Below are positions 1 through 64,000 of a stretch of 64,000 nt of DNA, in pieces. How positions within the stretch are numbered: position 1 is the first letter of the stretch; each line of letters opens with the position of its first letter. The stretch spans positions 1 to 64,000 of the forward strand of contig CACMMN010000003.1 in NCBI GenBank assembly GCA_902614905.1. The letters run 5' to 3'. This stretch comes from an uncultured Pelagibacteraceae bacterium. GTDB taxonomy: Bacteria > Pseudomonadota > Alphaproteobacteria > Pelagibacterales > Pelagibacteraceae. Position numbers and translations under genes: made by a program. The notes under the pieces are model-generated. The model was not told the origin of the DNA. It saw only the letters and a list, made by a program, of their open reading frames with translations, and searched no databases.

Positions 1-741
1 ATTTTTAGATCTAAAAAAATAATTAAAAAAAATATTAAAATTTTTAGTCCATCAATAAAAGAGAATGAAATCGACAAAATTATTAAGAAAATGTGGGGTA
101 ACTATGGAAGGATTTTAGCAGAGTATCCTTATATTCCAAGTTTTAGAAAAAAAAAATTAGACAATTATTTAATGATCGATGGATTAGAAAACTTGGAGAA
201 GATAAAAAAAAACAAAAAGCCTGCTTTATTTATATCTGGTCATTTTAATAATTTTGAATTGATGGCTATGACAATTGAAAGAGAGGGTGTCGACCTATTT
301 GCAGTTTATAGACCTTTAAATAACAAATTTTTAAATTTAATTATGGAGTATTTAAGAAAAAAATATATCTGTAAAAATCAGATAGAGAAAGGTTTAAAAG
401 GTTTAAGAAAAGCTCTTGCACTTTTTAAAAAAGGAAAAAGTTTAGCAATTATGATTGACCAAAGAGTTAGTGAAGGCATGGATATTGAATTATTCGGTAA
501 AAATGCTTTTACAACAACCATACCAGCACAATTTGTCAAAAAATTTGGTTGTATAATTCAACCAGTATATATTCAAAGAATTGACAGTGTTCACTTTAAA
601 GTAGTTTTTGATGAACATATAACTTTTGAAAAAAATCAAAGCATTGAGGAAATAACAAAATATTTAAATAAATGGTTAGAAAAGAAAATTACTAAAAATC
701 CAGATCAATGGATCTGGACACACAACAGATGGAAACATTAA
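1..741 (+). CDS. Lipid A biosynthesis lauroyl/myristoyl acyltransferase (LpxL/HtrB family), 5' end missing
   Basis: The reading frame is open from the first base of the window, so the gene starts upstream; the ATG at 91 is internal. About 246 residues are visible. The family transfers acyl chains from acyl-ACP to lipid A precursors at the inner face of the inner membrane. The sequence shows the acyltransferase H-x4-E motif (SGHFNNFE), a following basic stretch, an 'IDQR' segment and a C-terminal 'PDQWIWTHNRWK' ending typical of LpxL/LpxM proteins. It ends exactly where the convergent DUF2093 gene ends. Whether it is the primary or secondary late acyltransferase cannot be told from this fragment. 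Confidence 0.88.
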   Translation: MFRSKKIIKKNIKIFSPSIKENEIDKIIKKMWGNYGRILAEYPYIPSFRKKKLDNYLMIDGLENLEKIKKNKKPALFISGHFNNFELMAMTIEREGVDLFAVYRPLNNKFLNLIMEYLRKKYICKNQIEKGLKGLRKALALFKKGKSLAIMIDQRVSEGMDIELFGKNAFTTTIPAQFVKKFGCIIQPVYIQRIDSVHFKVVFDEHITFEKNQSIEEITKYLNKWLEKKITKNPDQWIWTHNRWKH

Positions 742-933
742 TTACTTAATTTTTTCTCTTTTTGATTGAGCCTCTTTAAAAGAATAATAGGCCTCCTGGA
801 GATCTACATTCCAATAATTGAGGTTAGTTAACAAAATTTTTTTATTTGATATTGCACAAATTACATGGTCACCTGGTTCTATAATCTCGTAATTATTAGG
901 TAGATATTTTAATTTAGCTAATTTATTTTTCAT
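742..933 (-). CDS. DUF2093 family small protein
   Basis: A 63-residue protein matching my memory of the alphaproteobacterial DUF2093 family: 'KLKYLPNNYEIIEPGDHVICAIS' followed by 'NYWNVDLQEAYYSFKEA'. The conserved core is PGDHV-x-CA and the YW-V--QEAY segment. The function is unknown. It has no signal peptide or membrane segment. It is divergent from purD with only 23 bp between starts, and its stop abuts the stop of the upstream acyltransferase on the other strand. The short length is normal for the family. Confidence 0.75.
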   Translation of the reverse strand: MKNKLAKLKYLPNNYEIIEPGDHVICAISNKKILLTNLNYWNVDLQEAYYSFKEAQSKREKIK

Positions 934-956
934 TTTTAAGTTATAAATTAATATAA

Positions 957-2219
957 ATGATTGTTGGAATTATTGGAAGTGGCGGAAGAGAGCATGCAAT
1001 TTGCACAAAAATTCGAGAATCATCAAAAATTAGTAAAATATTTTGTATACCTGGAAATGCAGGTACAAACCATATTGCTGAAAATGTAGATATTAAAATT
1101 GAAGATTTTAAGTCCATTAAAAATTTTTGTTTAAATAAAAATATAGGACTTCTAATTGTTGGGCCAGAGCAACCTTTAGTAGATGGAATAGTTGATTATT
1201 TTCTAGATACAAATATAAAAGTTTTTGGTCCTAATAAATTAGCCTCAAAGCTTGAGGGCTCTAAAATATTTACAAAAGAACTTTGCGAAAGATATAATAT
1301 ACCAACTGCGAATTTTAAAATAATTGAAAGTCTTAAAAATGCAGAAGTATCTTTAAAAAGTTTCAAATATCCATTAGTCATTAAAGCGGATGGATTGGCT
1401 GCTGGGAAGGGTGTTTATATATGCAACAATTATAATGAGGGTTATATTGCAGCTAAGGAGATTTTTAATGGAAAATTTGGAAAAGCTAAAAACTTATTAA
1501 TAGAGGAATTTTTAGATGGTGAGGAAATGAGTTATTTTGTGATTTCTGACGGTAAAAGTTATCAATTTATAGGAAGCGCCCAAGATCACAAACGCGTTGG
1601 AGAGGGAGATAAGGGAAAAAATACTGGGGGTATGGGATGCTATTCTCCATCTAGGTTACTAAACTCAAAACTAGCTGAAAAAATCAATAATAAAATAATT
1701 TTACCAACCTTAAATGCAATTAAAGATATGGGTTCAGAGTATATTGGATTTTTATATGTGGGCTTAATGATAAAAAATGAAAACCCTTATCTCATTGAAT
1801 TTAATGTGAGAATGGGAGATCCTGAATGCCAAACAATTCTTCCATTGTTGGAAAATGATCTATCTGAAATATTTTTTGATTGTTGTGTAGGAAAATTAAG
1901 TGAAAAAAAGATTAGATTAAGTAATAAAAAAAGTATTTGTATAGTTCTATGCTCTAAAGGGTATCCAGAAGATTATAAAAAAGATAGTGAAATAAGCAAA
2001 CTCAATAAATTATCTTTAAAAAATAATGAATATATATATCATGCAGGAACTAAGTTGAAAAACAACAAAGTTTTAAATTCAGGCGGTAGAGTTTTAAATT
2101 TTGTATCCACATCGAACAATTTAAAAAAATCTAGAGATGATTTGATAAAACTAATTAAAATACTTGATTGGGAAGATGGTTTTTTTAGAAAAGATATTGC
2201 GTATAAAGTTATAGATTAA
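957..2219 (+). CDS. purD: Phosphoribosylamine-glycine ligase (GAR synthetase)
   Basis: Catalyses the ATP-dependent joining of 5-phosphoribosylamine and glycine, the second step of de novo purine synthesis in the cytoplasm. The 420 residues are the usual family length. The N-terminus carries the GSGGREHAI signature, the middle holds the ATP-grasp domain (KADGLAAGKGV, then EEFLDGEEMS), and the 'EFNVRMGDPECQ' metal/substrate segment is intact. The stop codon overlaps the rsmD start by one base (TAATG), so the two are likely translated together. Confidence 0.97.
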   Translation: MIVGIIGSGGREHAICTKIRESSKISKIFCIPGNAGTNHIAENVDIKIEDFKSIKNFCLNKNIGLLIVGPEQPLVDGIVDYFLDTNIKVFGPNKLASKLEGSKIFTKELCERYNIPTANFKIIESLKNAEVSLKSFKYPLVIKADGLAAGKGVYICNNYNEGYIAAKEIFNGKFGKAKNLLIEEFLDGEEMSYFVISDGKSYQFIGSAQDHKRVGEGDKGKNTGGMGCYSPSRLLNSKLAEKINNKIILPTLNAIKDMGSEYIGFLYVGLMIKNENPYLIEFNVRMGDPECQTILPLLENDLSEIFFDCCVGKLSEKKIRLSNKKSICIVLCSKGYPEDYKKDSEISKLNKLSLKNNEYIYHAGTKLKNNKVLNSGGRVLNFVSTSNNLKKSRDDLIKLIKILDWEDGFFRKDIAYKVID

Positions 2220-2782
2220 TGAGGATAATCTCAGGAATTTTTAAAGGTAAAAAACTAATTATACCAAAAGATAAACGCACAAGGCCTTTAAAAGATAATG
2301 TTAAAGAATCTATATTTAATATTTTAGAACACTCAAATTTAATAAATTATAAAATAAGTAATTCAAATGTATTAGATTTATTTTCTGGTGTTGGAAGTTT
2401 TGGTTTAGAGTGTATATCAAGGAGATCTAAACATGTAACTTTTTTTGAAAACTATCCTCCAGTTTTAAAAATCTTAAAAAAAAATATTCAAAATTTAAAT
2501 TGTTCTAAAAATGCTAAAATTATTGATAAAGATATTTTTTGTTTAGAGCAGACAAACAAAGACCTAATAAATTATGAATTTGTTTTTTTAGATCCTCCAT
2601 ATAAGGAGAGAAAAATAAAGCTTTTACTTGAAATAATAAAAAAAAGTAAAATCCTAAAAAGAGACAGTATAATATTAATACATAGAGATAAAAAATTTAT
2701 AGATGATTTTCCAGAGAATTTTAAGGTTATTAAAACTAAAAACTATGGAAGATCTAAGATTATATTTGGTAAGTTCTGCTAA
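2219..2782 (+). CDS. rsmD: 16S rRNA (guanine(966)-N2)-methyltransferase
   Basis: Methylates G966 of 16S rRNA during 30S assembly, using S-adenosylmethionine. The 187 residues match the family's normal size. The N-terminal 'MRIISGIFKGKKL' and 'RPLKDNVKESIFNIL' segments are diagnostic, SAM motif I is 'VLDLFSGVGSFGLE', and the catalytic N-methyltransferase motif is 'DPPY'. The start overlaps the purD stop. The 3' end overlaps the convergent pgi gene by 4 bp. Confidence 0.95.
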   Translation: MRIISGIFKGKKLIIPKDKRTRPLKDNVKESIFNILEHSNLINYKISNSNVLDLFSGVGSFGLECISRRSKHVTFFENYPPVLKILKKNIQNLNCSKNAKIIDKDIFCLEQTNKDLINYEFVFLDPPYKERKIKLLLEIIKKSKILKRDSIILIHRDKKFIDDFPENFKVIKTKNYGRSKIIFGKFC

Positions 2783-3942
2783 ATTAGAATTTTCTTAGTT
2801 TCTTTTTTAATCAGCTCGACAGCTGGTTGATCGTATGGATTTATTTTTAACATCTTGCCTAATAATATTGTCTCTAACATAAAAAAAGTAAATAGCTCCC
2901 CTAAAGTTTCCTCATTTTTTTTAAGAACCTCAAAAGTTCTGAATGGAATTCCTTTAGCTTTAAAAACGTTTATTGTAGCTTTTTTTTGTGCTGATTTTAT
3001 AGAAAACAAATCATGTTTTTTTAAATATTTATAATTACTAAATATTTTTTTTTTCTTTATTTTTGGAGAGTCGTAATTTTTAACATCAAAAAAAGTAAAA
3101 AAAGAATTTTTATTTCCATCTAAATAAAGTTGCATCAAACTATGATTGTCTTTTGGCATTTCCGAAATAATTGGTAAAACTCCTTTAGAATTTTTTCCTA
3201 AACTTTCTGCAACAAGTTGTTGATACCATCTAAACAAGTTGTATGAACTTTCATCGTAATTTAATATTATAGAGTTAGTCTTTCCCATCTTAACAAGACG
3301 ATAAAGCATGTTTACATTGGTAAGCAAACTATTAATGAAATCTCTATTGGAAACTAATTTTTCAAATCTTTTAAATTTGTTGCTATTTAACCCCATTAGC
3401 TCAGCAGGCAGCATACCAACTTCTGACAAAACCGAATATCTACCACCGATGAAGTTTTTGTGTTCTATAATTTCCTTTTTTAATCTTAAAGCGGTATTTC
3501 TTAAATAATTGTTTTTATTTTCAGTAATGTACAATTTATTACCTCCTGAAAAAATATTTTCGTTGACAATTGTTTCTAATGTATTTCCAGATTTTGATAT
3601 TATTAAATTAAGACTTTTACTTTTAGTTTTAATGATCCTATTTTTTGAGTCAAGATTGTCAAAAAAATAGAATTTTTTTTTGATTTTTGGTTTCATAAAA
3701 TCATAAATTGCTTGAATACCTAGTGAGGAACCACCCATCCCATATATTTGGAAAAAATTAAATTTTTTAAATTTTTTTAACTGTTTTTTTGTAAATGAAT
3801 ATGAATATGATTTGGAGAAACTTTTTACAACATTATCGTTATAGCTGCTTTTGCTAGTAAGCTTTTTAAAGAGGACTTTCAAATTTTTATTAAATTTATT
3901 TTTTGTAAAGTTTTTAAATCTAATATTTTTTGATAACATCAA
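2779..3942 (-). CDS. pgi: Glucose-6-phosphate isomerase (short, divergent form)
   Basis: Interconverts glucose-6-phosphate and fructose-6-phosphate. At 387 residues it is much shorter than the enterobacterial enzyme (about 550), but the SIS-type core is recognisable: 'YGMGGSSLG' near residue 68, 'IISKSGNT' phosphate-binding loop, 'GGRYSVLSEVGMLPAELMG', 'DNHSLMQLYLDG', and the C-terminal 'QPAVELIKKETKK' that carries the family's catalytic lysine. The N-terminus is Lys/Phe/Asn-rich. It lies downstream of the lipoprotein gene with no gap and overlaps rsmD tail to tail. Confidence 0.88.
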   Translation of the reverse strand: MMLSKNIRFKNFTKNKFNKNLKVLFKKLTSKSSYNDNVVKSFSKSYSYSFTKKQLKKFKKFNFFQIYGMGGSSLGIQAIYDFMKPKIKKKFYFFDNLDSKNRIIKTKSKSLNLIISKSGNTLETIVNENIFSGGNKLYITENKNNYLRNTALRLKKEIIEHKNFIGGRYSVLSEVGMLPAELMGLNSNKFKRFEKLVSNRDFINSLLTNVNMLYRLVKMGKTNSIILNYDESSYNLFRWYQQLVAESLGKNSKGVLPIISEMPKDNHSLMQLYLDGNKNSFFTFFDVKNYDSPKIKKKKIFSNYKYLKKHDLFSIKSAQKKATINVFKAKGIPFRTFEVLKKNEETLGELFTFFMLETILLGKMLKINPYDQPAVELIKKETKKILI

Positions 3943-4266
3943 TTAGTTTTTTATCTGATCTAGTACAAAGTCTTCTGTAGATGAACTGACTGAATTAGTT
4001 TTAGCTTTATCAGTTGAAATCTCTTTAGATTTAATAGACGAAACAATGTCATCTATTTCAGATTCAATTGTTTCCTCTCTAGACATCTCAACAGGATCAT
4101 CAGGTTCGGGTAAAGTATTAAAATCTGGAGGCAAGACTAAGGGATTCTTTTTGATAACTAAAAACTCATCACTTGACTCATATTTTTTTCCAGACAGGGC
4201 ATCTTTAACACTTTGACAAGAATAAAGTGAGATGATTATTAAAAGTAAAAATAATTTTTTAATCAT
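3943..4266 (-). CDS. Outer-membrane lipoprotein, DUF3035/BamF-like
   Basis: I chose the ATG at 4266 rather than 4293, because it puts a clean lipoprotein signal at the N-terminus: two lysines, a hydrophobic run, then Cys17 in the lipobox 'LYSC'. The mature protein contains 'SSDEFLVIKKNPLVLPPDF' and 'LPEPDDP', which match my memory of the DUF3035 family, whose Caulobacter member BamF is a lipoprotein subunit of the beta-barrel assembly machine. The acidic, Ser-rich C-terminal third is probably disordered. Its start overlaps the lspA stop (lspA encodes the signal peptidase that would process it), so the genes are probably co-translated. The BamF role is inference from family. Confidence 0.68.
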   Translation of the reverse strand: MIKKLFLLLIIISLYSCQSVKDALSGKKYESSDEFLVIKKNPLVLPPDFNTLPEPDDPVEMSREETIESEIDDIVSSIKSKEISTDKAKTNSVSSSTEDFVLDQIKN

Positions 4267-4747
4267 TTCTTCTATTTTTAAAAAAAAATTCATCTAAAAT
4301 AAGGCATACAACCCCTAAAGAAATAAATATATCTGCAGGGTTAAAAATAAACCAGTGAAAATCTCCTATATGGAAATCAATAAAGTCTGGCACTGCATTG
4401 TATACAAATCTATCAAATAAATTTCCTAATGAACCCCCTAGTATTATCAAAAAAAAGTATTTTCTAACATCATCTAATTTAAATAATATATAGATTATTA
4501 AAATATTAATTAATAAAATTAAAAAAGTAATAATATTATAAATCGTGAGACTTTCGAATGAAAGTAACCCAAATGCAATTCCTTCATTCCATATTAAATA
4601 AACATTTAAAAAAGATGTTAAAAATATTTGCTGATTACTAATATCTTCGTAAAGATTTATTACATATAGTTTACATAATCTATCTATTAAAAAAATAATA
4701 GTTACAATAAACAAATTTAATAAAAATATTTTATTTTTTTTTTCCAT
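4259..4747 (-). CDS. lspA: Lipoprotein signal peptidase (signal peptidase II)
   Basis: Inner-membrane aspartyl protease that removes signal peptides from prolipoproteins. The ATG at 4747 gives the usual length (about 162 residues); the longer frame to 4816 runs inside ileS. Visible family features are 'IDRLCKLYVI' at the end of the first membrane helix, four hydrophobic segments, and the two catalytic-Asp motifs, 'GGSLGNLFDR' and 'FNPADIFIS'. It overlaps the 3' end of ileS by 17 bp, and the ileS-lspA order is widely conserved. The next gene encodes a predicted lipoprotein. Confidence 0.95.
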   Translation of the reverse strand: MEKKNKIFLLNLFIVTIIFLIDRLCKLYVINLYEDISNQQIFLTSFLNVYLIWNEGIAFGLLSFESLTIYNIITFLILLINILIIYILFKLDDVRKYFFLIILGGSLGNLFDRFVYNAVPDFIDFHIGDFHWFIFNPADIFISLGVVCLILDEFFFKNRRND

Positions 4748-7478
4748 CAAAACCACAATTATGTCTCTCGCATTTTTTTTCAAAAATTTTCCAACAAACA
4801 GGACATTTTTCACCAATAGCTTTTTTTGTTATTACATTCGTGTTTGCTTTAATATCTTGATTTAATTTTAACTCTGCATTCGAGGTAATACAGATTTCAG
4901 CAAAATCATAGTCTTTTAAAAGATCATATTTTTCTTTATTGAGTTCAATTATTATTTCAGCTTCTAAGCTAGAACCAATTAGTTTATCAGCTCTTTTAAG
5001 TTCTATACTTGAATTAGCAATCTCTCTTACATTTAATATTTCTTTCCATTTTTTAGCAAGATTTTCGTTTTTCCAATTCTCTGGAATTGTTACAAACTTT
5101 TCTAAATGAATGCTTTCATTCAATTTTTTATTTATCAATTTGAAAATTTCTTCCGTAGTGAAAGATAGAATGGGAGCAAACCATTTGAGAAGACAATCGA
5201 GAAGTACATTTAATATTTGTAAACAATCTTTTCTTCTCTTCGATTTCAAATCATCACAATACAAAGAGTCTTTTCTTATATCAAAATAGAAGGAAGATAG
5301 GTCGACTGTGCAAAAATTTAATAAATCTTTATAAAGCAAATGAAAATTATAAGATTTAAAATTTTTTTGGTAATTATTATTTAACAAATAAATTTTATGC
5401 AACATCAGCTTATCAAGTTCGCATAGTTCATCATAATTTATCTTATTGAAATCATTTTCTGAAAATTCATCTCTTAAATTTCCAAGAATATATCTAAAAG
5501 TGTTTCTTATCTTTCTGTATGCGTCTGCATGCTGTTCCAAAATTGTATAGTCTATTCTTAGATCCTCTGAATAATTAGAAGCTGCAACCCAAATTCTTAG
5601 GATATCAGCACCATATTTTTTTAATATATCATCAGGTGAAATAACATTACCTAATGACTTGGACATTTTAAGTCCTTTTCCGTCTACAACAAATCCATGT
5701 GATAAGATTGTTTCGAAAGGTGCCTCTCCTCTAGTTCCACAAGATTGTAGAAGTGAGGAATGAAACCAGCCACGATGTTGATCTGAACCTTCTAAGTACA
5801 TAGATGCAGGCCATTTAAGATCTTTTCTAGTTTCTAAAACAAAAGAGTGTGTAGAGCCACTATCAAACCACACCTCTACAATGTCTGACAGTTTTGTAAA
5901 ATTTTCTGCTTTGTATTTTTTTCCAAGAAATTTTTGAGCATCGTCCTTAAACCAGCAATCTGAACCCTCTTTCTCATAAATTTTTGCAATATTTTCAAAA
6001 ACTTCATCATCAACTAGAACCTTTCCATCTTTTTTATTTATAAATATTGGTAGAGGAACACCCCAAACTCTTTGCCTTGAAACACACCAGTCTGGCCTGG
6101 TCTCAATCATAGACTTCAATCTCTCTTTTCCTTTTTCAGGATAAAAAACTGTTTTATTTATTGCTTTAAGCGCTTTGTCTCTCAGACCATGACTTTCCAT
6201 TGAGATAAACCATTGTGGGGTTGCTCTATGAACTAAAGGAGCTTTTGATCTCCAAGAGTGGGGGTATGAATGATTTAATTTACCATTGAATACCAACTTT
6301 TTTTCTTTTTTGAGTTTTTCTATAACAATTGCATTAGCTTTAAAAATGTGTGTACCCTCAAATAAAGGAACATTGTTAGTATATTTACCATCATCATCAA
6401 CTGTCTCTAAAGCTTTAATGTCATTATTTAAGCATAAATTAAAATCATCTGGGCCGTGACTCGGCGCGCAATGAACAATACCCGTTCCTTGCTCAGTTGT
6501 AACAAATCTAGCCTCTAACATTGGAACATTATAATCATAACCAAGATTATGAAATGGATGTGAACAGATTGTCCCTTCAAAATCATTTCCCAAAAATTCA
6601 GAAATTATTTGAAATTTTTCAATTCTACACTCATCCACAAATGAGTTTAATAAATCTTTAGCAACTATTAACTTTTTATTTTTAAAATCAGACTCACTAG
6701 CAACCTCTATAATTAAATATTTAAGACTTTTATTATAAGCCAAAGCTTTATTTGCAGGAATTGTCCACGGTGTGGTAGTCCAAATAATTACTTCACTATT
6801 TAATAGATTTTTATTTTTTGAATTTTTCACTGGGAAAGAGGCATATATGGTATCTGATGTATGATCTAAATATTCAACTTCCGCATCAGCTAATGCTGTT
6901 TTTTCGACAGTAGACCAAAGAACTGGTTTATAGCCTCTGTATAAACTCCCTTCTTTTAAGAACTTGCCTAATTCTCTAACTATTTGGGCCTCAGCATCGA
7001 AGCTCATTGTCGAGTAATAATTATTCCAGTCGCCAATTACCCCTAATCTTTGAAATTGATCTTTATGTATCTTAATCCATTTTTCAGCAAACTCTCGACA
7101 CTCTTTTCTAAATTCAACTATCGGAACATCGTTTTTATTTTTTTTATTTTTTTTATATTGTTCTTCAATTTTCCATTCTATCGGTAAACCATGACAATCC
7201 CATCCTGGCACATAAACTGAATCTTGACCACTCATTTGATGAAATTTGGTTACAATATCTTTTAAAATCTTATTGAGAGCTGTCCCCATATGAATATTTC
7301 CATTAGCGTAAGGGGGGCCATCATGTAAAACAAATTTTTTTTGACCTTTGCTTTTATCTCTTAATTGCTTGTAAAGATTAATATTAGTCCAATACTTAAT
7401 TAAATCTGGTTCTTTAACAGGAAGATTTGCTTTCATTGAGAAAGCTGTCTTTGGTAAGTTTATTTGTTCTTTGCTCAT
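4731..7478 (-). CDS. ileS: Isoleucyl-tRNA synthetase
   Basis: Class I aminoacyl-tRNA synthetase of 915 residues, charging tRNA-Ile. The HIGH-type motif is 'PPYANGNIHMGTA' near residue 55, the KMSKS loop is 'GLKMSKSLGN', the editing domain contains 'TTTPWTIPANKAL' and 'GTGIVHCAPSHG', and the C-terminus ends with a zinc-binding set 'CPVCWKIFEKKCERHNCGF'. Complete and colinear with bacterial IleS. Its ATG overlaps the ribF stop by one base; its 3' end overlaps lspA. Confidence 0.98.
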   Translation of the reverse strand: MSKEQINLPKTAFSMKANLPVKEPDLIKYWTNINLYKQLRDKSKGQKKFVLHDGPPYANGNIHMGTALNKILKDIVTKFHQMSGQDSVYVPGWDCHGLPIEWKIEEQYKKNKKNKNDVPIVEFRKECREFAEKWIKIHKDQFQRLGVIGDWNNYYSTMSFDAEAQIVRELGKFLKEGSLYRGYKPVLWSTVEKTALADAEVEYLDHTSDTIYASFPVKNSKNKNLLNSEVIIWTTTPWTIPANKALAYNKSLKYLIIEVASESDFKNKKLIVAKDLLNSFVDECRIEKFQIISEFLGNDFEGTICSHPFHNLGYDYNVPMLEARFVTTEQGTGIVHCAPSHGPDDFNLCLNNDIKALETVDDDGKYTNNVPLFEGTHIFKANAIVIEKLKKEKKLVFNGKLNHSYPHSWRSKAPLVHRATPQWFISMESHGLRDKALKAINKTVFYPEKGKERLKSMIETRPDWCVSRQRVWGVPLPIFINKKDGKVLVDDEVFENIAKIYEKEGSDCWFKDDAQKFLGKKYKAENFTKLSDIVEVWFDSGSTHSFVLETRKDLKWPASMYLEGSDQHRGWFHSSLLQSCGTRGEAPFETILSHGFVVDGKGLKMSKSLGNVISPDDILKKYGADILRIWVAASNYSEDLRIDYTILEQHADAYRKIRNTFRYILGNLRDEFSENDFNKINYDELCELDKLMLHKIYLLNNNYQKNFKSYNFHLLYKDLLNFCTVDLSSFYFDIRKDSLYCDDLKSKRRKDCLQILNVLLDCLLKWFAPILSFTTEEIFKLINKKLNESIHLEKFVTIPENWKNENLAKKWKEILNVREIANSSIELKRADKLIGSSLEAEIIIELNKEKYDLLKDYDFAEICITSNAELKLNQDIKANTNVITKKAIGEKCPVCWKIFEKKCERHNCGFDGKKK

Positions 7479-8410
7479 TAATTGATTTTTTTTGCTTTTT
7501 TTATATCAAGTTTTATTTGCTTTTTTAAATCATTTATATTTTTAAATTTTTTTTCTCCTCTAATAAATTTTACAAACTCAACTCTAATTCTTTTACCATA
7601 AATTTTTTTATTAAAATTAAATATATTTACCTCAAGAAGTATTTTTTTTTGATTAAAAGTTGGTCTAATCCCTAAGTTAGCAATTCCATTATAAATCTTG
7701 TTGTCTGACAATAAATTAACCTTAACGGCATAGACACCTAATTTTGATATTACGTAATTTTGCATTTCGATATTGCATGTGGGAAATCCAATTGTTTTTC
7801 CTAACTGTCTTCCTTTTTTAACAATCCCTTCAACAGTCCATAATCTATCTAGGTATTTATTAGCAGTATTTAAATTTCCATCTTGTAACAACTTTCTTAT
7901 TAATGACGATGAAACCACTTTATTTTTTATTTTAAGTGGCGAAGGTTTTATAACTTTATAATTATATGTTTTTTGATACCTTTGTAATAATTTTACATCT
8001 CCTTCCCTTTTATTACCAAATTTGAAATTGTTGCTCACATAAATATATTTCATTCCAATTTTTTTGATTAAGATCTTCTTAATAAAATCATTACACTTTA
8101 TTTTTGAAAATTTTTTATTAAATTTTTGGTTAATAACAAAGTCAACATTAAAATTCTTAAGTATTCTAATTTTTTCATTAAGATTAGAAATTCTGTAATT
8201 TAATAAACCCTTAGAAAAAAACATTTTTGGAATTGGATCAAAAGTAAAAACACCGATTTTTAGTTTTGATTTAGATTTTAATTTTTTTGCCCTTTCAAAA
8301 AGTTTTCGATGTCCTAAATGTAATCCATCGAAACTTCCAATTAAAATAATTGAACCTTTGTCTTTATTTTTGATATTAAAATTTTTGTATAAATTTATTT
8401 TTTTTACCAT
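7478..8410 (-). CDS. ribF: Bifunctional riboflavin kinase / FAD synthetase
   Basis: Phosphorylates riboflavin to FMN and adenylates it to FAD. The N-terminal nucleotidyltransferase domain has 'GSFDGLHLGHRKLF' (around residues 26-39) and 'VVSSSLIRKLL'. The C-terminal flavokinase domain has 'GKTIGFPTCNIE' and 'NGIANLGIRPTF'. The 310 residues are the usual length. It overlaps the upstream HAD gene by 7 bp and the downstream ileS by 1 bp, and the order ribF-ileS-lspA is common in proteobacteria. Confidence 0.96.
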   Translation of the reverse strand: MVKKINLYKNFNIKNKDKGSIILIGSFDGLHLGHRKLFERAKKLKSKSKLKIGVFTFDPIPKMFFSKGLLNYRISNLNEKIRILKNFNVDFVINQKFNKKFSKIKCNDFIKKILIKKIGMKYIYVSNNFKFGNKREGDVKLLQRYQKTYNYKVIKPSPLKIKNKVVSSSLIRKLLQDGNLNTANKYLDRLWTVEGIVKKGRQLGKTIGFPTCNIEMQNYVISKLGVYAVKVNLLSDNKIYNGIANLGIRPTFNQKKILLEVNIFNFNKKIYGKRIRVEFVKFIRGEKKFKNINDLKKQIKLDIKKAKKIN

Positions 8411-9213
8411 ACTAAATTTTTTTGTGTGTAATCTATATCTACATCATATTTTTTTTTTAACTCATTAATATTATTTTCATTATTGTGTATACCACTCATT
8501 ATAAATAGTGATTTAAAATTTTGTACATTAGCTCCCCTGATATCTGTGTTCAAATTGTCTCCAATGCAAAGAATATTTTTATTTTTAATGTCTGCTGATT
8601 GGGTGTAAATTAGTGGATAAGGTTTACCAAAATATTCCACGTCTCCGCCAAGATCTTCAAAAATTTTAGCTACAGATCCAGCACAAAATTCTCTGTTGCT
8701 TCCTCTATCAACAACTAGATCTGGGTTGGTGCAAACCATTTTTTTATCTATTTTATTTTTAAGTAGATTTTTATAATAGTCTAAATTTTCTGAAAAATTA
8801 TCATATAATCCTGTGCAAATAATAAAATCAGACTCATCTAAGTTATTTACTTTAAATTCTTCAAAAGACTTAAATAAATCAAAGTCACGTGGAGGTCCAA
8901 CATGAAAGAACTTCAAAGCTTTATATTTAGACTTCAAATATTTCAATGCTACTTCACCAGAAGTAGATACCTTTTTACATTTACTTTGATCTAATCCCAG
9001 ATTCTTTAGAAAGTTTATAACTGTATTATTTGGTCTTGGAGCATTTGTTAGCAAAATATATTCTTTTTTGGACTGCTCAAGTTTATCAAGTACATTGATA
9101 GACTCTTTATATAATTTGATTCCATTATGCAGGACGCCCCAAATATCAATAAACAATAAATCAATATCATTTATTATAGATTTAAGACCTGTTTTATCTA
9201 AATTTACGGTCAT
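8404..9213 (-). CDS. HAD-superfamily class IIA hydrolase (TIGR01459-like)
   Basis: Cytoplasmic phosphatase-type protein of 269 residues. Motif I is 'LLFIDIWGVLHNG' (Asp23 as nucleophile), motif II is around 'ILLTNAPRP', and motif III/IV is 'CIGDNLNTDIRGAN'. This D-x-WGV-x-H form is the one I associate with the alphaproteobacterial TIGR01459 subfamily, usually next to ribF as here. The substrate is unknown; sugar phosphates or nucleotides would be usual for class IIA HADs. First gene of a tight minus-strand run (HAD-ribF-ileS-lspA-bamF-pgi). Confidence 0.85.
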   Translation of the reverse strand: MTVNLDKTGLKSIINDIDLLFIDIWGVLHNGIKLYKESINVLDKLEQSKKEYILLTNAPRPNNTVINFLKNLGLDQSKCKKVSTSGEVALKYLKSKYKALKFFHVGPPRDFDLFKSFEEFKVNNLDESDFIICTGLYDNFSENLDYYKNLLKNKIDKKMVCTNPDLVVDRGSNREFCAGSVAKIFEDLGGDVEYFGKPYPLIYTQSADIKNKNILCIGDNLNTDIRGANVQNFKSLFIMSGIHNNENNINELKKKYDVDIDYTQKNLVW

Positions 9214-9280
9214 CAGTGAGATATAGCTTAAAAATCTATGAATTTCTTTGGTTTTTTTACCATATATTTTTTTTCAGCAT

Positions 9281-9309
9281 CTTGAAAAATTACAGCATTA
9301 AGACTATAT
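9281..9309 (+). promoter_or_regulatory. Candidate RpoH (sigma-32) heat-shock promoter for groESL
   Basis: CTTGAA at 9281-9286 is followed after exactly 17 bases by CTATAT at 9304-9309, close to the alphaproteobacterial RpoH consensus (CTTGAC, 17-18 bp, CYTATNT). It lies 27 bp upstream of the groES ATG. I saw no CIRCE-type inverted repeat in the 122-bp gap, so sigma-factor control rather than HrcA repression is likely. The site is a pattern match only. Confidence 0.7.
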
Positions 9310-9335
9310 GACCTCAATATTTAAAGGAGTAATTT

Positions 9336-9629
9336 ATGAAATTTAAACCTTTGCATGATAGAGTTCTTATCGAGGTCCTTGATAGCAGTGAAAAAACTGC
9401 TGGTGGAATAATTATACCTGACTCTGCTCAAGAGAAACCTCAAGAGGGAAAAGTAGTTGCTGTTGGTGGTGGTTCTAAAACTGAAGATGGCAAAATCATA
9501 CCAATGGATGTAAAAGTTGGAGATAAAGTTTTATTTGGTAAGTGGTCTGGAACCGAAGTTAAAATAGATGGAAAAGAATATAGCATAATGAAAGAATCAG
9601 ACATTATGGGTATTTCAACATCAAAATAA
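9336..9629 (+). CDS. groES: Co-chaperonin GroES
   Basis: The 97-residue heptameric lid of the GroEL chamber. It begins '[14 protein letters not shown]', and contains '[19 protein letters not shown]', the mobile loop that contacts GroEL, and '[18 protein letters not shown]'. A strong ribosome-binding site (AAGGAG) lies 6-12 bases before the ATG, which is stronger than most in this window. It is followed by groEL after 23 bp as one operon, preceded by a heat-shock-type promoter. Confidence 0.98.
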
Positions 9630-9646
9630 TATTTATTAAGGAGTAA

Positions 9647-11314
<1,668 letters not shown>

Positions 11315-11340
11315 TTCCGAAATTTCATTAAAAAAAATTT

Positions 11341-11370
11341 AAAGGGCAGATTTTTCTGCCCTTTTTTTTT
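11341..11370 (+). terminator. Rho-independent terminator after groESL
   Basis: A perfect 10-bp stem, AAAGGGCAGA (11341-11350) paired with TCTGCCCTTT (11355-11364), around a TTTT loop, runs straight into a T tract to 11370. It starts 27 bp after the groEL stop. It is the only textbook intrinsic terminator I could find in the window. Confidence 0.93.
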
Positions 11371-11480
11371 ATTAAATTTTACCTGTCATGGGGGTCTAAA
11401 AGTTGTTCTTACAAATTTATGTAGTCTTTTTCTGATTAACCACATGCTATAACTTTATTAAATAGCTAGGTTGTATTCAA

Positions 11481-11858
11481 TTATTTTCTTTTTTTTGATA
11501 AGCCAAGTTTATCGCTGTGTCTTAGTCTTAATACAACTATTGCAATAGCTATAAATACAATTGCTAAAGACTCGTATAATAGTTGTGAGGCGTCCATCTC
11601 TTTTCCTTGTAAAATTATAAATCTTGATAAAGCAGTTATTGCAATCAAAAGAGGTAAAGTAATACTAATTGATTGTTCATCCCAAAAAACACGTACCATT
11701 GCTAAAACTTCTAGGTATAAAAACATAAGTAGTAAGTCTGCTAATGTAACAGTTTGATTGATAAACATGTTTCGTATTTCCAACAAGACCGCAAGAACTG
11801 TACATATAAGTATAACTGCAAGTAAAATTAGCTGAATATTTTTAACTAAATCTTTCAC
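11481..11858 (-). CDS. PsiE-family inner-membrane protein
   Basis: A 125-residue protein with about four membrane helices. The pattern 'LADLLLMFLYLEVLAMVRVFWDE' followed by 'LPLLIAITALSRFII' is the core of the phosphate-starvation-inducible PsiE family as I remember it. The family's molecular function is unknown. It ends with a short basic cytoplasmic tail. The 110 bp between the groEL terminator and this gene's end show nothing recognisable. It may be co-transcribed with the membrane protein 36 bp upstream. Confidence 0.75.
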   Translation of the reverse strand: MKDLVKNIQLILLAVILICTVLAVLLEIRNMFINQTVTLADLLLMFLYLEVLAMVRVFWDEQSISITLPLLIAITALSRFIILQGKEMDASQLLYESLAIVFIAIAIVVLRLRHSDKLGLSKKRK

Positions 11859-11894
11859 AAATTTAATTTAATTGATTCTCTATAAAATAAGAAG

Positions 11895-12353
11895 CTATTT
11901 ATTTTTGTCTTTTTGAGTAAACGGTAGCCATTTTTCAAAAGCTGATTTATCAGGTCCATCATACTTAATTTCGTATGAGTTTGTCCTAGTTAAAACTTCG
12001 ATACCTTTAGAAAATATGAATATAAACATCAAAATAAATATTAATGACATAATTTTAAATGGATTAAAATTTTTAGTCTTAAAAACACTTACCGATTGTG
12101 CTTCAGCGTTATGAAATTGTTTAAAAGTATAATAAACAGCAAAAATTATACCAGCGTGAGCTAAAAAAACTCCAGCCCATCCAAATATAAAAGTTGTATA
12201 TGAAAATATATATAAGCTAAATACTACCGACCAAATAAAACTTAAAACCAACAAAATTTGTAATCTAACTGTTTTTGGTAGTGCTCTTAAATCATTTTTA
12301 CTATCATCAAATAGTATATTTGCAGAGTCAATCATGAATTTCTTAAGGGACAT
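11895..12353 (-). CDS. Uncharacterised integral membrane protein
   Basis: I do not recognise this 152-residue protein. The N-terminal 30 residues look soluble, then two helices (about residues 31-80) are linked by 'FGWAGVFLAHAG', followed by a soluble loop and a third helix ('IMSLIFILMFIFIFSKGIEVL'). The C-terminal 30 residues are polar and likely periplasmic or cytoplasmic ('YDGPDKSAFEKWLPF'). It sits in a minus-strand run of three small membrane-protein genes (YczE-like, this one, PsiE-like), so a shared envelope role is possible but unproven. Confidence 0.7.
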   Translation of the reverse strand: MSLKKFMIDSANILFDDSKNDLRALPKTVRLQILLVLSFIWSVVFSLYIFSYTTFIFGWAGVFLAHAGIIFAVYYTFKQFHNAEAQSVSVFKTKNFNPFKIMSLIFILMFIFIFSKGIEVLTRTNSYEIKYDGPDKSAFEKWLPFTQKDKNK

Positions 12354-12383
12354 ACTACTTTTTAAGTATTTTAAACGAAAAAA

Positions 12384-13031
12384 TCAATTAAAGAATTTTC
12401 CCACTAAATATAATCCTAAAGCTACAGCAGGACCTATGCCAAAAGCAAAAAGCAATGTTCCGATACCTACAGTGCCTCCTAAATACCACCCTATTGATAC
12501 AACCGAAATTTCTAAAAACGCTCTTACAGATGCTATTGGAAAATTTGTTTTTTTTTGTAGACCTGTCATAAGACCATCTCTTGGTCCAGGTCCTAAGTTA
12601 GCAATTAAATAAAAACCAGTGCCTAATCCTACTAATAAAACCGATGCTATGGCTAATAAAAGTTTATTGAAATATATTTCTGGAGTAGGAACAAAAATTA
12701 TACAAACATCAATCATGGTAGCTATTATTAAAATATTAAATAATGTTCCAAGACCTGGCTTTTGTTTGAGAAAAATCCATAAAGATAAGACAGATACACT
12801 CACCATGAAAGTAACTATACCTACAGATATATCTGTATTAAGAGATATTCCTTGAGCTAATACACTCCATGGAGATGCACCTGTAAATGAGACTATAAGC
12901 AAACCTTCGCCTGCACCAAATAATGTTAATCCAAAAACTAAGAAAAAAATAGTTATCAATTTTGGTCTTAAGTTAAATGGGTATTTAGAACTCCATGATT
13001 TTTTTGGAATTTTTTTTATAGTTAAAAACAT
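12384..13031 (-). CDS. YczE/YyaS/YitT-family membrane protein
   Basis: A 215-residue protein with about five membrane helices. Family-like segments are 'LFGAGEGLLIVSFTGASPWSVLAQGIS', where short-chain motifs GASPW are conserved, and 'LIANLGPGPRDGLMTGLQ' followed by 'VRAFLEISVVSIGWYLGGTVGIGTLLFAFGIGP'. The GPGPRDGLM and GGTVG-GT elements are typical of YczE-like proteins. The function is unknown; transport has been suggested for relatives. It is divergent from the exported DUF6134-like gene, 33 bp away. Confidence 0.78.
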   Translation of the reverse strand: MFLTIKKIPKKSWSSKYPFNLRPKLITIFFLVFGLTLFGAGEGLLIVSFTGASPWSVLAQGISLNTDISVGIVTFMVSVSVLSLWIFLKQKPGLGTLFNILIIATMIDVCIIFVPTPEIYFNKLLLAIASVLLVGLGTGFYLIANLGPGPRDGLMTGLQKKTNFPIASVRAFLEISVVSIGWYLGGTVGIGTLLFAFGIGPAVALGLYLVGKFFN

Positions 13032-13064
13032 AATTAATTATTAGAATGTATTTTTAATCTTAAA

Positions 13065-13766
13065 ATGAAAATAATTACTAAAATATTACTTCTTACCATA
13101 ATATTAATATTTTTCCCCCTCAAATCTTTTGCACATGTAAAACACTATGAAAAAGTTGAGAAATTTTTGATGGAAATTTTTAAAGATGGAAAAAAAATCG
13201 GTTTTAACAATTATACTTTTAGTAGGAATAATCAAAATTTGGAAATTGATAATAAGACAGAATTTAATGTTTCTATATTAGGATTAAATGCTTTTTCAAT
13301 TAAAGGAGCTAGCAAAGAAGTTTATAAAAACAACAAACTTTTTAGTTTTAAATCAGATACTATTCAAAACAAAAAAAAAAAATTTGTTGATTTATATTTA
13401 GATGAAAGTAAAGAGAGTTATTTTATTAAGGGATCCTCTTACACCGGTAAGGTTGATTTAGATATAGTAATTGGTAGCTGGTGGAATCATAAAATAATCC
13501 AAACTGAAAAAAACATAAGTCCAATTTCAGGAAGTATAAATAAGCAAACTATAAATTTTATAAAAAAGGAAAAATTAAACTTGTATGGTAAAGTTTACGA
13601 TACTAAGCATTTTGTAATTTTATCAAAAAGACTCAATAAAAAAGATAGCGAAGAACGCAGATATGATGTGTGGTTAGATATAAATACTAATCATATTTTA
13701 AAAATGACATACTCAAAGTATGGTTTATGGGAATATAAATTAAAACAAGTTATTTATTCAAAATAA
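13065..13766 (+). CDS. Exported DUF6134-like protein
   Basis: A 233-residue protein with a clear signal peptide (basic start, hydrophobic run, cleavage predicted after 'KSFA'). The mature part is predicted to be beta-rich: 'MEIFKDGKKIGFNNYTFSR', 'GSWWNHKIIQTEKNISPISGSI', and 'RYDVWLDINTNHILKMTYSKYG'. This pattern resembles DUF6134 periplasmic proteins of alphaproteobacteria, which have no known function. The stop lies 4 bp from the stop of the convergent lysine-rich gene. Confidence 0.65.
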   Translation: MKIITKILLLTIILIFFPLKSFAHVKHYEKVEKFLMEIFKDGKKIGFNNYTFSRNNQNLEIDNKTEFNVSILGLNAFSIKGASKEVYKNNKLFSFKSDTIQNKKKKFVDLYLDESKESYFIKGSSYTGKVDLDIVIGSWWNHKIIQTEKNISPISGSINKQTINFIKKEKLNLYGKVYDTKHFVILSKRLNKKDSEERRYDVWLDINTNHILKMTYSKYGLWEYKLKQVIYSK

Positions 13767-13770
13767 TTAT

Positions 13771-14910
13771 TTAGTTTGTCTTGCTTCTCTCTCTAGAAAT
13801 CAACTGGGTTAATGAGTCTACCATTAAGTCTGATGCGGTAAATATGTCTGTCGACTTAAATTCGTGGGAGTGATTTTTCTCTGGATTACTTTTATCCTCT
13901 ATAACTATATCACCACTTAGGGAATTATCTTTAATGTATATTAAGATTAACCACTCCTCATCTTTCGAATCATCTTTTTTAATAAAAATTTCACCTGTTT
14001 CAAATCTTCTATCTATGCATCTAAAAATAGACATCTCTCTTGTTAGATGTCTTTTATTTAATTGAAAAACTAAACTGCTAGCGCTCCTGTAAAAACTTTC
14101 TAAAGAATTTTCAATTTTTTGTCTGGAGACTATGTAATCATGCTCTTTCTTTAAAAGTGCATCTCTATCATCTTTATCAGAAGTTTTTATACCTAACGCC
14201 TCTACCCTCTCTCTAATTTTCTGGTCTCTAATTAATCTATATTTTTCTTTAAGTTTATCGATCCTGTCTTGCAAACCAGCATAATCTTCTCTTTGCTCTT
14301 TAAGTGAAACTTTTTCTAGTTTCTCTAATTCTTTTATTTCTCTAACTCTAAATTTTTCAATCTGTTTTTGTAACTTTATTTCCTCTAAAAATTTTCTCTG
14401 TCTTTCCGATTGTTCTTGTCTAAGAATTGCTTGTTCTTTTCTAAGGAAATTTTTTAAATCTTTAGATCTTTGCTTTTCAAGCAAAATTTCCTCTTTTAAT
14501 TGCTTTTGTTTAAGCTTTAATTGTAAATTAATAGTTTCTAGTTCCTCTTGTTTTTCTTGTTGTTTGATTTTTTGCTCTTTCTCATATGCCTCTATTTTTA
14601 ATCTCTGCTTTTCTTCTTTTATCAATGATTTATATTGATCGATTTTATTATCAATAAAATCAAAGAAACTTTTTATTTTTTCTTCTAGATTAATCTTAAA
14701 ATTTTTTTTTATATTTATTTTTATATTTTCTTGAAGCCTCAATAAATTTAAAAGAAAGTGGTTTTTTTTTGTAATTTTTTTATTTACATTTTTTTTTCTA
14801 CTTGAGGATTTTCTTTTTCTTTTTTTCTTTAATACTTTTCTTTTGACGGTGCTCTTTTTTATTTTTTTCTTTTTTATTTTCTTAACTTTTTTTTTCTTTT
14901 TTTTTTTCAT
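13771..14910 (-). CDS. Lysine-rich coiled-coil protein of unknown function
   Basis: A 379-residue protein I cannot assign. Residues 1-50 are almost only lysine plus Ile/Val/Arg/Ser, a polycation that could bind nucleic acid or membrane. Residues about 75-245 form a long, highly charged predicted coiled coil rich in Gln/Glu/Lys/Leu. The C-terminal 120 residues ('RREMSIFRCIDRRF'-like region through 'DIFTASDLMVDSLTQLIS') look folded, with a beta-rich section. No signal peptide or membrane helix is seen. The A-rich N-terminal run is in frame, and coding potential is otherwise good. A structural or nucleoid-related role is only a guess. Confidence 0.75.
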   Translation of the reverse strand: MKKKKKKKVKKIKKKKIKKSTVKRKVLKKKRKRKSSSRKKNVNKKITKKNHFLLNLLRLQENIKINIKKNFKINLEEKIKSFFDFIDNKIDQYKSLIKEEKQRLKIEAYEKEQKIKQQEKQEELETINLQLKLKQKQLKEEILLEKQRSKDLKNFLRKEQAILRQEQSERQRKFLEEIKLQKQIEKFRVREIKELEKLEKVSLKEQREDYAGLQDRIDKLKEKYRLIRDQKIRERVEALGIKTSDKDDRDALLKKEHDYIVSRQKIENSLESFYRSASSLVFQLNKRHLTREMSIFRCIDRRFETGEIFIKKDDSKDEEWLILIYIKDNSLSGDIVIEDKSNPEKNHSHEFKSTDIFTASDLMVDSLTQLISRERSKTN

Positions 14911-15049
14911 TGGTTAGATATGTTGATTTATCAGCAAATAACTAATAAATATAGTAACTTGTAATTGAAAATTTTTTTATTCAGTTAATAATATTTAAAA
15001 TAACAGCTTATAATTAATCGATTATTTACCTTCACAACCTGAAAGATAC

Positions 15050-15934
15050 TTAAGCTGCAGCATTTTTTTTCGCTGGAAAATCTAATGCTCTAAGCTTGTT
15101 AAATAGTATCTTTTCGTCCTTAGGATCTAACAGTGACAAAGTGGGTAAAATATTAGTGTAATCGCTATCATTTTCCTTCAAAAAGGAATGTAAACCAGAA
15201 ATTAAATTAAATTGATCAAACGTTTTTCTTACCTCGCACAATTTATTGTTTGCAGTCTGTGTAACATTATTAAAAAAATCGTCATAAACTTTTCTAGATA
15301 ATTCTGCGGTCACATTACAAGTTGCTGTTATAATTCCAGAACATCCAATTTCTAAACCAGATAATAATTTTAGCTCTGATCCTGGAAGAATTGAAAAATC
15401 TTTAATTTTAAGATCTTGATATAAATTATAAGAACTATCTTTGACCCCAATAATATTTTTTGGAAAAATTTTAGCTAATTCTTCCACACATTTTGTAGAA
15501 AATTTGTATCCACATAATTTTTCAAAATTATATAGTATTATTTTTGACTCAGGTACTGAATCAACTAACTTTGTGTAGTAATTAATAACTTCTTTGTCTC
15601 CATACTTGTAATATGCGGGAGGCATTACTAAAAATTTTTTGAGGCCTAAGTTAACTGAAACCTTCATGAGGTTTATTGTATCCAACAAGGAATTCAATCC
15701 ACAACCTATGATAAAATTATCTTTATTTTTGTTTTTGCACAAATATGTGACCATTTGAATTTTTTCAGCTAGAGAAATTAGTTGTGCTTGGCCTGTGCTT
15801 CCAAATATGACTACACCATGACAACCATCTTTAATAATTTTTTCACAATGATTTGCAGTTTTTTTAATATTTAACGACATATCATCATTAAGCACTGAAA
15901 CTGATGCCGCATAAATGCCTTTAATTTCAACCAT
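15050..15934 (-). CDS. DapA-like pyruvate-dependent aldolase (dihydrodipicolinate synthase family)
   Basis: A 294-residue TIM-barrel aldolase. Family marks are 'GVVIFGSTGQAQLIS' (usual GTTGE loop, here GSTGQ), the substrate-binding tyrosine in 'ILYNFEKL', the Schiff-base lysine in 'IIGVKDSS', and 'CSGIITATCNV'. The altered loop and the unusual neighbour (a glycosyltransferase, not lysine genes) suggest it is not the lysine-pathway DapA but a relative acting on another 2-keto acid, for example an N-acetylneuraminate-lyase-like or keto-deoxysugar aldolase. That substrate assignment is inference. Confidence 0.82.
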   Translation of the reverse strand: MVEIKGIYAASVSVLNDDMSLNIKKTANHCEKIIKDGCHGVVIFGSTGQAQLISLAEKIQMVTYLCKNKNKDNFIIGCGLNSLLDTINLMKVSVNLGLKKFLVMPPAYYKYGDKEVINYYTKLVDSVPESKIILYNFEKLCGYKFSTKCVEELAKIFPKNIIGVKDSSYNLYQDLKIKDFSILPGSELKLLSGLEIGCSGIITATCNVTAELSRKVYDDFFNNVTQTANNKLCEVRKTFDQFNLISGLHSFLKENDSDYTNILPTLSLLDPKDEKILFNKLRALDFPAKKNAAA

Positions 15935-15984
15935 AAATTAAGCTTATCTCTAAAGAAAAATTTAGTAAAGATATTAGTTAGTTA

Positions 15985-16941
15985 ATGAAAATATTAATTT
16001 TACAAAACAGAATGGGAATAGGAGACATGATAATGTTTCTTCCATTTATTGAGGCTATTTCTAAAAAATTCAAAACGCCTGTAACTATTTTAGCAAAAAA
16101 AAATACTAAAGTAGAAATGTATTTCAATAATAAAGAAATTGTTGAAGAAATTATGTATCTTGAAAGAGAAGATAATAAGAAACACTCTGGCGTGAAGGGA
16201 TTTTTTAAATTAGTAAATGAATTAAAATTAAAAAAATTTGATAAAGTTTTCATATTTAATTCATCCTTAAGATATTTCCTAATTTCTAAATTTTCAGGTA
16301 TAAAAGAAGTCTTTCACTACCCTTTATTTAAAAAAAAAAATCAACAAATTATAGAAGCAGCAAAAGAATTTACTCTAAAATCAATTGGGAAGGATGTTGA
16401 AAGTACACCAAGGTTATTTTTAAAAGAACAAGATATTCTAAAAGCCAAAAAGGATCATTCTATTGATCAAAGTATTACTAATATAATACTTGGTATAGGT
16501 GGTTCAGGTAAAACTAAGAGGGTACCAGCTTCAATATTTAAAAGTTTTATGAGCAAGGTGCTAAAAAGATCTAATTGTAGATTTTTTTTAATGACAGGTA
16601 ATAACATTGACGAGTTAAAAATTATGGATGAAATCATTGAAAGTGAATACAAAGAATACTGTACACCACTAAATAATTTTACCATTAAAGAAATTTTGCC
16701 AATTATTCCTAATTGTCAAATAGCAATTTGTAATGACTCAAGTTTTAGTCACTTATCTGCTGGACTTGGTATAAAGACGATTGTGTTAATGGTAGATACT
16801 CCTTTAATATATGGGAGCTATAATAAAAATATGTATCCCATCCTTCCAGAAGGAGAAACGAACGTAACTCATGATACTTTGGGGAAAGATAAAATTAATC
16901 CTGAAGAAATTTATAATAATTTTAAAAAATTATTAGGATAA
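15985..16941 (+). CDS. Glycosyltransferase family 9 (heptosyltransferase-like)
   Basis: A 318-residue GT-B protein resembling ADP-heptose:LPS heptosyltransferases. The N-terminus 'MKILILQNRMGIGDMIMFLPFIEAI' is typical, as is the C-terminal donor-binding part 'CQIAICNDSSFSHLSAGLGIKTIVLMVDT' (variant of D-S/G-x-x-x-H-x-A). It would add a sugar to the lipopolysaccharide core at the inner membrane's cytoplasmic face; donor and acceptor are unknown. It is divergent from the DapA-like gene (50 bp) and overlaps the convergent J-protein gene by 9 bp. Confidence 0.87.
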   Translation: MKILILQNRMGIGDMIMFLPFIEAISKKFKTPVTILAKKNTKVEMYFNNKEIVEEIMYLEREDNKKHSGVKGFFKLVNELKLKKFDKVFIFNSSLRYFLISKFSGIKEVFHYPLFKKKNQQIIEAAKEFTLKSIGKDVESTPRLFLKEQDILKAKKDHSIDQSITNIILGIGGSGKTKRVPASIFKSFMSKVLKRSNCRFFLMTGNNIDELKIMDEIIESEYKEYCTPLNNFTIKEILPIIPNCQIAICNDSSFSHLSAGLGIKTIVLMVDTPLIYGSYNKNMYPILPEGETNVTHDTLGKDKINPEEIYNNFKKLLG

Positions 16942-17439
16942 ATTTTTCAAAACAGTATCTTTTGCTTCATTTACTATGGACGCAAGCCTATTTAATTCTG
17001 GACTTATATCTGGATGTATTTTTTTCATTATTTTTTTATATGATTTTTGGACATCATCCTTTGTATATTTTTTTTTAGGGTCTAAATTTAATATTCTATA
17101 TGCTTCATCTAATGGAATACTTTTTGCACTGGATTGTTGAAATGTATTAAAATTAAATCGACCTGAATTTTTTAGAACTCTTAATAATCCCCAAATTCTA
17201 AAGAGTTGTATTAATGAAAGTCCTGCTTTTGTTTTTATAATAGGTAAAATCATTAACAAAAAAGGTAAAGAAAAAATAAATCTTCCAGCAAAGATCATTA
17301 ATAAAGCAAGTCCTATAGAGCCAAATATAATAAGCTTTCTAATTAAATTAGATATTTTTTTACTCGAAGTTTTGGTAAACCAATTTAATAATAAATACAG
17401 GATGACAAAAATAACTACTGATATTAAAAAAAAATTCAT
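16933..17439 (-). CDS. Membrane-anchored J-domain protein
   Basis: A 168-residue protein with two hydrophobic segments in the first 80 residues and a C-terminal J domain ('EAYRILNLDPKKKYTKDDVQKSYKKIMKKIHPDIS', HPD motif intact; region about residues 108-165). This layout matches the alphaproteobacterial TIM14/DjlA-like proteins that recruit DnaK to the inner membrane. Only 13 bp separate its start from the oligopeptidase gene's start on the other strand, so its promoter must lie within that neighbour or the mRNA has almost no leader. Confidence 0.85.
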   Translation of the reverse strand: MNFFLISVVIFVILYLLLNWFTKTSSKKISNLIRKLIIFGSIGLALLMIFAGRFIFSLPFLLMILPIIKTKAGLSLIQLFRIWGLLRVLKNSGRFNFNTFQQSSAKSIPLDEAYRILNLDPKKKYTKDDVQKSYKKIMKKIHPDISPELNRLASIVNEAKDTVLKNLS

Positions 17440-17452
17440 GTATTAGATCCAA

Positions 17453-19534
17453 ATGAAAATACCACAATTAAGAAAAAAACTGGAGGTTAAATCTTGCCAC
17501 AATACTAGTTGGGAAGATAATTACAGTTGGGTCCACCAAAAAAATATTCTTGAAGTCCTTAAAGATGGAAGCAAACTTCTCCCTGAAGTCAGAGATTATT
17601 TAAATGAAGAGAATAAATATACTGACTTTCAATTGAAGGACACCTCTGAAATCCAGAAAACATTATTTAAAGAAATAAAAGGCAGAATAAAATTAGAAGA
17701 TGAATCTTTAAAGTACAAAGATAAAGCATATGAATATTGGACTAAAACTACTGAAAAAGGGAACTATTCTATAAAACTCAGAAAAAAAATTGGAACTGAA
17801 AATATTGAAGAAATTTGGAATGGTGATTTAGAGAAAAAAAAACTAAATACAAATTATTTTGGAGTAGGTGATTTAGAAGTTAGTTATAACGACAAATATT
17901 TAGCTTACTCGTTGGATGTTAAAGGGTCTGAGTACTTTGCAATTTATGTAAGAGATATCAAAACTAATACTTTTGTTACGGAAGAAATTAAAGATACGTC
18001 AGGGTCAATAATGTTTAGTCTTGATGACAAATTTATTTTTTACTCAAAACTAGATGAAAATCATAGGCCTAGAAAAATATTTAGACACGAAATTGGAAAA
18101 GCTGTCAAAGATGATATTTTAATTTTTGAAGAAAAAACTAAAGCTTTTACTGTTGGTATTGGTCTTACATCAGATGAAAAATACTATTTAATTACCAGTT
18201 CAGATCATAATACAACTGAAAAATATTATTTTCATGTTGATGAGAAAATACCTGAGCCTAAACTGATTAAAGAACGCGAGAAAGGTATAATTTATTCTAT
18301 AAATTCATGGAATAATAATTTTTACATGCATACTAATAAAGATGCAGAAGACTTTAAGATTTTAGTATCAAAAAATATAAATTCAAGTCAGTGGGAAGAT
18401 TTTATAAGTGCCAAAGATGAGACTTTGATAGGAGGTTTAGTATTTTTAAATAACTGGATTATAAGAACAGAATTAACTAATGCTTTGGATAAAGTTTTCA
18501 TAAGAAATATAATAACAAATGAAGAAGAGGAGCTAATATTTACTGATGAAAAAGTTTATGATCCAAGTGTTTCTTTAAGACAAAAAGATCGAGATACAGA
18601 TGAAATTTATATTTCCTACTCTACTCCTAAAACTCAGAATAGAACTTATCTTTACAATATAAAAACAAAGGAAAAAAAATTAGTTAAAGAACAAATAATA
18701 CCATCTGGACATGAGCCAAATGATTATATAGTTGAGAGATTGGAATGCCCTTCACATGACGGTAGGGTTGTGCCAATTACAATAACCAGGCACAAAAATA
18801 CACCTGTTGATGGTTCTGCCGAGTTGTTGCTTTATGGATATGGATCATATGGTCACTCAATGTCGCCAACCTTTTCTTCAACAAGACTAAGTTTGATAAA
18901 AAGAAATATTATCTGGGCTACCGCTCATATCCGAGGAGGTATGGAAAGAGGAATGAAATGGTGGAAAGAGGGCAAACTATTAAATAAAAAAAACACTTTT
19001 AAAGATTATATTGCTTGTGCAAAATTCTTGATTGAAAAAAAATATACAAGTAAAAAAAAAATTATTGGAATGGGTGGGTCTGCAGGTGGATTGTTAATGG
19101 GTGTTGTTGTAAATGAAGAACCAGATTTATTTTTAGGTGTGATTATGGCCGTGCCTTTTGTAGACAGTCTTACGACTAATCTGGATCATTCACTACCTTT
19201 AACAATTGGAGAATTTGACGAATTTGGTAATGCAAAAGATAATAAAAAACATTTTGATTATATATATTCTTACGCGCCATATAATAATATTAAAAAAACT
19301 GATTACCCTAATATTTTAATAACAACGAGTTTAAGTGATAATAGAGTATTGTTTGATGAACCCTTAAAATTTACAGCTAAACTCAGAGAATATAAGACTG
19401 ATAATAATTTACTATTACTTAAAACTGAAATGGAAGCTGGCCACGGTGGTAAGTCTGGAAGAGATGGGGCAATTGAAGATATCGCATTTGATTACGCTTT
19501 TATTTTAAAAATTGCTAATAAAATTAATGAGTAA
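17453..19534 (+). CDS. ptrB: Oligopeptidase B (S9 prolyl-oligopeptidase family)
   Basis: A 693-residue serine peptidase that cleaves short peptides after basic residues. The N-terminal beta-propeller is followed by an alpha/beta-hydrolase domain. Catalytic residues are visible: Ser in 'IGMGGSAGGLLMG', Asp in 'TTSLSDNRV', His in 'MEAGHGGKSGR'. The 'YGYGSYGHSM' oxyanion segment and 'HIRGGMERGMKWW' are also typical. No signal peptide, so cytoplasmic. The 3' end overlaps the SET gene start (ATGAGTAA), suggesting co-translation. Confidence 0.94.
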   Translation: MKIPQLRKKLEVKSCHNTSWEDNYSWVHQKNILEVLKDGSKLLPEVRDYLNEENKYTDFQLKDTSEIQKTLFKEIKGRIKLEDESLKYKDKAYEYWTKTTEKGNYSIKLRKKIGTENIEEIWNGDLEKKKLNTNYFGVGDLEVSYNDKYLAYSLDVKGSEYFAIYVRDIKTNTFVTEEIKDTSGSIMFSLDDKFIFYSKLDENHRPRKIFRHEIGKAVKDDILIFEEKTKAFTVGIGLTSDEKYYLITSSDHNTTEKYYFHVDEKIPEPKLIKEREKGIIYSINSWNNNFYMHTNKDAEDFKILVSKNINSSQWEDFISAKDETLIGGLVFLNNWIIRTELTNALDKVFIRNIITNEEEELIFTDEKVYDPSVSLRQKDRDTDEIYISYSTPKTQNRTYLYNIKTKEKKLVKEQIIPSGHEPNDYIVERLECPSHDGRVVPITITRHKNTPVDGSAELLLYGYGSYGHSMSPTFSSTRLSLIKRNIIWATAHIRGGMERGMKWWKEGKLLNKKNTFKDYIACAKFLIEKKYTSKKKIIGMGGSAGGLLMGVVVNEEPDLFLGVIMAVPFVDSLTTNLDHSLPLTIGEFDEFGNAKDNKKHFDYIYSYAPYNNIKKTDYPNILITTSLSDNRVLFDEPLKFTAKLREYKTDNNLLLLKTEMEAGHGGKSGRDGAIEDIAFDYAFILKIANKINE

Positions 19535-19997
19535 ACTTTACAAAATCAAAGATTCAAAAATAGACAAAAAAGGTTTGTATGCAAAAAAAGATATAGCTCC
19601 AGGAACTAGAATAATTCAATATATTGGAAAACTAATCACTAAAAAGCAAACAGAGAACAATGATAAATTTGATAATGATAAAGATATATATTTATTTAAT
19701 TTAAATAATAGATACGATTTAGACGGTGATTTTAAATGGAATACTGCTCGATTAATCAATCATTCCTGTGATCCAAATTGTGAAGTTGAAGGTAAAGGTT
19801 TAGAAATCTGGGTTACATCAATAAGATTTATAAAAAAAGGAGAAGAATTAAGTTACGATTATGGTTTTGGTTTTGACCAAGATTATAAGCAATTTCCTTG
19901 TAAATGTGGCTCTAAGAAATGCTGCGGTTATATTGTTCGTGAAGGCTCTAGATGGAGGATTAATAAAAAATTCAGGGTAAATAAAGTCAGTAAATAA
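19527..19997 (+). CDS. SET-domain protein-lysine methyltransferase with post-SET cysteines
   Basis: I chose the ATG at 19527, which overlaps the ptrB stop, over the frame start at 19512. The 156-residue protein is essentially a bare SET domain: 'IKDSKIDKKGLYAKKDIAPGTRIIQYIGKL' start, 'NHSCDPNCEVEG' SAM pocket knot, and 'KKGEELSYDYGF' catalytic tyrosine segment. A post-SET zinc motif C-x-C-x4-C follows ('PCKCGSKKC'). Such proteins methylate lysines in eukaryotes; bacterial targets are mostly unknown. It overlaps truA tail to tail by 11 bp. Confidence 0.9.
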   Translation: MSKLYKIKDSKIDKKGLYAKKDIAPGTRIIQYIGKLITKKQTENNDKFDNDKDIYLFNLNNRYDLDGDFKWNTARLINHSCDPNCEVEGKGLEIWVTSIRFIKKGEELSYDYGFGFDQDYKQFPCKCGSKKCCGYIVREGSRWRINKKFRVNKVSK

Positions 19998-20727
19998 CTT
20001 TCTCTAAGTAAAGCCCTGTGCCTGGTGCTGGGGGTGCACATAAATTTCTATTTTTAGATTTAACGACTTTTTTAAATTTATCAATTGTCCATTTTTTTTC
20101 CCCAACAAATTTAAGACATCCAACGATTGATCTCACTTGTTGTTTTAAAAAAGATCTAGATCTGATCTTTATTTCAATAATATCATTATTCTTTTTTACT
20201 ATTAAAGAGTCGATAGTTCTTACAGGGCTGGAAGCTGCACAGTTTGAGGCTCTAAAAACAGACAGGTCATGTGTTCCTTTTAAAAAATGTGATGCTTTTT
20301 TAATTAATTCATAATCTAATTTTTTTTTAACATACCATCCTCTATCCCTATCTATTGAAGGTAAACTTTCACGATTATGAATTAAATATTTATAAATTCT
20401 TTTTTTTGCCGAATATCTTGCATGAAATGTCAAAGGTCTTTTTTTAATTTTTAGAACAGTTATAAACTTTCCATTTAAAAAAAAATTTAAAGTTTTAAAA
20501 AACTTTTTAATATTATTAATTTTATTTTTAACATTAAAATGAGCTGATTGTTCAATAGCGTGGACATTTGTATCTGTTCTGCCCGATCCATATAATTTTA
20601 CTTTTTCTTTAAGAATTTTTTTTAAAACTTTTTCGACAGTGCCTTGAATGGTAATTTGTTTTTTTTGGTACTGCCATCCATAAAAATTTGTTCCTACATA
20701 TTCTATTAATATTTGGTATCTATGCAT
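19987..20727 (-). CDS. truA: tRNA pseudouridine(38-40) synthase
   Basis: Converts uridines 38-40 in tRNA anticodon arms to pseudouridine. The catalytic aspartate is Asp52 in 'GSGRTDTNVHA'. Other marks are 'YVGTNFYGWQYQ' near the N-terminus, 'FHARYSAKKRIYKYLI' and 'SFLKQQVRSIVGCL'. The 246 residues are the normal size. It overlaps fmt by 8 bp as the last gene of a def-fmt-truA run, a conserved alphaproteobacterial order. Confidence 0.96.
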   Translation of the reverse strand: MHRYQILIEYVGTNFYGWQYQKKQITIQGTVEKVLKKILKEKVKLYGSGRTDTNVHAIEQSAHFNVKNKINNIKKFFKTLNFFLNGKFITVLKIKKRPLTFHARYSAKKRIYKYLIHNRESLPSIDRDRGWYVKKKLDYELIKKASHFLKGTHDLSVFRASNCAASSPVRTIDSLIVKKNNDIIEIKIRSRSFLKQQVRSIVGCLKFVGEKKWTIDKFKKVVKSKNRNLCAPPAPGTGLYLEKVIY

Positions 20728-21646
20728 TGATTAAATTTACGCCTTTTTTTATTTTTGTGCCTAAAATGAAATCTTTGATATTTTGAATTTTTTTTCCCTC
20801 CCTTTGGATTTCTAAAATTTTTATAGAATTCTTCCCACAAGACACTTCGATATCATCGTCTATTACTGTTCCAGGTGTGGCACTATTTTTTGATACACTA
20901 GCTTTTAATATTTTATATCGAGCACCATCAAAATAAAACCATGCTCCTGGTACAGGATATAAACCATTGATTTTACCAATGATCTTTTCAGCTTGATCGT
21001 TCCAATCTATTCTTCCCTCTTCTTTTTTTATTTTATTTGCGTAAGTTGCTTTAGAATGGTCTTGTTCGGAAAATTTTTTTTTATTTTCGAAAATTCCCTC
21101 AATATCATCAACAATTTTCTTAGCAGCAAGGTTGGATAGCTTGAGTGATAAGTCCTCGGCATTGTCATCTTTATTTATTTTAATTTTATGCTGACTGTAA
21201 ACTTTACCTTGGTCTAATTTTTCATTAATTTGCATAATACTTACGCCTGTTTCGTTATCTAGATTCATAATCGAACGTTGAATTGGTGCTGCACCTCTTA
21301 ATTTGGGAAGTAAAGATGCATGAATATTTATAAATCCCTTTTTGCAAACATTTAAAATACTTTCCGGCAAAATTTGACCATAAGCTACAACTAATGCCAT
21401 GTCTGCTTCTATTTTTTCTAAAACTTTTTTTTCATCTTCTATTTTATTAAAATTTTCTGGTGTCCTAATACTTAAATTGTTTTCCTCGCAGAATATCTGT
21501 ATAGGTGATTTACTCAATTTATAACCTCTATTACTTTTACTTGGAGGTTGAGTGTAGACTAAAGGTATTTCATAACCTTTTTGAAAAATTGATTTCAAAA
21601 TTGGAACTGCAAATAAAGAAGTTCCCATAAAAACAATTTTTTTCAT
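20720..21646 (-). CDS. fmt: Methionyl-tRNA formyltransferase
   Basis: Formylates initiator Met-tRNA using 10-formyltetrahydrofolate. The 308 residues include 'KIVFMGTSLFAVPIL' at the N-terminus, the active-site 'NIHASLLPKLRGAAPIQRSI', and a C-terminal OB-like domain. It lies 6 bp after def, whose product removes the same formyl group after translation, and overlaps truA. Confidence 0.97.
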   Translation of the reverse strand: MKKIVFMGTSLFAVPILKSIFQKGYEIPLVYTQPPSKSNRGYKLSKSPIQIFCEENNLSIRTPENFNKIEDEKKVLEKIEADMALVVAYGQILPESILNVCKKGFINIHASLLPKLRGAAPIQRSIMNLDNETGVSIMQINEKLDQGKVYSQHKIKINKDDNAEDLSLKLSNLAAKKIVDDIEGIFENKKKFSEQDHSKATYANKIKKEEGRIDWNDQAEKIIGKINGLYPVPGAWFYFDGARYKILKASVSKNSATPGTVIDDDIEVSCGKNSIKILEIQREGKKIQNIKDFILGTKIKKGVNLINA

Positions 21647-21652
21647 AATTGT

Positions 21653-22177
21653 TTAAATAACCAATCTTTTTTGCTCAAGTTTTTGTTTTGATAATTTTTT
21701 TAAAATTATATCTCTCTTAAGTTTGGATAAATAATCAATAAATAATATTCCTTTTAAGTGGTCAATTTCATGTTGTATGCATGTTGCTAATAAGCCAGTT
21801 GCTTTTAAATTTTTTTTTTTACCAACATAATCTAAATATTCAATTTCACATTCACTAGGTCTTTGTACCTCAGCAAATAAATTTGGAATTGATAAACACC
21901 CCTCTTCATATTTAGACTTTTTAGCGCTTTTCTTTATAATTTTAGGATTAACAAAGAATATGGGATCCTTTTTTTTTTCTTTTGTTAATAAATCAATAAC
22001 TATTAAATTTTTTGGTATACCAATTTGGATTGCAGCAAGACCAATGCCATTAGCCGAATACATTGTCTCCAACATGTCATCCATTAAACTTTGTATTTCT
22101 TTATTGACCTCTTTTACTGGTTGGGAAACTTCTCTTAATAGTTTATTTGGTTCAATTAAAATTTTTTTTACTGCCAT
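21653..22177 (-). CDS. def: Peptide deformylase
   Basis: Metal-dependent hydrolase that removes the N-formyl group from new proteins. All three motifs are intact: 'NGIGLAAIQIG', 'EEGCLSIP' (metal-binding Cys) and 'QHEIDHLKG' (two metal-binding His and catalytic Glu). The 174 residues are the normal length. Operon with fmt and truA downstream; a large exported-protein gene lies 31 bp upstream. Confidence 0.97.
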   Translation of the reverse strand: MAVKKILIEPNKLLREVSQPVKEVNKEIQSLMDDMLETMYSANGIGLAAIQIGIPKNLIVIDLLTKEKKKDPIFFVNPKIIKKSAKKSKYEEGCLSIPNLFAEVQRPSECEIEYLDYVGKKKNLKATGLLATCIQHEIDHLKGILFIDYLSKLKRDIILKKLSKQKLEQKRLVI

Positions 22178-22208
22178 CGTTAAGTTTTAATACAAAATTG
22201 TTAAAAAC

Positions 22209-23936
22209 TTAAGCCCTTAAAGGCAAAACGTTATATAAAATTTCATTTCTTATTGGGTCAATATTCATTTGATTAAGTGCATTAATTAAGAAGTAAAGAG
22301 TTTCTGACCCCAAATCACTAATTTTATCTTGTCCAATAATCTCTATTAGTCTTAAAACTGCCATTCCAATTTCTTGATCATTAATTAAAACCTGAATATC
22401 AGTAGGAATTGTATTTTCTTTTGTTTCATATAAATTTTGGTATTCCTCTTTAATTTCAATACCGTCAGAAATCATAGCTTCTATCAATATAATATCTTTT
22501 GTAATTAAGTAATTTTTTTTACTTTTTTTAATCTTTTTTAAATAATTATTTAAGTCTTTTTCAATTTTTTTAATTGATATATTTTCTTTACCAAAATATT
22601 TAACTAACTTTGATTGGTGTAAAATCTTATTATTAAATTTGATGTCTTTATTAAGATTTTCTTCCTCTAAACTTTTTGAATAAAATTCGGTATGTTCAGA
22701 TGACAATTCTTCTAAATTAAAATTTTTTAGTATTTTTTTAAGTTCATTGTTAAAGGCGTCTGGGATATTTTCACTATTAAAACTTTCTTTTAAAAGTTTT
22801 GATAACTTAATTACTGTATTAGGTTCTTTATTTAACAATATTCCTTGATATAATAAAGCTCTGGATTGTATTTTTGAAATTCTCTCTATCTCAAGTTCTA
22901 TATTTAATAATTGATCCACTGAAAACTGAAATTTTTTATACAAGTTAAATAGGTCTAATTCATCGTAATTACCTTGATGAGTAGCTTTTTCAAGAAGTGA
23001 AATTTGTTTTTCATCTTCAATATCTATATTATTTGTATTTTCCAATAAATTGTTTGATGATAAATATCTCCAATATAACTTGGGAGTTTTGTCGTTTGGT
23101 AAGTATTTATATTCTTTATTTGTTATAAATGATAAATGTAAATTTAATAAACTTTTTTCTGAGGTGTCAGTTGAATTAGGTATGTAACCTAGTAGGTATT
23201 GAAACTTTTTTTCAAAAAAAGGGTCGCTGTAACCGAGTTCTTTTTCTAAATCATATTTAAGTGAAGCCTGTTCATTTTTTTCTAAATAAATAAGACAATA
23301 AACAGAAAACTTTTTTAAATAATTGTCTTCAAAATTAGTGTTGAGTTCTTCTAAAAATTCACATGCTTGTTTATTTTCACCGATTGAGAATAATTCATCT
23401 AAAACATATTTAGTCAATTTCTCATTAGGTTCTATATCAACGTTTTTTATTAGATACTCTTTAATTAAATCAATGTCTTTAAATCTAATTAGCCAATCTG
23501 ATTTCATATTTAAAAAGGCTTTTTCATATGTCTTTTCAGTAGGAGAGTATGAGTTTGTTAAAAGAAGTTTTGTATAAATATTTTTTGCATCTTCTGAAAG
23601 TTTCATTTTATTAATTTTTTTTGATAATTCAAAAATCTTTTTGGGATCTGTTTTATTCCACATTTCCAAATTAAAACCGTTTTCTTCAGGGTCATATAAT
23701 CCGACTATTTTTCTTTTATTTATAATTTGATCTTCTTCAATACTACTTATTAAATTTTCTTGAATAATATTATTTTCAGAAACATTATCATTATCTTCAA
23801 TATTTGAAGTTTTGGAATTATTTGTACTTTTTTTTTTATCTAGACTCCATATGTCAACTGGTTCATTTGCATAAATATGTGAAAAAAAAATAGATAATAG
23901 AAGTACTATTATATTTATAAAAAATTTATTTAACAA
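22209..23936 (-). CDS. Large exported protein of unknown function
   Basis: A 575-residue protein with an N-terminal signal peptide (hydrophobic run ending 'HIYA', then 'NEPVDIWSLD'). I recognise no named family. The mature part is mainly predicted alpha-helical with repeated 30-40-residue helix-rich units and acidic Asn/Ser-rich linkers, which suggests a TPR-like solenoid in the periplasm. It overlaps the upstream 61-residue single-span membrane protein by 11 bp and precedes def-fmt-truA. The pair could be an envelope complex (anchor plus solenoid); this is inference. Confidence 0.72.
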   Translation of the reverse strand: MLNKFFINIIVLLLSIFFSHIYANEPVDIWSLDKKKSTNNSKTSNIEDNDNVSENNIIQENLISSIEEDQIINKRKIVGLYDPEENGFNLEMWNKTDPKKIFELSKKINKMKLSEDAKNIYTKLLLTNSYSPTEKTYEKAFLNMKSDWLIRFKDIDLIKEYLIKNVDIEPNEKLTKYVLDELFSIGENKQACEFLEELNTNFEDNYLKKFSVYCLIYLEKNEQASLKYDLEKELGYSDPFFEKKFQYLLGYIPNSTDTSEKSLLNLHLSFITNKEYKYLPNDKTPKLYWRYLSSNNLLENTNNIDIEDEKQISLLEKATHQGNYDELDLFNLYKKFQFSVDQLLNIELEIERISKIQSRALLYQGILLNKEPNTVIKLSKLLKESFNSENIPDAFNNELKKILKNFNLEELSSEHTEFYSKSLEEENLNKDIKFNNKILHQSKLVKYFGKENISIKKIEKDLNNYLKKIKKSKKNYLITKDIILIEAMISDGIEIKEEYQNLYETKENTIPTDIQVLINDQEIGMAVLRLIEIIGQDKISDLGSETLYFLINALNQMNIDPIRNEILYNVLPLRA

Positions 23937-24111
23937 TTTTTAAATTTTCTCTAGGTATATCTTGTTTAATTAGTTTATTAGGTGCTGGAAAATTAATTTT
24001 TCCTACAAAAAAGATTACTAAGGAAATGGATAGCGCAACTAAAAGAATTTTAATAATCAGACTTGTGTAGTTATAAGATTTTACAAAGCTTGTTTTTTTA
24101 TAAAATTGCAT
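23926..24111 (-). CDS. Small single-span membrane protein
   Basis: A 61-residue protein with one membrane helix ('LIIKILLVALSISLVIFFVG', about residues 18-37), a basic N-terminus, and a 24-residue polar tail containing 'FPAPNKLIKQDIPRENLKIVK'. I do not recognise the family. I accept it because the frame fills the gap between the aroK promoter region and the 575-residue gene, overlaps that gene by 11 bp, and has a membrane-protein composition rather than a shadow-frame one. The tail with Pro residues would reach into the periplasm. Confidence 0.6.
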   Translation of the reverse strand: MQFYKKTSFVKSYNYTSLIIKILLVALSISLVIFFVGKINFPAPNKLIKQDIPRENLKIVK

Positions 24112-24167
24112 GTATTTTTTAATAATTTCAAATTAAGACAAATTTGTGTTTTTTCAATAATGAAAAT

Positions 24168-24692
24168 ATGGAAATTAAAAAAAATATAGTGCTATTAGGT
24201 ATGATGGGTTCAGGAAAATCTACTATAGGTAGTTTGATAGCAAAAAAATTGAATATCGCTTTAATTGATATAGATAAAAAGATCGAAAAAATGCAAAATC
24301 AGAGGATTAGTCAAATTTTTGAACAGAAGGGAGAGGCTTACTTTAGAGAACTAGAGTTTAATGTTACTGTCCAATCTTTAAAAGATAAAAATAAAATAAT
24401 TTCACTTGGGGGTGGCGCTTTTATGAATAAAGAATTGAGAAAAATTATTAAGTATAAATCTTCAACTTTTTGGCTACATTGGAATGCGGATACATTAATA
24501 AATAGAATTAAAAATAATAATAAAAGACCAGTAATTAAAGATATGAGTCACTCAGATATAAAAAAATTAATTGGTGAAAGAAATAAAATTTATAATTTTT
24601 CAGATTATAAAATAATTTGCGAAAACCTTAAAAAGGGAGAAATAGTAGATAAAATTCTACAAAAATGTAAAAAAAATGAAATTATTTGTTAA
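24168..24692 (+). CDS. aroK: Shikimate kinase
   Basis: Phosphorylates shikimate in the chorismate pathway. I chose the ATG at 24168; the longer frame from 24144 begins with TTG and adds residues not found in the family. The Walker A motif is 'GMMGSGKST' close to the N-terminus, the shikimate-binding 'DIDKKIE' and 'GEAYFRELE' follow, and 'ISLGGGAF' and 'KRPVIKD' are intact. It overlaps aroB by 17 bp, the classic aroK-aroB pair. Confidence 0.95.
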   Translation: MEIKKNIVLLGMMGSGKSTIGSLIAKKLNIALIDIDKKIEKMQNQRISQIFEQKGEAYFRELEFNVTVQSLKDKNKIISLGGGAFMNKELRKIIKYKSSTFWLHWNADTLINRIKNNNKRPVIKDMSHSDIKKLIGERNKIYNFSDYKIICENLKKGEIVDKILQKCKKNEIIC

Positions 24693-25770
24693 AACTAAAG
24701 ATAAAAAATATCCAATTTATTTTGGTGTAAATAATTGTTTTAAAATAGAAAAAATTTTGGAGCAAAATAAAATTTATCCAAAGAAGTTAATTGTTATATA
24801 TGATAGAAATATTCCTAAAAAAATTTTATCTAAGTTTAGAAATAAATTAAAAAAAAATAAAAATATTTTTTTTGGACTTCACTTTAGTGAAAAGGTAAAA
24901 AATTTTAATACTGTTAAGAAGATTTTAAATGTTTTAGGAAAAAATAATTTTAATAGGGATGATTGCCTAATATCAATTGGAGGTGGTATTGCTGGTGATA
25001 TATGCGCTTTTGCAGCAAGTATTTATAAAAGGGGGCTAAAATTTGTAAACATTCCCTCAACATTATTAAGCCAAGTGGATTCGTCAATTGGAGGGAAAAC
25101 TGGCATAAATAATTTTATTGGAAAAAATATGATTGGAACTTTTAGCCAGCCAAATGTAGTGATTATTGATATAATTTTTCTAAAATCACTTCCGAAAAGA
25201 GAAATGATTTGTGGGTACGCAGAAATTCTTAAACATTCACTGGTTAGCAACAAAAAATTTTTTATTTTTTTAAAAAATAACTTCAAAAGTATTCTAAATT
25301 TAAATCTAAATACAACTAAAAAAGCAATATTAAGTAGCTGTAAGATTAAAAAAGAGATTGTGGAAAAAGATGAGAAAGAAAATAATTTAAGAAAAACCCT
25401 AAATTATGGACACACTTTTGCTCATGCATTTGAGTCTACGTTAGGTTATAGCAAAAAGTTAAATCATGGAGAAGCTGTGCTACTTGGTATTCTAACTGCA
25501 TCAAAATTTAGTAATAATGAGAAGCTTCTACCAAAAAATGAACTTAAGATGATAGAAAATCATATTAAAGAACTAAAATATAACAATTTAAAAAATTATT
25601 TTAAAAAGAATAATATAAATAAAATCTTAAATTTCATGATTAAGGACAAAAAGAATAACAGCAAAGATATAAATTTAATTTTATTAAAAAAAATCTCTAA
25701 ACCTGTGTTAAATAATAGATATTCTCAATATAAAGTAAAAACTTTTTTAAGTTCTTTATTTGATAAATAG
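24676..25770 (+). CDS. aroB: 3-dehydroquinate synthase
   Basis: Cyclises DAHP to 3-dehydroquinate using NAD+ and a metal, step two of the chorismate pathway. The 364 residues include 'LISIGGGIAGDICAFAASIYKRG', here split by motif as GGG-x-x-GD, 'NIPSTLLSQVDSSIGGKTGIN', and the metal-binding 'LNYGHTFAHAFES' and 'LNHGEAV'. The C-terminal third is Asn/Lys-rich but complete. It overlaps the bolA gene tail to tail by 15 bp. Confidence 0.95.
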   Translation: MKLFVKTKDKKYPIYFGVNNCFKIEKILEQNKIYPKKLIVIYDRNIPKKILSKFRNKLKKNKNIFFGLHFSEKVKNFNTVKKILNVLGKNNFNRDDCLISIGGGIAGDICAFAASIYKRGLKFVNIPSTLLSQVDSSIGGKTGINNFIGKNMIGTFSQPNVVIIDIIFLKSLPKREMICGYAEILKHSLVSNKKFFIFLKNNFKSILNLNLNTTKKAILSSCKIKKEIVEKDEKENNLRKTLNYGHTFAHAFESTLGYSKKLNHGEAVLLGILTASKFSNNEKLLPKNELKMIENHIKELKYNNLKNYFKKNNINKILNFMIKDKKNNSKDINLILLKKISKPVLNNRYSQYKVKTFLSSLFDK

Positions 25771-26016
25771 TTGTACTGAATGGATATAATCTTTTAATTC
25801 TTTATCTAAGATATTAAATATATATCTATTTGCTTCAATTTTTTTTTTTGATTTTAGTTCTAAAGAACTGAGTGTAATTTTTAAATGAAATTTATTAGAG
25901 ACAAAATTTTTGTGTTTTTTATGTAAAAATGTTTTGTCCTCAACTGAAATTTTTTCACATTTAATTTTATTACAAATCTTTTTTTTGACTATTTTTATTA
26001 AATTATTTATTTCCAT
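25756..26016 (-). CDS. BolA-family protein
   Basis: The ATG at 26016 gives an 86-residue protein; the longer frame to 26163 has no homology-like content and would overlap the J-protein gene. Alignment to BolA from memory shows 'ISVEDKTFLHKKHKN' (DeS-x-x-H-x-x-H region), 'KFHLKITLSSLELKSKKKIEANRYIFNIL' and 'LKDYIHSVQLFI' (IHAL position). BolA proteins partner monothiol glutaredoxins in Fe-S cluster handling. It is divergent from the J-protein/cobS/cobT genes with a 25-bp gap, an arrangement found across alphaproteobacteria. Confidence 0.75.
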   Translation of the reverse strand: MEINNLIKIVKKKICNKIKCEKISVEDKTFLHKKHKNFVSNKFHLKITLSSLELKSKKKIEANRYIFNILDKELKDYIHSVQLFIK

Positions 26017-26041
26017 ATAAAAATTATATAATAATAGTTTA

Positions 26042-26557
26042 ATGAAAACTATTTGTGATTGGCATAATTGTAATAAAATTGGGGAGTACAAGGCACCAGT
26101 AGAGAGAGATAACAGCAAAAAATATAGGTTACTGTGTTTGGAGCATATTAAAGAATTTAACAAAAATTGGAATTACTTTGAAAACATGAATGACTCAGAA
26201 ATTTTAGAATTTATTAAAGCTGACATGACTTGGCATAAGCCAACCCAAAATTTTAGTGCACAAGACAATTTTTTTAAAATTTTATGGAACAATGCCTTAA
26301 ATGAAAATTTGGATAAAAATGGGTTTGATAAAAGTAATTATAATTCGTTAAATTTTAACTTCACTGACAAAGACTTGAAGGCTTTTGATATTTTGGGCTT
26401 AGATGTTACTAGAAATTGGGAAAATATAAGATCCAAGTTTAAAAAACTTGTTAAAAAATTTCATCCTGATATGAATGCAGGGAATAAAAAATTCGAAGAA
26501 AAACTTAAAATAATAACTTTAGCTTATACGCAACTAAAAAGGGCTTTGAAAAAATGA
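26042..26557 (+). CDS. J-domain protein linked to cobS-cobT
   Basis: A 171-residue protein with its J domain at the C-terminus ('AFDILGLDVTRNWENIRSKFKKLVKKFHPDMNAG', HPD motif intact) and an N-terminal region with 'CDWHNC' and 'LCLEHIKEFNKNWNYF', a Cys/His arrangement that could bind a metal. This N-terminal plus J layout is the one found beside cobS in many alphaproteobacteria. It probably delivers DnaK to a specific client; the CobS/CobT machinery is the obvious candidate by position. It overlaps cobS by 4 bp. Confidence 0.87.
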   Translation: MKTICDWHNCNKIGEYKAPVERDNSKKYRLLCLEHIKEFNKNWNYFENMNDSEILEFIKADMTWHKPTQNFSAQDNFFKILWNNALNENLDKNGFDKSNYNSLNFNFTDKDLKAFDILGLDVTRNWENIRSKFKKLVKKFHPDMNAGNKKFEEKLKIITLAYTQLKRALKK

Positions 26558-27522
26558 ATAATGAATTGAATATTGTACCAAGTATAAAATTATCTGTTAA
26601 ACAAACATTTGGAATTGATAGTAATTTAGAAGTTGATGCTTTTGAAAAAAAAAATGAATTTGTTCCAGAAATAGATAAGAATTATAAATTTGATAGAGAT
26701 ACTACAATTGCAATATTATCTGGTTTTTCTTTTAACAAAAGAGTTTTAGTCCAAGGTTATCATGGAACTGGAAAATCAACTCATATAGAACAAATAGCTG
26801 CTAGACTTAATTGGCCATGTGTTAGAGTAAATTTAGATAGTCACATAAGTAGAATAGATCTTATAGGTAAAGATGCAATTAAATTAAAAGATGGAAAACA
26901 AATAACAGAATTCCAAGAAGGTATTTTGCCTTGGTCAATTCAAAACCCTGTTGCTTTAGTTTTTGATGAATATGACGCTGGTAGACCAGATGTTATGTTT
27001 GTTATTCAAAGAATTTTGGAAGCGGAAGGAAACTTTACTTTGCTTGATAAAAATAAAGTTATTAAGCAAAATAAATATTTTAGACTTTTTGCTACCTCTA
27101 ATACTGTTGGATTGGGAGATACCTCAGGTCTTTACCATGGCACCCAACAAATAAACCAGGGTCAAATGGATAGATGGAACATTGTCACTACTTTAAATTA
27201 TTTAAGTCTAGAAAAAGAAATGGAGATTATTTTAGCAAAAAACAAGTCTTATAATAATGCTGAGGGTAAAGAAAAAATTTCAAATATGATTAAGGTAGCC
27301 ACTTTAACTAGAAAAGGTTTTATAGCTGGAGATATTTCAACTGTTATGAGTCCAAGAACAGTAATACATTGGGCAGACAATACTGAAATATTTAAAAATT
27401 TAGGGTATGCATTTAGAGTAACGTTTTTAAATAAATGTGACGATTCTGAAAAAAGTATAATTTCTGAATATTATCAAAGATGTTTTGGAGAAGATCTACA
27501 AGAATCGCTCATTAATTCCTAA
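26554..27522 (+). CDS. cobS: CobS-like AAA+ ATPase (MoxR type)
   Basis: A 322-residue ATPase of the size of cobaltochelatase subunit CobS. Walker A is '[18 protein letters not shown]', Walker B is '[16 protein letters not shown]', and sensor 1 is '[11 protein letters not shown]'. The N-terminal '[22 protein letters not shown]' is also CobS-like. In B12 makers CobS and CobT energise CobN to insert cobalt; no cobN or other cob gene is in this window, so the role here may differ. Operon with the J protein and cobT. Confidence 0.88.
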
Positions 27523-27527
27523 ATCTC

Positions 27528-29339
27528 ATGGAAAAAAAAAGGGAAATTCTAGAAGAGCAAATTAAACAGGCGCTGACTTCAACCTTCAAAGTAATTTCTA
27601 ATCACGTAGAAGACAAAAATTCAAAAAATAAAGATTTGAAGGTTAAAACATTAGATTTTTCTGAGATTAAAGATTTAAAATCTAAAAATGACTATATTAG
27701 ATTAAGAGCGAATACTGACTCAAAAGCTTTGAAACTTAGATTTTCTGACAATGGTATTTTCATTAAAAATCAACCTAAAAATCCAGCCTTAATCAAAATT
27801 TATGAATTATCTGAAAAAATAAGATGTGAAATGCTTGGTTCAAATATGTTAAATGGTGTTAAAAGAAATCTTGAAAATAATTATTACCAAAAAATAAATA
27901 ATAAAAAATACAAAGACGTTAATGCTAAAAAAGATATAAATGTACTTGACGCATTTGAGCTGTATATCATAGAAAAATTTTTTAAACTTAATTTAAGTGA
28001 AATTTCTCTGAAAACTCTAAATTACTGGAGAAAAGATTTTGATAAAAATTTCAACAATCATCTTAATTATTTAATAGAAAATTTTGAAAACCAAGAAAAT
28101 TATAATTCAAAGTTTTCACAGTTGCTTGAAAAAATGGATATTTTTGAAAATGATCAAAATCAGGAAAGTAACCAAAACCAAGATAATCAAAATCAATCAA
28201 ATAATGATACTTCTAGAGATGAAGAAAATAATGATAAAAAAGATAGTCAAGATAAAGTAAGTGATGATCAATTAAGTGTCGAGACTGATTACGATGTAAA
28301 TCAATTTAGGATGGAAGAAGATTCTGAGCAATCTGAAGACTCAAAAGAAAGTCTTGAGAGAGTTACTCAAAAACTAAATATAAATAAAAAAAATATTGAA
28401 TATAAAGTTTTTACCTCAAAATTTGATGAAATTGCAAAAGCAGAAAATTTAGAAAAAGAAGAAGAGGTTTTAAGGCTAAGAAAAAACCTTGATCAACAGC
28501 TAATCAATTTTCAAGATTTAATTACCAAATTAGCTAATAAACTACAAAGACAGTTGTTGGCAATACAAAATCGATCATGGGAGTACGATCTTGAAGAGGG
28601 CTTATTAGACAGTTCTAAGCTAACAAGAATTATAATTGATCCTCAAAATTCTCTTTCTTTTAAAAAAGAAAAAGATTTTGAATTCAAAGATACAATAGTG
28701 ACCTTATTAATTGACAACTCTGGTTCAATGCGAGGAAGACCGATAACTATTGCAGCATTATGTGCAGACATTTTGTCTAGAACATTAGAAAGATGTAATG
28801 TTAAAGTGGAAATATTGGGTTTTACTACAAAAAATTGGAAAGGTGGTGAGTCTAGAGAAGAGTGGAATAAAAATGGAAAACCTCAGTATCCAGGAAGATT
28901 AAACGATTTAAGACATATAATTTATAAAAGTGCAGATTCTAATTGGAGACAATCAAAAAAGAATTTAGGCCTTATGTTGAAGGAAGGATTACTTAAAGAA
29001 AACATAGATGGTGAAGCAATACTTTGGGCGTTTAATAGGCTAAAAAAAAGAAAAGAAGAAAGAAAAATTTTAATGGTAATTTCTGACGGAGCGCCTGTTG
29101 ATGACTCTACATTATCAGTAAATTCTGGGGACTTTTTAGAAAAACATTTAAAAAAAGTTGTTAAAACTATTCAAGACAATAAAGATTTTGAAATCCTGGC
29201 TATAGGTATTGGTCATGATGTATCCCGTTATTATAAAAAAGCTATAAAAATTACAGATGTTCAAGAACTTGGTGATGTAATGATAAAACAATTAAGCCAG
29301 TTATTTGACAATAAAACTGAAAAAAAAACTTTTCACTAA
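27528..29339 (+). CDS. cobT: CobT-like von Willebrand A-domain protein
   Basis: A 603-residue partner of CobS. The N-terminal part is helical; a low-complexity acidic, Asn/Gln/Asp-rich linker lies around residues 205-280; the C-terminal part is a VWA domain with the MIDAS motif 'DNSGSM' and '[13 protein letters not shown]'. The segment '[20 protein letters not shown]' and 'VEILGFTT' match CobT. With CobS it forms a MoxR/VWA chaperone-like pair for metal insertion or complex remodelling. It overlaps the convergent kinase gene by 4 bp. Confidence 0.88.
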
Positions 29340-30616
29340 ATATCTTTCAAAAAAGTATTTTTCCAACTAATTATTACTTCTGCACCAAGTCTCGTTTTTG
29401 AATTTCTGCAAATAACTTTGGCTTTATTTCTTTCTAATAAAGTTTTACCTATAAAGATTCCCAATCCTAAACCTGATTTATTATTATCTTTATTAGATGA
29501 TGATTTAATATAGGGTTCACCGATTTTCCCCAGAACATCTTTTGGATATCCGTCCCCATCATCTTCAATTGAAATTTCAGTAGTTTCATTATTGCTTTTA
29601 ACGGAAACATATATTTTTTTTTTAGCAAACTTATTTGCATTACCAATAAAATTTCTAATTCCATATATAATTTCAATTATTTTTGAAATTTTGAAAGAGT
29701 TCGCATCTTGACTAAGATTTATTATAAATTGTTTATCTGATATCTCTCTGAAGGATTTAATGATCTCTGATACATATTCTGAAATAGATAATTCCTGATT
29801 TATAAAATCGTCTTCTTGAGATGGGTTTAGAGATAATTTTTTTAAAATTTGACCACACCTATCTACTTGGCTGACTAATAATTCAATGTCTTTTTTTATA
29901 TCTTTTTCATCTTTAAATTGTTTGTACATATCTTGTGATATAACTTTTATAGTTGAAAGAGGTGTATTTAGCGAATGTGCTGCAGCTGCAGCTTGGCCAC
30001 CAAGAGAGACTAATTCGTGCTCTTTCGCAATAACTTGCTCTAATTTATCTAAGGCCTCCTTTCTCAATATAGACTCTCTACCAAATGTTATAGCAAAATA
30101 ATTTAAGAATATTAGAGCTATTATGAGTGAAGTTGGGATTGCGTAATAATAAAAATTGTTAACCAAAATTTTATTTGTGCCAGGATAAGTCAATTCAATA
30201 TGATAAAATGTTAATAAAATTATAGATAAAATAGTTAAACTAATAAGTGTTAAGCTTGCTTTTAAATTAAGATTAGATGAGGAAAAAACGCTTGGAATTA
30301 TTAAAAATATTGAAAATGGATTAAGAATTCCCCCAGTCAGATAAATTAAAAAACCTAATTGTAAGATGTCTGCTAATAAAAATATAAATGATGCTCTATT
30401 TGATAAAATATTTTTTTGATAAAAATAAACTAATATTAAATTTGAAATAACTCCCAAAATTATTATTAAATTTGTTAGATAAATATTAAATTGAAATTTA
30501 AAAATGAAATAAACAATGTTGATAGTTAAGAATTGTCCAATTATACCTATCCATCTCAAATTAATATATGTAGACTTGTTTAAAGAATAAATTTTAGAAA
30601 CAGAAGTTGTTTCCAT
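29336..30616 (-). CDS. RegB/PrrB-type redox sensor histidine kinase
   Basis: A 426-residue inner-membrane kinase with about six N-terminal helices. The loop 'TGGILNPF' is the GGxxNPF heptapeptide that binds quinone in RegB. The H-box is '[18 protein letters not shown]', very close to the RegB pattern (AAAAAHELGTPL); a cysteine sits nearby in '[12 protein letters not shown]'. The N and G boxes are 'FIGNANKFA', 'DDGDGYP' and '[10 protein letters not shown]'. It would report respiratory-chain redox state. No RegA-type regulator is in the window. Confidence 0.86.
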
Positions 30617-30621
30617 ATAGT

Positions 30622-32712
<2,091 letters not shown>

Positions 32713-32756
32713 TCATTTTTTAGATATTAAATAAAATTACATAAACTTTTAAGATC

Positions 32757-32785
32757 AAATTACCCACTAAACTTGGGGGTAATTT
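32757..32785. repeat. Inverted repeat between gyrB start and the tRNA fragment (possible terminator)
   Basis: AAATTACCC (32757-32765) and GGGTAATTT (32777-32785) form a 9-bp perfect stem with an 11-base loop. On the plus strand a long T run follows only after about 12 bases; on the minus strand there is no T run directly after it. It may have been the original terminator downstream of tRNA-Ser, or an operator of gyrB. The function is uncertain. Confidence 0.4.
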
Positions 32786-32842
32786 AGAGAATAATTATTT
32801 TTTTTTTTAAAAACTCAATTTGATTAAAAATAAATAAAAAAA

Positions 32843-32922
32843 TGGCGGAGAGAGTGGGATTCGAACCCACGAAAGAGTTGCCCCTTAACACGCTTTCCAA
32901 GCGTGCGCCTTAAACCGCTCGG
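32843..32922 (-). pseudogene. Truncated tRNA-Ser(GGA) 3' fragment (att-site repeat)
   Basis: These 80 bases are identical to positions 34211-34290, the last 80 bases (including CCA) of the intact tRNA-Ser gene, in the same orientation. The first 10 bases of the tRNA (the 5' acceptor strand and start of the D arm) are replaced by unrelated sequence, so it cannot fold a full acceptor stem and is not functional. It is best read as the chromosomal 3' end displaced when an element integrated into the tRNA gene. Confidence 0.93.
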
Positions 32923-32975
32923 TTTACTTGTATTGATTATACTTGTTTATTTTTTTTGAATTTTCAGGATTTAAT

Positions 32976-33001
32976 TCTAGTGACGACAAGACGACGACAA
33001 G
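32976..33001 (+). repeat. Putative recombinase arm-type site, gyrB-proximal end
   Basis: Contains GACGACAAG at 32982-32990 and again at 32993-33001, an 11-bp spacing. The 26-bp stretch matches 34141-34166 at 22 of 26 positions in the same orientation. The G+C-rich composition stands out against the A+T-rich surroundings. Paired direct repeats inside each end are typical of tyrosine-recombinase arm sites; this is inference. Confidence 0.55.
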
Positions 33002-33002
33002 A

Positions 33003-33131
33003 TTATTTAGCTTTTTTTGACTTTTTTAGAATATCTAAAAATTGTTTTAAATACGTTTCTTCAAATTTAAATTTGTTTTTTGATTTATATTTCTCAAGGG
33101 TTTTTTTAAGATATTTTTCAATGATTGTCAT
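33003..33131 (-). CDS. Possible 42-residue basic peptide inside the mini-element
   Basis: An ATG frame of 42 residues, highly charged (many Lys and Glu) and predicted helical, beginning MTIIEKYLKKTLEKYKSK. It ends beside the arm-type repeat. No family is recognised and no good ribosome-binding site is seen. It could be a small DNA-binding or accessory protein, the remains of a larger gene, or chance. The plus-strand frame across the same bases (32956-33141) is less convincing. Confidence 0.3.
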   Translation of the reverse strand: MTIIEKYLKKTLEKYKSKNKFKFEETYLKQFLDILKKSKKAK

Positions 33132-33247
33132 TTTACAATAATAACATATACTCTTAATGTGTTTATTTGGCAATTTTTATCTGGAACTATTTTATTTATA
33201 ATTTTGTGTTTTGGGTTGTTTTATATTGTTAAATTGCTTCTAGGTTT

Positions 33248-34111
33248 TTAAATTCTATTGTCTCGTCTAACCTCTAAAAACTTTTCCATAATTTCTAAAT
33301 CTGAATATCTTAAATACCCTTCTCGCCATACTATATTATTATTATTTAAAATTTGTTTAATTTGAGAGCCCCACTCTATAGTTAAAACTTTGTTTATTTT
33401 TTCAAGAGGTTCTAAAAGCCAAATTGCCATTCCAAGGTGTTTAAGATTATTGCGATTTGGCTGAAAATAAAAACTTGTTTCATTTATATACCTTCTTAAG
33501 TTTGTTTTTCTTATTTTGTTTTGTAAATCCTGTAAAAAATTACAATAATCTGGAAATTCTTTTAAATTATTTTCATAAAGGCTACCTCTAAGTCTTAAGT
33601 ATTTAAATAAATTTCTATTATTAATCTCTAATTCTTTGTTTGCTAAAATATAAAACGCTCTTTCCCAATTATGGTATGGCGTTAAACCTGATCCAATATG
33701 ACAAGGCCAATTATGTTGATTTGCAAATAATGAGATTTTCACTAAGTCTAGATTTGGATCATTTATTAAAAATTGAAATATTTCATTATTTAAATGCTCC
33801 ATATCAATTTTTAAATTATTGCTAGGGTTTATAACTTTTTTTATTGTTTCAATTATTATTTCAGATGGACAGTGAAACCATTCTTTCCCTTTTTCACGAG
33901 GGTATTTTCTGGAGATTTCATGATGAATTTTTTTTTCAATAATTTCTAAACCATTATCAAGAGAAAATGTTTCTAAGTATTTAATATTGCCTACTACTCC
34001 AGATGTATTCAGACTTTCAAGTCTATTCTTAAAATTTTTAGTTATTCCAACTTTAAATAAATCTTTACCCTTATCTCTAGTATTGTAAGCTATGTATATT
34101 CCTCCAGGCAT
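33248..34111 (-). CDS. GIY-YIG/T5orf172-domain protein, cargo of the tRNA-Ser element
   Basis: A 287-residue protein. The N-terminal 90 residues match the T5orf172/Mug113 branch of the GIY-YIG nuclease superfamily: 'GGIYIAYN', then 'LFKVGITKNFKNRLESLN' (K-V-G in the YIG position, conserved Arg), then 'LEIIEKKIHHEISRKY' and 'KGKEWFHCPSE'. The remaining 190 residues, with several Trp-containing segments ('HNWPCHIGSGLTPYHNWERAFYIL' region), are unassigned. Such domains occur in phage and mobile-element proteins, as nicking or homing-like nucleases or DNA-binding proteins. It is the only sizable gene in the element, so it may act in transfer, regulation or defence; which one is unknown. Confidence 0.78.
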   Translation of the reverse strand: MPGGIYIAYNTRDKGKDLFKVGITKNFKNRLESLNTSGVVGNIKYLETFSLDNGLEIIEKKIHHEISRKYPREKGKEWFHCPSEIIIETIKKVINPSNNLKIDMEHLNNEIFQFLINDPNLDLVKISLFANQHNWPCHIGSGLTPYHNWERAFYILANKELEINNRNLFKYLRLRGSLYENNLKEFPDYCNFLQDLQNKIRKTNLRRYINETSFYFQPNRNNLKHLGMAIWLLEPLEKINKVLTIEWGSQIKQILNNNNIVWREGYLRYSDLEIMEKFLEVRRDNRI

Positions 34112-34140
34112 AAAAATTTATTATTCTTAATAGTTTTTCA

Positions 34141-34166
34141 TCTAATGACGACAAGTCGACAACAAA
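34141..34166 (+). repeat. Putative recombinase arm-type site, tRNA-proximal end
   Basis: Related to 32976-33001 (22 of 26 identical). It has GACGACAAG at 34147-34155 and a degenerate copy, GACAACAAA, at 34158-34166, again with 11-bp spacing. It lies 29 bp before the GIY-YIG gene start and 44 bp from the tRNA repeat. It is the mirror partner expected if both arms of an attP site were retained on integration. Confidence 0.55.
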
Positions 34167-34210
34167 ATAGATCTTAACGTTATTTTAAAAATTATAAAAC
34201 ATCAAATAAT

Positions 34211-34300
34211 TGGCGGAGAGAGTGGGATTCGAACCCACGAAAGAGTTGCCCCTTAACACGCTTTCCAAGCGTGCGCCTTAAACCGCTCGGCCATCTCTCC
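34211..34300 (-). tRNA. tRNA-Ser (anticodon GGA)
   Basis: A 90-base serine tRNA with encoded CCA (34211-34213 complement). The acceptor stem GGAGAGA pairs with TCTCTCC, the discriminator is G, the anticodon loop is TTGGAAA with anticodon GGA, the long variable arm is present, and the T loop is GGTTCGAATCC. It would read UCC and UCU codons. It starts only 1 bp after the DUF4422 gene's stop, so it is probably processed from the same transcript. Its 3' 80 bases are the attachment repeat of the mini-element. Confidence 0.96.
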
Positions 34301-34301
34301 G

Positions 34302-35102
34302 TTAAAAATTATCTAATTGCACCCAATTAATTTCTTTGAAACGATAATTTTTTTTAAACCAATAAGATAGATATCTTTCTGATAGGTATGCAAATAATCT
34401 TTCTGTGTCGTAACCTTTTAAATGTTTAAATTCAAACTTTTGTTCACAAGCTTTTAACCAAGGAAATAAATTGTTGAACCATTCTTTAATAATATCTGGT
34501 TTAGAAATAAACATGATATGGGGATTGAAAGAATTATTATTTTTCATAAAATTTAAAAAATTGTCTTTATTTTTTTCATCTAGTAAATCAATCGCCTTTT
34601 TTAAGTTACCGTAACCATGGTGCATATCGAAATGTAAATAAAGGTTTTGTTTTTTTTTATTAAATATAATAGAGGGATCTTTTATGAGATTTTTGAAACC
34701 TCTTTTAATAATTTTCATTTTTTTTACACCCGATACATTTAAAGGTTTGCAAATTAATACATCATAGTTTTCCCACTCTGATGGAGCCTCATCAAATAAA
34801 AAATCATTAAGATTTGATTTATTTACTAAATGTGTTTTTTCTGTATTAATTAAATATCTTCTTTTCTGACAAAAACCTATCCAATCATTTTTATCAGCCT
34901 TGTCTAATAAATTTTTCCAATACCAATAGTGAAAAGTTAGTTCTGAGTAATATTTCTCCTTATGATATATGTTATCGCCTATATCACATCTCAAATAATT
35001 TTCTGGCGAGTCTTCTTTACCTACCCAACATAAATTATGGTTATTTTTATTAAGAAAATTTACTTTTTTATCGGTTACACAAAAAAATTTGATGGGTTTC
35101 AT
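34302..35102 (-). CDS. DUF4422-like putative glycosyltransferase
   Basis: A 266-residue protein. It resembles DUF4422 glycosyltransferases: 'YSELTFHYWYWKNLLDKADKNDWIGFCQKRRYL' shows the S-E--YWiwKN and I-G-x-x-x-R-R pattern in short motifs, and the end has 'YDTERLFAYLSERYLSYWF', a family hallmark. It would act in surface polysaccharide synthesis; sugar specificity is unknown. It overlaps the methyltransferase gene upstream by 4 bp and runs directly into tRNA-Ser. Confidence 0.75.
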   Translation of the reverse strand: MKPIKFFCVTDKKVNFLNKNNHNLCWVGKEDSPENYLRCDIGDNIYHKEKYYSELTFHYWYWKNLLDKADKNDWIGFCQKRRYLINTEKTHLVNKSNLNDFLFDEAPSEWENYDVLICKPLNVSGVKKMKIIKRGFKNLIKDPSIIFNKKKQNLYLHFDMHHGYGNLKKAIDLLDEKNKDNFLNFMKNNNSFNPHIMFISKPDIIKEWFNNLFPWLKACEQKFEFKHLKGYDTERLFAYLSERYLSYWFKKNYRFKEINWVQLDNF

Positions 35103-35947
35103 TTTTTTTTTATTATAGCAATTTCATTAAAATTACCTTTTTTAATTTCAATTGATAAAAAATTTTCTAAAAAGTATTTTTTTTCTTCATCAGATATATA
35201 TATTGAATTGAAATCTAAATTATTCAAAATATTTTTTAATATTTGTTTCAAATCTGGTTTTGTTTGGTTTATTTTCATATCGTCTCTAGTTTCAGGAAAA
35301 TCCAATTCTTCCACTATAAATAACCCTCCTGAATTTAATAAAGGAAATAGCATAAATAATGACAATATTTGATCTTTTAGCATATGACTTGCATCTTCTA
35401 TGATAATATCAAAATTATTTTGTTTGCTCAGCAAATTTTTACTCAATGAATTTCTTGATGAAGAGTCAACGTAAAAATTTTTTATTCGATTAGATTTGTA
35501 CTTAAATAAATCTGGATATATATCGCCACTATATATATATGCTTTGTCAAAATAGAAATAGAAAGCTGCAGCCGCATTACCATAAAATGATCCCAATTCT
35601 AGAATATTTATGCTAGCATTTTTTAAATCAACAAATGCATTTTCATAAATTTTAGCATATCCATGTGCTTTAATCTTATCCTTATTTTTTTTGGCTGGTT
35701 GCAAGTATTGATTTATAAAAAACTCTCCTTTATCACTGTTGAAATGCTCAAATAGACTATTCAAATTTTTATTAACTAAATGTGAAAATTTAATTATGTA
35801 TTCATCAAGATTGACTTTCTTTTCAAAGAATAAAAAATTATGTAAGTACTTAAAAGGTATTATTATAAAAGTATAGAATCTTAAAAAAAAAGAAGCTTTA
35901 GCAATTCTATGCTGATAAAATATTTTATAAAAAGTTCTTAACTTCAC
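35099..35947 (-). CDS. Class I SAM-dependent methyltransferase
   Basis: A 282-residue protein. The SAM-binding motif I is 'NILELGSFYGNAAAAFY', followed by 'YSGDIYPD' and 'FDIIIEDASHMLKDQ', with 'LNSGGLFIVEELDFPE' as the later strand. The 'EDASH' motif resembles macrolide-type sugar O-methyltransferases. The first 70 residues are aromatic and basic and may sit on the membrane. In this cluster it most likely methylates a sugar of a surface polysaccharide. Co-translated with the DUF4422 gene. Confidence 0.8.
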   Translation of the reverse strand: MKLRTFYKIFYQHRIAKASFFLRFYTFIIIPFKYLHNFLFFEKKVNLDEYIIKFSHLVNKNLNSLFEHFNSDKGEFFINQYLQPAKKNKDKIKAHGYAKIYENAFVDLKNASINILELGSFYGNAAAAFYFYFDKAYIYSGDIYPDLFKYKSNRIKNFYVDSSSRNSLSKNLLSKQNNFDIIIEDASHMLKDQILSLFMLFPLLNSGGLFIVEELDFPETRDDMKINQTKPDLKQILKNILNNLDFNSIYISDEEKKYFLENFLSIEIKKGNFNEIAIIKKK

Positions 35948-36034
35948 TTAATTAGCTTTATAGTTAATCATATCAAAAATATATCTTAAATTTACTACTT
36001 ATATATAATAAGTTAAGTTAATCATAATATCAAA

Positions 36035-36790
36035 ATGCAATTTAAATTATTGAAGAAATTGGTTGGTCTTTTTGGATATAAAATAATTAGTAAAGACTTA
36101 ATTAAGAATAATAGATTATTGAATGATAATGAGTTTATTTCACTTAGCGAAATATTAAATTTTTTATTCGAAAACAAATATGTTAATAGTTTAATTCAGA
36201 TAGGTGCGAACGATGGATTAAGATTTGATTATATAAACAAATATATCAAAAAATATTTACCTAAAACAGTTTTAGTTGAGCCAGTAAAAGATCACTTTGA
36301 AGATTTAAAAAAAAATTATAAAGATTTTAATAATATAATTTTTGAAAATATAGCTATTAGTGTACGAGATCAAATTCAATATCTATACAAAGTTGATAAA
36401 TCAAAAATTGATAGATACGATGAACACATTTCAGGTATTAATTCATTTGAAATTAAACATTTAAAAATTCATGGAGTTAAATCTTCTGACATAGTTAAGG
36501 AAAAAGTTCAAACTGACAATATTTCCAATTTAATAAACAAACACTTTGCTACTTTGGATTTATTATTAATTGATGCTGAAGGATATGATGGATTTATTTT
36601 GATTGATTTATTTGAAACTTCGAATTTTAGACCTATCATAATTTCAGAATACGTTCACATAAATCATGATATATTTAAAAAATTAATAGATTTACTTGAC
36701 AGTAAAGATTATTTCTATTTTCAACTAAAAGAAAATATTGTTTGTTTTCCAAAAGAAAAAAGGCCAATTATAAAATTATTTAATCAATAG
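36035..36790 (+). CDS. FkbM-family methyltransferase
   Basis: A 251-residue protein with the FkbM pattern: 'LIQIGANDGLRFDYINKYI' (SAM motif I), 'VLVEPVKDHFEDLKKNY', 'NIIFENIAIS' and 'LLLIDAEGYDGFILIDL' (D-x-E-G-x-D-x-x-I-L). Such enzymes O-methylate sugars or other small molecules. It is divergent from the class I methyltransferase gene (87 bp) and overlaps the GT17 gene by 15 bp tail to tail, within a surface-sugar cluster. Confidence 0.88.
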   Translation: MQFKLLKKLVGLFGYKIISKDLIKNNRLLNDNEFISLSEILNFLFENKYVNSLIQIGANDGLRFDYINKYIKKYLPKTVLVEPVKDHFEDLKKNYKDFNNIIFENIAISVRDQIQYLYKVDKSKIDRYDEHISGINSFEIKHLKIHGVKSSDIVKEKVQTDNISNLINKHFATLDLLLIDAEGYDGFILIDLFETSNFRPIIISEYVHINHDIFKKLIDLLDSKDYFYFQLKENIVCFPKEKRPIIKLFNQ

Positions 36791-37591
36791 CCAATCTAAA
36801 TATTTATTTTTATTCGATATCAAATATTCAGGAAATTTATCATCCAAGTTAATAGCCTTGTATTTTTCATTTCTGCCAATTATATCCTCGCCAGTCTCTA
36901 TTCTTTTTTTTATCTCATTAATATCTAAATACTTATTATCTATTTTCTCTTTAAAAATGTAAGGGTCATTTGTTTCACAAAGATTTTTATATTTATAAAG
37001 AAGCTTTTCTGGTTCCTTTAAATTACAGAAATGCCATCCGCCGTCTTCTATAATATTATTTAGTCTTAGCTTATCAATTCTCCAAAAAGGTCTTTTTTTA
37101 AATTTTAAATGTCTTAACCATTGAGGGCTTTTTAAATATTTTTTTATACAAATTCTACTACCATGCCAATATGGGTTTATCTGGCTAAGAAGATTAAATT
37201 TGTAATAAAAATGTAATTGTTTAAATACAGCAAATCGCATTTTTTTTTTAAATTTATTTATTTTTTTTGGATTAGGTATTTCATCCAAATCTGAAATCAA
37301 AATAAGATCATTTTCATTTGCTTTATTTAAGCCTCTACTAATACAATTTCTCTGAAAATTTTCCCTTAAATAAGGGTTATCACCATCAGGCATGTCTTCG
37401 ACAGGAATATAAATAATTTTTTTCTCAAATTTTTTAAATTTTTTTAAATCAAATTTAAGTTTTTTTGTGTTATTTTGCCAAGTTTTGTTTCCTTCGACTA
37501 TAACAAAATAATCAACATAATTATCTAAAATGTTTAAACGTAAATCTAAAAGAAGATCCTCATCCCAATAAGAAAAACAATCATAAATCAT
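36776..37591 (-). CDS. Glycosyltransferase family 17 (GlcNAc-transferase-like)
   Basis: A 271-residue protein resembling GT17: 'MIYDCFSYWDEDLLLDLRLNIL' at the N-terminus, 'YFVIVEGNKTWQN', 'LRENFQRNCISRGL' and 'DLILISDLDEIPNP' (DLDEI metal-binding motif), later 'HFCNLKEPEKLLYKY'. Eukaryotic members add bisecting GlcNAc; bacterial ones occur in polysaccharide clusters, as here. It abuts the lepA stop with no gap. Confidence 0.87.
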   Translation of the reverse strand: MIYDCFSYWDEDLLLDLRLNILDNYVDYFVIVEGNKTWQNNTKKLKFDLKKFKKFEKKIIYIPVEDMPDGDNPYLRENFQRNCISRGLNKANENDLILISDLDEIPNPKKINKFKKKMRFAVFKQLHFYYKFNLLSQINPYWHGSRICIKKYLKSPQWLRHLKFKKRPFWRIDKLRLNNIIEDGGWHFCNLKEPEKLLYKYKNLCETNDPYIFKEKIDNKYLDINEIKKRIETGEDIIGRNEKYKAINLDDKFPEYLISNKNKYLDWLLIK

Positions 37592-39400
37592 TTATCTCTC
37601 TTTGTTAATTTTTAACACTCCAATAAAAGCCTCTTGAGGTATTTCAACTCTTCCAAATTGTTTCGCTTTTGCTTTACCTTTTTTTTGTTTTTCTAGAAGT
37701 TTTCTTTTTCTATCTAATGCACCCCCGCCATGTATTTTTGTAAGTACATCTTTTTTAAAACCTTTAATAGTTTCTCTTGCTATAATTTTACCTCCAATAG
37801 CCGCTTGAATGGGTATCATAAAGTTGTGCCTTGGTATTAAATCTTTTAATTTTTCACAAACTTCCCTTCCAATGTTTTGTGCAAAATCTTTATGAACCAT
37901 CATGGCGAGTGCATCTACTGGCTCAGAGTTTACTAAAATTCCTAACTTAACTAAATCTCCCTCTCTGTGACCAATTATTTCATAATCAAAGCTTGCGTAA
38001 CCACTTGTCATTGATTTTAATCTGTCATTAAAATCAAAAACAACCTCATTTAAAGGTATCTCGTAATTTATAACAGCTCTATTTCCTGAGTAGTTCAAAT
38101 TTTTTTGAATTCCTCTTTTGCCTTGGCACAATTTCATAATTGAACCTAAGTATTGATCAGGACTAATAATAGTAGCTTTAATCCAGGGCTCTTCGATCGT
38201 CTTAATTAATGTTGGGTCTGGCAAACTTGAAGGGTTTTGAAGGTCAATTATTTTACTGTTATTTAGATGTACTTTGTAGACAACACCTGGAGTTGTTGTT
38301 AATAAATTTATATCGAATTCTCTCTCTAATCGCTCTGTGATTATCTCTAGATGCAAAAGGCCAAGGAAACCGCATCTAAATCCCAATCCTAAAGCAGATG
38401 AGGACTCTGGGTCATACGAGAAGCTAGCATCATTCAATTTTAATTTGGCGAGACCATCCTTTAATTTTTGATATTCGGAGCTATCAACAGGAAATAGGCC
38501 ACAAAATACAACTGGTTTACTAGGTTTAAAACCGGGCAAAGCTTCCTTAATAGGATTTAACGTGTCACAAATAGTGTCACCAACTTTTGTCTCTGATAGA
38601 TTTTTTATACCTGTTATGATAAACCCAATTTCTCCTGAATTTAACTCATCAATATCTGTTGGCTTTGGTGTAAATACTCCAACCTTTTCAACTGTATATT
38701 CTCTATTTGATGACATCATTTTTATTTTCATATTTTTTTTGATTTTACCATCAATAACTCTTACTAAAATAATTACTCCTAAATATGAGTCATACCAACT
38801 ATCAACTAATAAACATTTTAAATTTTGGTTTTTATCACCCTTAGGAGACGGTAAGACAGATATGATCTGTTCCAATATTTCTCCAATACCCTCTCCGGTT
38901 TTACCAGAACAAGGCACTGAATTTGAAGTCTCAATACCAATAACATCTTCGATTTGTTTTCTTGTTCTATCAAGGTCTGATGCAGGTAAATCAATTTTGT
39001 TTAGAATCGGGATAATTTCATGATTTATATCTAAAGCTTGATATACATTTGCTAAAGTTTGTGCTTCAACACCTTGAGTGCTATCTACAATTAATATAGA
39101 TCCCTCGCAGGCGTAAAGAGATCTGCTAACTTCATAACTGAAGTCCACATGGCCAGGAGTATCAATAATATTTAGTATGTAATCTTTGCCATCTTTAGAT
39201 TTATATTTAAGCTTTACAGTTTGGGCTTTAATAGTTATTCCTCTTTCCCTCTCAATATCCATTGAGTCTAAAACTTGTTCTTTCATCTCTCGCTCAGTTA
39301 ATCCACCACACAACTGAATTATTCTATCTGCTATTGTTGATTTTCCATGATCTATATGTGCAATGATTGCAAAGTTTCTAATGTTATCAAGAGTGGACAT
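37592..39400 (-). CDS. lepA: Elongation factor 4 (LepA)
   Basis: Ribosome-associated GTPase that back-translocates or aids initiation. The 602 residues include '[17 protein letters not shown]' (G1), '[12 protein letters not shown]' (G2), '[14 protein letters not shown]' (G3) and 'NKIDLP' (G4), and the LepA-specific C-terminal end with '[19 protein letters not shown]'. It abuts pheT (TAA followed directly by ATG). Confidence 0.98.
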
Positions 39401-41773
39401 TTATGATCTTAACTTTGCACCAATTTTCTGTTCAACAGAATTGACAATTTTATTTGAAATATCTGTTAAATCATTTTCATTTAATGTTTTATGGTCAGAT
39501 TGTATTGTTACTTTTAATGCTATTGATTTTTTTCCAGATGGAATATTTTCACCTTCATATACATCAAAAATTTTAATGCCCTTTATTAAAGATTTATCAA
39601 TATCTGATATTATATCCGTTAAATTTTGTGCATTAATATTTTTGTCGACAACAAATGCAAAATCTCTGTCTGATTTTTGATAATCTGAAAAACTAAGACT
39701 TTCTTTTACTTTATTCGTTCTGCTTTTATATTCTACTATATTCTCAAGGAGTATTTCAAAACCAAATATTTTTTTTGTAATTTTTGGATGCAGTTCACCA
39801 AAATGTCCTAGAAGGAGATTATATCTTTTTGAATAAATAGATCCGGATATTCCAGGATGATAATAGCTAGGAGTTGTGGCTTCTATTTTAAATTCATCTT
39901 TATTAATTCCTAGTTCTATTAATGTTTGCACTAAATCCTTTTTTATTTCGAATACATCAATTTCCCCGTATTGTTTGTCACTACCACTTTGTCTTTTTAG
40001 GCCGCACACAACTGTTATTTGTTCACCTGGTTTTTTTCCAGTAAAAACTGGTCCAATTTCAAAAAGTGACTGATCGTCAAAGCCTCTTTTAGAATTTTTT
40101 TCCATATAAAATATTAAATTTGGATATAGTGAATTTCTTAAGACATTTAAATCAGAACTTATTGGATTAACAATTTTTATAGTATCCATTTCTTCTTTAA
40201 AATTATCATTTAAATTTTCATCAGTGAATGACCAAGTCACAGTCTCAAAATAACCTTTGGACGCGACTGATCTTTGGGCTAAATGAAAATGTTTTTGATA
40301 AAAATTAAGTGTTGGTTTAATTCTATTTTTTTCAGGCTCAATTGATTTGATGTTATCTAATCCCATAATTCTAATAACTTCCTCAACTAAATCAATTTCC
40401 CCAAATATATCAGGTCTCCAGGTTGGAACTTTTACAGAAAAAATCTTGCCTTTTTTTTTCAAATTAAAACCTAATTTTGTTAAAATTTTTAAAATTTGAT
40501 TTGATTTAACTTTTATTCCAATTGTTTTAGTTACAATGCCTGGGTCAAAATTGATTTCCAATGATTTAAATTTTTTGTTTTGTTTAATATCAAATTTAGA
40601 AACTTCACCACCACAAATATTTGTTATTAGATCAGCTGCTACCTCTAGACCTGACTCAATTGAATTAGGATCTATACCTCTTTCAAATCTAAACTTAGCA
40701 TCACTATTTAAATCTAATTTTTTAGCAGTTTTTCTAGTTATTTCAGGATCAAAATAAGCGGACTCGATTAAAATATTTTTAGTATCTATCTCTGTGCCAG
40801 ACCTAGTCCCACCAATTATTCCACCTAATCCTAGTGGTCCCTCGTCATCAGCTATAACACACATATTTTCCTCTAAAGTATAATTGTTATTATCGAGTGC
40901 TTTTAAAATTTCACCTTTTTTGGAATTTCTTACAATGATTCTGTTTTTAATTTTGTCTAAATCATAAGCGTGGAGGGGTCTATTTAAATCAAACATAACA
41001 TAGTTTGTAATATCAACGACTGCAGATATTGGTCTTAAACCTAATGCTAAAATTCTATTCTTTAACCATCCTGGACTCTCTGTGTTATTGATATTTCTAA
41101 TTATGCAGCTACCAAAAACATAACAGGCTTGGTTTTTATCTTTTTCAATTTTTACTTTAAAATTATGTTTAATTTTTTTATTGAATTTTGTTTTTTTTAG
41201 TTCCTTTAAATCGCCAAAATCACATGCTGCTAAATCTCTAGCTATTCCTCTCACACCCAAACAATCTGGTCTATTTGGAGTAATTGATAATTCAATTACG
41301 TTATCTTTATCAGAATTGCCAAAATATGGTTTGCCAATTTTGTTATTATTCTTAATATTTAGCTCAATTATTCCCTCGCTTTCGTCTGATAATTTTAATT
41401 CAGACTCAGAGCAAAGCATTCCATAAGATGTTTCACCTCTTATTTTTGAAACCTCTAACTTCATTCCATTTTTTGGAATTACAGATCCAGGTGGAGCATA
41501 TATAGTTAAAAGACCGTCTTTTGCATTTTGTGCTCCACATACAACTTTAACAATTTTATTTTCACCAATATCAACTTCGCATATTTTTAATCTGTCAGCA
41601 TTGGGATGTTTGTTAGCTTTAATAATTTTTGCAATTACAAAATCACTTAATTCATTTTTTATTGGCTCTATCTTTTCCACCTCTAAACCGATATTATTTA
41701 GTTTATCTATAATTTGAGATTCTTTTTTTTTTGACTTTAAGTGTATATCTAACCAATCTTTTGTGAATTTCAT
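39401..41773 (-). CDS. pheT: Phenylalanyl-tRNA synthetase beta subunit
   Basis: The 790-residue large subunit of the alpha2beta2 enzyme. It begins '[16 protein letters not shown]', has the EMAP/OB tRNA-binding domain ('[11 protein letters not shown]'), the B3/4 editing domain ('[17 protein letters not shown]'), B5 domain, and a C-terminal anticodon-binding FDX domain ('[15 protein letters not shown]', '[17 protein letters not shown]'). It overlaps pheS by 4 bp. Confidence 0.97.
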
Positions 41774-42837
41774 CTACTTAAACCTCTGTAGTTTGTAGGA
41801 ACATCTAGTGGATCAAAACCGTAGTAATTCAGCCATCTGTAATCACACTCAAAAAAAGATCGAAGATCATTAATTCCATACTTCAACATTGCCAATCTAT
41901 CAATTCCTATTCCAAAAGCGAAACCTTGATATATTTTTGAGTCAACTTTGCAATTTTTTAAAACATTTGGGTGGACCATTCCACAACCTAAAATTTCAAG
42001 CCATTTATCTCCCTCACCTATTATTATTTTATTGTTTTCAATTCTATAACCAATATCAACTTCTGCAGAGGGTTCGGTAAATGGGAAATGGCTTGGTCTA
42101 AACCTCATTTTAATTTTTTTGACCTCAAAAAATTCCTTTATAAAATAATTTAGGCAACCTTTTAAATGACCCATATTTATATTTTTATCAATGTGTAAAC
42201 CCTCTAATTGATGAAACATAGGAGTATGAGTTTGGTCGCTATCACTTCTATATGTTCTTCCTGGAGCTATAATTTTAAAAGGAGGTTTTCCCTTTAACAT
42301 AGTTCTGACTTGAACTGGAGAAGTGTGAGTTCTTAATAATGTTTTCATATTTTTGTCAAGATAAAATGTGTCATGCATATCTTTTGCAGGATGATTTTCA
42401 GGTGTGTTTAATGCTGTAAAATTATTGTAGTCATTTTCAACATCGGGACCTTCCTCAACGGAAAAACCAATTTCTGAAAATATACAGGAGATTTCGTCTA
42501 TTACTTGTGAAACAGGGTGAATTTTACCGATTTTAAAATCTTTTTCAGGTAATGTTACATCTATTTTTTCCTTTTCTAGTTTTTCATTAAGCTCTTTATT
42601 TAAAACTTCTTTTTCTTTAGATCTAATAATATTTTGAAGCTCTTGCTTTGCTCTATTTATAGAGGAAGCAAAATTCTTTTTTTCATCAGCTGACAAGCTT
42701 CCAATCCTTTTAAATTCTTGATTAATAAACCCGCTTTTTCCAAATATTTCTGAACGAATGGTTTCAACTAATTTAAAATCTTGGGTTTGGTTTAATTGAT
42801 TTTTAAATTCTAAAACTTTTTTTTCAAAATCTGACAT
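41770..42837 (-). CDS. pheS: Phenylalanyl-tRNA synthetase alpha subunit
   Basis: The 355-residue catalytic subunit (class II). Motif 2 is '[20 protein letters not shown]', preceded by '[14 protein letters not shown]'; motif 3 is '[18 protein letters not shown]'. The N-terminal coiled-coil arm is present. It follows rplT after 43 bp; the set infC-rpmI-rplT-pheS-pheT is a classic translation operon. Confidence 0.97.
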
Positions 42838-42880
42838 AATTACAGATTATTTCTTAAACAAATAAAAACAATACCTAAGA

Positions 42881-43237
42881 TTATTTTAATGCAGCTTGCG
42901 CTTTTTTAACAATAGTTTTGAATGCTTCAGGATTATCGTAAGCTATTTCAGCAAGAATTTTTCTATCTATTTTTATGCCCGATTTATTTAACGCATATAT
43001 AAACTTTGAGTAAGTTAAACCTTCTAATCTTACGCCAGCATTAATCCTTTGAATCCATAATGATTTAAATTCTCTTTTTTTATTTCTTCTATCTCTGTAA
43101 GCATACTGCATGGATTTTTCCATGGCTTGTCTTGCAACCCGAATAGTATTTTTTCTTCTTCCCCACTGGCCTTTTACCGCTTTTAAAACTTTTTTATGTT
43201 TTGCTCTGCTTGTTACACCTCGTTTAACTCTTGGCAT
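42881..43237 (-). CDS. rplT: 50S ribosomal protein L20
   Basis: A 118-residue early assembly protein of the 50S subunit, beginning '[19 protein letters not shown]' with '[13 protein letters not shown]' and '[11 protein letters not shown]'. In other bacteria L20 represses its own operon by binding the leader of rpmI; I saw no clear pseudoknot-like leader in the 47-bp infC-rpmI gap read on the minus strand. It lies 4 bp after rpmI. Confidence 0.98.
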
Positions 43238-43241
43238 CTTA

Positions 43242-43448
43242 TTATCCTCTTAAATTATAGGGCATATATGATTTAACTATTTTACTGTCTTGCTTAGACA
43301 TCACAGTCGTACCCCTTTGTTTTCTAATTTGTGAATTCGTTCTTTTTATCATTCCATGCCTTTTACCAGCTTGAGGCATAATAACTTTTCCTCTTGCAGA
43401 AATTTTAAATCTTTTTTTTGCTGAACTTTTAGTCTTTAGTTTTGGCAT
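43242..43448 (-). CDS. rpmI: 50S ribosomal protein L35
   Basis: A 68-residue basic ribosomal protein, beginning '[22 protein letters not shown]' with the C-terminal '[18 protein letters not shown]'-like end. The normal size is about 65. It lies between infC and rplT in the conserved order. Confidence 0.97.
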
Positions 43449-43495
43449 AAGTGCGAGGGTTATACAAATTTAACAATAAATTTACAAGATATTTA

Positions 43496-44041
43496 TTAAA
43501 TAGGTTGTATGATCATAATCATTTGTTTGCCATCAAATTTTGGTTGGAGTTCAACTTTTCCAAGTTTTTCCATGTCTGTTTTAATCTTTTGCATTAGTTC
43601 ATCGCCTAAATTTGAGTGCTGCAGTTCTCTTCCTTTAAATTTTATAGTAAATTTTACTTTGTCTCCTTTTGAAAGAAACTTTTGAGCATTTTTAATCTTA
43701 AAAGTATAGTCATGAATTTCAGTAACTGGTCTTAATTTTATTTCTTTTATCTCAATTTTCTTTTGTTTCTTTTTGGCTTTGTTTGCTTTTTTTTGCGCAT
43801 CATACTTATATTTACCCATATCCATTATTTTACAAACTGGAGGCTTAGCATTCTGAGCAATTTCAATTAAATCCAATCCCTCATTTTTTGCAATTGTGAT
43901 TGCTTCTTGTGTATTTAGTATTCCTAGATTTTGTCCGTCACTTGAAATAACTTGAACCTCTGCTGAAACAATCCGATTATTGGATCTTGGTCCTTTATGT
44001 TTAGTCCTTCTTTGAAAATAATTTTGTTTAAAATCTGGCAC
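43496..44041 (-). CDS. infC: Translation initiation factor IF-3 (GTG start)
   Basis: A 181-residue factor that blocks subunit joining and checks start codons. The N-terminal domain has 'SSDGQNLGILNTQEAITIAKNEGLDLIEI' and 'PPVCKIMDMGKYKYD'; the C-terminal domain has 'KEIKLRPVTEIHDYTFKIKNA' and 'KVKFTIKFKGRE', then 'MIMIIQPI'. The start at 44041 is GTG, directly after the thrS stop (TAAGTG). A non-ATG start is usual for infC, which in enterobacteria is self-regulated through its AUU start. Confidence 0.96.
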   Translation of the reverse strand: MPDFKQNYFQRRTKHKGPRSNNRIVSAEVQVISSDGQNLGILNTQEAITIAKNEGLDLIEIAQNAKPPVCKIMDMGKYKYDAQKKANKAKKKQKKIEIKEIKLRPVTEIHDYTFKIKNAQKFLSKGDKVKFTIKFKGRELQHSNLGDELMQKIKTDMEKLGKVELQPKFDGKQMIMIIQPI

Positions 44042-45958
44042 TTATAGAGAAGGAGCTTTATTTAAAGCTTGGTGGATAGTTATAAATTTTTTCAATTCTA
44101 TGTTTTCCTGTTTATTAGAGTCCAATCTTCTAATAGTTACACTGTTAGAGTCAACTTCTTTTTTTCCGCATATTAATAAAATCGGGACTTTTGATAAAGA
44201 ATGATCTCTAATTTTATAATTTAAGTTATGATTTTTAAGATCTACTTCCGATGAAAAACCTGCATCGATTAATTGTTTATTTACTTTTTTTGAATACTCG
44301 TCGAATTCATCTGAAACAGGTATTACAACAGTTTGTAATGGGCAAATCCAAAATGGAAGTTTACCTGAATAATTTTCAATTAGTATGCCTATAAATCTTT
44401 CAAGTGATCCAAATAAAGCTCTATGCAACATGACTGGAACTTTTTTAGAGCCATCTTTTTCTACATATGATGCTCCTAATCTTTCTGGTAAATTAAGATC
44501 TACTTGCAACGTTCCACATTGCCAATCTCTACCAATTGCATCTCTTAGAACAAATTCAATTTTCGGACCATAAAAAGCACCCTCGCCTTTATTTATACTG
44601 TAATCTAGTTTTGTTTCTTTCACTGCTTCCAGTAAAGCTTTTTCGGACTTGTCCCAAACTGCGTCACTACCAACTCTAAGATCTGGTCTATCTGAGTATT
44701 TAAGAATAACATTTTCAAAACCCAAATCTTTGTAAATTTCCAGAATTAAGTTTGTGATAGAAAGCGATTGTTCTGTTATTTGATCCTCGGTGCAAAAAAT
44801 ATGTGCATCGTCCTGCGTAAAAGCTCTTACCCTTAATAATCCATGTAAAGCACCAGATGGTTCATACCTATGAACTTTTCCAAACTCTGACATCTTAAGT
44901 GGAAGATCTCTGTAGCTTTTCAATCCTTGATTAAATACCTGGACACACCCAGGGCAATTCATTGGTTTAACTGCAAAAATTTTCTCATCTGGGGTTTGTG
45001 AAGTATACATATGAGTACCAAATTTTTCCCAATGTCCAGATTTTTCCCATAAAGATCTATCTAATATTTCGGGAGTGTTAATTTCTTTATAACCAGCAAC
45101 TTGCTGCTTTTTCCTCATATAATTAACTAACTTTTGAAATAAGTTCCATCCTTTTTCATGCCAAAAAACTGCTCCAGGACTTTCCTCTCTAAAATGAAAA
45201 AGATTCATCTCTTTACCCAATTTTCTGTGATCTCTTTTTTCAGCCTCTTCTAATCTTTTTAAATAATCCTCTAAATCCTTTTTTGATGCCCAAGATGTTC
45301 CATAGATTCTCTGTAACATTTCATTTTTTGAATCACCTCTCCAATACGCGCCCGCAACTTTTGTTAGTTTAAAATGTTTACCAATTCTTCCAGTCGAAGG
45401 TAAATGTGGACCCCTGCAAAGATCATGCCATTTGCCATGAAAATAAATTGAAATCTCCTCACCTTTGGGAATGTCTTGAATAATTTCAGCTTTATAATTT
45501 TCTCCCATTTTTTTAAAATGAGTAATTGCTTTGTCTCTTTCCCAAACTTCTCTATAAGTAGTTTCATTCCTGTCAACTATCTCTGACATTTTAGTCTCTA
45601 TTTTTTTTAAATCTGACTCCGTGAAAGGTTCCTTTCTTGCAAAATCATAATAAAATCCATTTTCTATTGTTGGACCAATTGTGACCTGGGTTCCAGGAAA
45701 TAACTCTTGCACAGCCATTGCTAAAATATGGGCAGTGTCATGTCTAATGGTATCTAAACCATCATCATCTTTTGATGTTAAAATTTTTACTTTAGAATCT
45801 TTTTCTATTTCAAAACTTAAGTCTTTTAAATTTCCATCAACACTCATTATAAGTGCTTCTTTGGCTAATGACTTACTAATTTTTTCTACAATCTGTTTTC
45901 CTGTTACCTTTTCATCAAAAGATAGCTTTTTTCCATCTGGTAAAGTTATATTAGGCAT
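44042..45958 (-). CDS. thrS: Threonyl-tRNA synthetase
   Basis: A 638-residue class II synthetase. The N-terminal TGS domain ('NITLPDGKKLSFDEKVTG') is followed by the editing domain with 'HDTAHILAMAVQELFPG', then the catalytic core with zinc-binding 'KPMNCPGCVQVF', 'RVRAFTQDDAHIFC' and 'MLHRALFGSLERFIGIL', and the anticodon-binding domain. All parts are complete. It overlaps the upstream GT4 gene by 8 bp and abuts infC. Confidence 0.98.
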   Translation of the reverse strand: MPNITLPDGKKLSFDEKVTGKQIVEKISKSLAKEALIMSVDGNLKDLSFEIEKDSKVKILTSKDDDGLDTIRHDTAHILAMAVQELFPGTQVTIGPTIENGFYYDFARKEPFTESDLKKIETKMSEIVDRNETTYREVWERDKAITHFKKMGENYKAEIIQDIPKGEEISIYFHGKWHDLCRGPHLPSTGRIGKHFKLTKVAGAYWRGDSKNEMLQRIYGTSWASKKDLEDYLKRLEEAEKRDHRKLGKEMNLFHFREESPGAVFWHEKGWNLFQKLVNYMRKKQQVAGYKEINTPEILDRSLWEKSGHWEKFGTHMYTSQTPDEKIFAVKPMNCPGCVQVFNQGLKSYRDLPLKMSEFGKVHRYEPSGALHGLLRVRAFTQDDAHIFCTEDQITEQSLSITNLILEIYKDLGFENVILKYSDRPDLRVGSDAVWDKSEKALLEAVKETKLDYSINKGEGAFYGPKIEFVLRDAIGRDWQCGTLQVDLNLPERLGASYVEKDGSKKVPVMLHRALFGSLERFIGILIENYSGKLPFWICPLQTVVIPVSDEFDEYSKKVNKQLIDAGFSSEVDLKNHNLNYKIRDHSLSKVPILLICGKKEVDSNSVTIRRLDSNKQENIELKKFITIHQALNKAPSL

Positions 45959-47108
45959 TTATTAGTTTTTTATATTCTGAATAAGTTGAAAAACACATTT
46001 TTTCAACATTAAATTTTTGTTCAACGTTTTTTCTTCCACTATTTCCCATGGCATTTAGCGTTGTATCATCAGATCTAAAAATATTATCAATTTTTTCACT
46101 TAGAGATTTTGGGTCTGCTGACTTAAATAGCAATCCAGTTCTATTATCTATAATAGTCTCTTTAGAACCACCAATATCACTTGCTATAATTGGTCTTTTC
46201 ATTGATTGGGCCTCTACAGAGACTCTTCCAAAAGCTTCGGGTTCAATTGATGCAGATACAACTACATTCGCTATACTATAAGCAACAGGCATTGAGTTTG
46301 CGTGTTCTAAAAAAATAACATCATTATTAAGTCTATGTTGTTCAACCAGTCTTAATAGTTTTTTTTTATATGCATCTCTTCCTTGATCTGACCCCAAAAT
46401 AATGGCTACAAAGTTTTTGTAGCCAAAATTGGATTTTAAAATATTTAAAGACTCTATTAATAACTCTTGACCTTTCCATTCTGTAAGTCGTCCGGGCATA
46501 AGAATAATCTTTTTACCTGCTTCAATATTTAATTTTGCAAAAAATTTTGCTCTTTCTTTTTTGTTGATATTATTTGGATCATAATATTCTGTATTAATAC
46601 CTCTAAATATTACTAAAAATTTTTTCATTTTTGGAACATGCTCAGAATAATTTTCTGAAATATGTTTAAATATAAAATTTGAGCCAGCTATTACACAATC
46701 TGACTTAAGCATAATTGAATTATAATATTTTTTTAATGATGAATTAAAGTTATATGTCCCATGGAATGTAGTCACCAACTTACACCGAGTAATTTTTGCA
46801 GCGAAATAACTTGACCAAGCAGGTGCTCTGCTTCTAACATGGATGACATTAATTCTATAAAAAAGAACAATTAATGATAAAATAAAGATATTTAAAATCA
46901 TTAATATTGGATTTTTGCTGTGAACTGGAATTTTGAATAATTTAACTTTTTTTTTGTTGATATATTTAGTTAATTTACCTCCACTAGTTGCAATATAAGA
47001 TTTGCTTTTTTGCTCACTTAGATAGTGCGCTAGATCATAACATCCTATTTCAGCTCCTCCATAGTCTAATCTGGGTATTACTTGTAAAACTTTTAATTTA
47101 GATGACAT
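45951..47108 (-). CDS. Glycosyltransferase family 4
   Basis: A 385-residue GT-B enzyme. It starts 'KVLQVIPRLDYGGAEIGCYDLAHYL', the acceptor domain, and has the donor-binding motif 'SIEPEAFGRVSVEAQSMKRPIIASDIGG' in two short parts (E-x7-E: EPEAFGRVSVE). It has 'LMPGRLTEWKGQELLIESL' as well. Likely transfers a sugar in LPS core or capsule synthesis. It overlaps thrS, so it may be the first gene of the translation operon transcript. The exact sugar is unknown. Confidence 0.9.
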   Translation of the reverse strand: MSSKLKVLQVIPRLDYGGAEIGCYDLAHYLSEQKSKSYIATSGGKLTKYINKKKVKLFKIPVHSKNPILMILNIFILSLIVLFYRINVIHVRSRAPAWSSYFAAKITRCKLVTTFHGTYNFNSSLKKYYNSIMLKSDCVIAGSNFIFKHISENYSEHVPKMKKFLVIFRGINTEYYDPNNINKKERAKFFAKLNIEAGKKIILMPGRLTEWKGQELLIESLNILKSNFGYKNFVAIILGSDQGRDAYKKKLLRLVEQHRLNNDVIFLEHANSMPVAYSIANVVVSASIEPEAFGRVSVEAQSMKRPIIASDIGGSKETIIDNRTGLLFKSADPKSLSEKIDNIFRSDDTTLNAMGNSGRKNVEQKFNVEKMCFSTYSEYKKLINA

Positions 47109-47144
47109 ATAATATTCTTATATTATCATATTTTGTAAATCTTT

Positions 47145-47909
47145 ATGACTAAATTTAAATTTATAAAATATAAAACAAACAAGAAAATTAGGGTTATATA
47201 TAAAAATCCTAAATCGGATATTTTTGTAATTTTTTTACATGGTTTAAAGTCAGATTTGACTGGGAAGAAACCTAATTATTTAATGAAACAATGTAAAAAA
47301 AGAAAAGTTGGTTTTATGGCTCTCGAATACTCTGGTCATGGAAAATCATATGGTAAATTTGAAACAGGAACCATTACTAGTTGGTCAAATGACGTGAAAT
47401 TCATAATTAAACAAAAACTAATTAACAAAAAAATAATAATTATTGGATCTAGTTTAGGGGCATGGTTAGGTTTAATTCAGCTAAAATATTTTAAAAATAT
47501 AATAGGTTTTATTGGAATTGGAGCAGCGCCAGAATTTTTAGAAAGGTTGATATGGAAAAAATTAAGTAGAAAAAGTAAAAACTTGGTAATTAAAAAGAAA
47601 CATTACAATTTAGAAAACGATAACTATTCATATAAAATTACTTTGAAAATTATTAAAGATGGTCGAAAAAATAAAGTTCTTAATAAAAAAAACAATTCAA
47701 AATTTCCAGTATATCTTTTACATGGTGAAAAAGATAATGTGGTGCCTCAGAGTTTATCAAGAAAAATATTAAAAATATTCCCAAATTCAAAGAAAAAATT
47801 TATAAAAATAAAAAACGGAGACCATAGTCTTTCAAGAGTGAGGGATTTGAAAATTTTGAGTAATTATATGAATAAAATAATTGATTATTGCGCCAAACCC
47901 TCTTTATAA
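47145..47909 (+). CDS. Alpha/beta hydrolase
   Basis: A 254-residue cytoplasmic hydrolase. The oxyanion segment is 'IFLHGLKSDLTGKKPNYL', the nucleophile elbow is 'IIGSSLGAWLG' (Ser), the acid is in 'LLHGEKDNVVP' (Asp), and the histidine is in 'IKNGDHSLSR'. It resembles the small esterases related to mammalian ABHD10 and BAAT-like hydrolases, commonly annotated simply as alpha/beta hydrolase. The substrate is unknown. It overlaps the YeeZ-like gene by 25 bp tail to tail, the longest convergent overlap in the window. Confidence 0.85.
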   Translation: MTKFKFIKYKTNKKIRVIYKNPKSDIFVIFLHGLKSDLTGKKPNYLMKQCKKRKVGFMALEYSGHGKSYGKFETGTITSWSNDVKFIIKQKLINKKIIIIGSSLGAWLGLIQLKYFKNIIGFIGIGAAPEFLERLIWKKLSRKSKNLVIKKKHYNLENDNYSYKITLKIIKDGRKNKVLNKKNNSKFPVYLLHGEKDNVVPQSLSRKILKIFPNSKKKFIKIKNGDHSLSRVRDLKILSNYMNKIIDYCAKPSL

Positions 47910-48736
47910 GAAGGGTAAATAAACTCATAGTTTAATTCTTTTTTTACTTTTTCATTAGAAACCTTTTTTGAATCTCTATAAAAATCCTTTAAAACCCCAT
48001 CCTCTAGATCTTCAAAATTTATTTTTGTAGGTAATTCGCATCCTAACAATTTAGATGCATAACTTGTAACCTCAACACTCGATGCTGGTTTATTATCAGC
48101 AAGATTGAATATTTGATTTTCTTTAATATTTATTAGAGACAGATATAATATTTCAGATATATCCTTAACGTGTATTCTTGAAAAAAAATGATTTTCTTTA
48201 ACAACTAAAAAACTTTGTTTGTTTTGGAGCCTGCTTACTGCATTATTTTTTTCTGAATAAATACCAGCTAATCTAAATATCTGAATTGGTAATTTTTTCT
48301 TTTTTGAAAATTCTATCCACTTATTTTCTATATGTAGTCTGTCAATCCCCATTTTAGTTTTTGGTTTAGTTTCACTTTCTTCATTTACCCATGCGCCGTT
48401 ATGATCTCCGTATACGCTAGTTGATGACAAATATAGAATAGATTTAATTTTACTACTTTCACTTACGTGATTAGCAAGATTTTTTAAAAATAAATCGTTT
48501 GAATTAATTGGTGGAACAGAAACTAAAATATAATCATACTCATTTAATTTGTCCAAAATTTTTTTATCGTAGGCATTTTCTTTGAATTCTAGGTTTTCAA
48601 ATTCAAAGTCACCCAATTTTTTTATTGATGAGTTTTCTCTTGTTGAAATTGTCAAATTTAAATTTACTTTTTTTTTTAAAAGATTTGATACTAAGTTTTT
48701 GGCAACTTGACCATAACCAAAACATAAAAGATTCAT
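47885..48736 (-). CDS. NAD(P)-binding SDR-like protein (YeeZ family)
   Basis: A 283-residue Rossmann protein. It starts 'MNLLCFGYGQVAKNLVSNLL' (G-x-G-x-x-A), then 'YDYILVSVPPINSND', and 'ILYLSSTSVYGDHNGAWVNEES' with the SSTSVYGD segment typical of the YeeZ/epimerase group, and 'IFRLAGIYSEKNNA'. The role is unknown; YeeZ relatives are nucleotide-sugar-epimerase-like. It lies 7 bp downstream of gltB and may belong to the gltDB transcript. Confidence 0.82.
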   Translation of the reverse strand: MNLLCFGYGQVAKNLVSNLLKKKVNLNLTISTRENSSIKKLGDFEFENLEFKENAYDKKILDKLNEYDYILVSVPPINSNDLFLKNLANHVSESSKIKSILYLSSTSVYGDHNGAWVNEESETKPKTKMGIDRLHIENKWIEFSKKKKLPIQIFRLAGIYSEKNNAVSRLQNKQSFLVVKENHFFSRIHVKDISEILYLSLINIKENQIFNLADNKPASSVEVTSYASKLLGCELPTKINFEDLEDGVLKDFYRDSKKVSNEKVKKELNYEFIYPSYKEGLAQ

Positions 48737-48743
48737 TTATATC

Positions 48744-51700
48744 CTAACTTGCAAAACTAACAACTTTATTTGAAATCGGATTTTCTAATTTATCAATCAT
48801 TTCTTTTGGACAAACTTGAATAAAATTTTCTATTTCTTGATCAAAATTATCAATTATATTTTTTGATAGTAAAGATTCTGTTTCATAATGATGTTCTGTA
48901 ATCAGATTTTTTAAAAAAGATTTCCAATAATCTGTCTCAATCTTTTGCCAAATTACTGACTCTGGGTTAACTCTTTTATCAAATTCTTTTTTTGTATCGT
49001 AAATAAAAGCCATTCCACCTGTCATTCCAGCTCCAAAATTGTCACCTGTTTCACCTAAAATTACTATATTGCCTCCTGTCATGTACTCGCAACCATTTGA
49101 GTCACAGCCCTCAACTACTGCTGTTGCACCTGAATTTCTTACAGCAAATCTTTCTCCAGCTTGTCCTGCTGCAAATAATTTACCTGAAGTTGCTCCATAT
49201 AAAACTGTATTACCAATAATTGTATTTTCAAAAGAAATTAGATTACTTTCTTTTTGAAGTTTCACTACAAGAGTTGCACCTGAAAGACCTTTTCCAACAT
49301 AATCATTTGCATCACCATTTAATATTAGTTTTAAACCTTTAATTCCAAATGCTCCAAATGATTGACCTGCAGAACCTTTAAAATTGATTTTTAAAAAACC
49401 ATCATCCAGAGTTTTATTTTGGAATTTTTTATATAATTCGTAAGATATTCTCGTACCAACAGCTCTGTCAGTATTTTCAATTAAATACTCTTCTTTAAGA
49501 GGTGTTTTGTTATCTAAGTTATTTAATATCTCTGGCCAGATTTTTTGATCAACTGTATCAGGAACATAGTTAATTTTAGGATCTTCACAATACCTTTTAT
49601 TTTTACCTGGGTCAGCTTTAACAAACAAAGGGTTAAGATCTAGGTCATCTAGATTAGGTGAGCCTTTGCTTATCTGCCTTAGTAAATCAGTTCTTCCTAT
49701 TATTTCATTAAGTGTTTTAAATCCTAATTCTGCAAGAATTTCTCTAACCTCTTCTGAGATAAATTTGAATAAATTTACAACTTTATCTGGTGTGCCTGTA
49801 AATTTCTTTCTTAACTCATCGTCCTGTGTGCAAACTCCAACTGGACATGTGTTTGAATGACATTGTCTTACCATGATACAGCCCATTGCAACTAATGCGG
49901 TTGTAGCTACTCCAAATTCCTCTGCTCCCATCATTGCTGCAATGACTACATCTCTGCCGGTTTTAATTCCTCCATCAGTTCTTAAAGTCACTTGATGTCT
50001 TAAATTATTCAAAGTTAAAACTTGGTTCGCTTCCGTTAATCCCATTTCCCATGGTATACCAACATATTTAACACTTGTTTGTGGTGTTGCTCCTGTACCT
50101 CCGTTATGACCAGATATAAGTATGATATCAGCTTTTGCTTTGGCTACACCTGCTGCAATTGTGCCAATTCCCGAAGATGCAACGAGTTTTACTCCAACTC
50201 TAGCTTTTGGATTAATTTGTTTTAGATCATAAATAAGCTGGGCTAAATCTTCTATTGAGTAAATATCGTGGTGCGGAGGTGGAGAAATTAAAGTAACTCC
50301 TGGGGTTGAGTGTCTAAGTCTTGCAATTTCTTTTGTGACTTTAAATCCAGGTAGTTGTCCTCCTTCACCAGGTTTTGCGCCTTGAGCAATTTTTATCTCA
50401 ATTTCGTTGCAATTATTTAAGTAATCAATTGTTACCCCAAATCTAGCTGAAGCAACTTGTTTTACACGTGAATTAGCACTGTCTCCATTTTCCATTTTTT
50501 TAAATCGGGAAGCATCTTCTCCACCTTCACCACTGCATGATGCTCCTTTAATTCTATTCATCCCAATAGCAAGTGTTTCATGAGCTTCTTTTGATAGGGC
50601 GCCATGAGACATGCTTCCGCTGCCAAATCTTTTTTGTATGTCTTCAACTGACTCTACTAAGTCTATAGATATCGGACTTCTTTTTTTAAAATCAATTAAG
50701 TCTCTCAAATTTATAGGTGGTAAATCTTGTATGCCTTTTGAATATTTTTTATATAAATCGTAAGAGCCTGCAGTCACAGCCGATTGAAGCAAATGTATTA
50801 ATTTACCCTGATACTGATGTGTTTCTCCATTTTTTCTGTATCTATAAATTCCACCAATAGGTAATACATTATTTTCATTGTTAAACGCCTCTTCGTGTAT
50901 CTTTCTAACTTTTTTTTCAATACCTGTTAATCCAATTCCTGAAATTTTAGACAAAACTCCAGGAAAAAAGTCTCTTACAATTGTTCTACTCAGACCAACA
51001 GTTTCAAAATTACATCCACCTCTGTACGAGCTTATCACTGAAATACCCATCTTAGACATGATTTTTAAAAGACCTAAGTTTACTGATTTTGCATATCTTT
51101 CAACACACTCCTCATACAGGAATTTGCCAAATAATTTTTTTTCAAATCTTTGATACAAACTATCTAGGGCCAAATAAGGATTTACTGTAGTTGCGCCCAC
51201 TCCTATTAGGGTAGCAAATGAATGTGTATCAAGCGCTTCTCCGGTCTGTACGTTTATTGAAACATAGCCTCTTAATTTCATTTTTGTTAAATGAGTATGA
51301 ACAGCACCGATACATAAAAGCATCGGAACAGGATAGTTTTCTTTAGAAACATTTTTATCACTTAATATTATTTGAGTTACACCCTGTCTTACATAAATTT
51401 CAGCCTCTTGCTTGATAGAGTTCAGTTTAGACTCAATGTTTTCATCAGAATTAAAAGTACAGTCTATAGTTTTATTATTCTTATCAAAAAAACTTACAAA
51501 TTTTTCAAATTGATTATTTGTAAGTATAGGACTATTTAAAACGTAAATATTTTCCTCTGTTAAATTATTAAAATCTAAAATATTACCTAGATTTCCAAAT
51601 CTAGTTTTTAAACTCATAACCTTATTTTCTCTTAATGAGTCAATTGGAGGATTGGTTACTTGACTAAAATTTTGTCTAAAGAAATGGTAAAGTGGTCTAT

Positions 51701-53240
51701 ATTTATTTGATAAGACTGCAAGTGGGGTATCATCTCCCATAGAACCTGTCGCCTCTTTGGCATCTTCTGCCATTGGGTGAAGTATTAATTCCAAATCCTC
51801 TAAGCTATATCCAAAACAATGTTGAAGTTTTCTTAAACTGTCTCCTGAAAATATATTTTTTTCATTTTTGATAGGTAGTTTTTTATCTAAATCGATAATT
51901 TGGTTATTGAAATGTTTATATTCTTTAGCAAGATAATTTTTAATATCTTTATTATTAAAGACTTTTCCTTTCTCTATTCTAACTCCTAAAATTTCACCTG
52001 GCCCTAATCTTCCTTTAGATATAATTTTCTTTTCATTAAGCTCTATCATTCCAGTTTCTGATCCAGCAAAAAGAAGATTATCTTTTGTCAATGTATATCT
52101 CATAGGTCTTAAACCGTTACGGTCAGTTGCTACAATTACCCATTCATTGTCAGTGGCTGCAATAGCTGCAGGTCCATCCCAAGGTTCCATTGTACTGTTT
52201 AAAAAATTAAATAATTTTTGGTGATCAGCTGGTAGTATTTTACTTTTTTTTGACCAGGCATCTGGTATCAACATTAATTTCGCTAAAGGGGCTGGTTGCC
52301 CAGAGATATTGAGTATTTCGAAAACATTATCTAATGAAGCAGAGTCAGAGTTACCACTTGGTATAACTGGTTTTAAATTTTCCATATCCTCAAATATGGG
52401 GCTAAACATTTCTTCCTCATGGACCCTCATCCAATTAATATTACCTTTTAATGTATTTATCTCTCCATTATGAGCTAAAGCTCTAAATGGCTGAGCTAGG
52501 TCCCAACTAGGTGCTGTGTTTGTAGAAAAACGTTGGTGAAAAATTGCATATCTAGATGTAAATCTCTCGTCTTTTAAATCCAAATAAAAGTCGGATAAAG
52601 CTTCAGCGAGAAACATTCCTTTGTAGATGATTGATTTGGAGCTAAATGAACAAATATAAAAGTCATTTAAATTCGCCTCTAAAATTTTCTTTTCGATTTT
52701 TCTTCTAGCTTCATAAAGTTTTATTTCTAATTTCTTACCTTTTTCTTCTTTAGTATTATGTTTAAACAGCACTTGCGTAATTTCAGGTCTATTTGACTCT
52801 GCTGTTTCACCCAACACTGATGGATCAACTGGAACTTGTCTCCATCCATAAATATTAAAGTTACTTTTTGTTAATTCACTCTCCACAATTGATCTACATT
52901 CCTCCTGTGCTGAATAATTGTTTCTTGGTAAAAAAAGCATTCCTACACAAACTTCAGAGTCATCGTGCTTATGTCCAGTAGCTTCTATTTTTTCAATAAA
53001 GAAATCAGAAGGAATTTCTATATGAATACCAGCTCCATCACCTGTTTTTCCATCTGCATCAATCGCTCCTCTATGCCAAACAGCTTTTAAAGCTTGAATA
53101 CCATACTCAACGACTTTTCTAGATTTTTTTCCATCAGTTGATGCAACCAAACCAACACCACAGGCGTCATGCTCCATAGATTCATGGTAAACACCTGATT
53201 TTTTCAATAAGTCTAAATTTTTTTTTCTTAATTTGTTCAT
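48744..53240 (-). CDS. gltB: Glutamate synthase (NADPH) large subunit
   Basis: The 1498-residue subunit makes two glutamates from glutamine and 2-oxoglutarate. A 26-residue propeptide precedes the catalytic Cys27 ('EHDACGVGLV') of the class II amidotransferase domain. Then come the central domain, the FMN-binding synthase domain ('SPPPHHDIYSIEDLAQLI', 'VASSGIGTIAAGVAKAKAD'), the 3Fe-4S cysteines ('CIMVRQCHSNTCPVGVC') and the C-terminal beta-helix with Gly-rich repeats. It overlaps gltD by 4 bp. Confidence 0.98.
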   Translation of the reverse strand: MNKLRKKNLDLLKKSGVYHESMEHDACGVGLVASTDGKKSRKVVEYGIQALKAVWHRGAIDADGKTGDGAGIHIEIPSDFFIEKIEATGHKHDDSEVCVGMLFLPRNNYSAQEECRSIVESELTKSNFNIYGWRQVPVDPSVLGETAESNRPEITQVLFKHNTKEEKGKKLEIKLYEARRKIEKKILEANLNDFYICSFSSKSIIYKGMFLAEALSDFYLDLKDERFTSRYAIFHQRFSTNTAPSWDLAQPFRALAHNGEINTLKGNINWMRVHEEEMFSPIFEDMENLKPVIPSGNSDSASLDNVFEILNISGQPAPLAKLMLIPDAWSKKSKILPADHQKLFNFLNSTMEPWDGPAAIAATDNEWVIVATDRNGLRPMRYTLTKDNLLFAGSETGMIELNEKKIISKGRLGPGEILGVRIEKGKVFNNKDIKNYLAKEYKHFNNQIIDLDKKLPIKNEKNIFSGDSLRKLQHCFGYSLEDLELILHPMAEDAKEATGSMGDDTPLAVLSNKYRPLYHFFRQNFSQVTNPPIDSLRENKVMSLKTRFGNLGNILDFNNLTEENIYVLNSPILTNNQFEKFVSFFDKNNKTIDCTFNSDENIESKLNSIKQEAEIYVRQGVTQIILSDKNVSKENYPVPMLLCIGAVHTHLTKMKLRGYVSINVQTGEALDTHSFATLIGVGATTVNPYLALDSLYQRFEKKLFGKFLYEECVERYAKSVNLGLLKIMSKMGISVISSYRGGCNFETVGLSRTIVRDFFPGVLSKISGIGLTGIEKKVRKIHEEAFNNENNVLPIGGIYRYRKNGETHQYQGKLIHLLQSAVTAGSYDLYKKYSKGIQDLPPINLRDLIDFKKRSPISIDLVESVEDIQKRFGSGSMSHGALSKEAHETLAIGMNRIKGASCSGEGGEDASRFKKMENGDSANSRVKQVASARFGVTIDYLNNCNEIEIKIAQGAKPGEGGQLPGFKVTKEIARLRHSTPGVTLISPPPHHDIYSIEDLAQLIYDLKQINPKARVGVKLVASSGIGTIAAGVAKAKADIILISGHNGGTGATPQTSVKYVGIPWEMGLTEANQVLTLNNLRHQVTLRTDGGIKTGRDVVIAAMMGAEEFGVATTALVAMGCIMVRQCHSNTCPVGVCTQDDELRKKFTGTPDKVVNLFKFISEEVREILAELGFKTLNEIIGRTDLLRQISKGSPNLDDLDLNPLFVKADPGKNKRYCEDPKINYVPDTVDQKIWPEILNNLDNKTPLKEEYLIENTDRAVGTRISYELYKKFQNKTLDDGFLKINFKGSAGQSFGAFGIKGLKLILNGDANDYVGKGLSGATLVVKLQKESNLISFENTIIGNTVLYGATSGKLFAAGQAGERFAVRNSGATAVVEGCDSNGCEYMTGGNIVILGETGDNFGAGMTGGMAFIYDTKKEFDKRVNPESVIWQKIETDYWKSFLKNLITEHHYETESLLSKNIIDNFDQEIENFIQVCPKEMIDKLENPISNKVVSFAS

Positions 53241-54676
53241 GCTACTTTTAAATCCTGTTCTCTTTTAGATTTTAGTAATTTATCGATACTCTCCGCTACA
53301 TCTCTACCATCTTTAATAGCCCAAACTACAAGTGAGGCACCTCTTACAATATCACCTGCAGCAAAAACTCCTTTTAAATTAGTTTCCATAGTATCGAAGT
53401 CAATTTTAATTGTTCCCCACTTGGAAACTTGAAGATCTTTTTCATCAAATAATTTAGGTAGATCTTCAGGATCAAATCCTAAAGATTTAATAACAATATC
53501 AGTATCAATTTCATATTCAGATCCTTCATCAATAATTGGCTTTCTCCTTCCACCATCATCAGGATCACCTAGTTTCATTTTATTTACTAAAACTTTTTCA
53601 ACTTTATTTTTTCCAATGAATTCTTTTGGACTGCTTAACCATACAAATTCAACACCTTCTTCTTCTGCATTAGCAACTTCCCTTGCGGACCCTGGCATAT
53701 TTTCTTTATCTCTTCTGTAAAGGCATTTTACAGTTTTAGCTTTTTGTCTAACAGCAGTTCTGACACAATCCATTGCTGTGTCACCACCACCAATAACTAC
53801 TACGTTCTTATCTTTTGCATTTAAAGTTCCGTTCTCAAAGTTCTCAACTTTATCACCTAAACCTTTTTTATTTGAAGTTGTTAAAAATTCCATTGCTGGA
53901 AATATATTTCCAAGATCACTACCTTTAATATCTATTTCTCTAGGCTTATAAACACCTGTAGCAATAAGTATTGCATCGTGCTCTTTTTTTAATTCATCTA
54001 AAGTTGCATCTTTTCCAACTTCAAAATTTAATTTAAAATTAATTCCACCATCCTTTAAAAGTTTTATTCTTCTTTCAACAACTTCTTTCTCAAGTTTAAA
54101 ATTAGGTATTCCATAAATTAACAAACCTCCTGCACGATCATAACGATCGTAAACAGTTATTTTATAACCCTTCTTTCTTAGTTGTTCGGCACAAGCTAAG
54201 CCCGCTGGTCCTGATCCAATTATGCCAATACTTTGGTTTAATTCTTTTTCTATTTTAATTGGTTTTACCCAACCATTTGCCCAAGCATTATCTGTGATAA
54301 ATTTTTCTACAGATCCTATTGTAACTGTGCCATGACCAGATTGTTCTATTACGCAATTTCCCTCACATAATCTGTCTTGGGGACAAATTCTACCACAGAC
54401 CTCGGGCATGTTATTTGTGCTTTGAGCTAAATTATAAGCCTCTTCAAGTCTACCCTCAGCTGTTAACTTAAGCCAATCGGGTATGTTATTACTTAGGGGG
54501 CAATGTACTTGGCAAAATGGAACTCCGCATTGAGAGCATCGGCTAGACTGTTCTTGAGCTTTTCCATGAATAAATTCTTTATAGATCTCATTAAAATCCT
54601 CCTTCCTATTATCGGTATCTCTTTTAGGTGGATTTTGCTGACCTATATTTACAAATTTGAGCATTTTTTCTGACAT
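53237..54676 (-). CDS. gltD: Glutamate synthase (NADPH) small subunit
   Basis: The 479-residue NADPH-oxidising subunit that passes electrons to GltB. N-terminal 4Fe-4S cysteines are in 'CSQCGVPFCQVHCPL' and 'CGRICPQDRLCEGNC'; the FAD site is 'IGIIGSGPAGLACAEQL' and the NADPH site is 'VVVIGGGDTAMDCVRTA'. A ribosome-binding site (AAGGAC) precedes the ATG. It is transcribed ahead of gltB, the usual order for this type being variable. Confidence 0.97.
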   Translation of the reverse strand: MSEKMLKFVNIGQQNPPKRDTDNRKEDFNEIYKEFIHGKAQEQSSRCSQCGVPFCQVHCPLSNNIPDWLKLTAEGRLEEAYNLAQSTNNMPEVCGRICPQDRLCEGNCVIEQSGHGTVTIGSVEKFITDNAWANGWVKPIKIEKELNQSIGIIGSGPAGLACAEQLRKKGYKITVYDRYDRAGGLLIYGIPNFKLEKEVVERRIKLLKDGGINFKLNFEVGKDATLDELKKEHDAILIATGVYKPREIDIKGSDLGNIFPAMEFLTTSNKKGLGDKVENFENGTLNAKDKNVVVIGGGDTAMDCVRTAVRQKAKTVKCLYRRDKENMPGSAREVANAEEEGVEFVWLSSPKEFIGKNKVEKVLVNKMKLGDPDDGGRRKPIIDEGSEYEIDTDIVIKSLGFDPEDLPKLFDEKDLQVSKWGTIKIDFDTMETNLKGVFAAGDIVRGASLVVWAIKDGRDVAESIDKLLKSKREQDLKVA

Positions 54677-54786
54677 AATCGACCGTCCTTATACAATAAG
54701 CGATAGAGTATATAAATCAAAATTGGGACATAATAATTGACCTAAATTTTCAAAAAAGTAAGAAAATTAGGCATTAATTCATATTT

Positions 54787-54803
54787 TGCATAGCAAGTAT
54801 GCA
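54787..54803. promoter_or_regulatory. Candidate NtrC-type dyad in the gltD-uppP intergenic region
   Basis: A perfect inverted repeat, TGCATA-GCAAG-TATGCA, which fits TGCA-N9-TGCA, the half-site spacing of NtrC-family operators. It lies 111 bp upstream of gltD and 44 bp upstream of uppP. Nitrogen control of gltBD by an NtrC/NtrX-type regulator would make sense. A TATAAT at 54817-54822 may be the uppP -10 box. Pattern match only. Confidence 0.45.
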
Positions 54804-54846
54804 TACATCTTATTGCTATAATTTTGAAATATCTTAAGAAAATAAG

Positions 54847-55614
54847 ATGTTGTTTGATTACTACGAAATTTTAATTCTTTCATTAATTCAAGGAGTTTCA
54901 GAATTTATACCAGTAAGTTCTTCTGCACATCTTTATATAATTTCAGAACTATTTGATTTTAAAAATCAATCACTAATGATTGATGTTGGAATGCATTTAG
55001 GGTCTCTTTTAGCAGTTCTATTCTATTTCAGGCAAGACTTCTTAAATATTCTTAAAAATAAACAAATTTTAAATTTAATGGTCATTGGATCTATTCCTCT
55101 AATTATAGCTGGCTTTATAATTTATACGACTGGTTTAATAGATTTTGTAAGAAACCTAAAACTGCTTGCTTGGTTATCGTTAATTTTTGCAATAGTACTT
55201 TATTTTGCTGATAAAATTAAAGTAACAAAAAAAATAGATACTGATTTGAATTTAAAAGCAATATTAATCGTTGGACTATTCCAAATTGCATCTCTTTTTC
55301 CTGGAGTAAGTAGATCTGGAATAGTGATAACAGCAGGAAGATTTTTAAATTTTGATAGATATGATGCTACTAAAATATCTTTTTATTTATCTGTACCAGC
55401 AATAGCTGGTGCAAGTTTTTTAAGTTTAAAAGATGTATTAACAAACGATGCAACTTTTAATTCATTAATAATATTATCTGTATTCTTATCTTTTGTTTTT
55501 TCTTATATCACAATTAAATATTTTTTGATCTTCATAAAAAATTTTAATTTTAATTTATTTATAATTTATAGAATTATTTTATCTTTATTTATTTTTTATA
55601 TTATTTATAGCTAG
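54847..55614 (+). CDS. uppP: Undecaprenyl-diphosphatase
   Basis: The 255-residue inner-membrane enzyme (BacA/UppP) recycles undecaprenyl pyrophosphate, the lipid carrier of peptidoglycan and O-antigen sugars. The N-terminal motif 'QGVSEFIPVSSSAHL' contains the catalytic glutamate, and the second motif is 'PGVSRSGIVITAGRF'. About seven or eight membrane helices. It overlaps the EamA gene by 14 bp tail to tail. Confidence 0.96.
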   Translation: MLFDYYEILILSLIQGVSEFIPVSSSAHLYIISELFDFKNQSLMIDVGMHLGSLLAVLFYFRQDFLNILKNKQILNLMVIGSIPLIIAGFIIYTTGLIDFVRNLKLLAWLSLIFAIVLYFADKIKVTKKIDTDLNLKAILIVGLFQIASLFPGVSRSGIVITAGRFLNFDRYDATKISFYLSVPAIAGASFLSLKDVLTNDATFNSLIILSVFLSFVFSYITIKYFLIFIKNFNFNLFIIYRIILSLFIFYIIYS

Positions 55615-56497
55615 CCTTTTTAATTTCTGGAAGTAACTGTGATAATAGAACTCCAATTAAAATAAAAACACATCCAAGAATGTTATTTATGTTTAAAACT
55701 TGACTTAGAATTAGCCATGCAGCAATAGCAGCAAAAACACCCTCTAAAGAATATATTATAGCTGCAGGAGCAGGATTAATATTCTTTTGAGCATAAATTT
55801 GCAAAACAAATGCAAACCCACCTGATAAAACTCCTGCATAAAGGATTTCGTATTTTTCAGATAGTATTTTTTGAATGTTTATTTCCTCAACGTAAAGACT
55901 AATTAACAACGAGAGTACAGATACAATAAAAGTTTGTACTAAACCAACAGTAATTGGGAGCTCAAAACTTTTTACGAGTTCACCTATAAAAATAATATGT
56001 AGAGCCCAAAAAAATGCACAAAAAATAACTAACATGTCTCCTTTTCTAACAGTCGCATCATAAAAATTAGTCAATAAATACCCGCCAATTACACATAAAA
56101 CTACAGAGGGATAAACACTCCAATGAACTTTTTTTTTAAATAAAAAAAGAACTATAAAGGGAACCATTGGAACATAAAAAATTGTAAAAAATGCTGCATT
56201 AGCAATATCTGTGTATAATAGAGCAACTTGTTGCAAAGCAGTTCCTAAAAAGAGAAAAATACCAATTGAAAAAGATAAATATACAAATTTTTTTTTGTCT
56301 TTATTAAATTCAGATGCGAAATTTTTTTTTTCTATTAATAAAAAAATAGGTAATAAAGCAAAAAAACCAACCATAAATCTTACACCATTGAAAGTGTAAG
56401 GCCCTATGTTGTCCATACCTGTGTCTTGTGCAATAAAAGTTGTTCCCCAAATAAAACAACAAAGTAGTGCACTTGCTAAAGAAGCTTTTTTTGTCAT
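55601..56497 (-). CDS. EamA-family drug/metabolite transporter
   Basis: A 298-residue protein with ten predicted membrane helices in two EamA repeats. Marks are 'CCFIWGTTFIAQDTGMDNIGPYTFNGVRFMVGF' (first repeat, W-G-x-x-F and R-F) and 'PAPAAIIYSLEGVFAAIAAWLILSQVLN' (second repeat, E-x-x-F/V-A motif). These are usually exporters or importers of small metabolites or amino acids; the substrate is not predictable. It lies 4 bp downstream of aceF. Confidence 0.9.
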   Translation of the reverse strand: MTKKASLASALLCCFIWGTTFIAQDTGMDNIGPYTFNGVRFMVGFFALLPIFLLIEKKNFASEFNKDKKKFVYLSFSIGIFLFLGTALQQVALLYTDIANAAFFTIFYVPMVPFIVLFLFKKKVHWSVYPSVVLCVIGGYLLTNFYDATVRKGDMLVIFCAFFWALHIIFIGELVKSFELPITVGLVQTFIVSVLSLLISLYVEEINIQKILSEKYEILYAGVLSGGFAFVLQIYAQKNINPAPAAIIYSLEGVFAAIAAWLILSQVLNINNILGCVFILIGVLLSQLLPEIKKASYK

Positions 56498-56501
56498 TTA
56501 A

Positions 56502-57398
56502 TTATAGTGATAATTTATAAGCGAAATTTTGCCCAAGGTTGTCTTTTAATTCGTTGCAAAACCTTGCTGCATCCGCACCATTAACTACTCTGTGATCATA
56601 AGACAAGGATAATGGAAGCATTAAATTTTTACTTCGTTCTATAATTTTGCCAATACCTAATATTGCAACTTCAGGAGGGTTGATAATCGGTGTAAAAAAA
56701 GTCCCACCAATACCTCCTAAACTTGTAATTGTCATAGAACCTCCAAAAAATTCTTTTTTATCAATTTTTAAATTTCTACATTTTTCACTTACATCCTTAA
56801 GTTCAATTGATAAGTCTTCTATCTTTTTGCTATCTGCATTTCTTATTTTTGGTACCATTAGACCATGCTCTGTATCAACTGCTATTCCTATATGAAAATA
56901 TTTTTTTAATATAAGTTCATAGCTTTTTTCATCCTTAATAGAACAATTAAAATGTGGAAACTTTTTTAAACTATTTACTAAAGCCTTAATAATAAAAGCT
57001 AAAGGAGTTATTTTTTTCTTTTCACCAGTAAAATTATCCTTCAGATTTTTTCTAAAACTTTCAAGTTCAGTAACGTCAGCTTCATCATGATGAGTTACAT
57101 GTGGAATCGTTCGCCAAGATTCAGATAAATTTGGTGCTGCCAACCTTTTTATACGTGGCATTTGTGTTACTTCTATTTCGCCAAATTCACTATGATCAAA
57201 CTCTAATTTCTTTTTTTCATCTTTTATTGATTTCTTTGGAGGGTTTTCTTGTTGTTTAATTTGATTTTTAATAAAATTTCGGACGTCTTCCTCTGTAATC
57301 CTGCCATTTCTTTCTGACCCTTCTAATTGAGAAATGTCTGCACCAAGTTGCCTTGCAAACTTTCTTACCTTTGGACTCGCATGTATAATTTGGCTCAT
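56502..57398 (-). CDS. aceF: Dihydrolipoamide acetyltransferase (E2) lacking a lipoyl domain
   Basis: A 298-residue E2. It starts directly with the E1/E3-binding domain (residues about 4-46: 'SPKVRKFARQLGADISQLEGS'-type pattern, then 'RITEEDVRNFI'), followed by a short charged linker and the catalytic domain, with the active-site His269 in 'SYDHRVVNGADAARFC'. A normal E2 carries one to three lipoyl domains ahead of this; here there is none, and the start lies only 2 bp from the aceE stop, leaving no room. The missing domain is found on the upstream AceE. Confidence 0.92.
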   Translation of the reverse strand: MSQIIHASPKVRKFARQLGADISQLEGSERNGRITEEDVRNFIKNQIKQQENPPKKSIKDEKKKLEFDHSEFGEIEVTQMPRIKRLAAPNLSESWRTIPHVTHHDEADVTELESFRKNLKDNFTGEKKKITPLAFIIKALVNSLKKFPHFNCSIKDEKSYELILKKYFHIGIAVDTEHGLMVPKIRNADSKKIEDLSIELKDVSEKCRNLKIDKKEFFGGSMTITSLGGIGGTFFTPIINPPEVAILGIGKIIERSKNLMLPLSLSYDHRVVNGADAARFCNELKDNLGQNFAYKLSL

Positions 57399-57400
57399 TT

Positions 57401-60400
57401 TTATAACTTGGTTGGCATCGGTTTATTTTTATCAATATTATATTTTTTAATTGCATCCTCAGCGTATTTTGATGCAATTAGTTGTTCTTTTGAAAGAACA
57501 CTCAAAGCATAAGTAACAATATATTTTTTATCAACTTCGAAAAAGTTTCTTAGATTTTTTCTCGTATCGCTTCTTCCATACCCATCTGTGCCAAGGGAAT
57601 AAAAACTCTTGTTTGTATATGGTCTTATTTGATCAGATGAAATTCTCATATAGTCTGATGCAGCTAATATAGGTCCTTCAGAATTTTTTAAACATTTTTC
57701 TACATACGTTTCTTTAGGTTTCTCATTAGGATTAAGTAAATTATATCTCTCTATCTCTAAACCATCTTTTCGTAATTCGTTGTAACTTGTCACGCTCCAC
57801 ACATCAGAATCAATTTTATAATCTTTATTTAAGATTTCTGATGCCTCTAACATTTCTCTTAATATTGAACCTGATCCTAAAAGTGTGATTTTTGTTTTTT
57901 TATTATTATTTATAGATTTTATCTTATACATTCCTTTTAAAATTGAATCCTCAATACCTTTTTCATTTGGTATTTCTGGATGTGAGTAATTTTCATTTAA
58001 TGTTGTTATATAGTAAAAAATATTTTCTTTGTTTTCATGCATTCTCTTTAAACCATCTCTAAAAATTACAGCTAACTCATATGCAAAAGTAGGGTCATAG
58101 GAAACACAATTTGGTATAGTTGAAGCTAGTAAATGACTATGTCCGTCTTGGTGTTGCAATCCTTCACCTGCAAGCGTAGTTCTTCCTGATGTTGCTCCGA
58201 TTAAAAATCCTCTTGCTTGACTATCTCCAGCAGCCCATGCAAAATCTCCTACTCTTTGAAATCCAAACATTGAGTAAAATAGATAAATAGGGATCATTTC
58301 AATATCATGGTTTGAATATGCTGTGCCAGCTGCTATCCAAGATGACATTGATCCAGCTTCGGTTATACCTTCCTCTAAAACTTGACCTTTTTTATCCTCC
58401 CTATAAGAAAATAATTGTTCTGAGTCTACTGGTTCATACTTTTGTCCTTCGTGAGCATATATACCGATTTTTTGAAAAAAACCTTCCATTCCAAAAGTTC
58501 TTGCTTCATCTGGAATAATAGGAACTAATCTTGGCGAAACATTTTTATCTCTTAAAAGATTGGTAAGCATTCTAACAAGTGCCATGGTAGTAGACATTTC
58601 TTTTGATCCAGTCGACTTTTTAAGAGCATCAAAAATATCTTTTGGTGGAGCCTTAATTGATTTTGCAAAAGTAGATCTTTCAGGGATATTTCCACCAAGT
58701 TTTATTCTTCTATCTTTTAAATACTTTATTTCTTCTGAATTTTCGTCTGGTTTATAATATTGAATATTTTTTACTTGCTCATCTGTTAATGGAACATCAA
58801 ACCTATCCCTATAATACATAAGATCTTTTACATCTAATTTTTTTTGTTGGTGAGTGGTATTTATACTTTCTCCTGATTTACCCATTCCGTAACCTTTTAT
58901 CGTTTTTGCTATAATAACAGTGGGTTTTCCAACATTGTTAACTGCTTGATGATAAGCTGCATAAACTTTATGTGGGTCATGCCCACCTCTATTAAGTTTC
59001 CAAATATCTTGGTCTGTCATAGCAGACACCATATCTTTTAATTCTTTATATTTTCCAAAAAATTTCTCTCTTACATATGATCCACCCTTAGCTTTAAATG
59101 CCTGATATTCACCATCAACAGCTTCATTCATCCTTTTTACTAACAGACCTTTTTTGTCATTAGCTAATAGCTGATCCCAGTATGACCCCCAAATTACCTT
59201 AAGCACATTCCAGCCAGCTCCTCTAAAAATACCCTCAAGCTCTTGAATAATTTTACCGTTACCTCTTACTGGTCCATCCAGTCTTTGAAGGTTACAGTTT
59301 ACTACAAAAATTAAATTATCTAATTTTTCTCTAGCAGCTAATCCTATAGCTCCTAAAGACTCAGGTTCATCCATTTCTCCATCACCTAAGAAAGCCCAAA
59401 CCTTTCTACCTTCATCTTTAATGAGGCCTCGATTAATTAAGTATTTCATAAATCTTGCTTGATAAATTGCAAGCATAGGACCTAAACCCATTGATACGGT
59501 TGGAAACTGCCAATACTCTGGCATCAACCATGGATGTGGATAAGATGACAGTCCACCCGGTTTAACCTCTTGTCTGAAATTATCTAATTGTTTTTCTGTT
59601 AATCTTCCTTCAAGATAAGATCTTGCATAAATACCTGGCGCACTATGACCCTGAAAATATATTAAATCTCCACCAAATTTATTATTTTTTGCTCTCCAAA
59701 AATGGTTCATTCCAACATCGTATAAAGTTGCAGCTGAAGCGAAAGTTCCAATGTGTCCACCTAATTCTGGGTTTTTTTTATTAGCTCTTACAACCATGGC
59801 AGCTGCGTTCCATCTAATTAGAGATCTGATTTTTCTCTCTATATTTTGGTCACCAGGTAATTTTTTTTCTTCCTCAGGAGGTATTGTATTAATGTACGGA
59901 GTATTTCTAGACATTACTAATCCAGAACCCTCTCTGTATGAATGCTCTATTAATTGTCTAATTATATATTGTGCCCGTTCTTTACCATCGCTATTAAGCA
60001 CTGCAGATAATGACTCGAGCCACTCTTTAGTCTCACTAGGATCTATATCATTTGTATCTGAAACAATCTCAATTTTTGAATTTTCTAGTTTGGAAGTTTT
60101 TTTAGTCTCAGAAACTTCTTGTCTGATAATTTTTGGTTCATCAATTTTTTGTATTTTTTCTGCATCACTTATAATTTTTTCTGTGTCTTTTGGTATTTCC
60201 GTATCTTTTTTAACTTCCTTAATTTCCTCGATTCTTTCACTTCCGCCATTTAAAGAAATTGAAACTAATTTATCACCTTTTGAAACTTTATCTCCTATCT
60301 TGACTGATATACTTTCTATAATCCCTTCCTCTGTTGATGGTACTTCAACACTAGATTTATCACTTTCTAATGTTACTATTGGATCGTTAATAGAAATTTT

Positions 60401-60481
60401 TTGGCCTTGTTTTACTAACAGCTCTATAATTTCTACATTTTCAAAATCACCAATATCAGGTACTAAAAGATCTTTTTTCAT
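57401..60481 (-). CDS. aceE: Pyruvate dehydrogenase E1 (homodimeric) with fused N-terminal lipoyl domain
   Basis: A 1026-residue protein. Residues 1-77 are a biotinyl/lipoyl domain with the lipoylation motif 'LESDKSSVEVPS' (Lys42). Residues about 78-145 are a charged Lys/Glu/Ile linker. From about 146 it is a full AceE: 'RKIRSLIRWNAAAMVVRAN', 'GGHIGTFASAATLYDVGMNHF', the thiamine diphosphate site 'GDGEMDEPESLGAIGLA' with 'NCNLQRLDG', and 'GITEAGSMSSW'. AceE normally starts at the catalytic part and is about 890 residues. The frame is continuous with no stop. It converts pyruvate to the acetyl group for acetyl-CoA. Confidence 0.94.
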   Translation of the reverse strand: MKKDLLVPDIGDFENVEIIELLVKQGQKISINDPIVTLESDKSSVEVPSTEEGIIESISVKIGDKVSKGDKLVSISLNGGSERIEEIKEVKKDTEIPKDTEKIISDAEKIQKIDEPKIIRQEVSETKKTSKLENSKIEIVSDTNDIDPSETKEWLESLSAVLNSDGKERAQYIIRQLIEHSYREGSGLVMSRNTPYINTIPPEEEKKLPGDQNIERKIRSLIRWNAAAMVVRANKKNPELGGHIGTFASAATLYDVGMNHFWRAKNNKFGGDLIYFQGHSAPGIYARSYLEGRLTEKQLDNFRQEVKPGGLSSYPHPWLMPEYWQFPTVSMGLGPMLAIYQARFMKYLINRGLIKDEGRKVWAFLGDGEMDEPESLGAIGLAAREKLDNLIFVVNCNLQRLDGPVRGNGKIIQELEGIFRGAGWNVLKVIWGSYWDQLLANDKKGLLVKRMNEAVDGEYQAFKAKGGSYVREKFFGKYKELKDMVSAMTDQDIWKLNRGGHDPHKVYAAYHQAVNNVGKPTVIIAKTIKGYGMGKSGESINTTHQQKKLDVKDLMYYRDRFDVPLTDEQVKNIQYYKPDENSEEIKYLKDRRIKLGGNIPERSTFAKSIKAPPKDIFDALKKSTGSKEMSTTMALVRMLTNLLRDKNVSPRLVPIIPDEARTFGMEGFFQKIGIYAHEGQKYEPVDSEQLFSYREDKKGQVLEEGITEAGSMSSWIAAGTAYSNHDIEMIPIYLFYSMFGFQRVGDFAWAAGDSQARGFLIGATSGRTTLAGEGLQHQDGHSHLLASTIPNCVSYDPTFAYELAVIFRDGLKRMHENKENIFYYITTLNENYSHPEIPNEKGIEDSILKGMYKIKSINNNKKTKITLLGSGSILREMLEASEILNKDYKIDSDVWSVTSYNELRKDGLEIERYNLLNPNEKPKETYVEKCLKNSEGPILAASDYMRISSDQIRPYTNKSFYSLGTDGYGRSDTRKNLRNFFEVDKKYIVTYALSVLSKEQLIASKYAEDAIKKYNIDKNKPMPTKL

Positions 60482-60549
60482 TATTTGAAGCTATATTTAT
60501 AACATATTTATATCTTTTTTTTGACATCCTTAAATATGAAAGTATTTAA

Positions 60550-60666
60550 ATGATTAATTTATTAAAAAAATTATTACTAAAAAGAGAAAATAACAAAAAA
60601 TTTGATGCAAAAGTATGGATACAATTGGCGCTATTAAATAAGAATTTAAAATCTTTAAAATATTAA
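60550..60666 (+). CDS. Possible 38-residue basic small protein
   Basis: An ATG frame of 38 residues between aceE and the thiolase gene, beginning MINLLKKLLLKREN and ending 'WIQLALLNKNLKSLKY'. It is amphipathic with a basic N-terminal helix. It ends with TAA inside the last codons of the convergent thiolase gene. It fills most of an otherwise empty 181-bp gap. No family is known to me; it may be chance. Confidence 0.35.
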   Translation: MINLLKKLLLKRENNKKFDAKVWIQLALLNKNLKSLKY

Positions 60667-61769
60667 TCGCGAGCAATACACATAGAAATACCCATACCAC
60701 CACCTATACAAAGAGTAACTAAACCTTTTTTATTATCTCTTTTGATCATTTCATGAATTAATGTGACTATCAATCTTGCACCGGATGCTCCAATTGGATG
60801 ACCTATAGCAATTGCACCTCCATTAACATTTAGTTTTTCTTTAGGAACTTTTAGCTCTTTAACAACTGCAAGTGTTTGTGCGGCAAAAGCTTCATTGCAC
60901 TCTATTAAATCTAAATCATTTATACTCCAGCCAGCAATTTCAAGAGCTTTTGTAGAGGACGGAATAGGTCCCAAACCCATTAAAGTTGGATCGACCCCAC
61001 AAGTAGCCCAAGAAACAATTTTTGCTTGGATATCTAAATTTTTTTTCTCAGCTAAATCTCTTGTGGTGAGTAAAACACCGGCTGCACCATCGTTTATACC
61101 AGATGAATTACCAGCAGTAACAGTACCATCTTTTTTAAAAGCAGGTTTTAATTTTTTAAGATTATCAATATTTAAATTAAACCTTGGGTGTTCATCTTGA
61201 TTATTATCAATTATTTCATTTAAAAATTTTTTACCTTTGATTGATCTTTCCGTTTTAGATTGTGAGTCTAGAGCAAAATGATCTTGTTCATCTCTTGAAA
61301 TATTAAATTTCTCTGCAACATTTTCTGCGGTAACACCCATATGGTAATTGTTAAAAGCATCGATTAAACCATTTGTTAACATTTCTTTCTCGTCTGAATT
61401 TGACATACTTTCTTGTCCACCAGTAATAACTAATTTTGATGAGCCCATACCAATTGATTGGTATCCTAAAACAATAGCTCTTAGTCCTGATCCACAAACC
61501 TGATTAACATTAAAAGCAGTTTTTTCTTTGGGGAGTCCAGATTTTATTAAGGCTTGTCTTGCAGGATTTTGTCCGCCTAAACTTGGTAAAACTTGGCCAA
61601 GTATGACTTCATCTATCTCTAACGGATCTAAATTAGTTTTTTTTAAAATACCTTTTATTACAATTGAGCCTAATTCATGGGCTTGAAGATTCTTGTGAAT
61701 GCCGCCGAATTTGCCCACTGATGTTCTCAAGGCAGATGTTAAAACTATATCTTTAGAATTTTTTGACAT
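60663..61769 (-). CDS. Acetyl-CoA acetyltransferase (thiolase), with a shortened loop
   Basis: A 368-residue thiolase condensing or cleaving acetoacetyl-CoA. The acylated cysteine is Cys92 in 'NQVCGSGLRA', the histidine is in 'GGAIAIGHPIGASG', and the second cysteine is in 'TLCIGGGMGISMCI'. After 'GGQESMSN' about 20 residues usually present (the loop before 'DAFNNYHMGVTAENV') are missing, explaining the short length against about 390. The active-site residues are intact. Biosynthetic or degradative role unclear. Confidence 0.92.
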   Translation of the reverse strand: MSKNSKDIVLTSALRTSVGKFGGIHKNLQAHELGSIVIKGILKKTNLDPLEIDEVILGQVLPSLGGQNPARQALIKSGLPKEKTAFNVNQVCGSGLRAIVLGYQSIGMGSSKLVITGGQESMSNSDEKEMLTNGLIDAFNNYHMGVTAENVAEKFNISRDEQDHFALDSQSKTERSIKGKKFLNEIIDNNQDEHPRFNLNIDNLKKLKPAFKKDGTVTAGNSSGINDGAAGVLLTTRDLAEKKNLDIQAKIVSWATCGVDPTLMGLGPIPSSTKALEIAGWSINDLDLIECNEAFAAQTLAVVKELKVPKEKLNVNGGAIAIGHPIGASGARLIVTLIHEMIKRDNKKGLVTLCIGGGMGISMCIARD

Positions 61770-61834
61770 TACGATAGAATAAACTTAAATTTAAAAATTA
61801 CATTAAAATATAGATGATTTATGTTAATTTATTA

Positions 61835-61911
61835 GCGCCTGTAGCTCAATTGGATAGAGCGCTTGGCTACGGACCAGGAGGTTCTGGGTTCGACTCCTAG
61901 CAGGCGCACCA
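61835..61911 (+). tRNA. tRNA-Arg (anticodon ACG)
   Basis: A 77-base tRNA with encoded CCA. The acceptor stem GCGCCTG pairs with CAGGCGC, the D arm is GCTC-AATTGGATA-GAGC, the anticodon loop is CTACGGA with anticodon ACG (read as inosine-CG after editing by TadA), and the T arm is CTGGG-TTCGACT-CCTAG. It stands alone between the thiolase gene and the PaaI gene. Confidence 0.95.
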
Positions 61912-61916
61912 ATTAT

Positions 61917-62000
61917 ATGAAAATTTCCTTACAGAAAAGTGTAATAGTTTTTTTTGCAATTGTATTTTTATTTTTGTTGTTACTAACTGTAATTCTTTAA
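61917..62000 (+). CDS. Possible 27-residue hydrophobic small protein
   Basis: An ATG frame beginning MKISLQKSVIVFFAIV and continuing with a Leu/Phe/Val-rich stretch, enough for one membrane helix. It fills the space between tRNA-Arg and the PaaI gene, starting 5 bp after the tRNA CCA. With such A+T-rich DNA a T-rich frame gives a hydrophobic peptide by chance, so this is weak. Confidence 0.25.
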   Translation: MKISLQKSVIVFFAIVFLFLLLLTVIL

Positions 62001-62006
62001 TTATAT

Positions 62007-62408
62007 ATGAAACAAGATTTTGAACAAATTAGTAGAGTATCTGGATTTATGCACCACAATGGTGGTCTTTATTTTAGAGAAATTTCTGAAAATGAATATG
62101 AATTTAAAGCTACAATAAGAGAGTTTCATTTAAATAAACGAGAAATTACGCATGGTGGTTTTATTTGCTCATTGATAGACGCTGGAGCAGGAACCGCCGT
62201 ATATAGAACGACAGGTCAAAAATCTTGTGTTACTGTATCACTTGATATCAAATTTATAGCACCATCTAGAAAAGAGGATGAGTTAATTGGAAATGTGCAA
62301 ATACTAAAGAAAACAAAAAGTATGGTATTTGTTAATTGCACCTTAAAAAAAAAAGATCAATTAATTGCCTCTGCAACAGGAGTTTGGAAAGTGATTAGAA
62401 AATTATGA
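62007..62408 (+). CDS. PaaI-family thioesterase (hotdog fold)
   Basis: A 133-residue protein with the PaaI signature 'REITHGGFICSLIDAGAGTAV' (HGG plus catalytic Asp) and 'VTVSLDIKFIAPSRKED'. Such enzymes hydrolyse acyl-CoA thioesters, often phenylacetyl or hydroxybenzoyl CoA, to free CoA. The substrate here is unknown. It overlaps the racemase gene by 4 bp. Confidence 0.9.
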   Translation: MKQDFEQISRVSGFMHHNGGLYFREISENEYEFKATIREFHLNKREITHGGFICSLIDAGAGTAVYRTTGQKSCVTVSLDIKFIAPSRKEDELIGNVQILKKTKSMVFVNCTLKKKDQLIASATGVWKVIRKL

Positions 62409-63109
62409 TTGGAATTTTAGGTGGTATGGGAACTCAAGCAGGATTAGATTTTTGTAATAAAATTGCAGTTTTAAATAGAGGTAAAAAAGACCAACAATAT
62501 CCTAAATTTATATTATTTAATAAATCTGATACTCCAAGAAGACCAGAAAATTTAAAAAAATATTTCAATGTTCTTGATGAGCTTGTTAAAGGTTGTCGAC
62601 TACTTCAGAAAAATAAGTGTAAGTTTATTGTAATGCCATGTAACACAGCACATTACTGGTATAATGATTTACAAAGAAAAATAAAAATTCCAATAATTAG
62701 TATGCCTAAAGAAGTTTTTCTTCACACTAAGAAAACATGTAAAAAAAATTGTAAAATTGGATTATTAGCTACTGAAGCCACTATAAATACAAAGATTTAT
62801 CATAACTATTTATCCAGAAATTTTGAATTAGTTACACCAACTAAAAATTTACAAAAAAAATGTGTCAATAAAGCTATTCAATTAGTTAAATCTGGCAAGG
62901 TTAAAGAAGCTGAGAAAATCATTGGTCCAGCTGTAAGATATTTAATTAAAATAAGGTGTAAAAAAATTATTCTCGGATGTACGGAGATTCCAATTGCTAT
63001 TTTTGCTTTTAAGTCTTTCAAAAAAGCTAAGAAATCAAAAATATTTATAGACCCTAATTTATTATTAGCGAACGTATGTATGAGAAAATATAAAGGTATT
63101 AAAATTTAG
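62405..63109 (+). CDS. Aspartate/glutamate racemase family protein
   Basis: A 234-residue protein. It starts 'MIGILGGMGTQAGLDFCNKI', and has the two catalytic cysteines in 'MPCNTAHYWYNDL' and 'LGCTEIPI', both intact. It resembles the YgeA/aspartate racemase branch more than MurI, so a role in D-amino-acid supply or broad amino-acid racemisation is likely. Co-translated with the PaaI thioesterase gene. Confidence 0.9.
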   Translation: MIGILGGMGTQAGLDFCNKIAVLNRGKKDQQYPKFILFNKSDTPRRPENLKKYFNVLDELVKGCRLLQKNKCKFIVMPCNTAHYWYNDLQRKIKIPIISMPKEVFLHTKKTCKKNCKIGLLATEATINTKIYHNYLSRNFELVTPTKNLQKKCVNKAIQLVKSGKVKEAEKIIGPAVRYLIKIRCKKIILGCTEIPIAIFAFKSFKKAKKSKIFIDPNLLLANVCMRKYKGIKI

Positions 63110-63125
63110 ATTGAATATAAAATAT

Positions 63126-63203
63126 ATGAAAATGAGAACTTTTTTTTCTTCGATTCGGTCATGTTTTAGACCAGTTTTGTTCTTAGATGGTAACAATATA
63201 TAG
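63126..63203 (+). CDS. Possible 25-residue leader-like peptide upstream of the helicase gene
   Basis: An ATG frame of 25 residues, beginning MKMRTFFSSIRSCFRPVLF and ending before the helicase start by 32 bp. A short inverted repeat (GGTC ... GACC) lies inside. It could be a leader peptide or chance. The only support is its position in a 126-bp gap. Confidence 0.2.
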   Translation: MKMRTFFSSIRSCFRPVLFLDGNNI

Positions 63204-63235
63204 TAGGTAAAAATTTTGACACACAAATAATAGAA

Positions 63236-64000
63236 ATGAAAAAATATAAAATTACAGCAGTTTTAGGTCCAACAAATACTGGTAAAACCTTTTTGGCAGT
63301 TGAAACAATGCTTTCATTTGATACTGGGATGATGGGTTTTCCGTTAAGATTATTGGCTAGAGAGGTTTACGACAAAGTAATTAAAAAAGTTGACCCACAA
63401 AAAGTTGCTCTAATAACAGGAGAGGAAAAAATAATACCAGCTAATGCTAAGTATTATTTTTGCACTGTAGAGTCAATGCCAGTTGATAAGATTTTGGAGT
63501 TTGTTGGAATAGATGAAATACAAATGTGCAGTGACAACGAGAGAGGCCATATATTTACTGATAGATTACTTAATTTAAGAGGAGAAAAGCTAACAATGTT
63601 TATGGGTTCAAACTCCATGAAAAATATAATTGAAAAATTAGAGGAGGATATTGAATATATCGATAGAAAAAGACTTTCTAAGTTAACTTACTCAGGTCAC
63701 AAAAAAATATCTAGAATTGAGAGAAAAAGTGCAATAATTGCCTTTTCCGCTGAAGAAGTTTACGCAATTGCAGAGCTAATAAGAAGACAAAAGGGTGGTG
63801 CCGCAATAGTAATGGGATCATTAAGCCCCAAAACTCGAAACTCACAAGTAAGTTTATACCAGTCAGGTGATGTTGATTATTTAGTAGCTACTGATGCAAT
63901 TGGAATGGGTATTAACATGGATTTAAATAATGTTTATTTTTCAAATCTAAAAAAATTTGATGGTAAAAAATTAAGAAGATTAAAACTTTCAGAAATATCT
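63236..64000 (+). CDS. SUV3-like ATP-dependent RNA helicase, 3' end beyond window
   Basis: 255 codons are visible and the frame is open to the window end. Walker A is 'GPTNTGKTF', followed by 'GMMGFPLRLLAREVYDKV' and 'LITGEEKI', the DEAD-like motif is 'GIDEIQMCSDNERGHIF', and later 'ALIVMGSLSPKTR'-type and 'DYLVATDAIGMGINMDLNNVYF' segments belong to the second RecA domain. These are the marks of SUV3, the mitochondrial RNA degradosome helicase, whose bacterial relatives are common in alphaproteobacteria. The ATG at 63236 is the first in frame. Confidence 0.88.
   Translation, partial: MKKYKITAVLGPTNTGKTFLAVETMLSFDTGMMGFPLRLLAREVYDKVIKKVDPQKVALITGEEKIIPANAKYYFCTVESMPVDKILEFVGIDEIQMCSDNERGHIFTDRLLNLRGEKLTMFMGSNSMKNIIEKLEEDIEYIDRKRLSKLTYSGHKKISRIERKSAIIAFSAEEVYAIAELIRRQKGGAAIVMGSLSPKTRNSQVSLYQSGDVDYLVATDAIGMGINMDLNNVYFSNLKKFDGKKLRRLKLSEIS

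What the first reader, a model, noticed from the sequence alone, without database searches (positions are those of the whole stretch)
32843..34300. A 1.37-kb integrase-less element inserted in tRNA-Ser(GGA), with retained att arms and one GIY-YIG-type cargo gene
Seen directly: an 80-bp perfect direct repeat (32843-32922 and 34211-34290) of the 3' end of tRNA-Ser, with the intact tRNA on its 5' side and an unusable fragment on the other. Known: integration of phages, including pelagiphages, and islands by tyrosine recombinases into tRNA 3' ends gives exactly this layout. Inferred: everything between is an inserted element. Its tiny size, lack of integrase and single sizable gene (T5orf172/GIY-YIG) make it look like a satellite or mini-island moved by a recombinase supplied in trans, a possible undescribed class of SAR11 hitchhiker.
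Basis: partly seen in the sequence, partly recalled or inferred. Interest (0 to 1): 0.9.

Follow-up and report, generated by a model that had tools for sequence, protein, structure and literature searches.

The report
Integrase-less tRNA-borne mobile gene cassette
In SAR11, the commonest ocean bacteria, a tiny 1.3-kb piece of DNA carrying one probable defence gene has jumped into a tRNA gene using conserved recombination ends but no recombinase of its own; it belongs to a widespread, apparently undescribed family of such cassettes that swap small genes between cells.

Summary
Confirmed and widened. An 80-bp perfect repeat of tRNA-Ser(GGA) bounds a 1,288-bp insert with a 287-aa GIY-YIG (T5orf172) gene and no integrase. 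Inside both ends sit tandem 11-bp-period repeats (TGACGACAA-type) placed like integrase arm sites. At least 21 cassettes of 0.72-1.86 kb with this anatomy were found in SAR11 genomes, in tRNA-Ser, tRNA-Thr, tRNA-Arg and tmRNA genes: shared ends, unrelated cargo (type-IV-restriction-like nucleases, PADLOC defence candidates, proteases, secreted proteins), no integrase, sometimes in tandem. Twelve relatives have an empty tRNA-Ser site with the ~100-160 bp gap to gyrB that the focal site has without its insert. A related species carries the same element at 98.6-99.4% identity although flanking genes are ~90% (dS 0.013 versus 0.59), with the right border at the att site: recent transfer. Integrase-bearing, satellite-like elements in other SAR11 genomes share target and arm sequence with the tRNA-Arg and tmRNA cassettes, supporting a recombinase in trans. 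The helper for the tRNA-Ser group was not found; excision was not observed. It works like a cis-mobilizable element or integron cassette, but fully meets none of the known definitions.

The parts
32923..34210 (.). the inserted mini-element (1288 bp between the tRNA copies)
   Evidence: Absent from 12 empty-site relatives; present at 98.6-99.4% identity in AG-912-F23 with diverged flanks
34211..34300 (-). intact tRNA-Ser(GGA) gene, target restored at one end (attL-like)
   Evidence: ARAGORN, Rfam RF00005 60.7 bits
32843..32922 (-). displaced 80-bp 3' fragment of tRNA-Ser (attR-like), 100% identical to 34211-34290
34146..34165 (+). arm-type site pair at the tRNA side, TGACGACAAGTCGACAACAA (11-bp period)
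   Evidence: same position in seven tRNA-Ser cassettes (41-45 bp from the tRNA)
32981..33000 (+). arm-type site pair at the distal side, TGACGACAAGACGACGACAA (11-bp period)
   Evidence: 77-81 bp register in six tRNA-Ser cassettes
34171..34178 (-). conserved GTTAAGAT box between tRNA end and arm pair
   Evidence: shared by seven tRNA-Ser cassettes; used as part of a query that hits only Pelagibacteraceae
32923..32947 (-). conserved distal junction AACAAGTATAATCAATACAAGTAAA next to the tRNA fragment
   Evidence: shared with G248 and others
33248..34111 (-). cargo: 287-aa T5orf172/GIY-YIG-type protein
   Evidence: Pfam T5orf172 2.4e-12; weak PADLOC PDC-S57 4.3e-7 over the GIY-YIG domain only
33003..33173 (-). 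possible 56-aa (or 42-aa from inner ATG) basic small protein
   Evidence: ORF; one synonymous difference in AG-912-F23; no credible family
30622..32682 (-). gyrB, chromosomal flank on the distal side
   Evidence: gyrB-tRNA-Ser adjacency conserved in relatives
34302..35102 (-). DUF4422 glycosyltransferase-like gene, chromosomal flank on the tRNA side

Best explanation
A non-autonomous, site-specifically integrating gene cassette. As a circle it would carry arm sites, a tRNA-Ser 3' core and arm sites (a complete tyrosine-integrase attP) plus cargo, but no integrase. A tyrosine integrase made by another element in the cell (pelagiphage or integrase-bearing phage satellite) binds the arm pairs and core and inserts the circle into the 3' part of tRNA-Ser(GGA); the cassette's own copy restores the tRNA and the displaced copy is left near gyrB. 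The same system at other tRNA/tmRNA genes and with other cargo makes a family. Cargo is one to three genes, often nuclease or defence-like; the focal GIY-YIG protein is probably a restriction-type nuclease. Shown: structure, shared ends, empty sites, cargo exchange, recent transfer, tandem arrays. Inferred: integrase in trans, circle intermediate, vehicle between cells, nuclease function.
For: Perfect 80-bp tRNA repeat. 12 empty sites with 102-162 bp gap; 160 bp in the window without insert. 21 cassettes of 723-1859 bp: arm tandem within 130 bp of the left end in 21/21 and right end in 17/21, against 0.6% of interior windows, at near-constant distances whatever the cargo. Ends align, interiors do not, except the same element in AG-912-F23. 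Element 98.6-99.4% identical to AG-912-F23 where gyrB is 89.8% and spacer 75%; identity falls at the 3' end of the tRNA fragment. Mini at tRNA-Arg (L104) and integrase-bearing 6.5-kb element at tRNA-Arg (L190) share the copy start (position 33) and 19 identical arm bases TGACGACCTGATGACGAAA; tmRNA mini L085 and integrase element L193 share TGACGCCA-type arms. In 4 of 10 unrelated phage contigs with the same arm pair whose nearest ORF was tested, that ORF is an integrase 31-230 bp away. Tandem arrays in L083 and L310.
Against: No integrase with TGACGACAA arms at tRNA-Ser was found in 399 same-genus genomes, viral contigs or GTDB contigs. No read-level evidence of excision or circle. Most cassettes were found through one arm, so only the other end is an unbiased test (the window and L037 were found by the tRNA repeat alone). 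The left border of the recent transfer is not sharp: the 100 bp next to the intact tRNA differ by 10% between the two carriers.
Confidence: 0.8

Rival explanations
1. Relic: an autonomous phage satellite or island once integrated, and deletion removed its integrase and most genes, leaving an immobile CIME-like remnant with two att ends.
For: Integrase-bearing 6-8 kb elements exist at tRNA-Arg, tmRNA and tRNA-Thr in SAR11. Decayed ends do occur (L022, L018, the second tRNA-Thr unit in the own genome).
Against: Sizes cluster at 0.7-1.9 kb, both arm pairs keep fixed distances in most copies, cargo is intact and unrelated between copies, and the focal element moved recently between species. Repeated independent deletions would not keep both ends and replace the cargo.
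Confidence: 0.1
2. The cassettes are spread by homologous recombination through the tRNA and flanking genes, with site-specific recombination only in the distant past.
For: gyrB-tRNA-Ser is next to a variable glycosyltransferase region, and several relatives have ordinary glycosyltransferase genes between tRNA-Ser and gyrB without tRNA copies or arms. Left border of the focal transfer is diffuse.
Against: Right border of the transfer coincides with the end of the tRNA fragment, followed by 75% identity rather than a shared gyrB-side flank. The same end architecture occurs at unrelated tRNA loci.
Confidence: 0.08
3. Tandem duplication of the tRNA or an assembly or amplification artefact.
For: Only that single-cell amplification can create chimaeras.
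Against: Same structure in an independent genome (L309) and in about twenty further loci with conserved internal arm sites. A plain duplication would not create arm repeats or foreign cargo.
Confidence: 0.01

Closest known systems
CIME (cis-mobilizable element; defined in PMC5704250)
   Same: attL and attR retained, no integration or transfer genes, can sit in tandem with other elements
   Different: CIMEs are defined as decayed ICE/IME relics; here a uniform size class with conserved arm sites, swapped cargo and recent spread, without any ICE/IME remnant
Integrase-bearing phage satellites: P4-like, PICI, VEIME, tycheposons (listed in PMC11389934)
   Same: tRNA/tmRNA 3' targets, tyrosine-integrase att sites, defence or accessory cargo; SAR11 elements L190, L194 and L201 carry integrase plus primase/helicase
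   Different: No integrase, primase, regulator or packaging gene in the cassettes; under 2 kb (tycheposons are described as 4-200 kb with a tyrosine recombinase, PMC10872708)
Integron gene cassettes / CALIN arrays (PMC11389934)
   Same: single small genes, integrase supplied in trans, site-specific arrays with exchangeable cargo
   Different: Core is a tRNA 3' end with phage-type arm sites; no integron platform; attC sites were not searched for
Additive flexible genomic islands, e.g. tRNA-Lys 20-bp repeats in Methylophilaceae (PMC10872708)
   Same: repeated tRNA 3' ends, units from 330 bp upward, mostly unknown genes, streamlined pelagic host
   Different: There the islands range to 42 kb and no integrase-less cassette family with arm sites is described in the passages read
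pSSVi, the integrase-less satellite that uses the integrase of virus SSV2 in Sulfolobus (from memory, not looked up)
   Same: no own integrase, integrates at a tRNA through a helper virus's integrase
   Different: archaeal plasmid-virus hybrid with its own replication genes

Membership tests
CIME | both att sites retained | tested here: met
   tRNA repeat plus arm pairs at both ends
CIME | no integration or transfer genes | tested here: met
CIME | derived by decay of an ICE or IME | tested here: inconclusive
   no ICE/IME gene remnants in the cassettes; origin unknown
Phage satellite (PICI/P4/VEIME) | own integrase | tested here: not met
Phage satellite (PICI/P4/VEIME) | replication or packaging genes | tested here: not met
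Phage satellite (PICI/P4/VEIME) | transfer in phage particles | not testable with these tools
   no virion reads; no match of the end patterns in viral contigs
Integron cassette | attC site and integron integrase in trans | not tested
   ends are tRNA core plus arm repeats; no attC model was run
Tycheposon | tyrosine recombinase carried; 4-200 kb | tested here: not met
   1.29 kb, no recombinase; size definition from PMC10872708
Tyrosine-integrase tRNA island | intact tRNA at one end and 3' fragment at the other | tested here: met
Tyrosine-integrase tRNA island | empty target sites in relatives | tested here: met
   12 distinct loci, gap 102-162 bp

The most novel reading that the evidence does not exclude
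SAR11 populations share an integron-like cassette system in which tRNA and tmRNA genes are the array platforms, phage-type attP (core plus two arm pairs) is the cassette end, and integrases of passing pelagiphages or their satellites move 0.7-1.9-kb units carrying one to three genes, much of it anti-phage defence, so that defence genes travel on the integrases of the parasites they act against.
Probability: 0.4. Interest if true: 0.92.

Novelty: new variant of a known kind. Interest (0 to 1): 0.82.

Why it matters
SAR11 genomes are streamlined and usually described as poor in mobile elements. A family of cassettes near the lower size limit of a mobile unit (attP plus one gene), at several tRNA genes and often loaded with restriction-like and candidate defence genes, would give a concrete route for fast gene turnover in the ocean's most abundant bacteria. 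It is testable: arm and core sequences are defined, matched integrase-bearing elements exist for tRNA-Arg and tmRNA, and reads over the junctions should reveal excision. It would also extend the 'hitcher' idea, known for MITEs and CALINs, to cargo-bearing elements of phage-type tyrosine integrases.

Tried and rejected
Chance or tandem duplication: rejected. First viral hits of the arm pattern (L005, L006) are chance matches inside coding genes of GC-rich contigs. tRNA-Ser 3' end in viral contigs: 66 hits, mostly phage tRNAs, none with TGAC arms and an integrase. An exact 32-nt tRNA-Ser stretch in viral contigs: none. SAR11 Xer-type 325-aa recombinase as helper: judged unlikely, since from general knowledge Xer proteins lack an arm-binding domain; not tested. 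PF13356 integrases: only 3 of 300 genomes; the one at tRNA-Thr (L201) has TGACTACAA arms, close but not identical to the cassettes there. The alignment A1 could not be used for the search for related loci. Homologues of the focal GIY-YIG protein in phage records or viral contigs: none. AlphaFold model of the cargo without alignment: mean pLDDT 37.7, unusable, so no fold search. PDB sequence search: only E of about 0.1 to ribosomal L10, chance. Gaps of ~1 kb with glycosyltransferase genes between tRNA-Ser and gyrB in other genomes (L010, L017, L040) were first taken for more elements but have no tRNA copy or arms.

Full report
Observation. The window holds a perfect 80-bp direct repeat, 32843-32922 and 34211-34290. 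ARAGORN calls only 34211-34300 (minus) as tRNA-Ser(GGA); the distal copy lacks tRNA positions 1-10. Between them lie 1288 bp with one long ORF, 33248-34111 (minus), 287 aa, T5orf172 E=2.4e-12 with a sub-threshold GIY-YIG hit, and a possible small ORF 33003-33173. There is no integrase in the insert, and a PF00589 search of the own genome (81.6% complete, 37 contigs) gives nothing, not even a Xer protein.

Arm sites. Inside both ends is a 20-bp tandem, TGACGACAAGACGACGACAA (32981-33000) and TGACGACAAGTCGACAACAA (34146-34165): two 8-9-bp units at 11-bp period, same orientation, at 45-58 bp from the tRNA copies. These are the only matches in the window at up to 3 mismatches, with none in shuffles. 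In the circular form they would flank the tRNA core as P and P' arms of an attP. This layout is what arm-binding tyrosine integrases use (general knowledge). Independent support: of ten unrelated phage contigs carrying the same pair whose nearest tested ORF was scanned, four have a PF00589 integrase 31-230 bp away.

Empty sites. gyrB lies next to tRNA-Ser in many relatives. Twelve distinct loci have 102-162 bp between them and no second tRNA copy; the window has 160 bp once the insert is subtracted. One relative (L018, 226 bp) keeps about 40 bp of the focal left end without arms, a scar.

A family. A search with the tRNA alone found a second case, G248 (L037): an 82-bp tRNA copy 1.5 kb away, three unrelated small ORFs, arms TGACGCCCATATGACGACCA and TGACGACCAACTGACGACCA, and the same distal junction (ATAATCAATAYAAGTA next to the tRNA copy). 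Searching the arm consensus in 399 same-genus genomes gave hits in 34. Reading those loci showed tRNA-bounded cassettes at tRNA-Ser, tRNA-Thr(TGT), tRNA-Arg(TCT) and tmRNA, one of them in the focal genome itself (contig C12, L089, a trypsin-like gene, followed by the decayed end of a second unit). An exact end pattern in 84,980 GTDB species genomes hit only five contigs, all Pelagibacteraceae, named by AG- isolate codes that I take to be single-cell genomes. In a census of 21 cassettes, sizes are 723-1859 bp (median 1336); arm tandems lie within 130 bp of the left end in all 21 and of the right end in 17, against 0.6% of interior windows; distances are nearly constant within each target. Ends align across species while interiors do not. 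Most were found through one arm, so the opposite end is the fair test. Tandem units occur in L083 and L310.

Movement. AG-912-F23 (L309) carries the same element. Its GIY gene is 98.6% identical (dS 0.013) and its distal end 99.4%, whereas gyrB is 89.8% (dS 0.59), DUF4422 90.5% (dS 0.45) and the gyrB spacer 75%. Identity falls at the 3' end of the tRNA fragment. The tRNA fragment there has three private changes, as expected of a sequence no longer selected as a tRNA. The left border is less sharp: the 100 bp by the intact tRNA differ by 10%, so some homologous recombination may have taken part. The GIY gene shows 10 non-synonymous and 2 synonymous changes, too few to interpret.

Who supplies the recombinase. 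Nearly all of the more complete SAR11 genomes checked have one ~325-aa PF00589 (Xer-like) protein; phage-type integrases are a minority (26 of 399). Three integrase-bearing elements with both ends resolved are 6.4-7.8 kb, at tRNA-Arg (L190), tmRNA (L194) and tRNA-Thr (L201), with integrase plus primase/helicase genes, so they resemble P4/VEIME-type satellites. The tRNA-Arg mini L104 and the L190 element share target, copy start (position 33) and 19 identical arm bases; tmRNA mini L085 and the integrase beside tmRNA in L193 share TGACGCCA-type arms. For tRNA-Thr, integrase elements exist (L201 with TGACTACAA arms; L214 beside a tRNA-Thr fragment) but arms are not identical to the cassettes'. 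For tRNA-Ser no integrase partner was found. So trans supply is well supported for two targets and inferred for the focal one.

Cargo. Cassettes carry SRA-HNH and MrcB_N-HNH nucleases, a DUF3427/NucS-like protein (PADLOC PDC-S02, 7.5e-58), Mrr_cat, a T5orf172 protein matching PDC-S57 at 1.1e-69, trypsin-like proteases and secreted proteins of unknown function. The focal protein matches PDC-S57 only weakly over its GIY-YIG domain (4.3e-7); a nuclease role is an inference. tRNA-Thr cassettes often start a gene with the same signal peptide (MKKLLGIVVLGLLLSGNAYA-like), a 28-61-bp module shared by otherwise unrelated cassettes.

Relation to known systems. It works like a CIME, a hitcher, or an integron cassette, but with phage-type att ends. 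It fails the satellite definition (no integrase, replication or packaging gene) and the tycheposon definition (size, recombinase). CIMEs are defined as decay products (PMC5704250), which fits the anatomy but not the uniform size, swapped cargo and recent transfer. A related pattern, additive islands with tRNA-Lys repeats, is reported in Methylophilaceae (PMC10872708). Searches of the open literature found no description in SAR11; subscription papers were not searchable, so novelty is stated with that limit.

Limits. No reads were available to test excision; the helper of the tRNA-Ser group is unknown; the vehicle between cells is unknown; the prevalence figure (at least 17 of 399 genomes, counted) is a lower bound because genomes are incomplete and arm variants such as GTGTCGT were not in the search pattern.

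Noticed in passing
L089 (own genome, contig C12) 2229-4210: Second cassette in the same genome at tRNA-Thr(TGT) with a trypsin-like gene and a different arm type (GTGTCGT), followed directly by the decayed end of another tRNA-Thr cassette.
   Followed up: yes
tRNA-Thr cassettes L083, L090, L091, L093, L095, L105: A near-identical signal-peptide coding module (MKKLLGIVVLGLLLSGNAYA) heads different secreted proteins in different cassettes, as if mature domains were exchanged behind one leader.
   Followed up: partly
L190 2353-8819, L194 4151-10598, L201 5058-12875: SAR11 integrase-bearing 6.4-7.8-kb elements with primase/helicase; two share a 141-145-aa protein (KDPTFN.YAKGGNVEN...RIKRLDLDSVAPGKAL) that has no PHROGs match; they look like SAR11 phage satellites.
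   Followed up: partly
L200 9541-11315 (G248): A 546-aa integrase lies beside a copy of the 5' 39 nt (not 3') of tRNA-Leu(TAA), so this element seems to integrate with the opposite polarity.
   Followed up: no
L103 3173-3248 and 7921-7960 (G382): A 40-nt copy of the 5' part of tRNA-Val(TAC) 4.7 kb from the intact gene, with an arm-like pair TGCCGACCACAGGCCGACCA between.
   Followed up: no
L010, L012, L017, L020, L022, L096 between tRNA-Ser and gyrB: Many relatives hold a single glycosyltransferase-like gene (about 1 kb) in this interval without tRNA copies, so the site is also a replacement-type variable locus.
   Followed up: partly
L043 4685-6960 (G309): Degenerate tRNA-Ser fragment (74%) 2 kb from the tRNA with methyltransferase-like and dioxygenase-like genes between (named from reading the sequences, not searched): perhaps an old cassette of another kind.
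   Followed up: no
window 33003-33173: Small basic ORF of the element, nearly unchanged in AG-912-F23, ending at the distal arm pair; an excision factor or a small partner of the cargo cannot be excluded.
   Followed up: no
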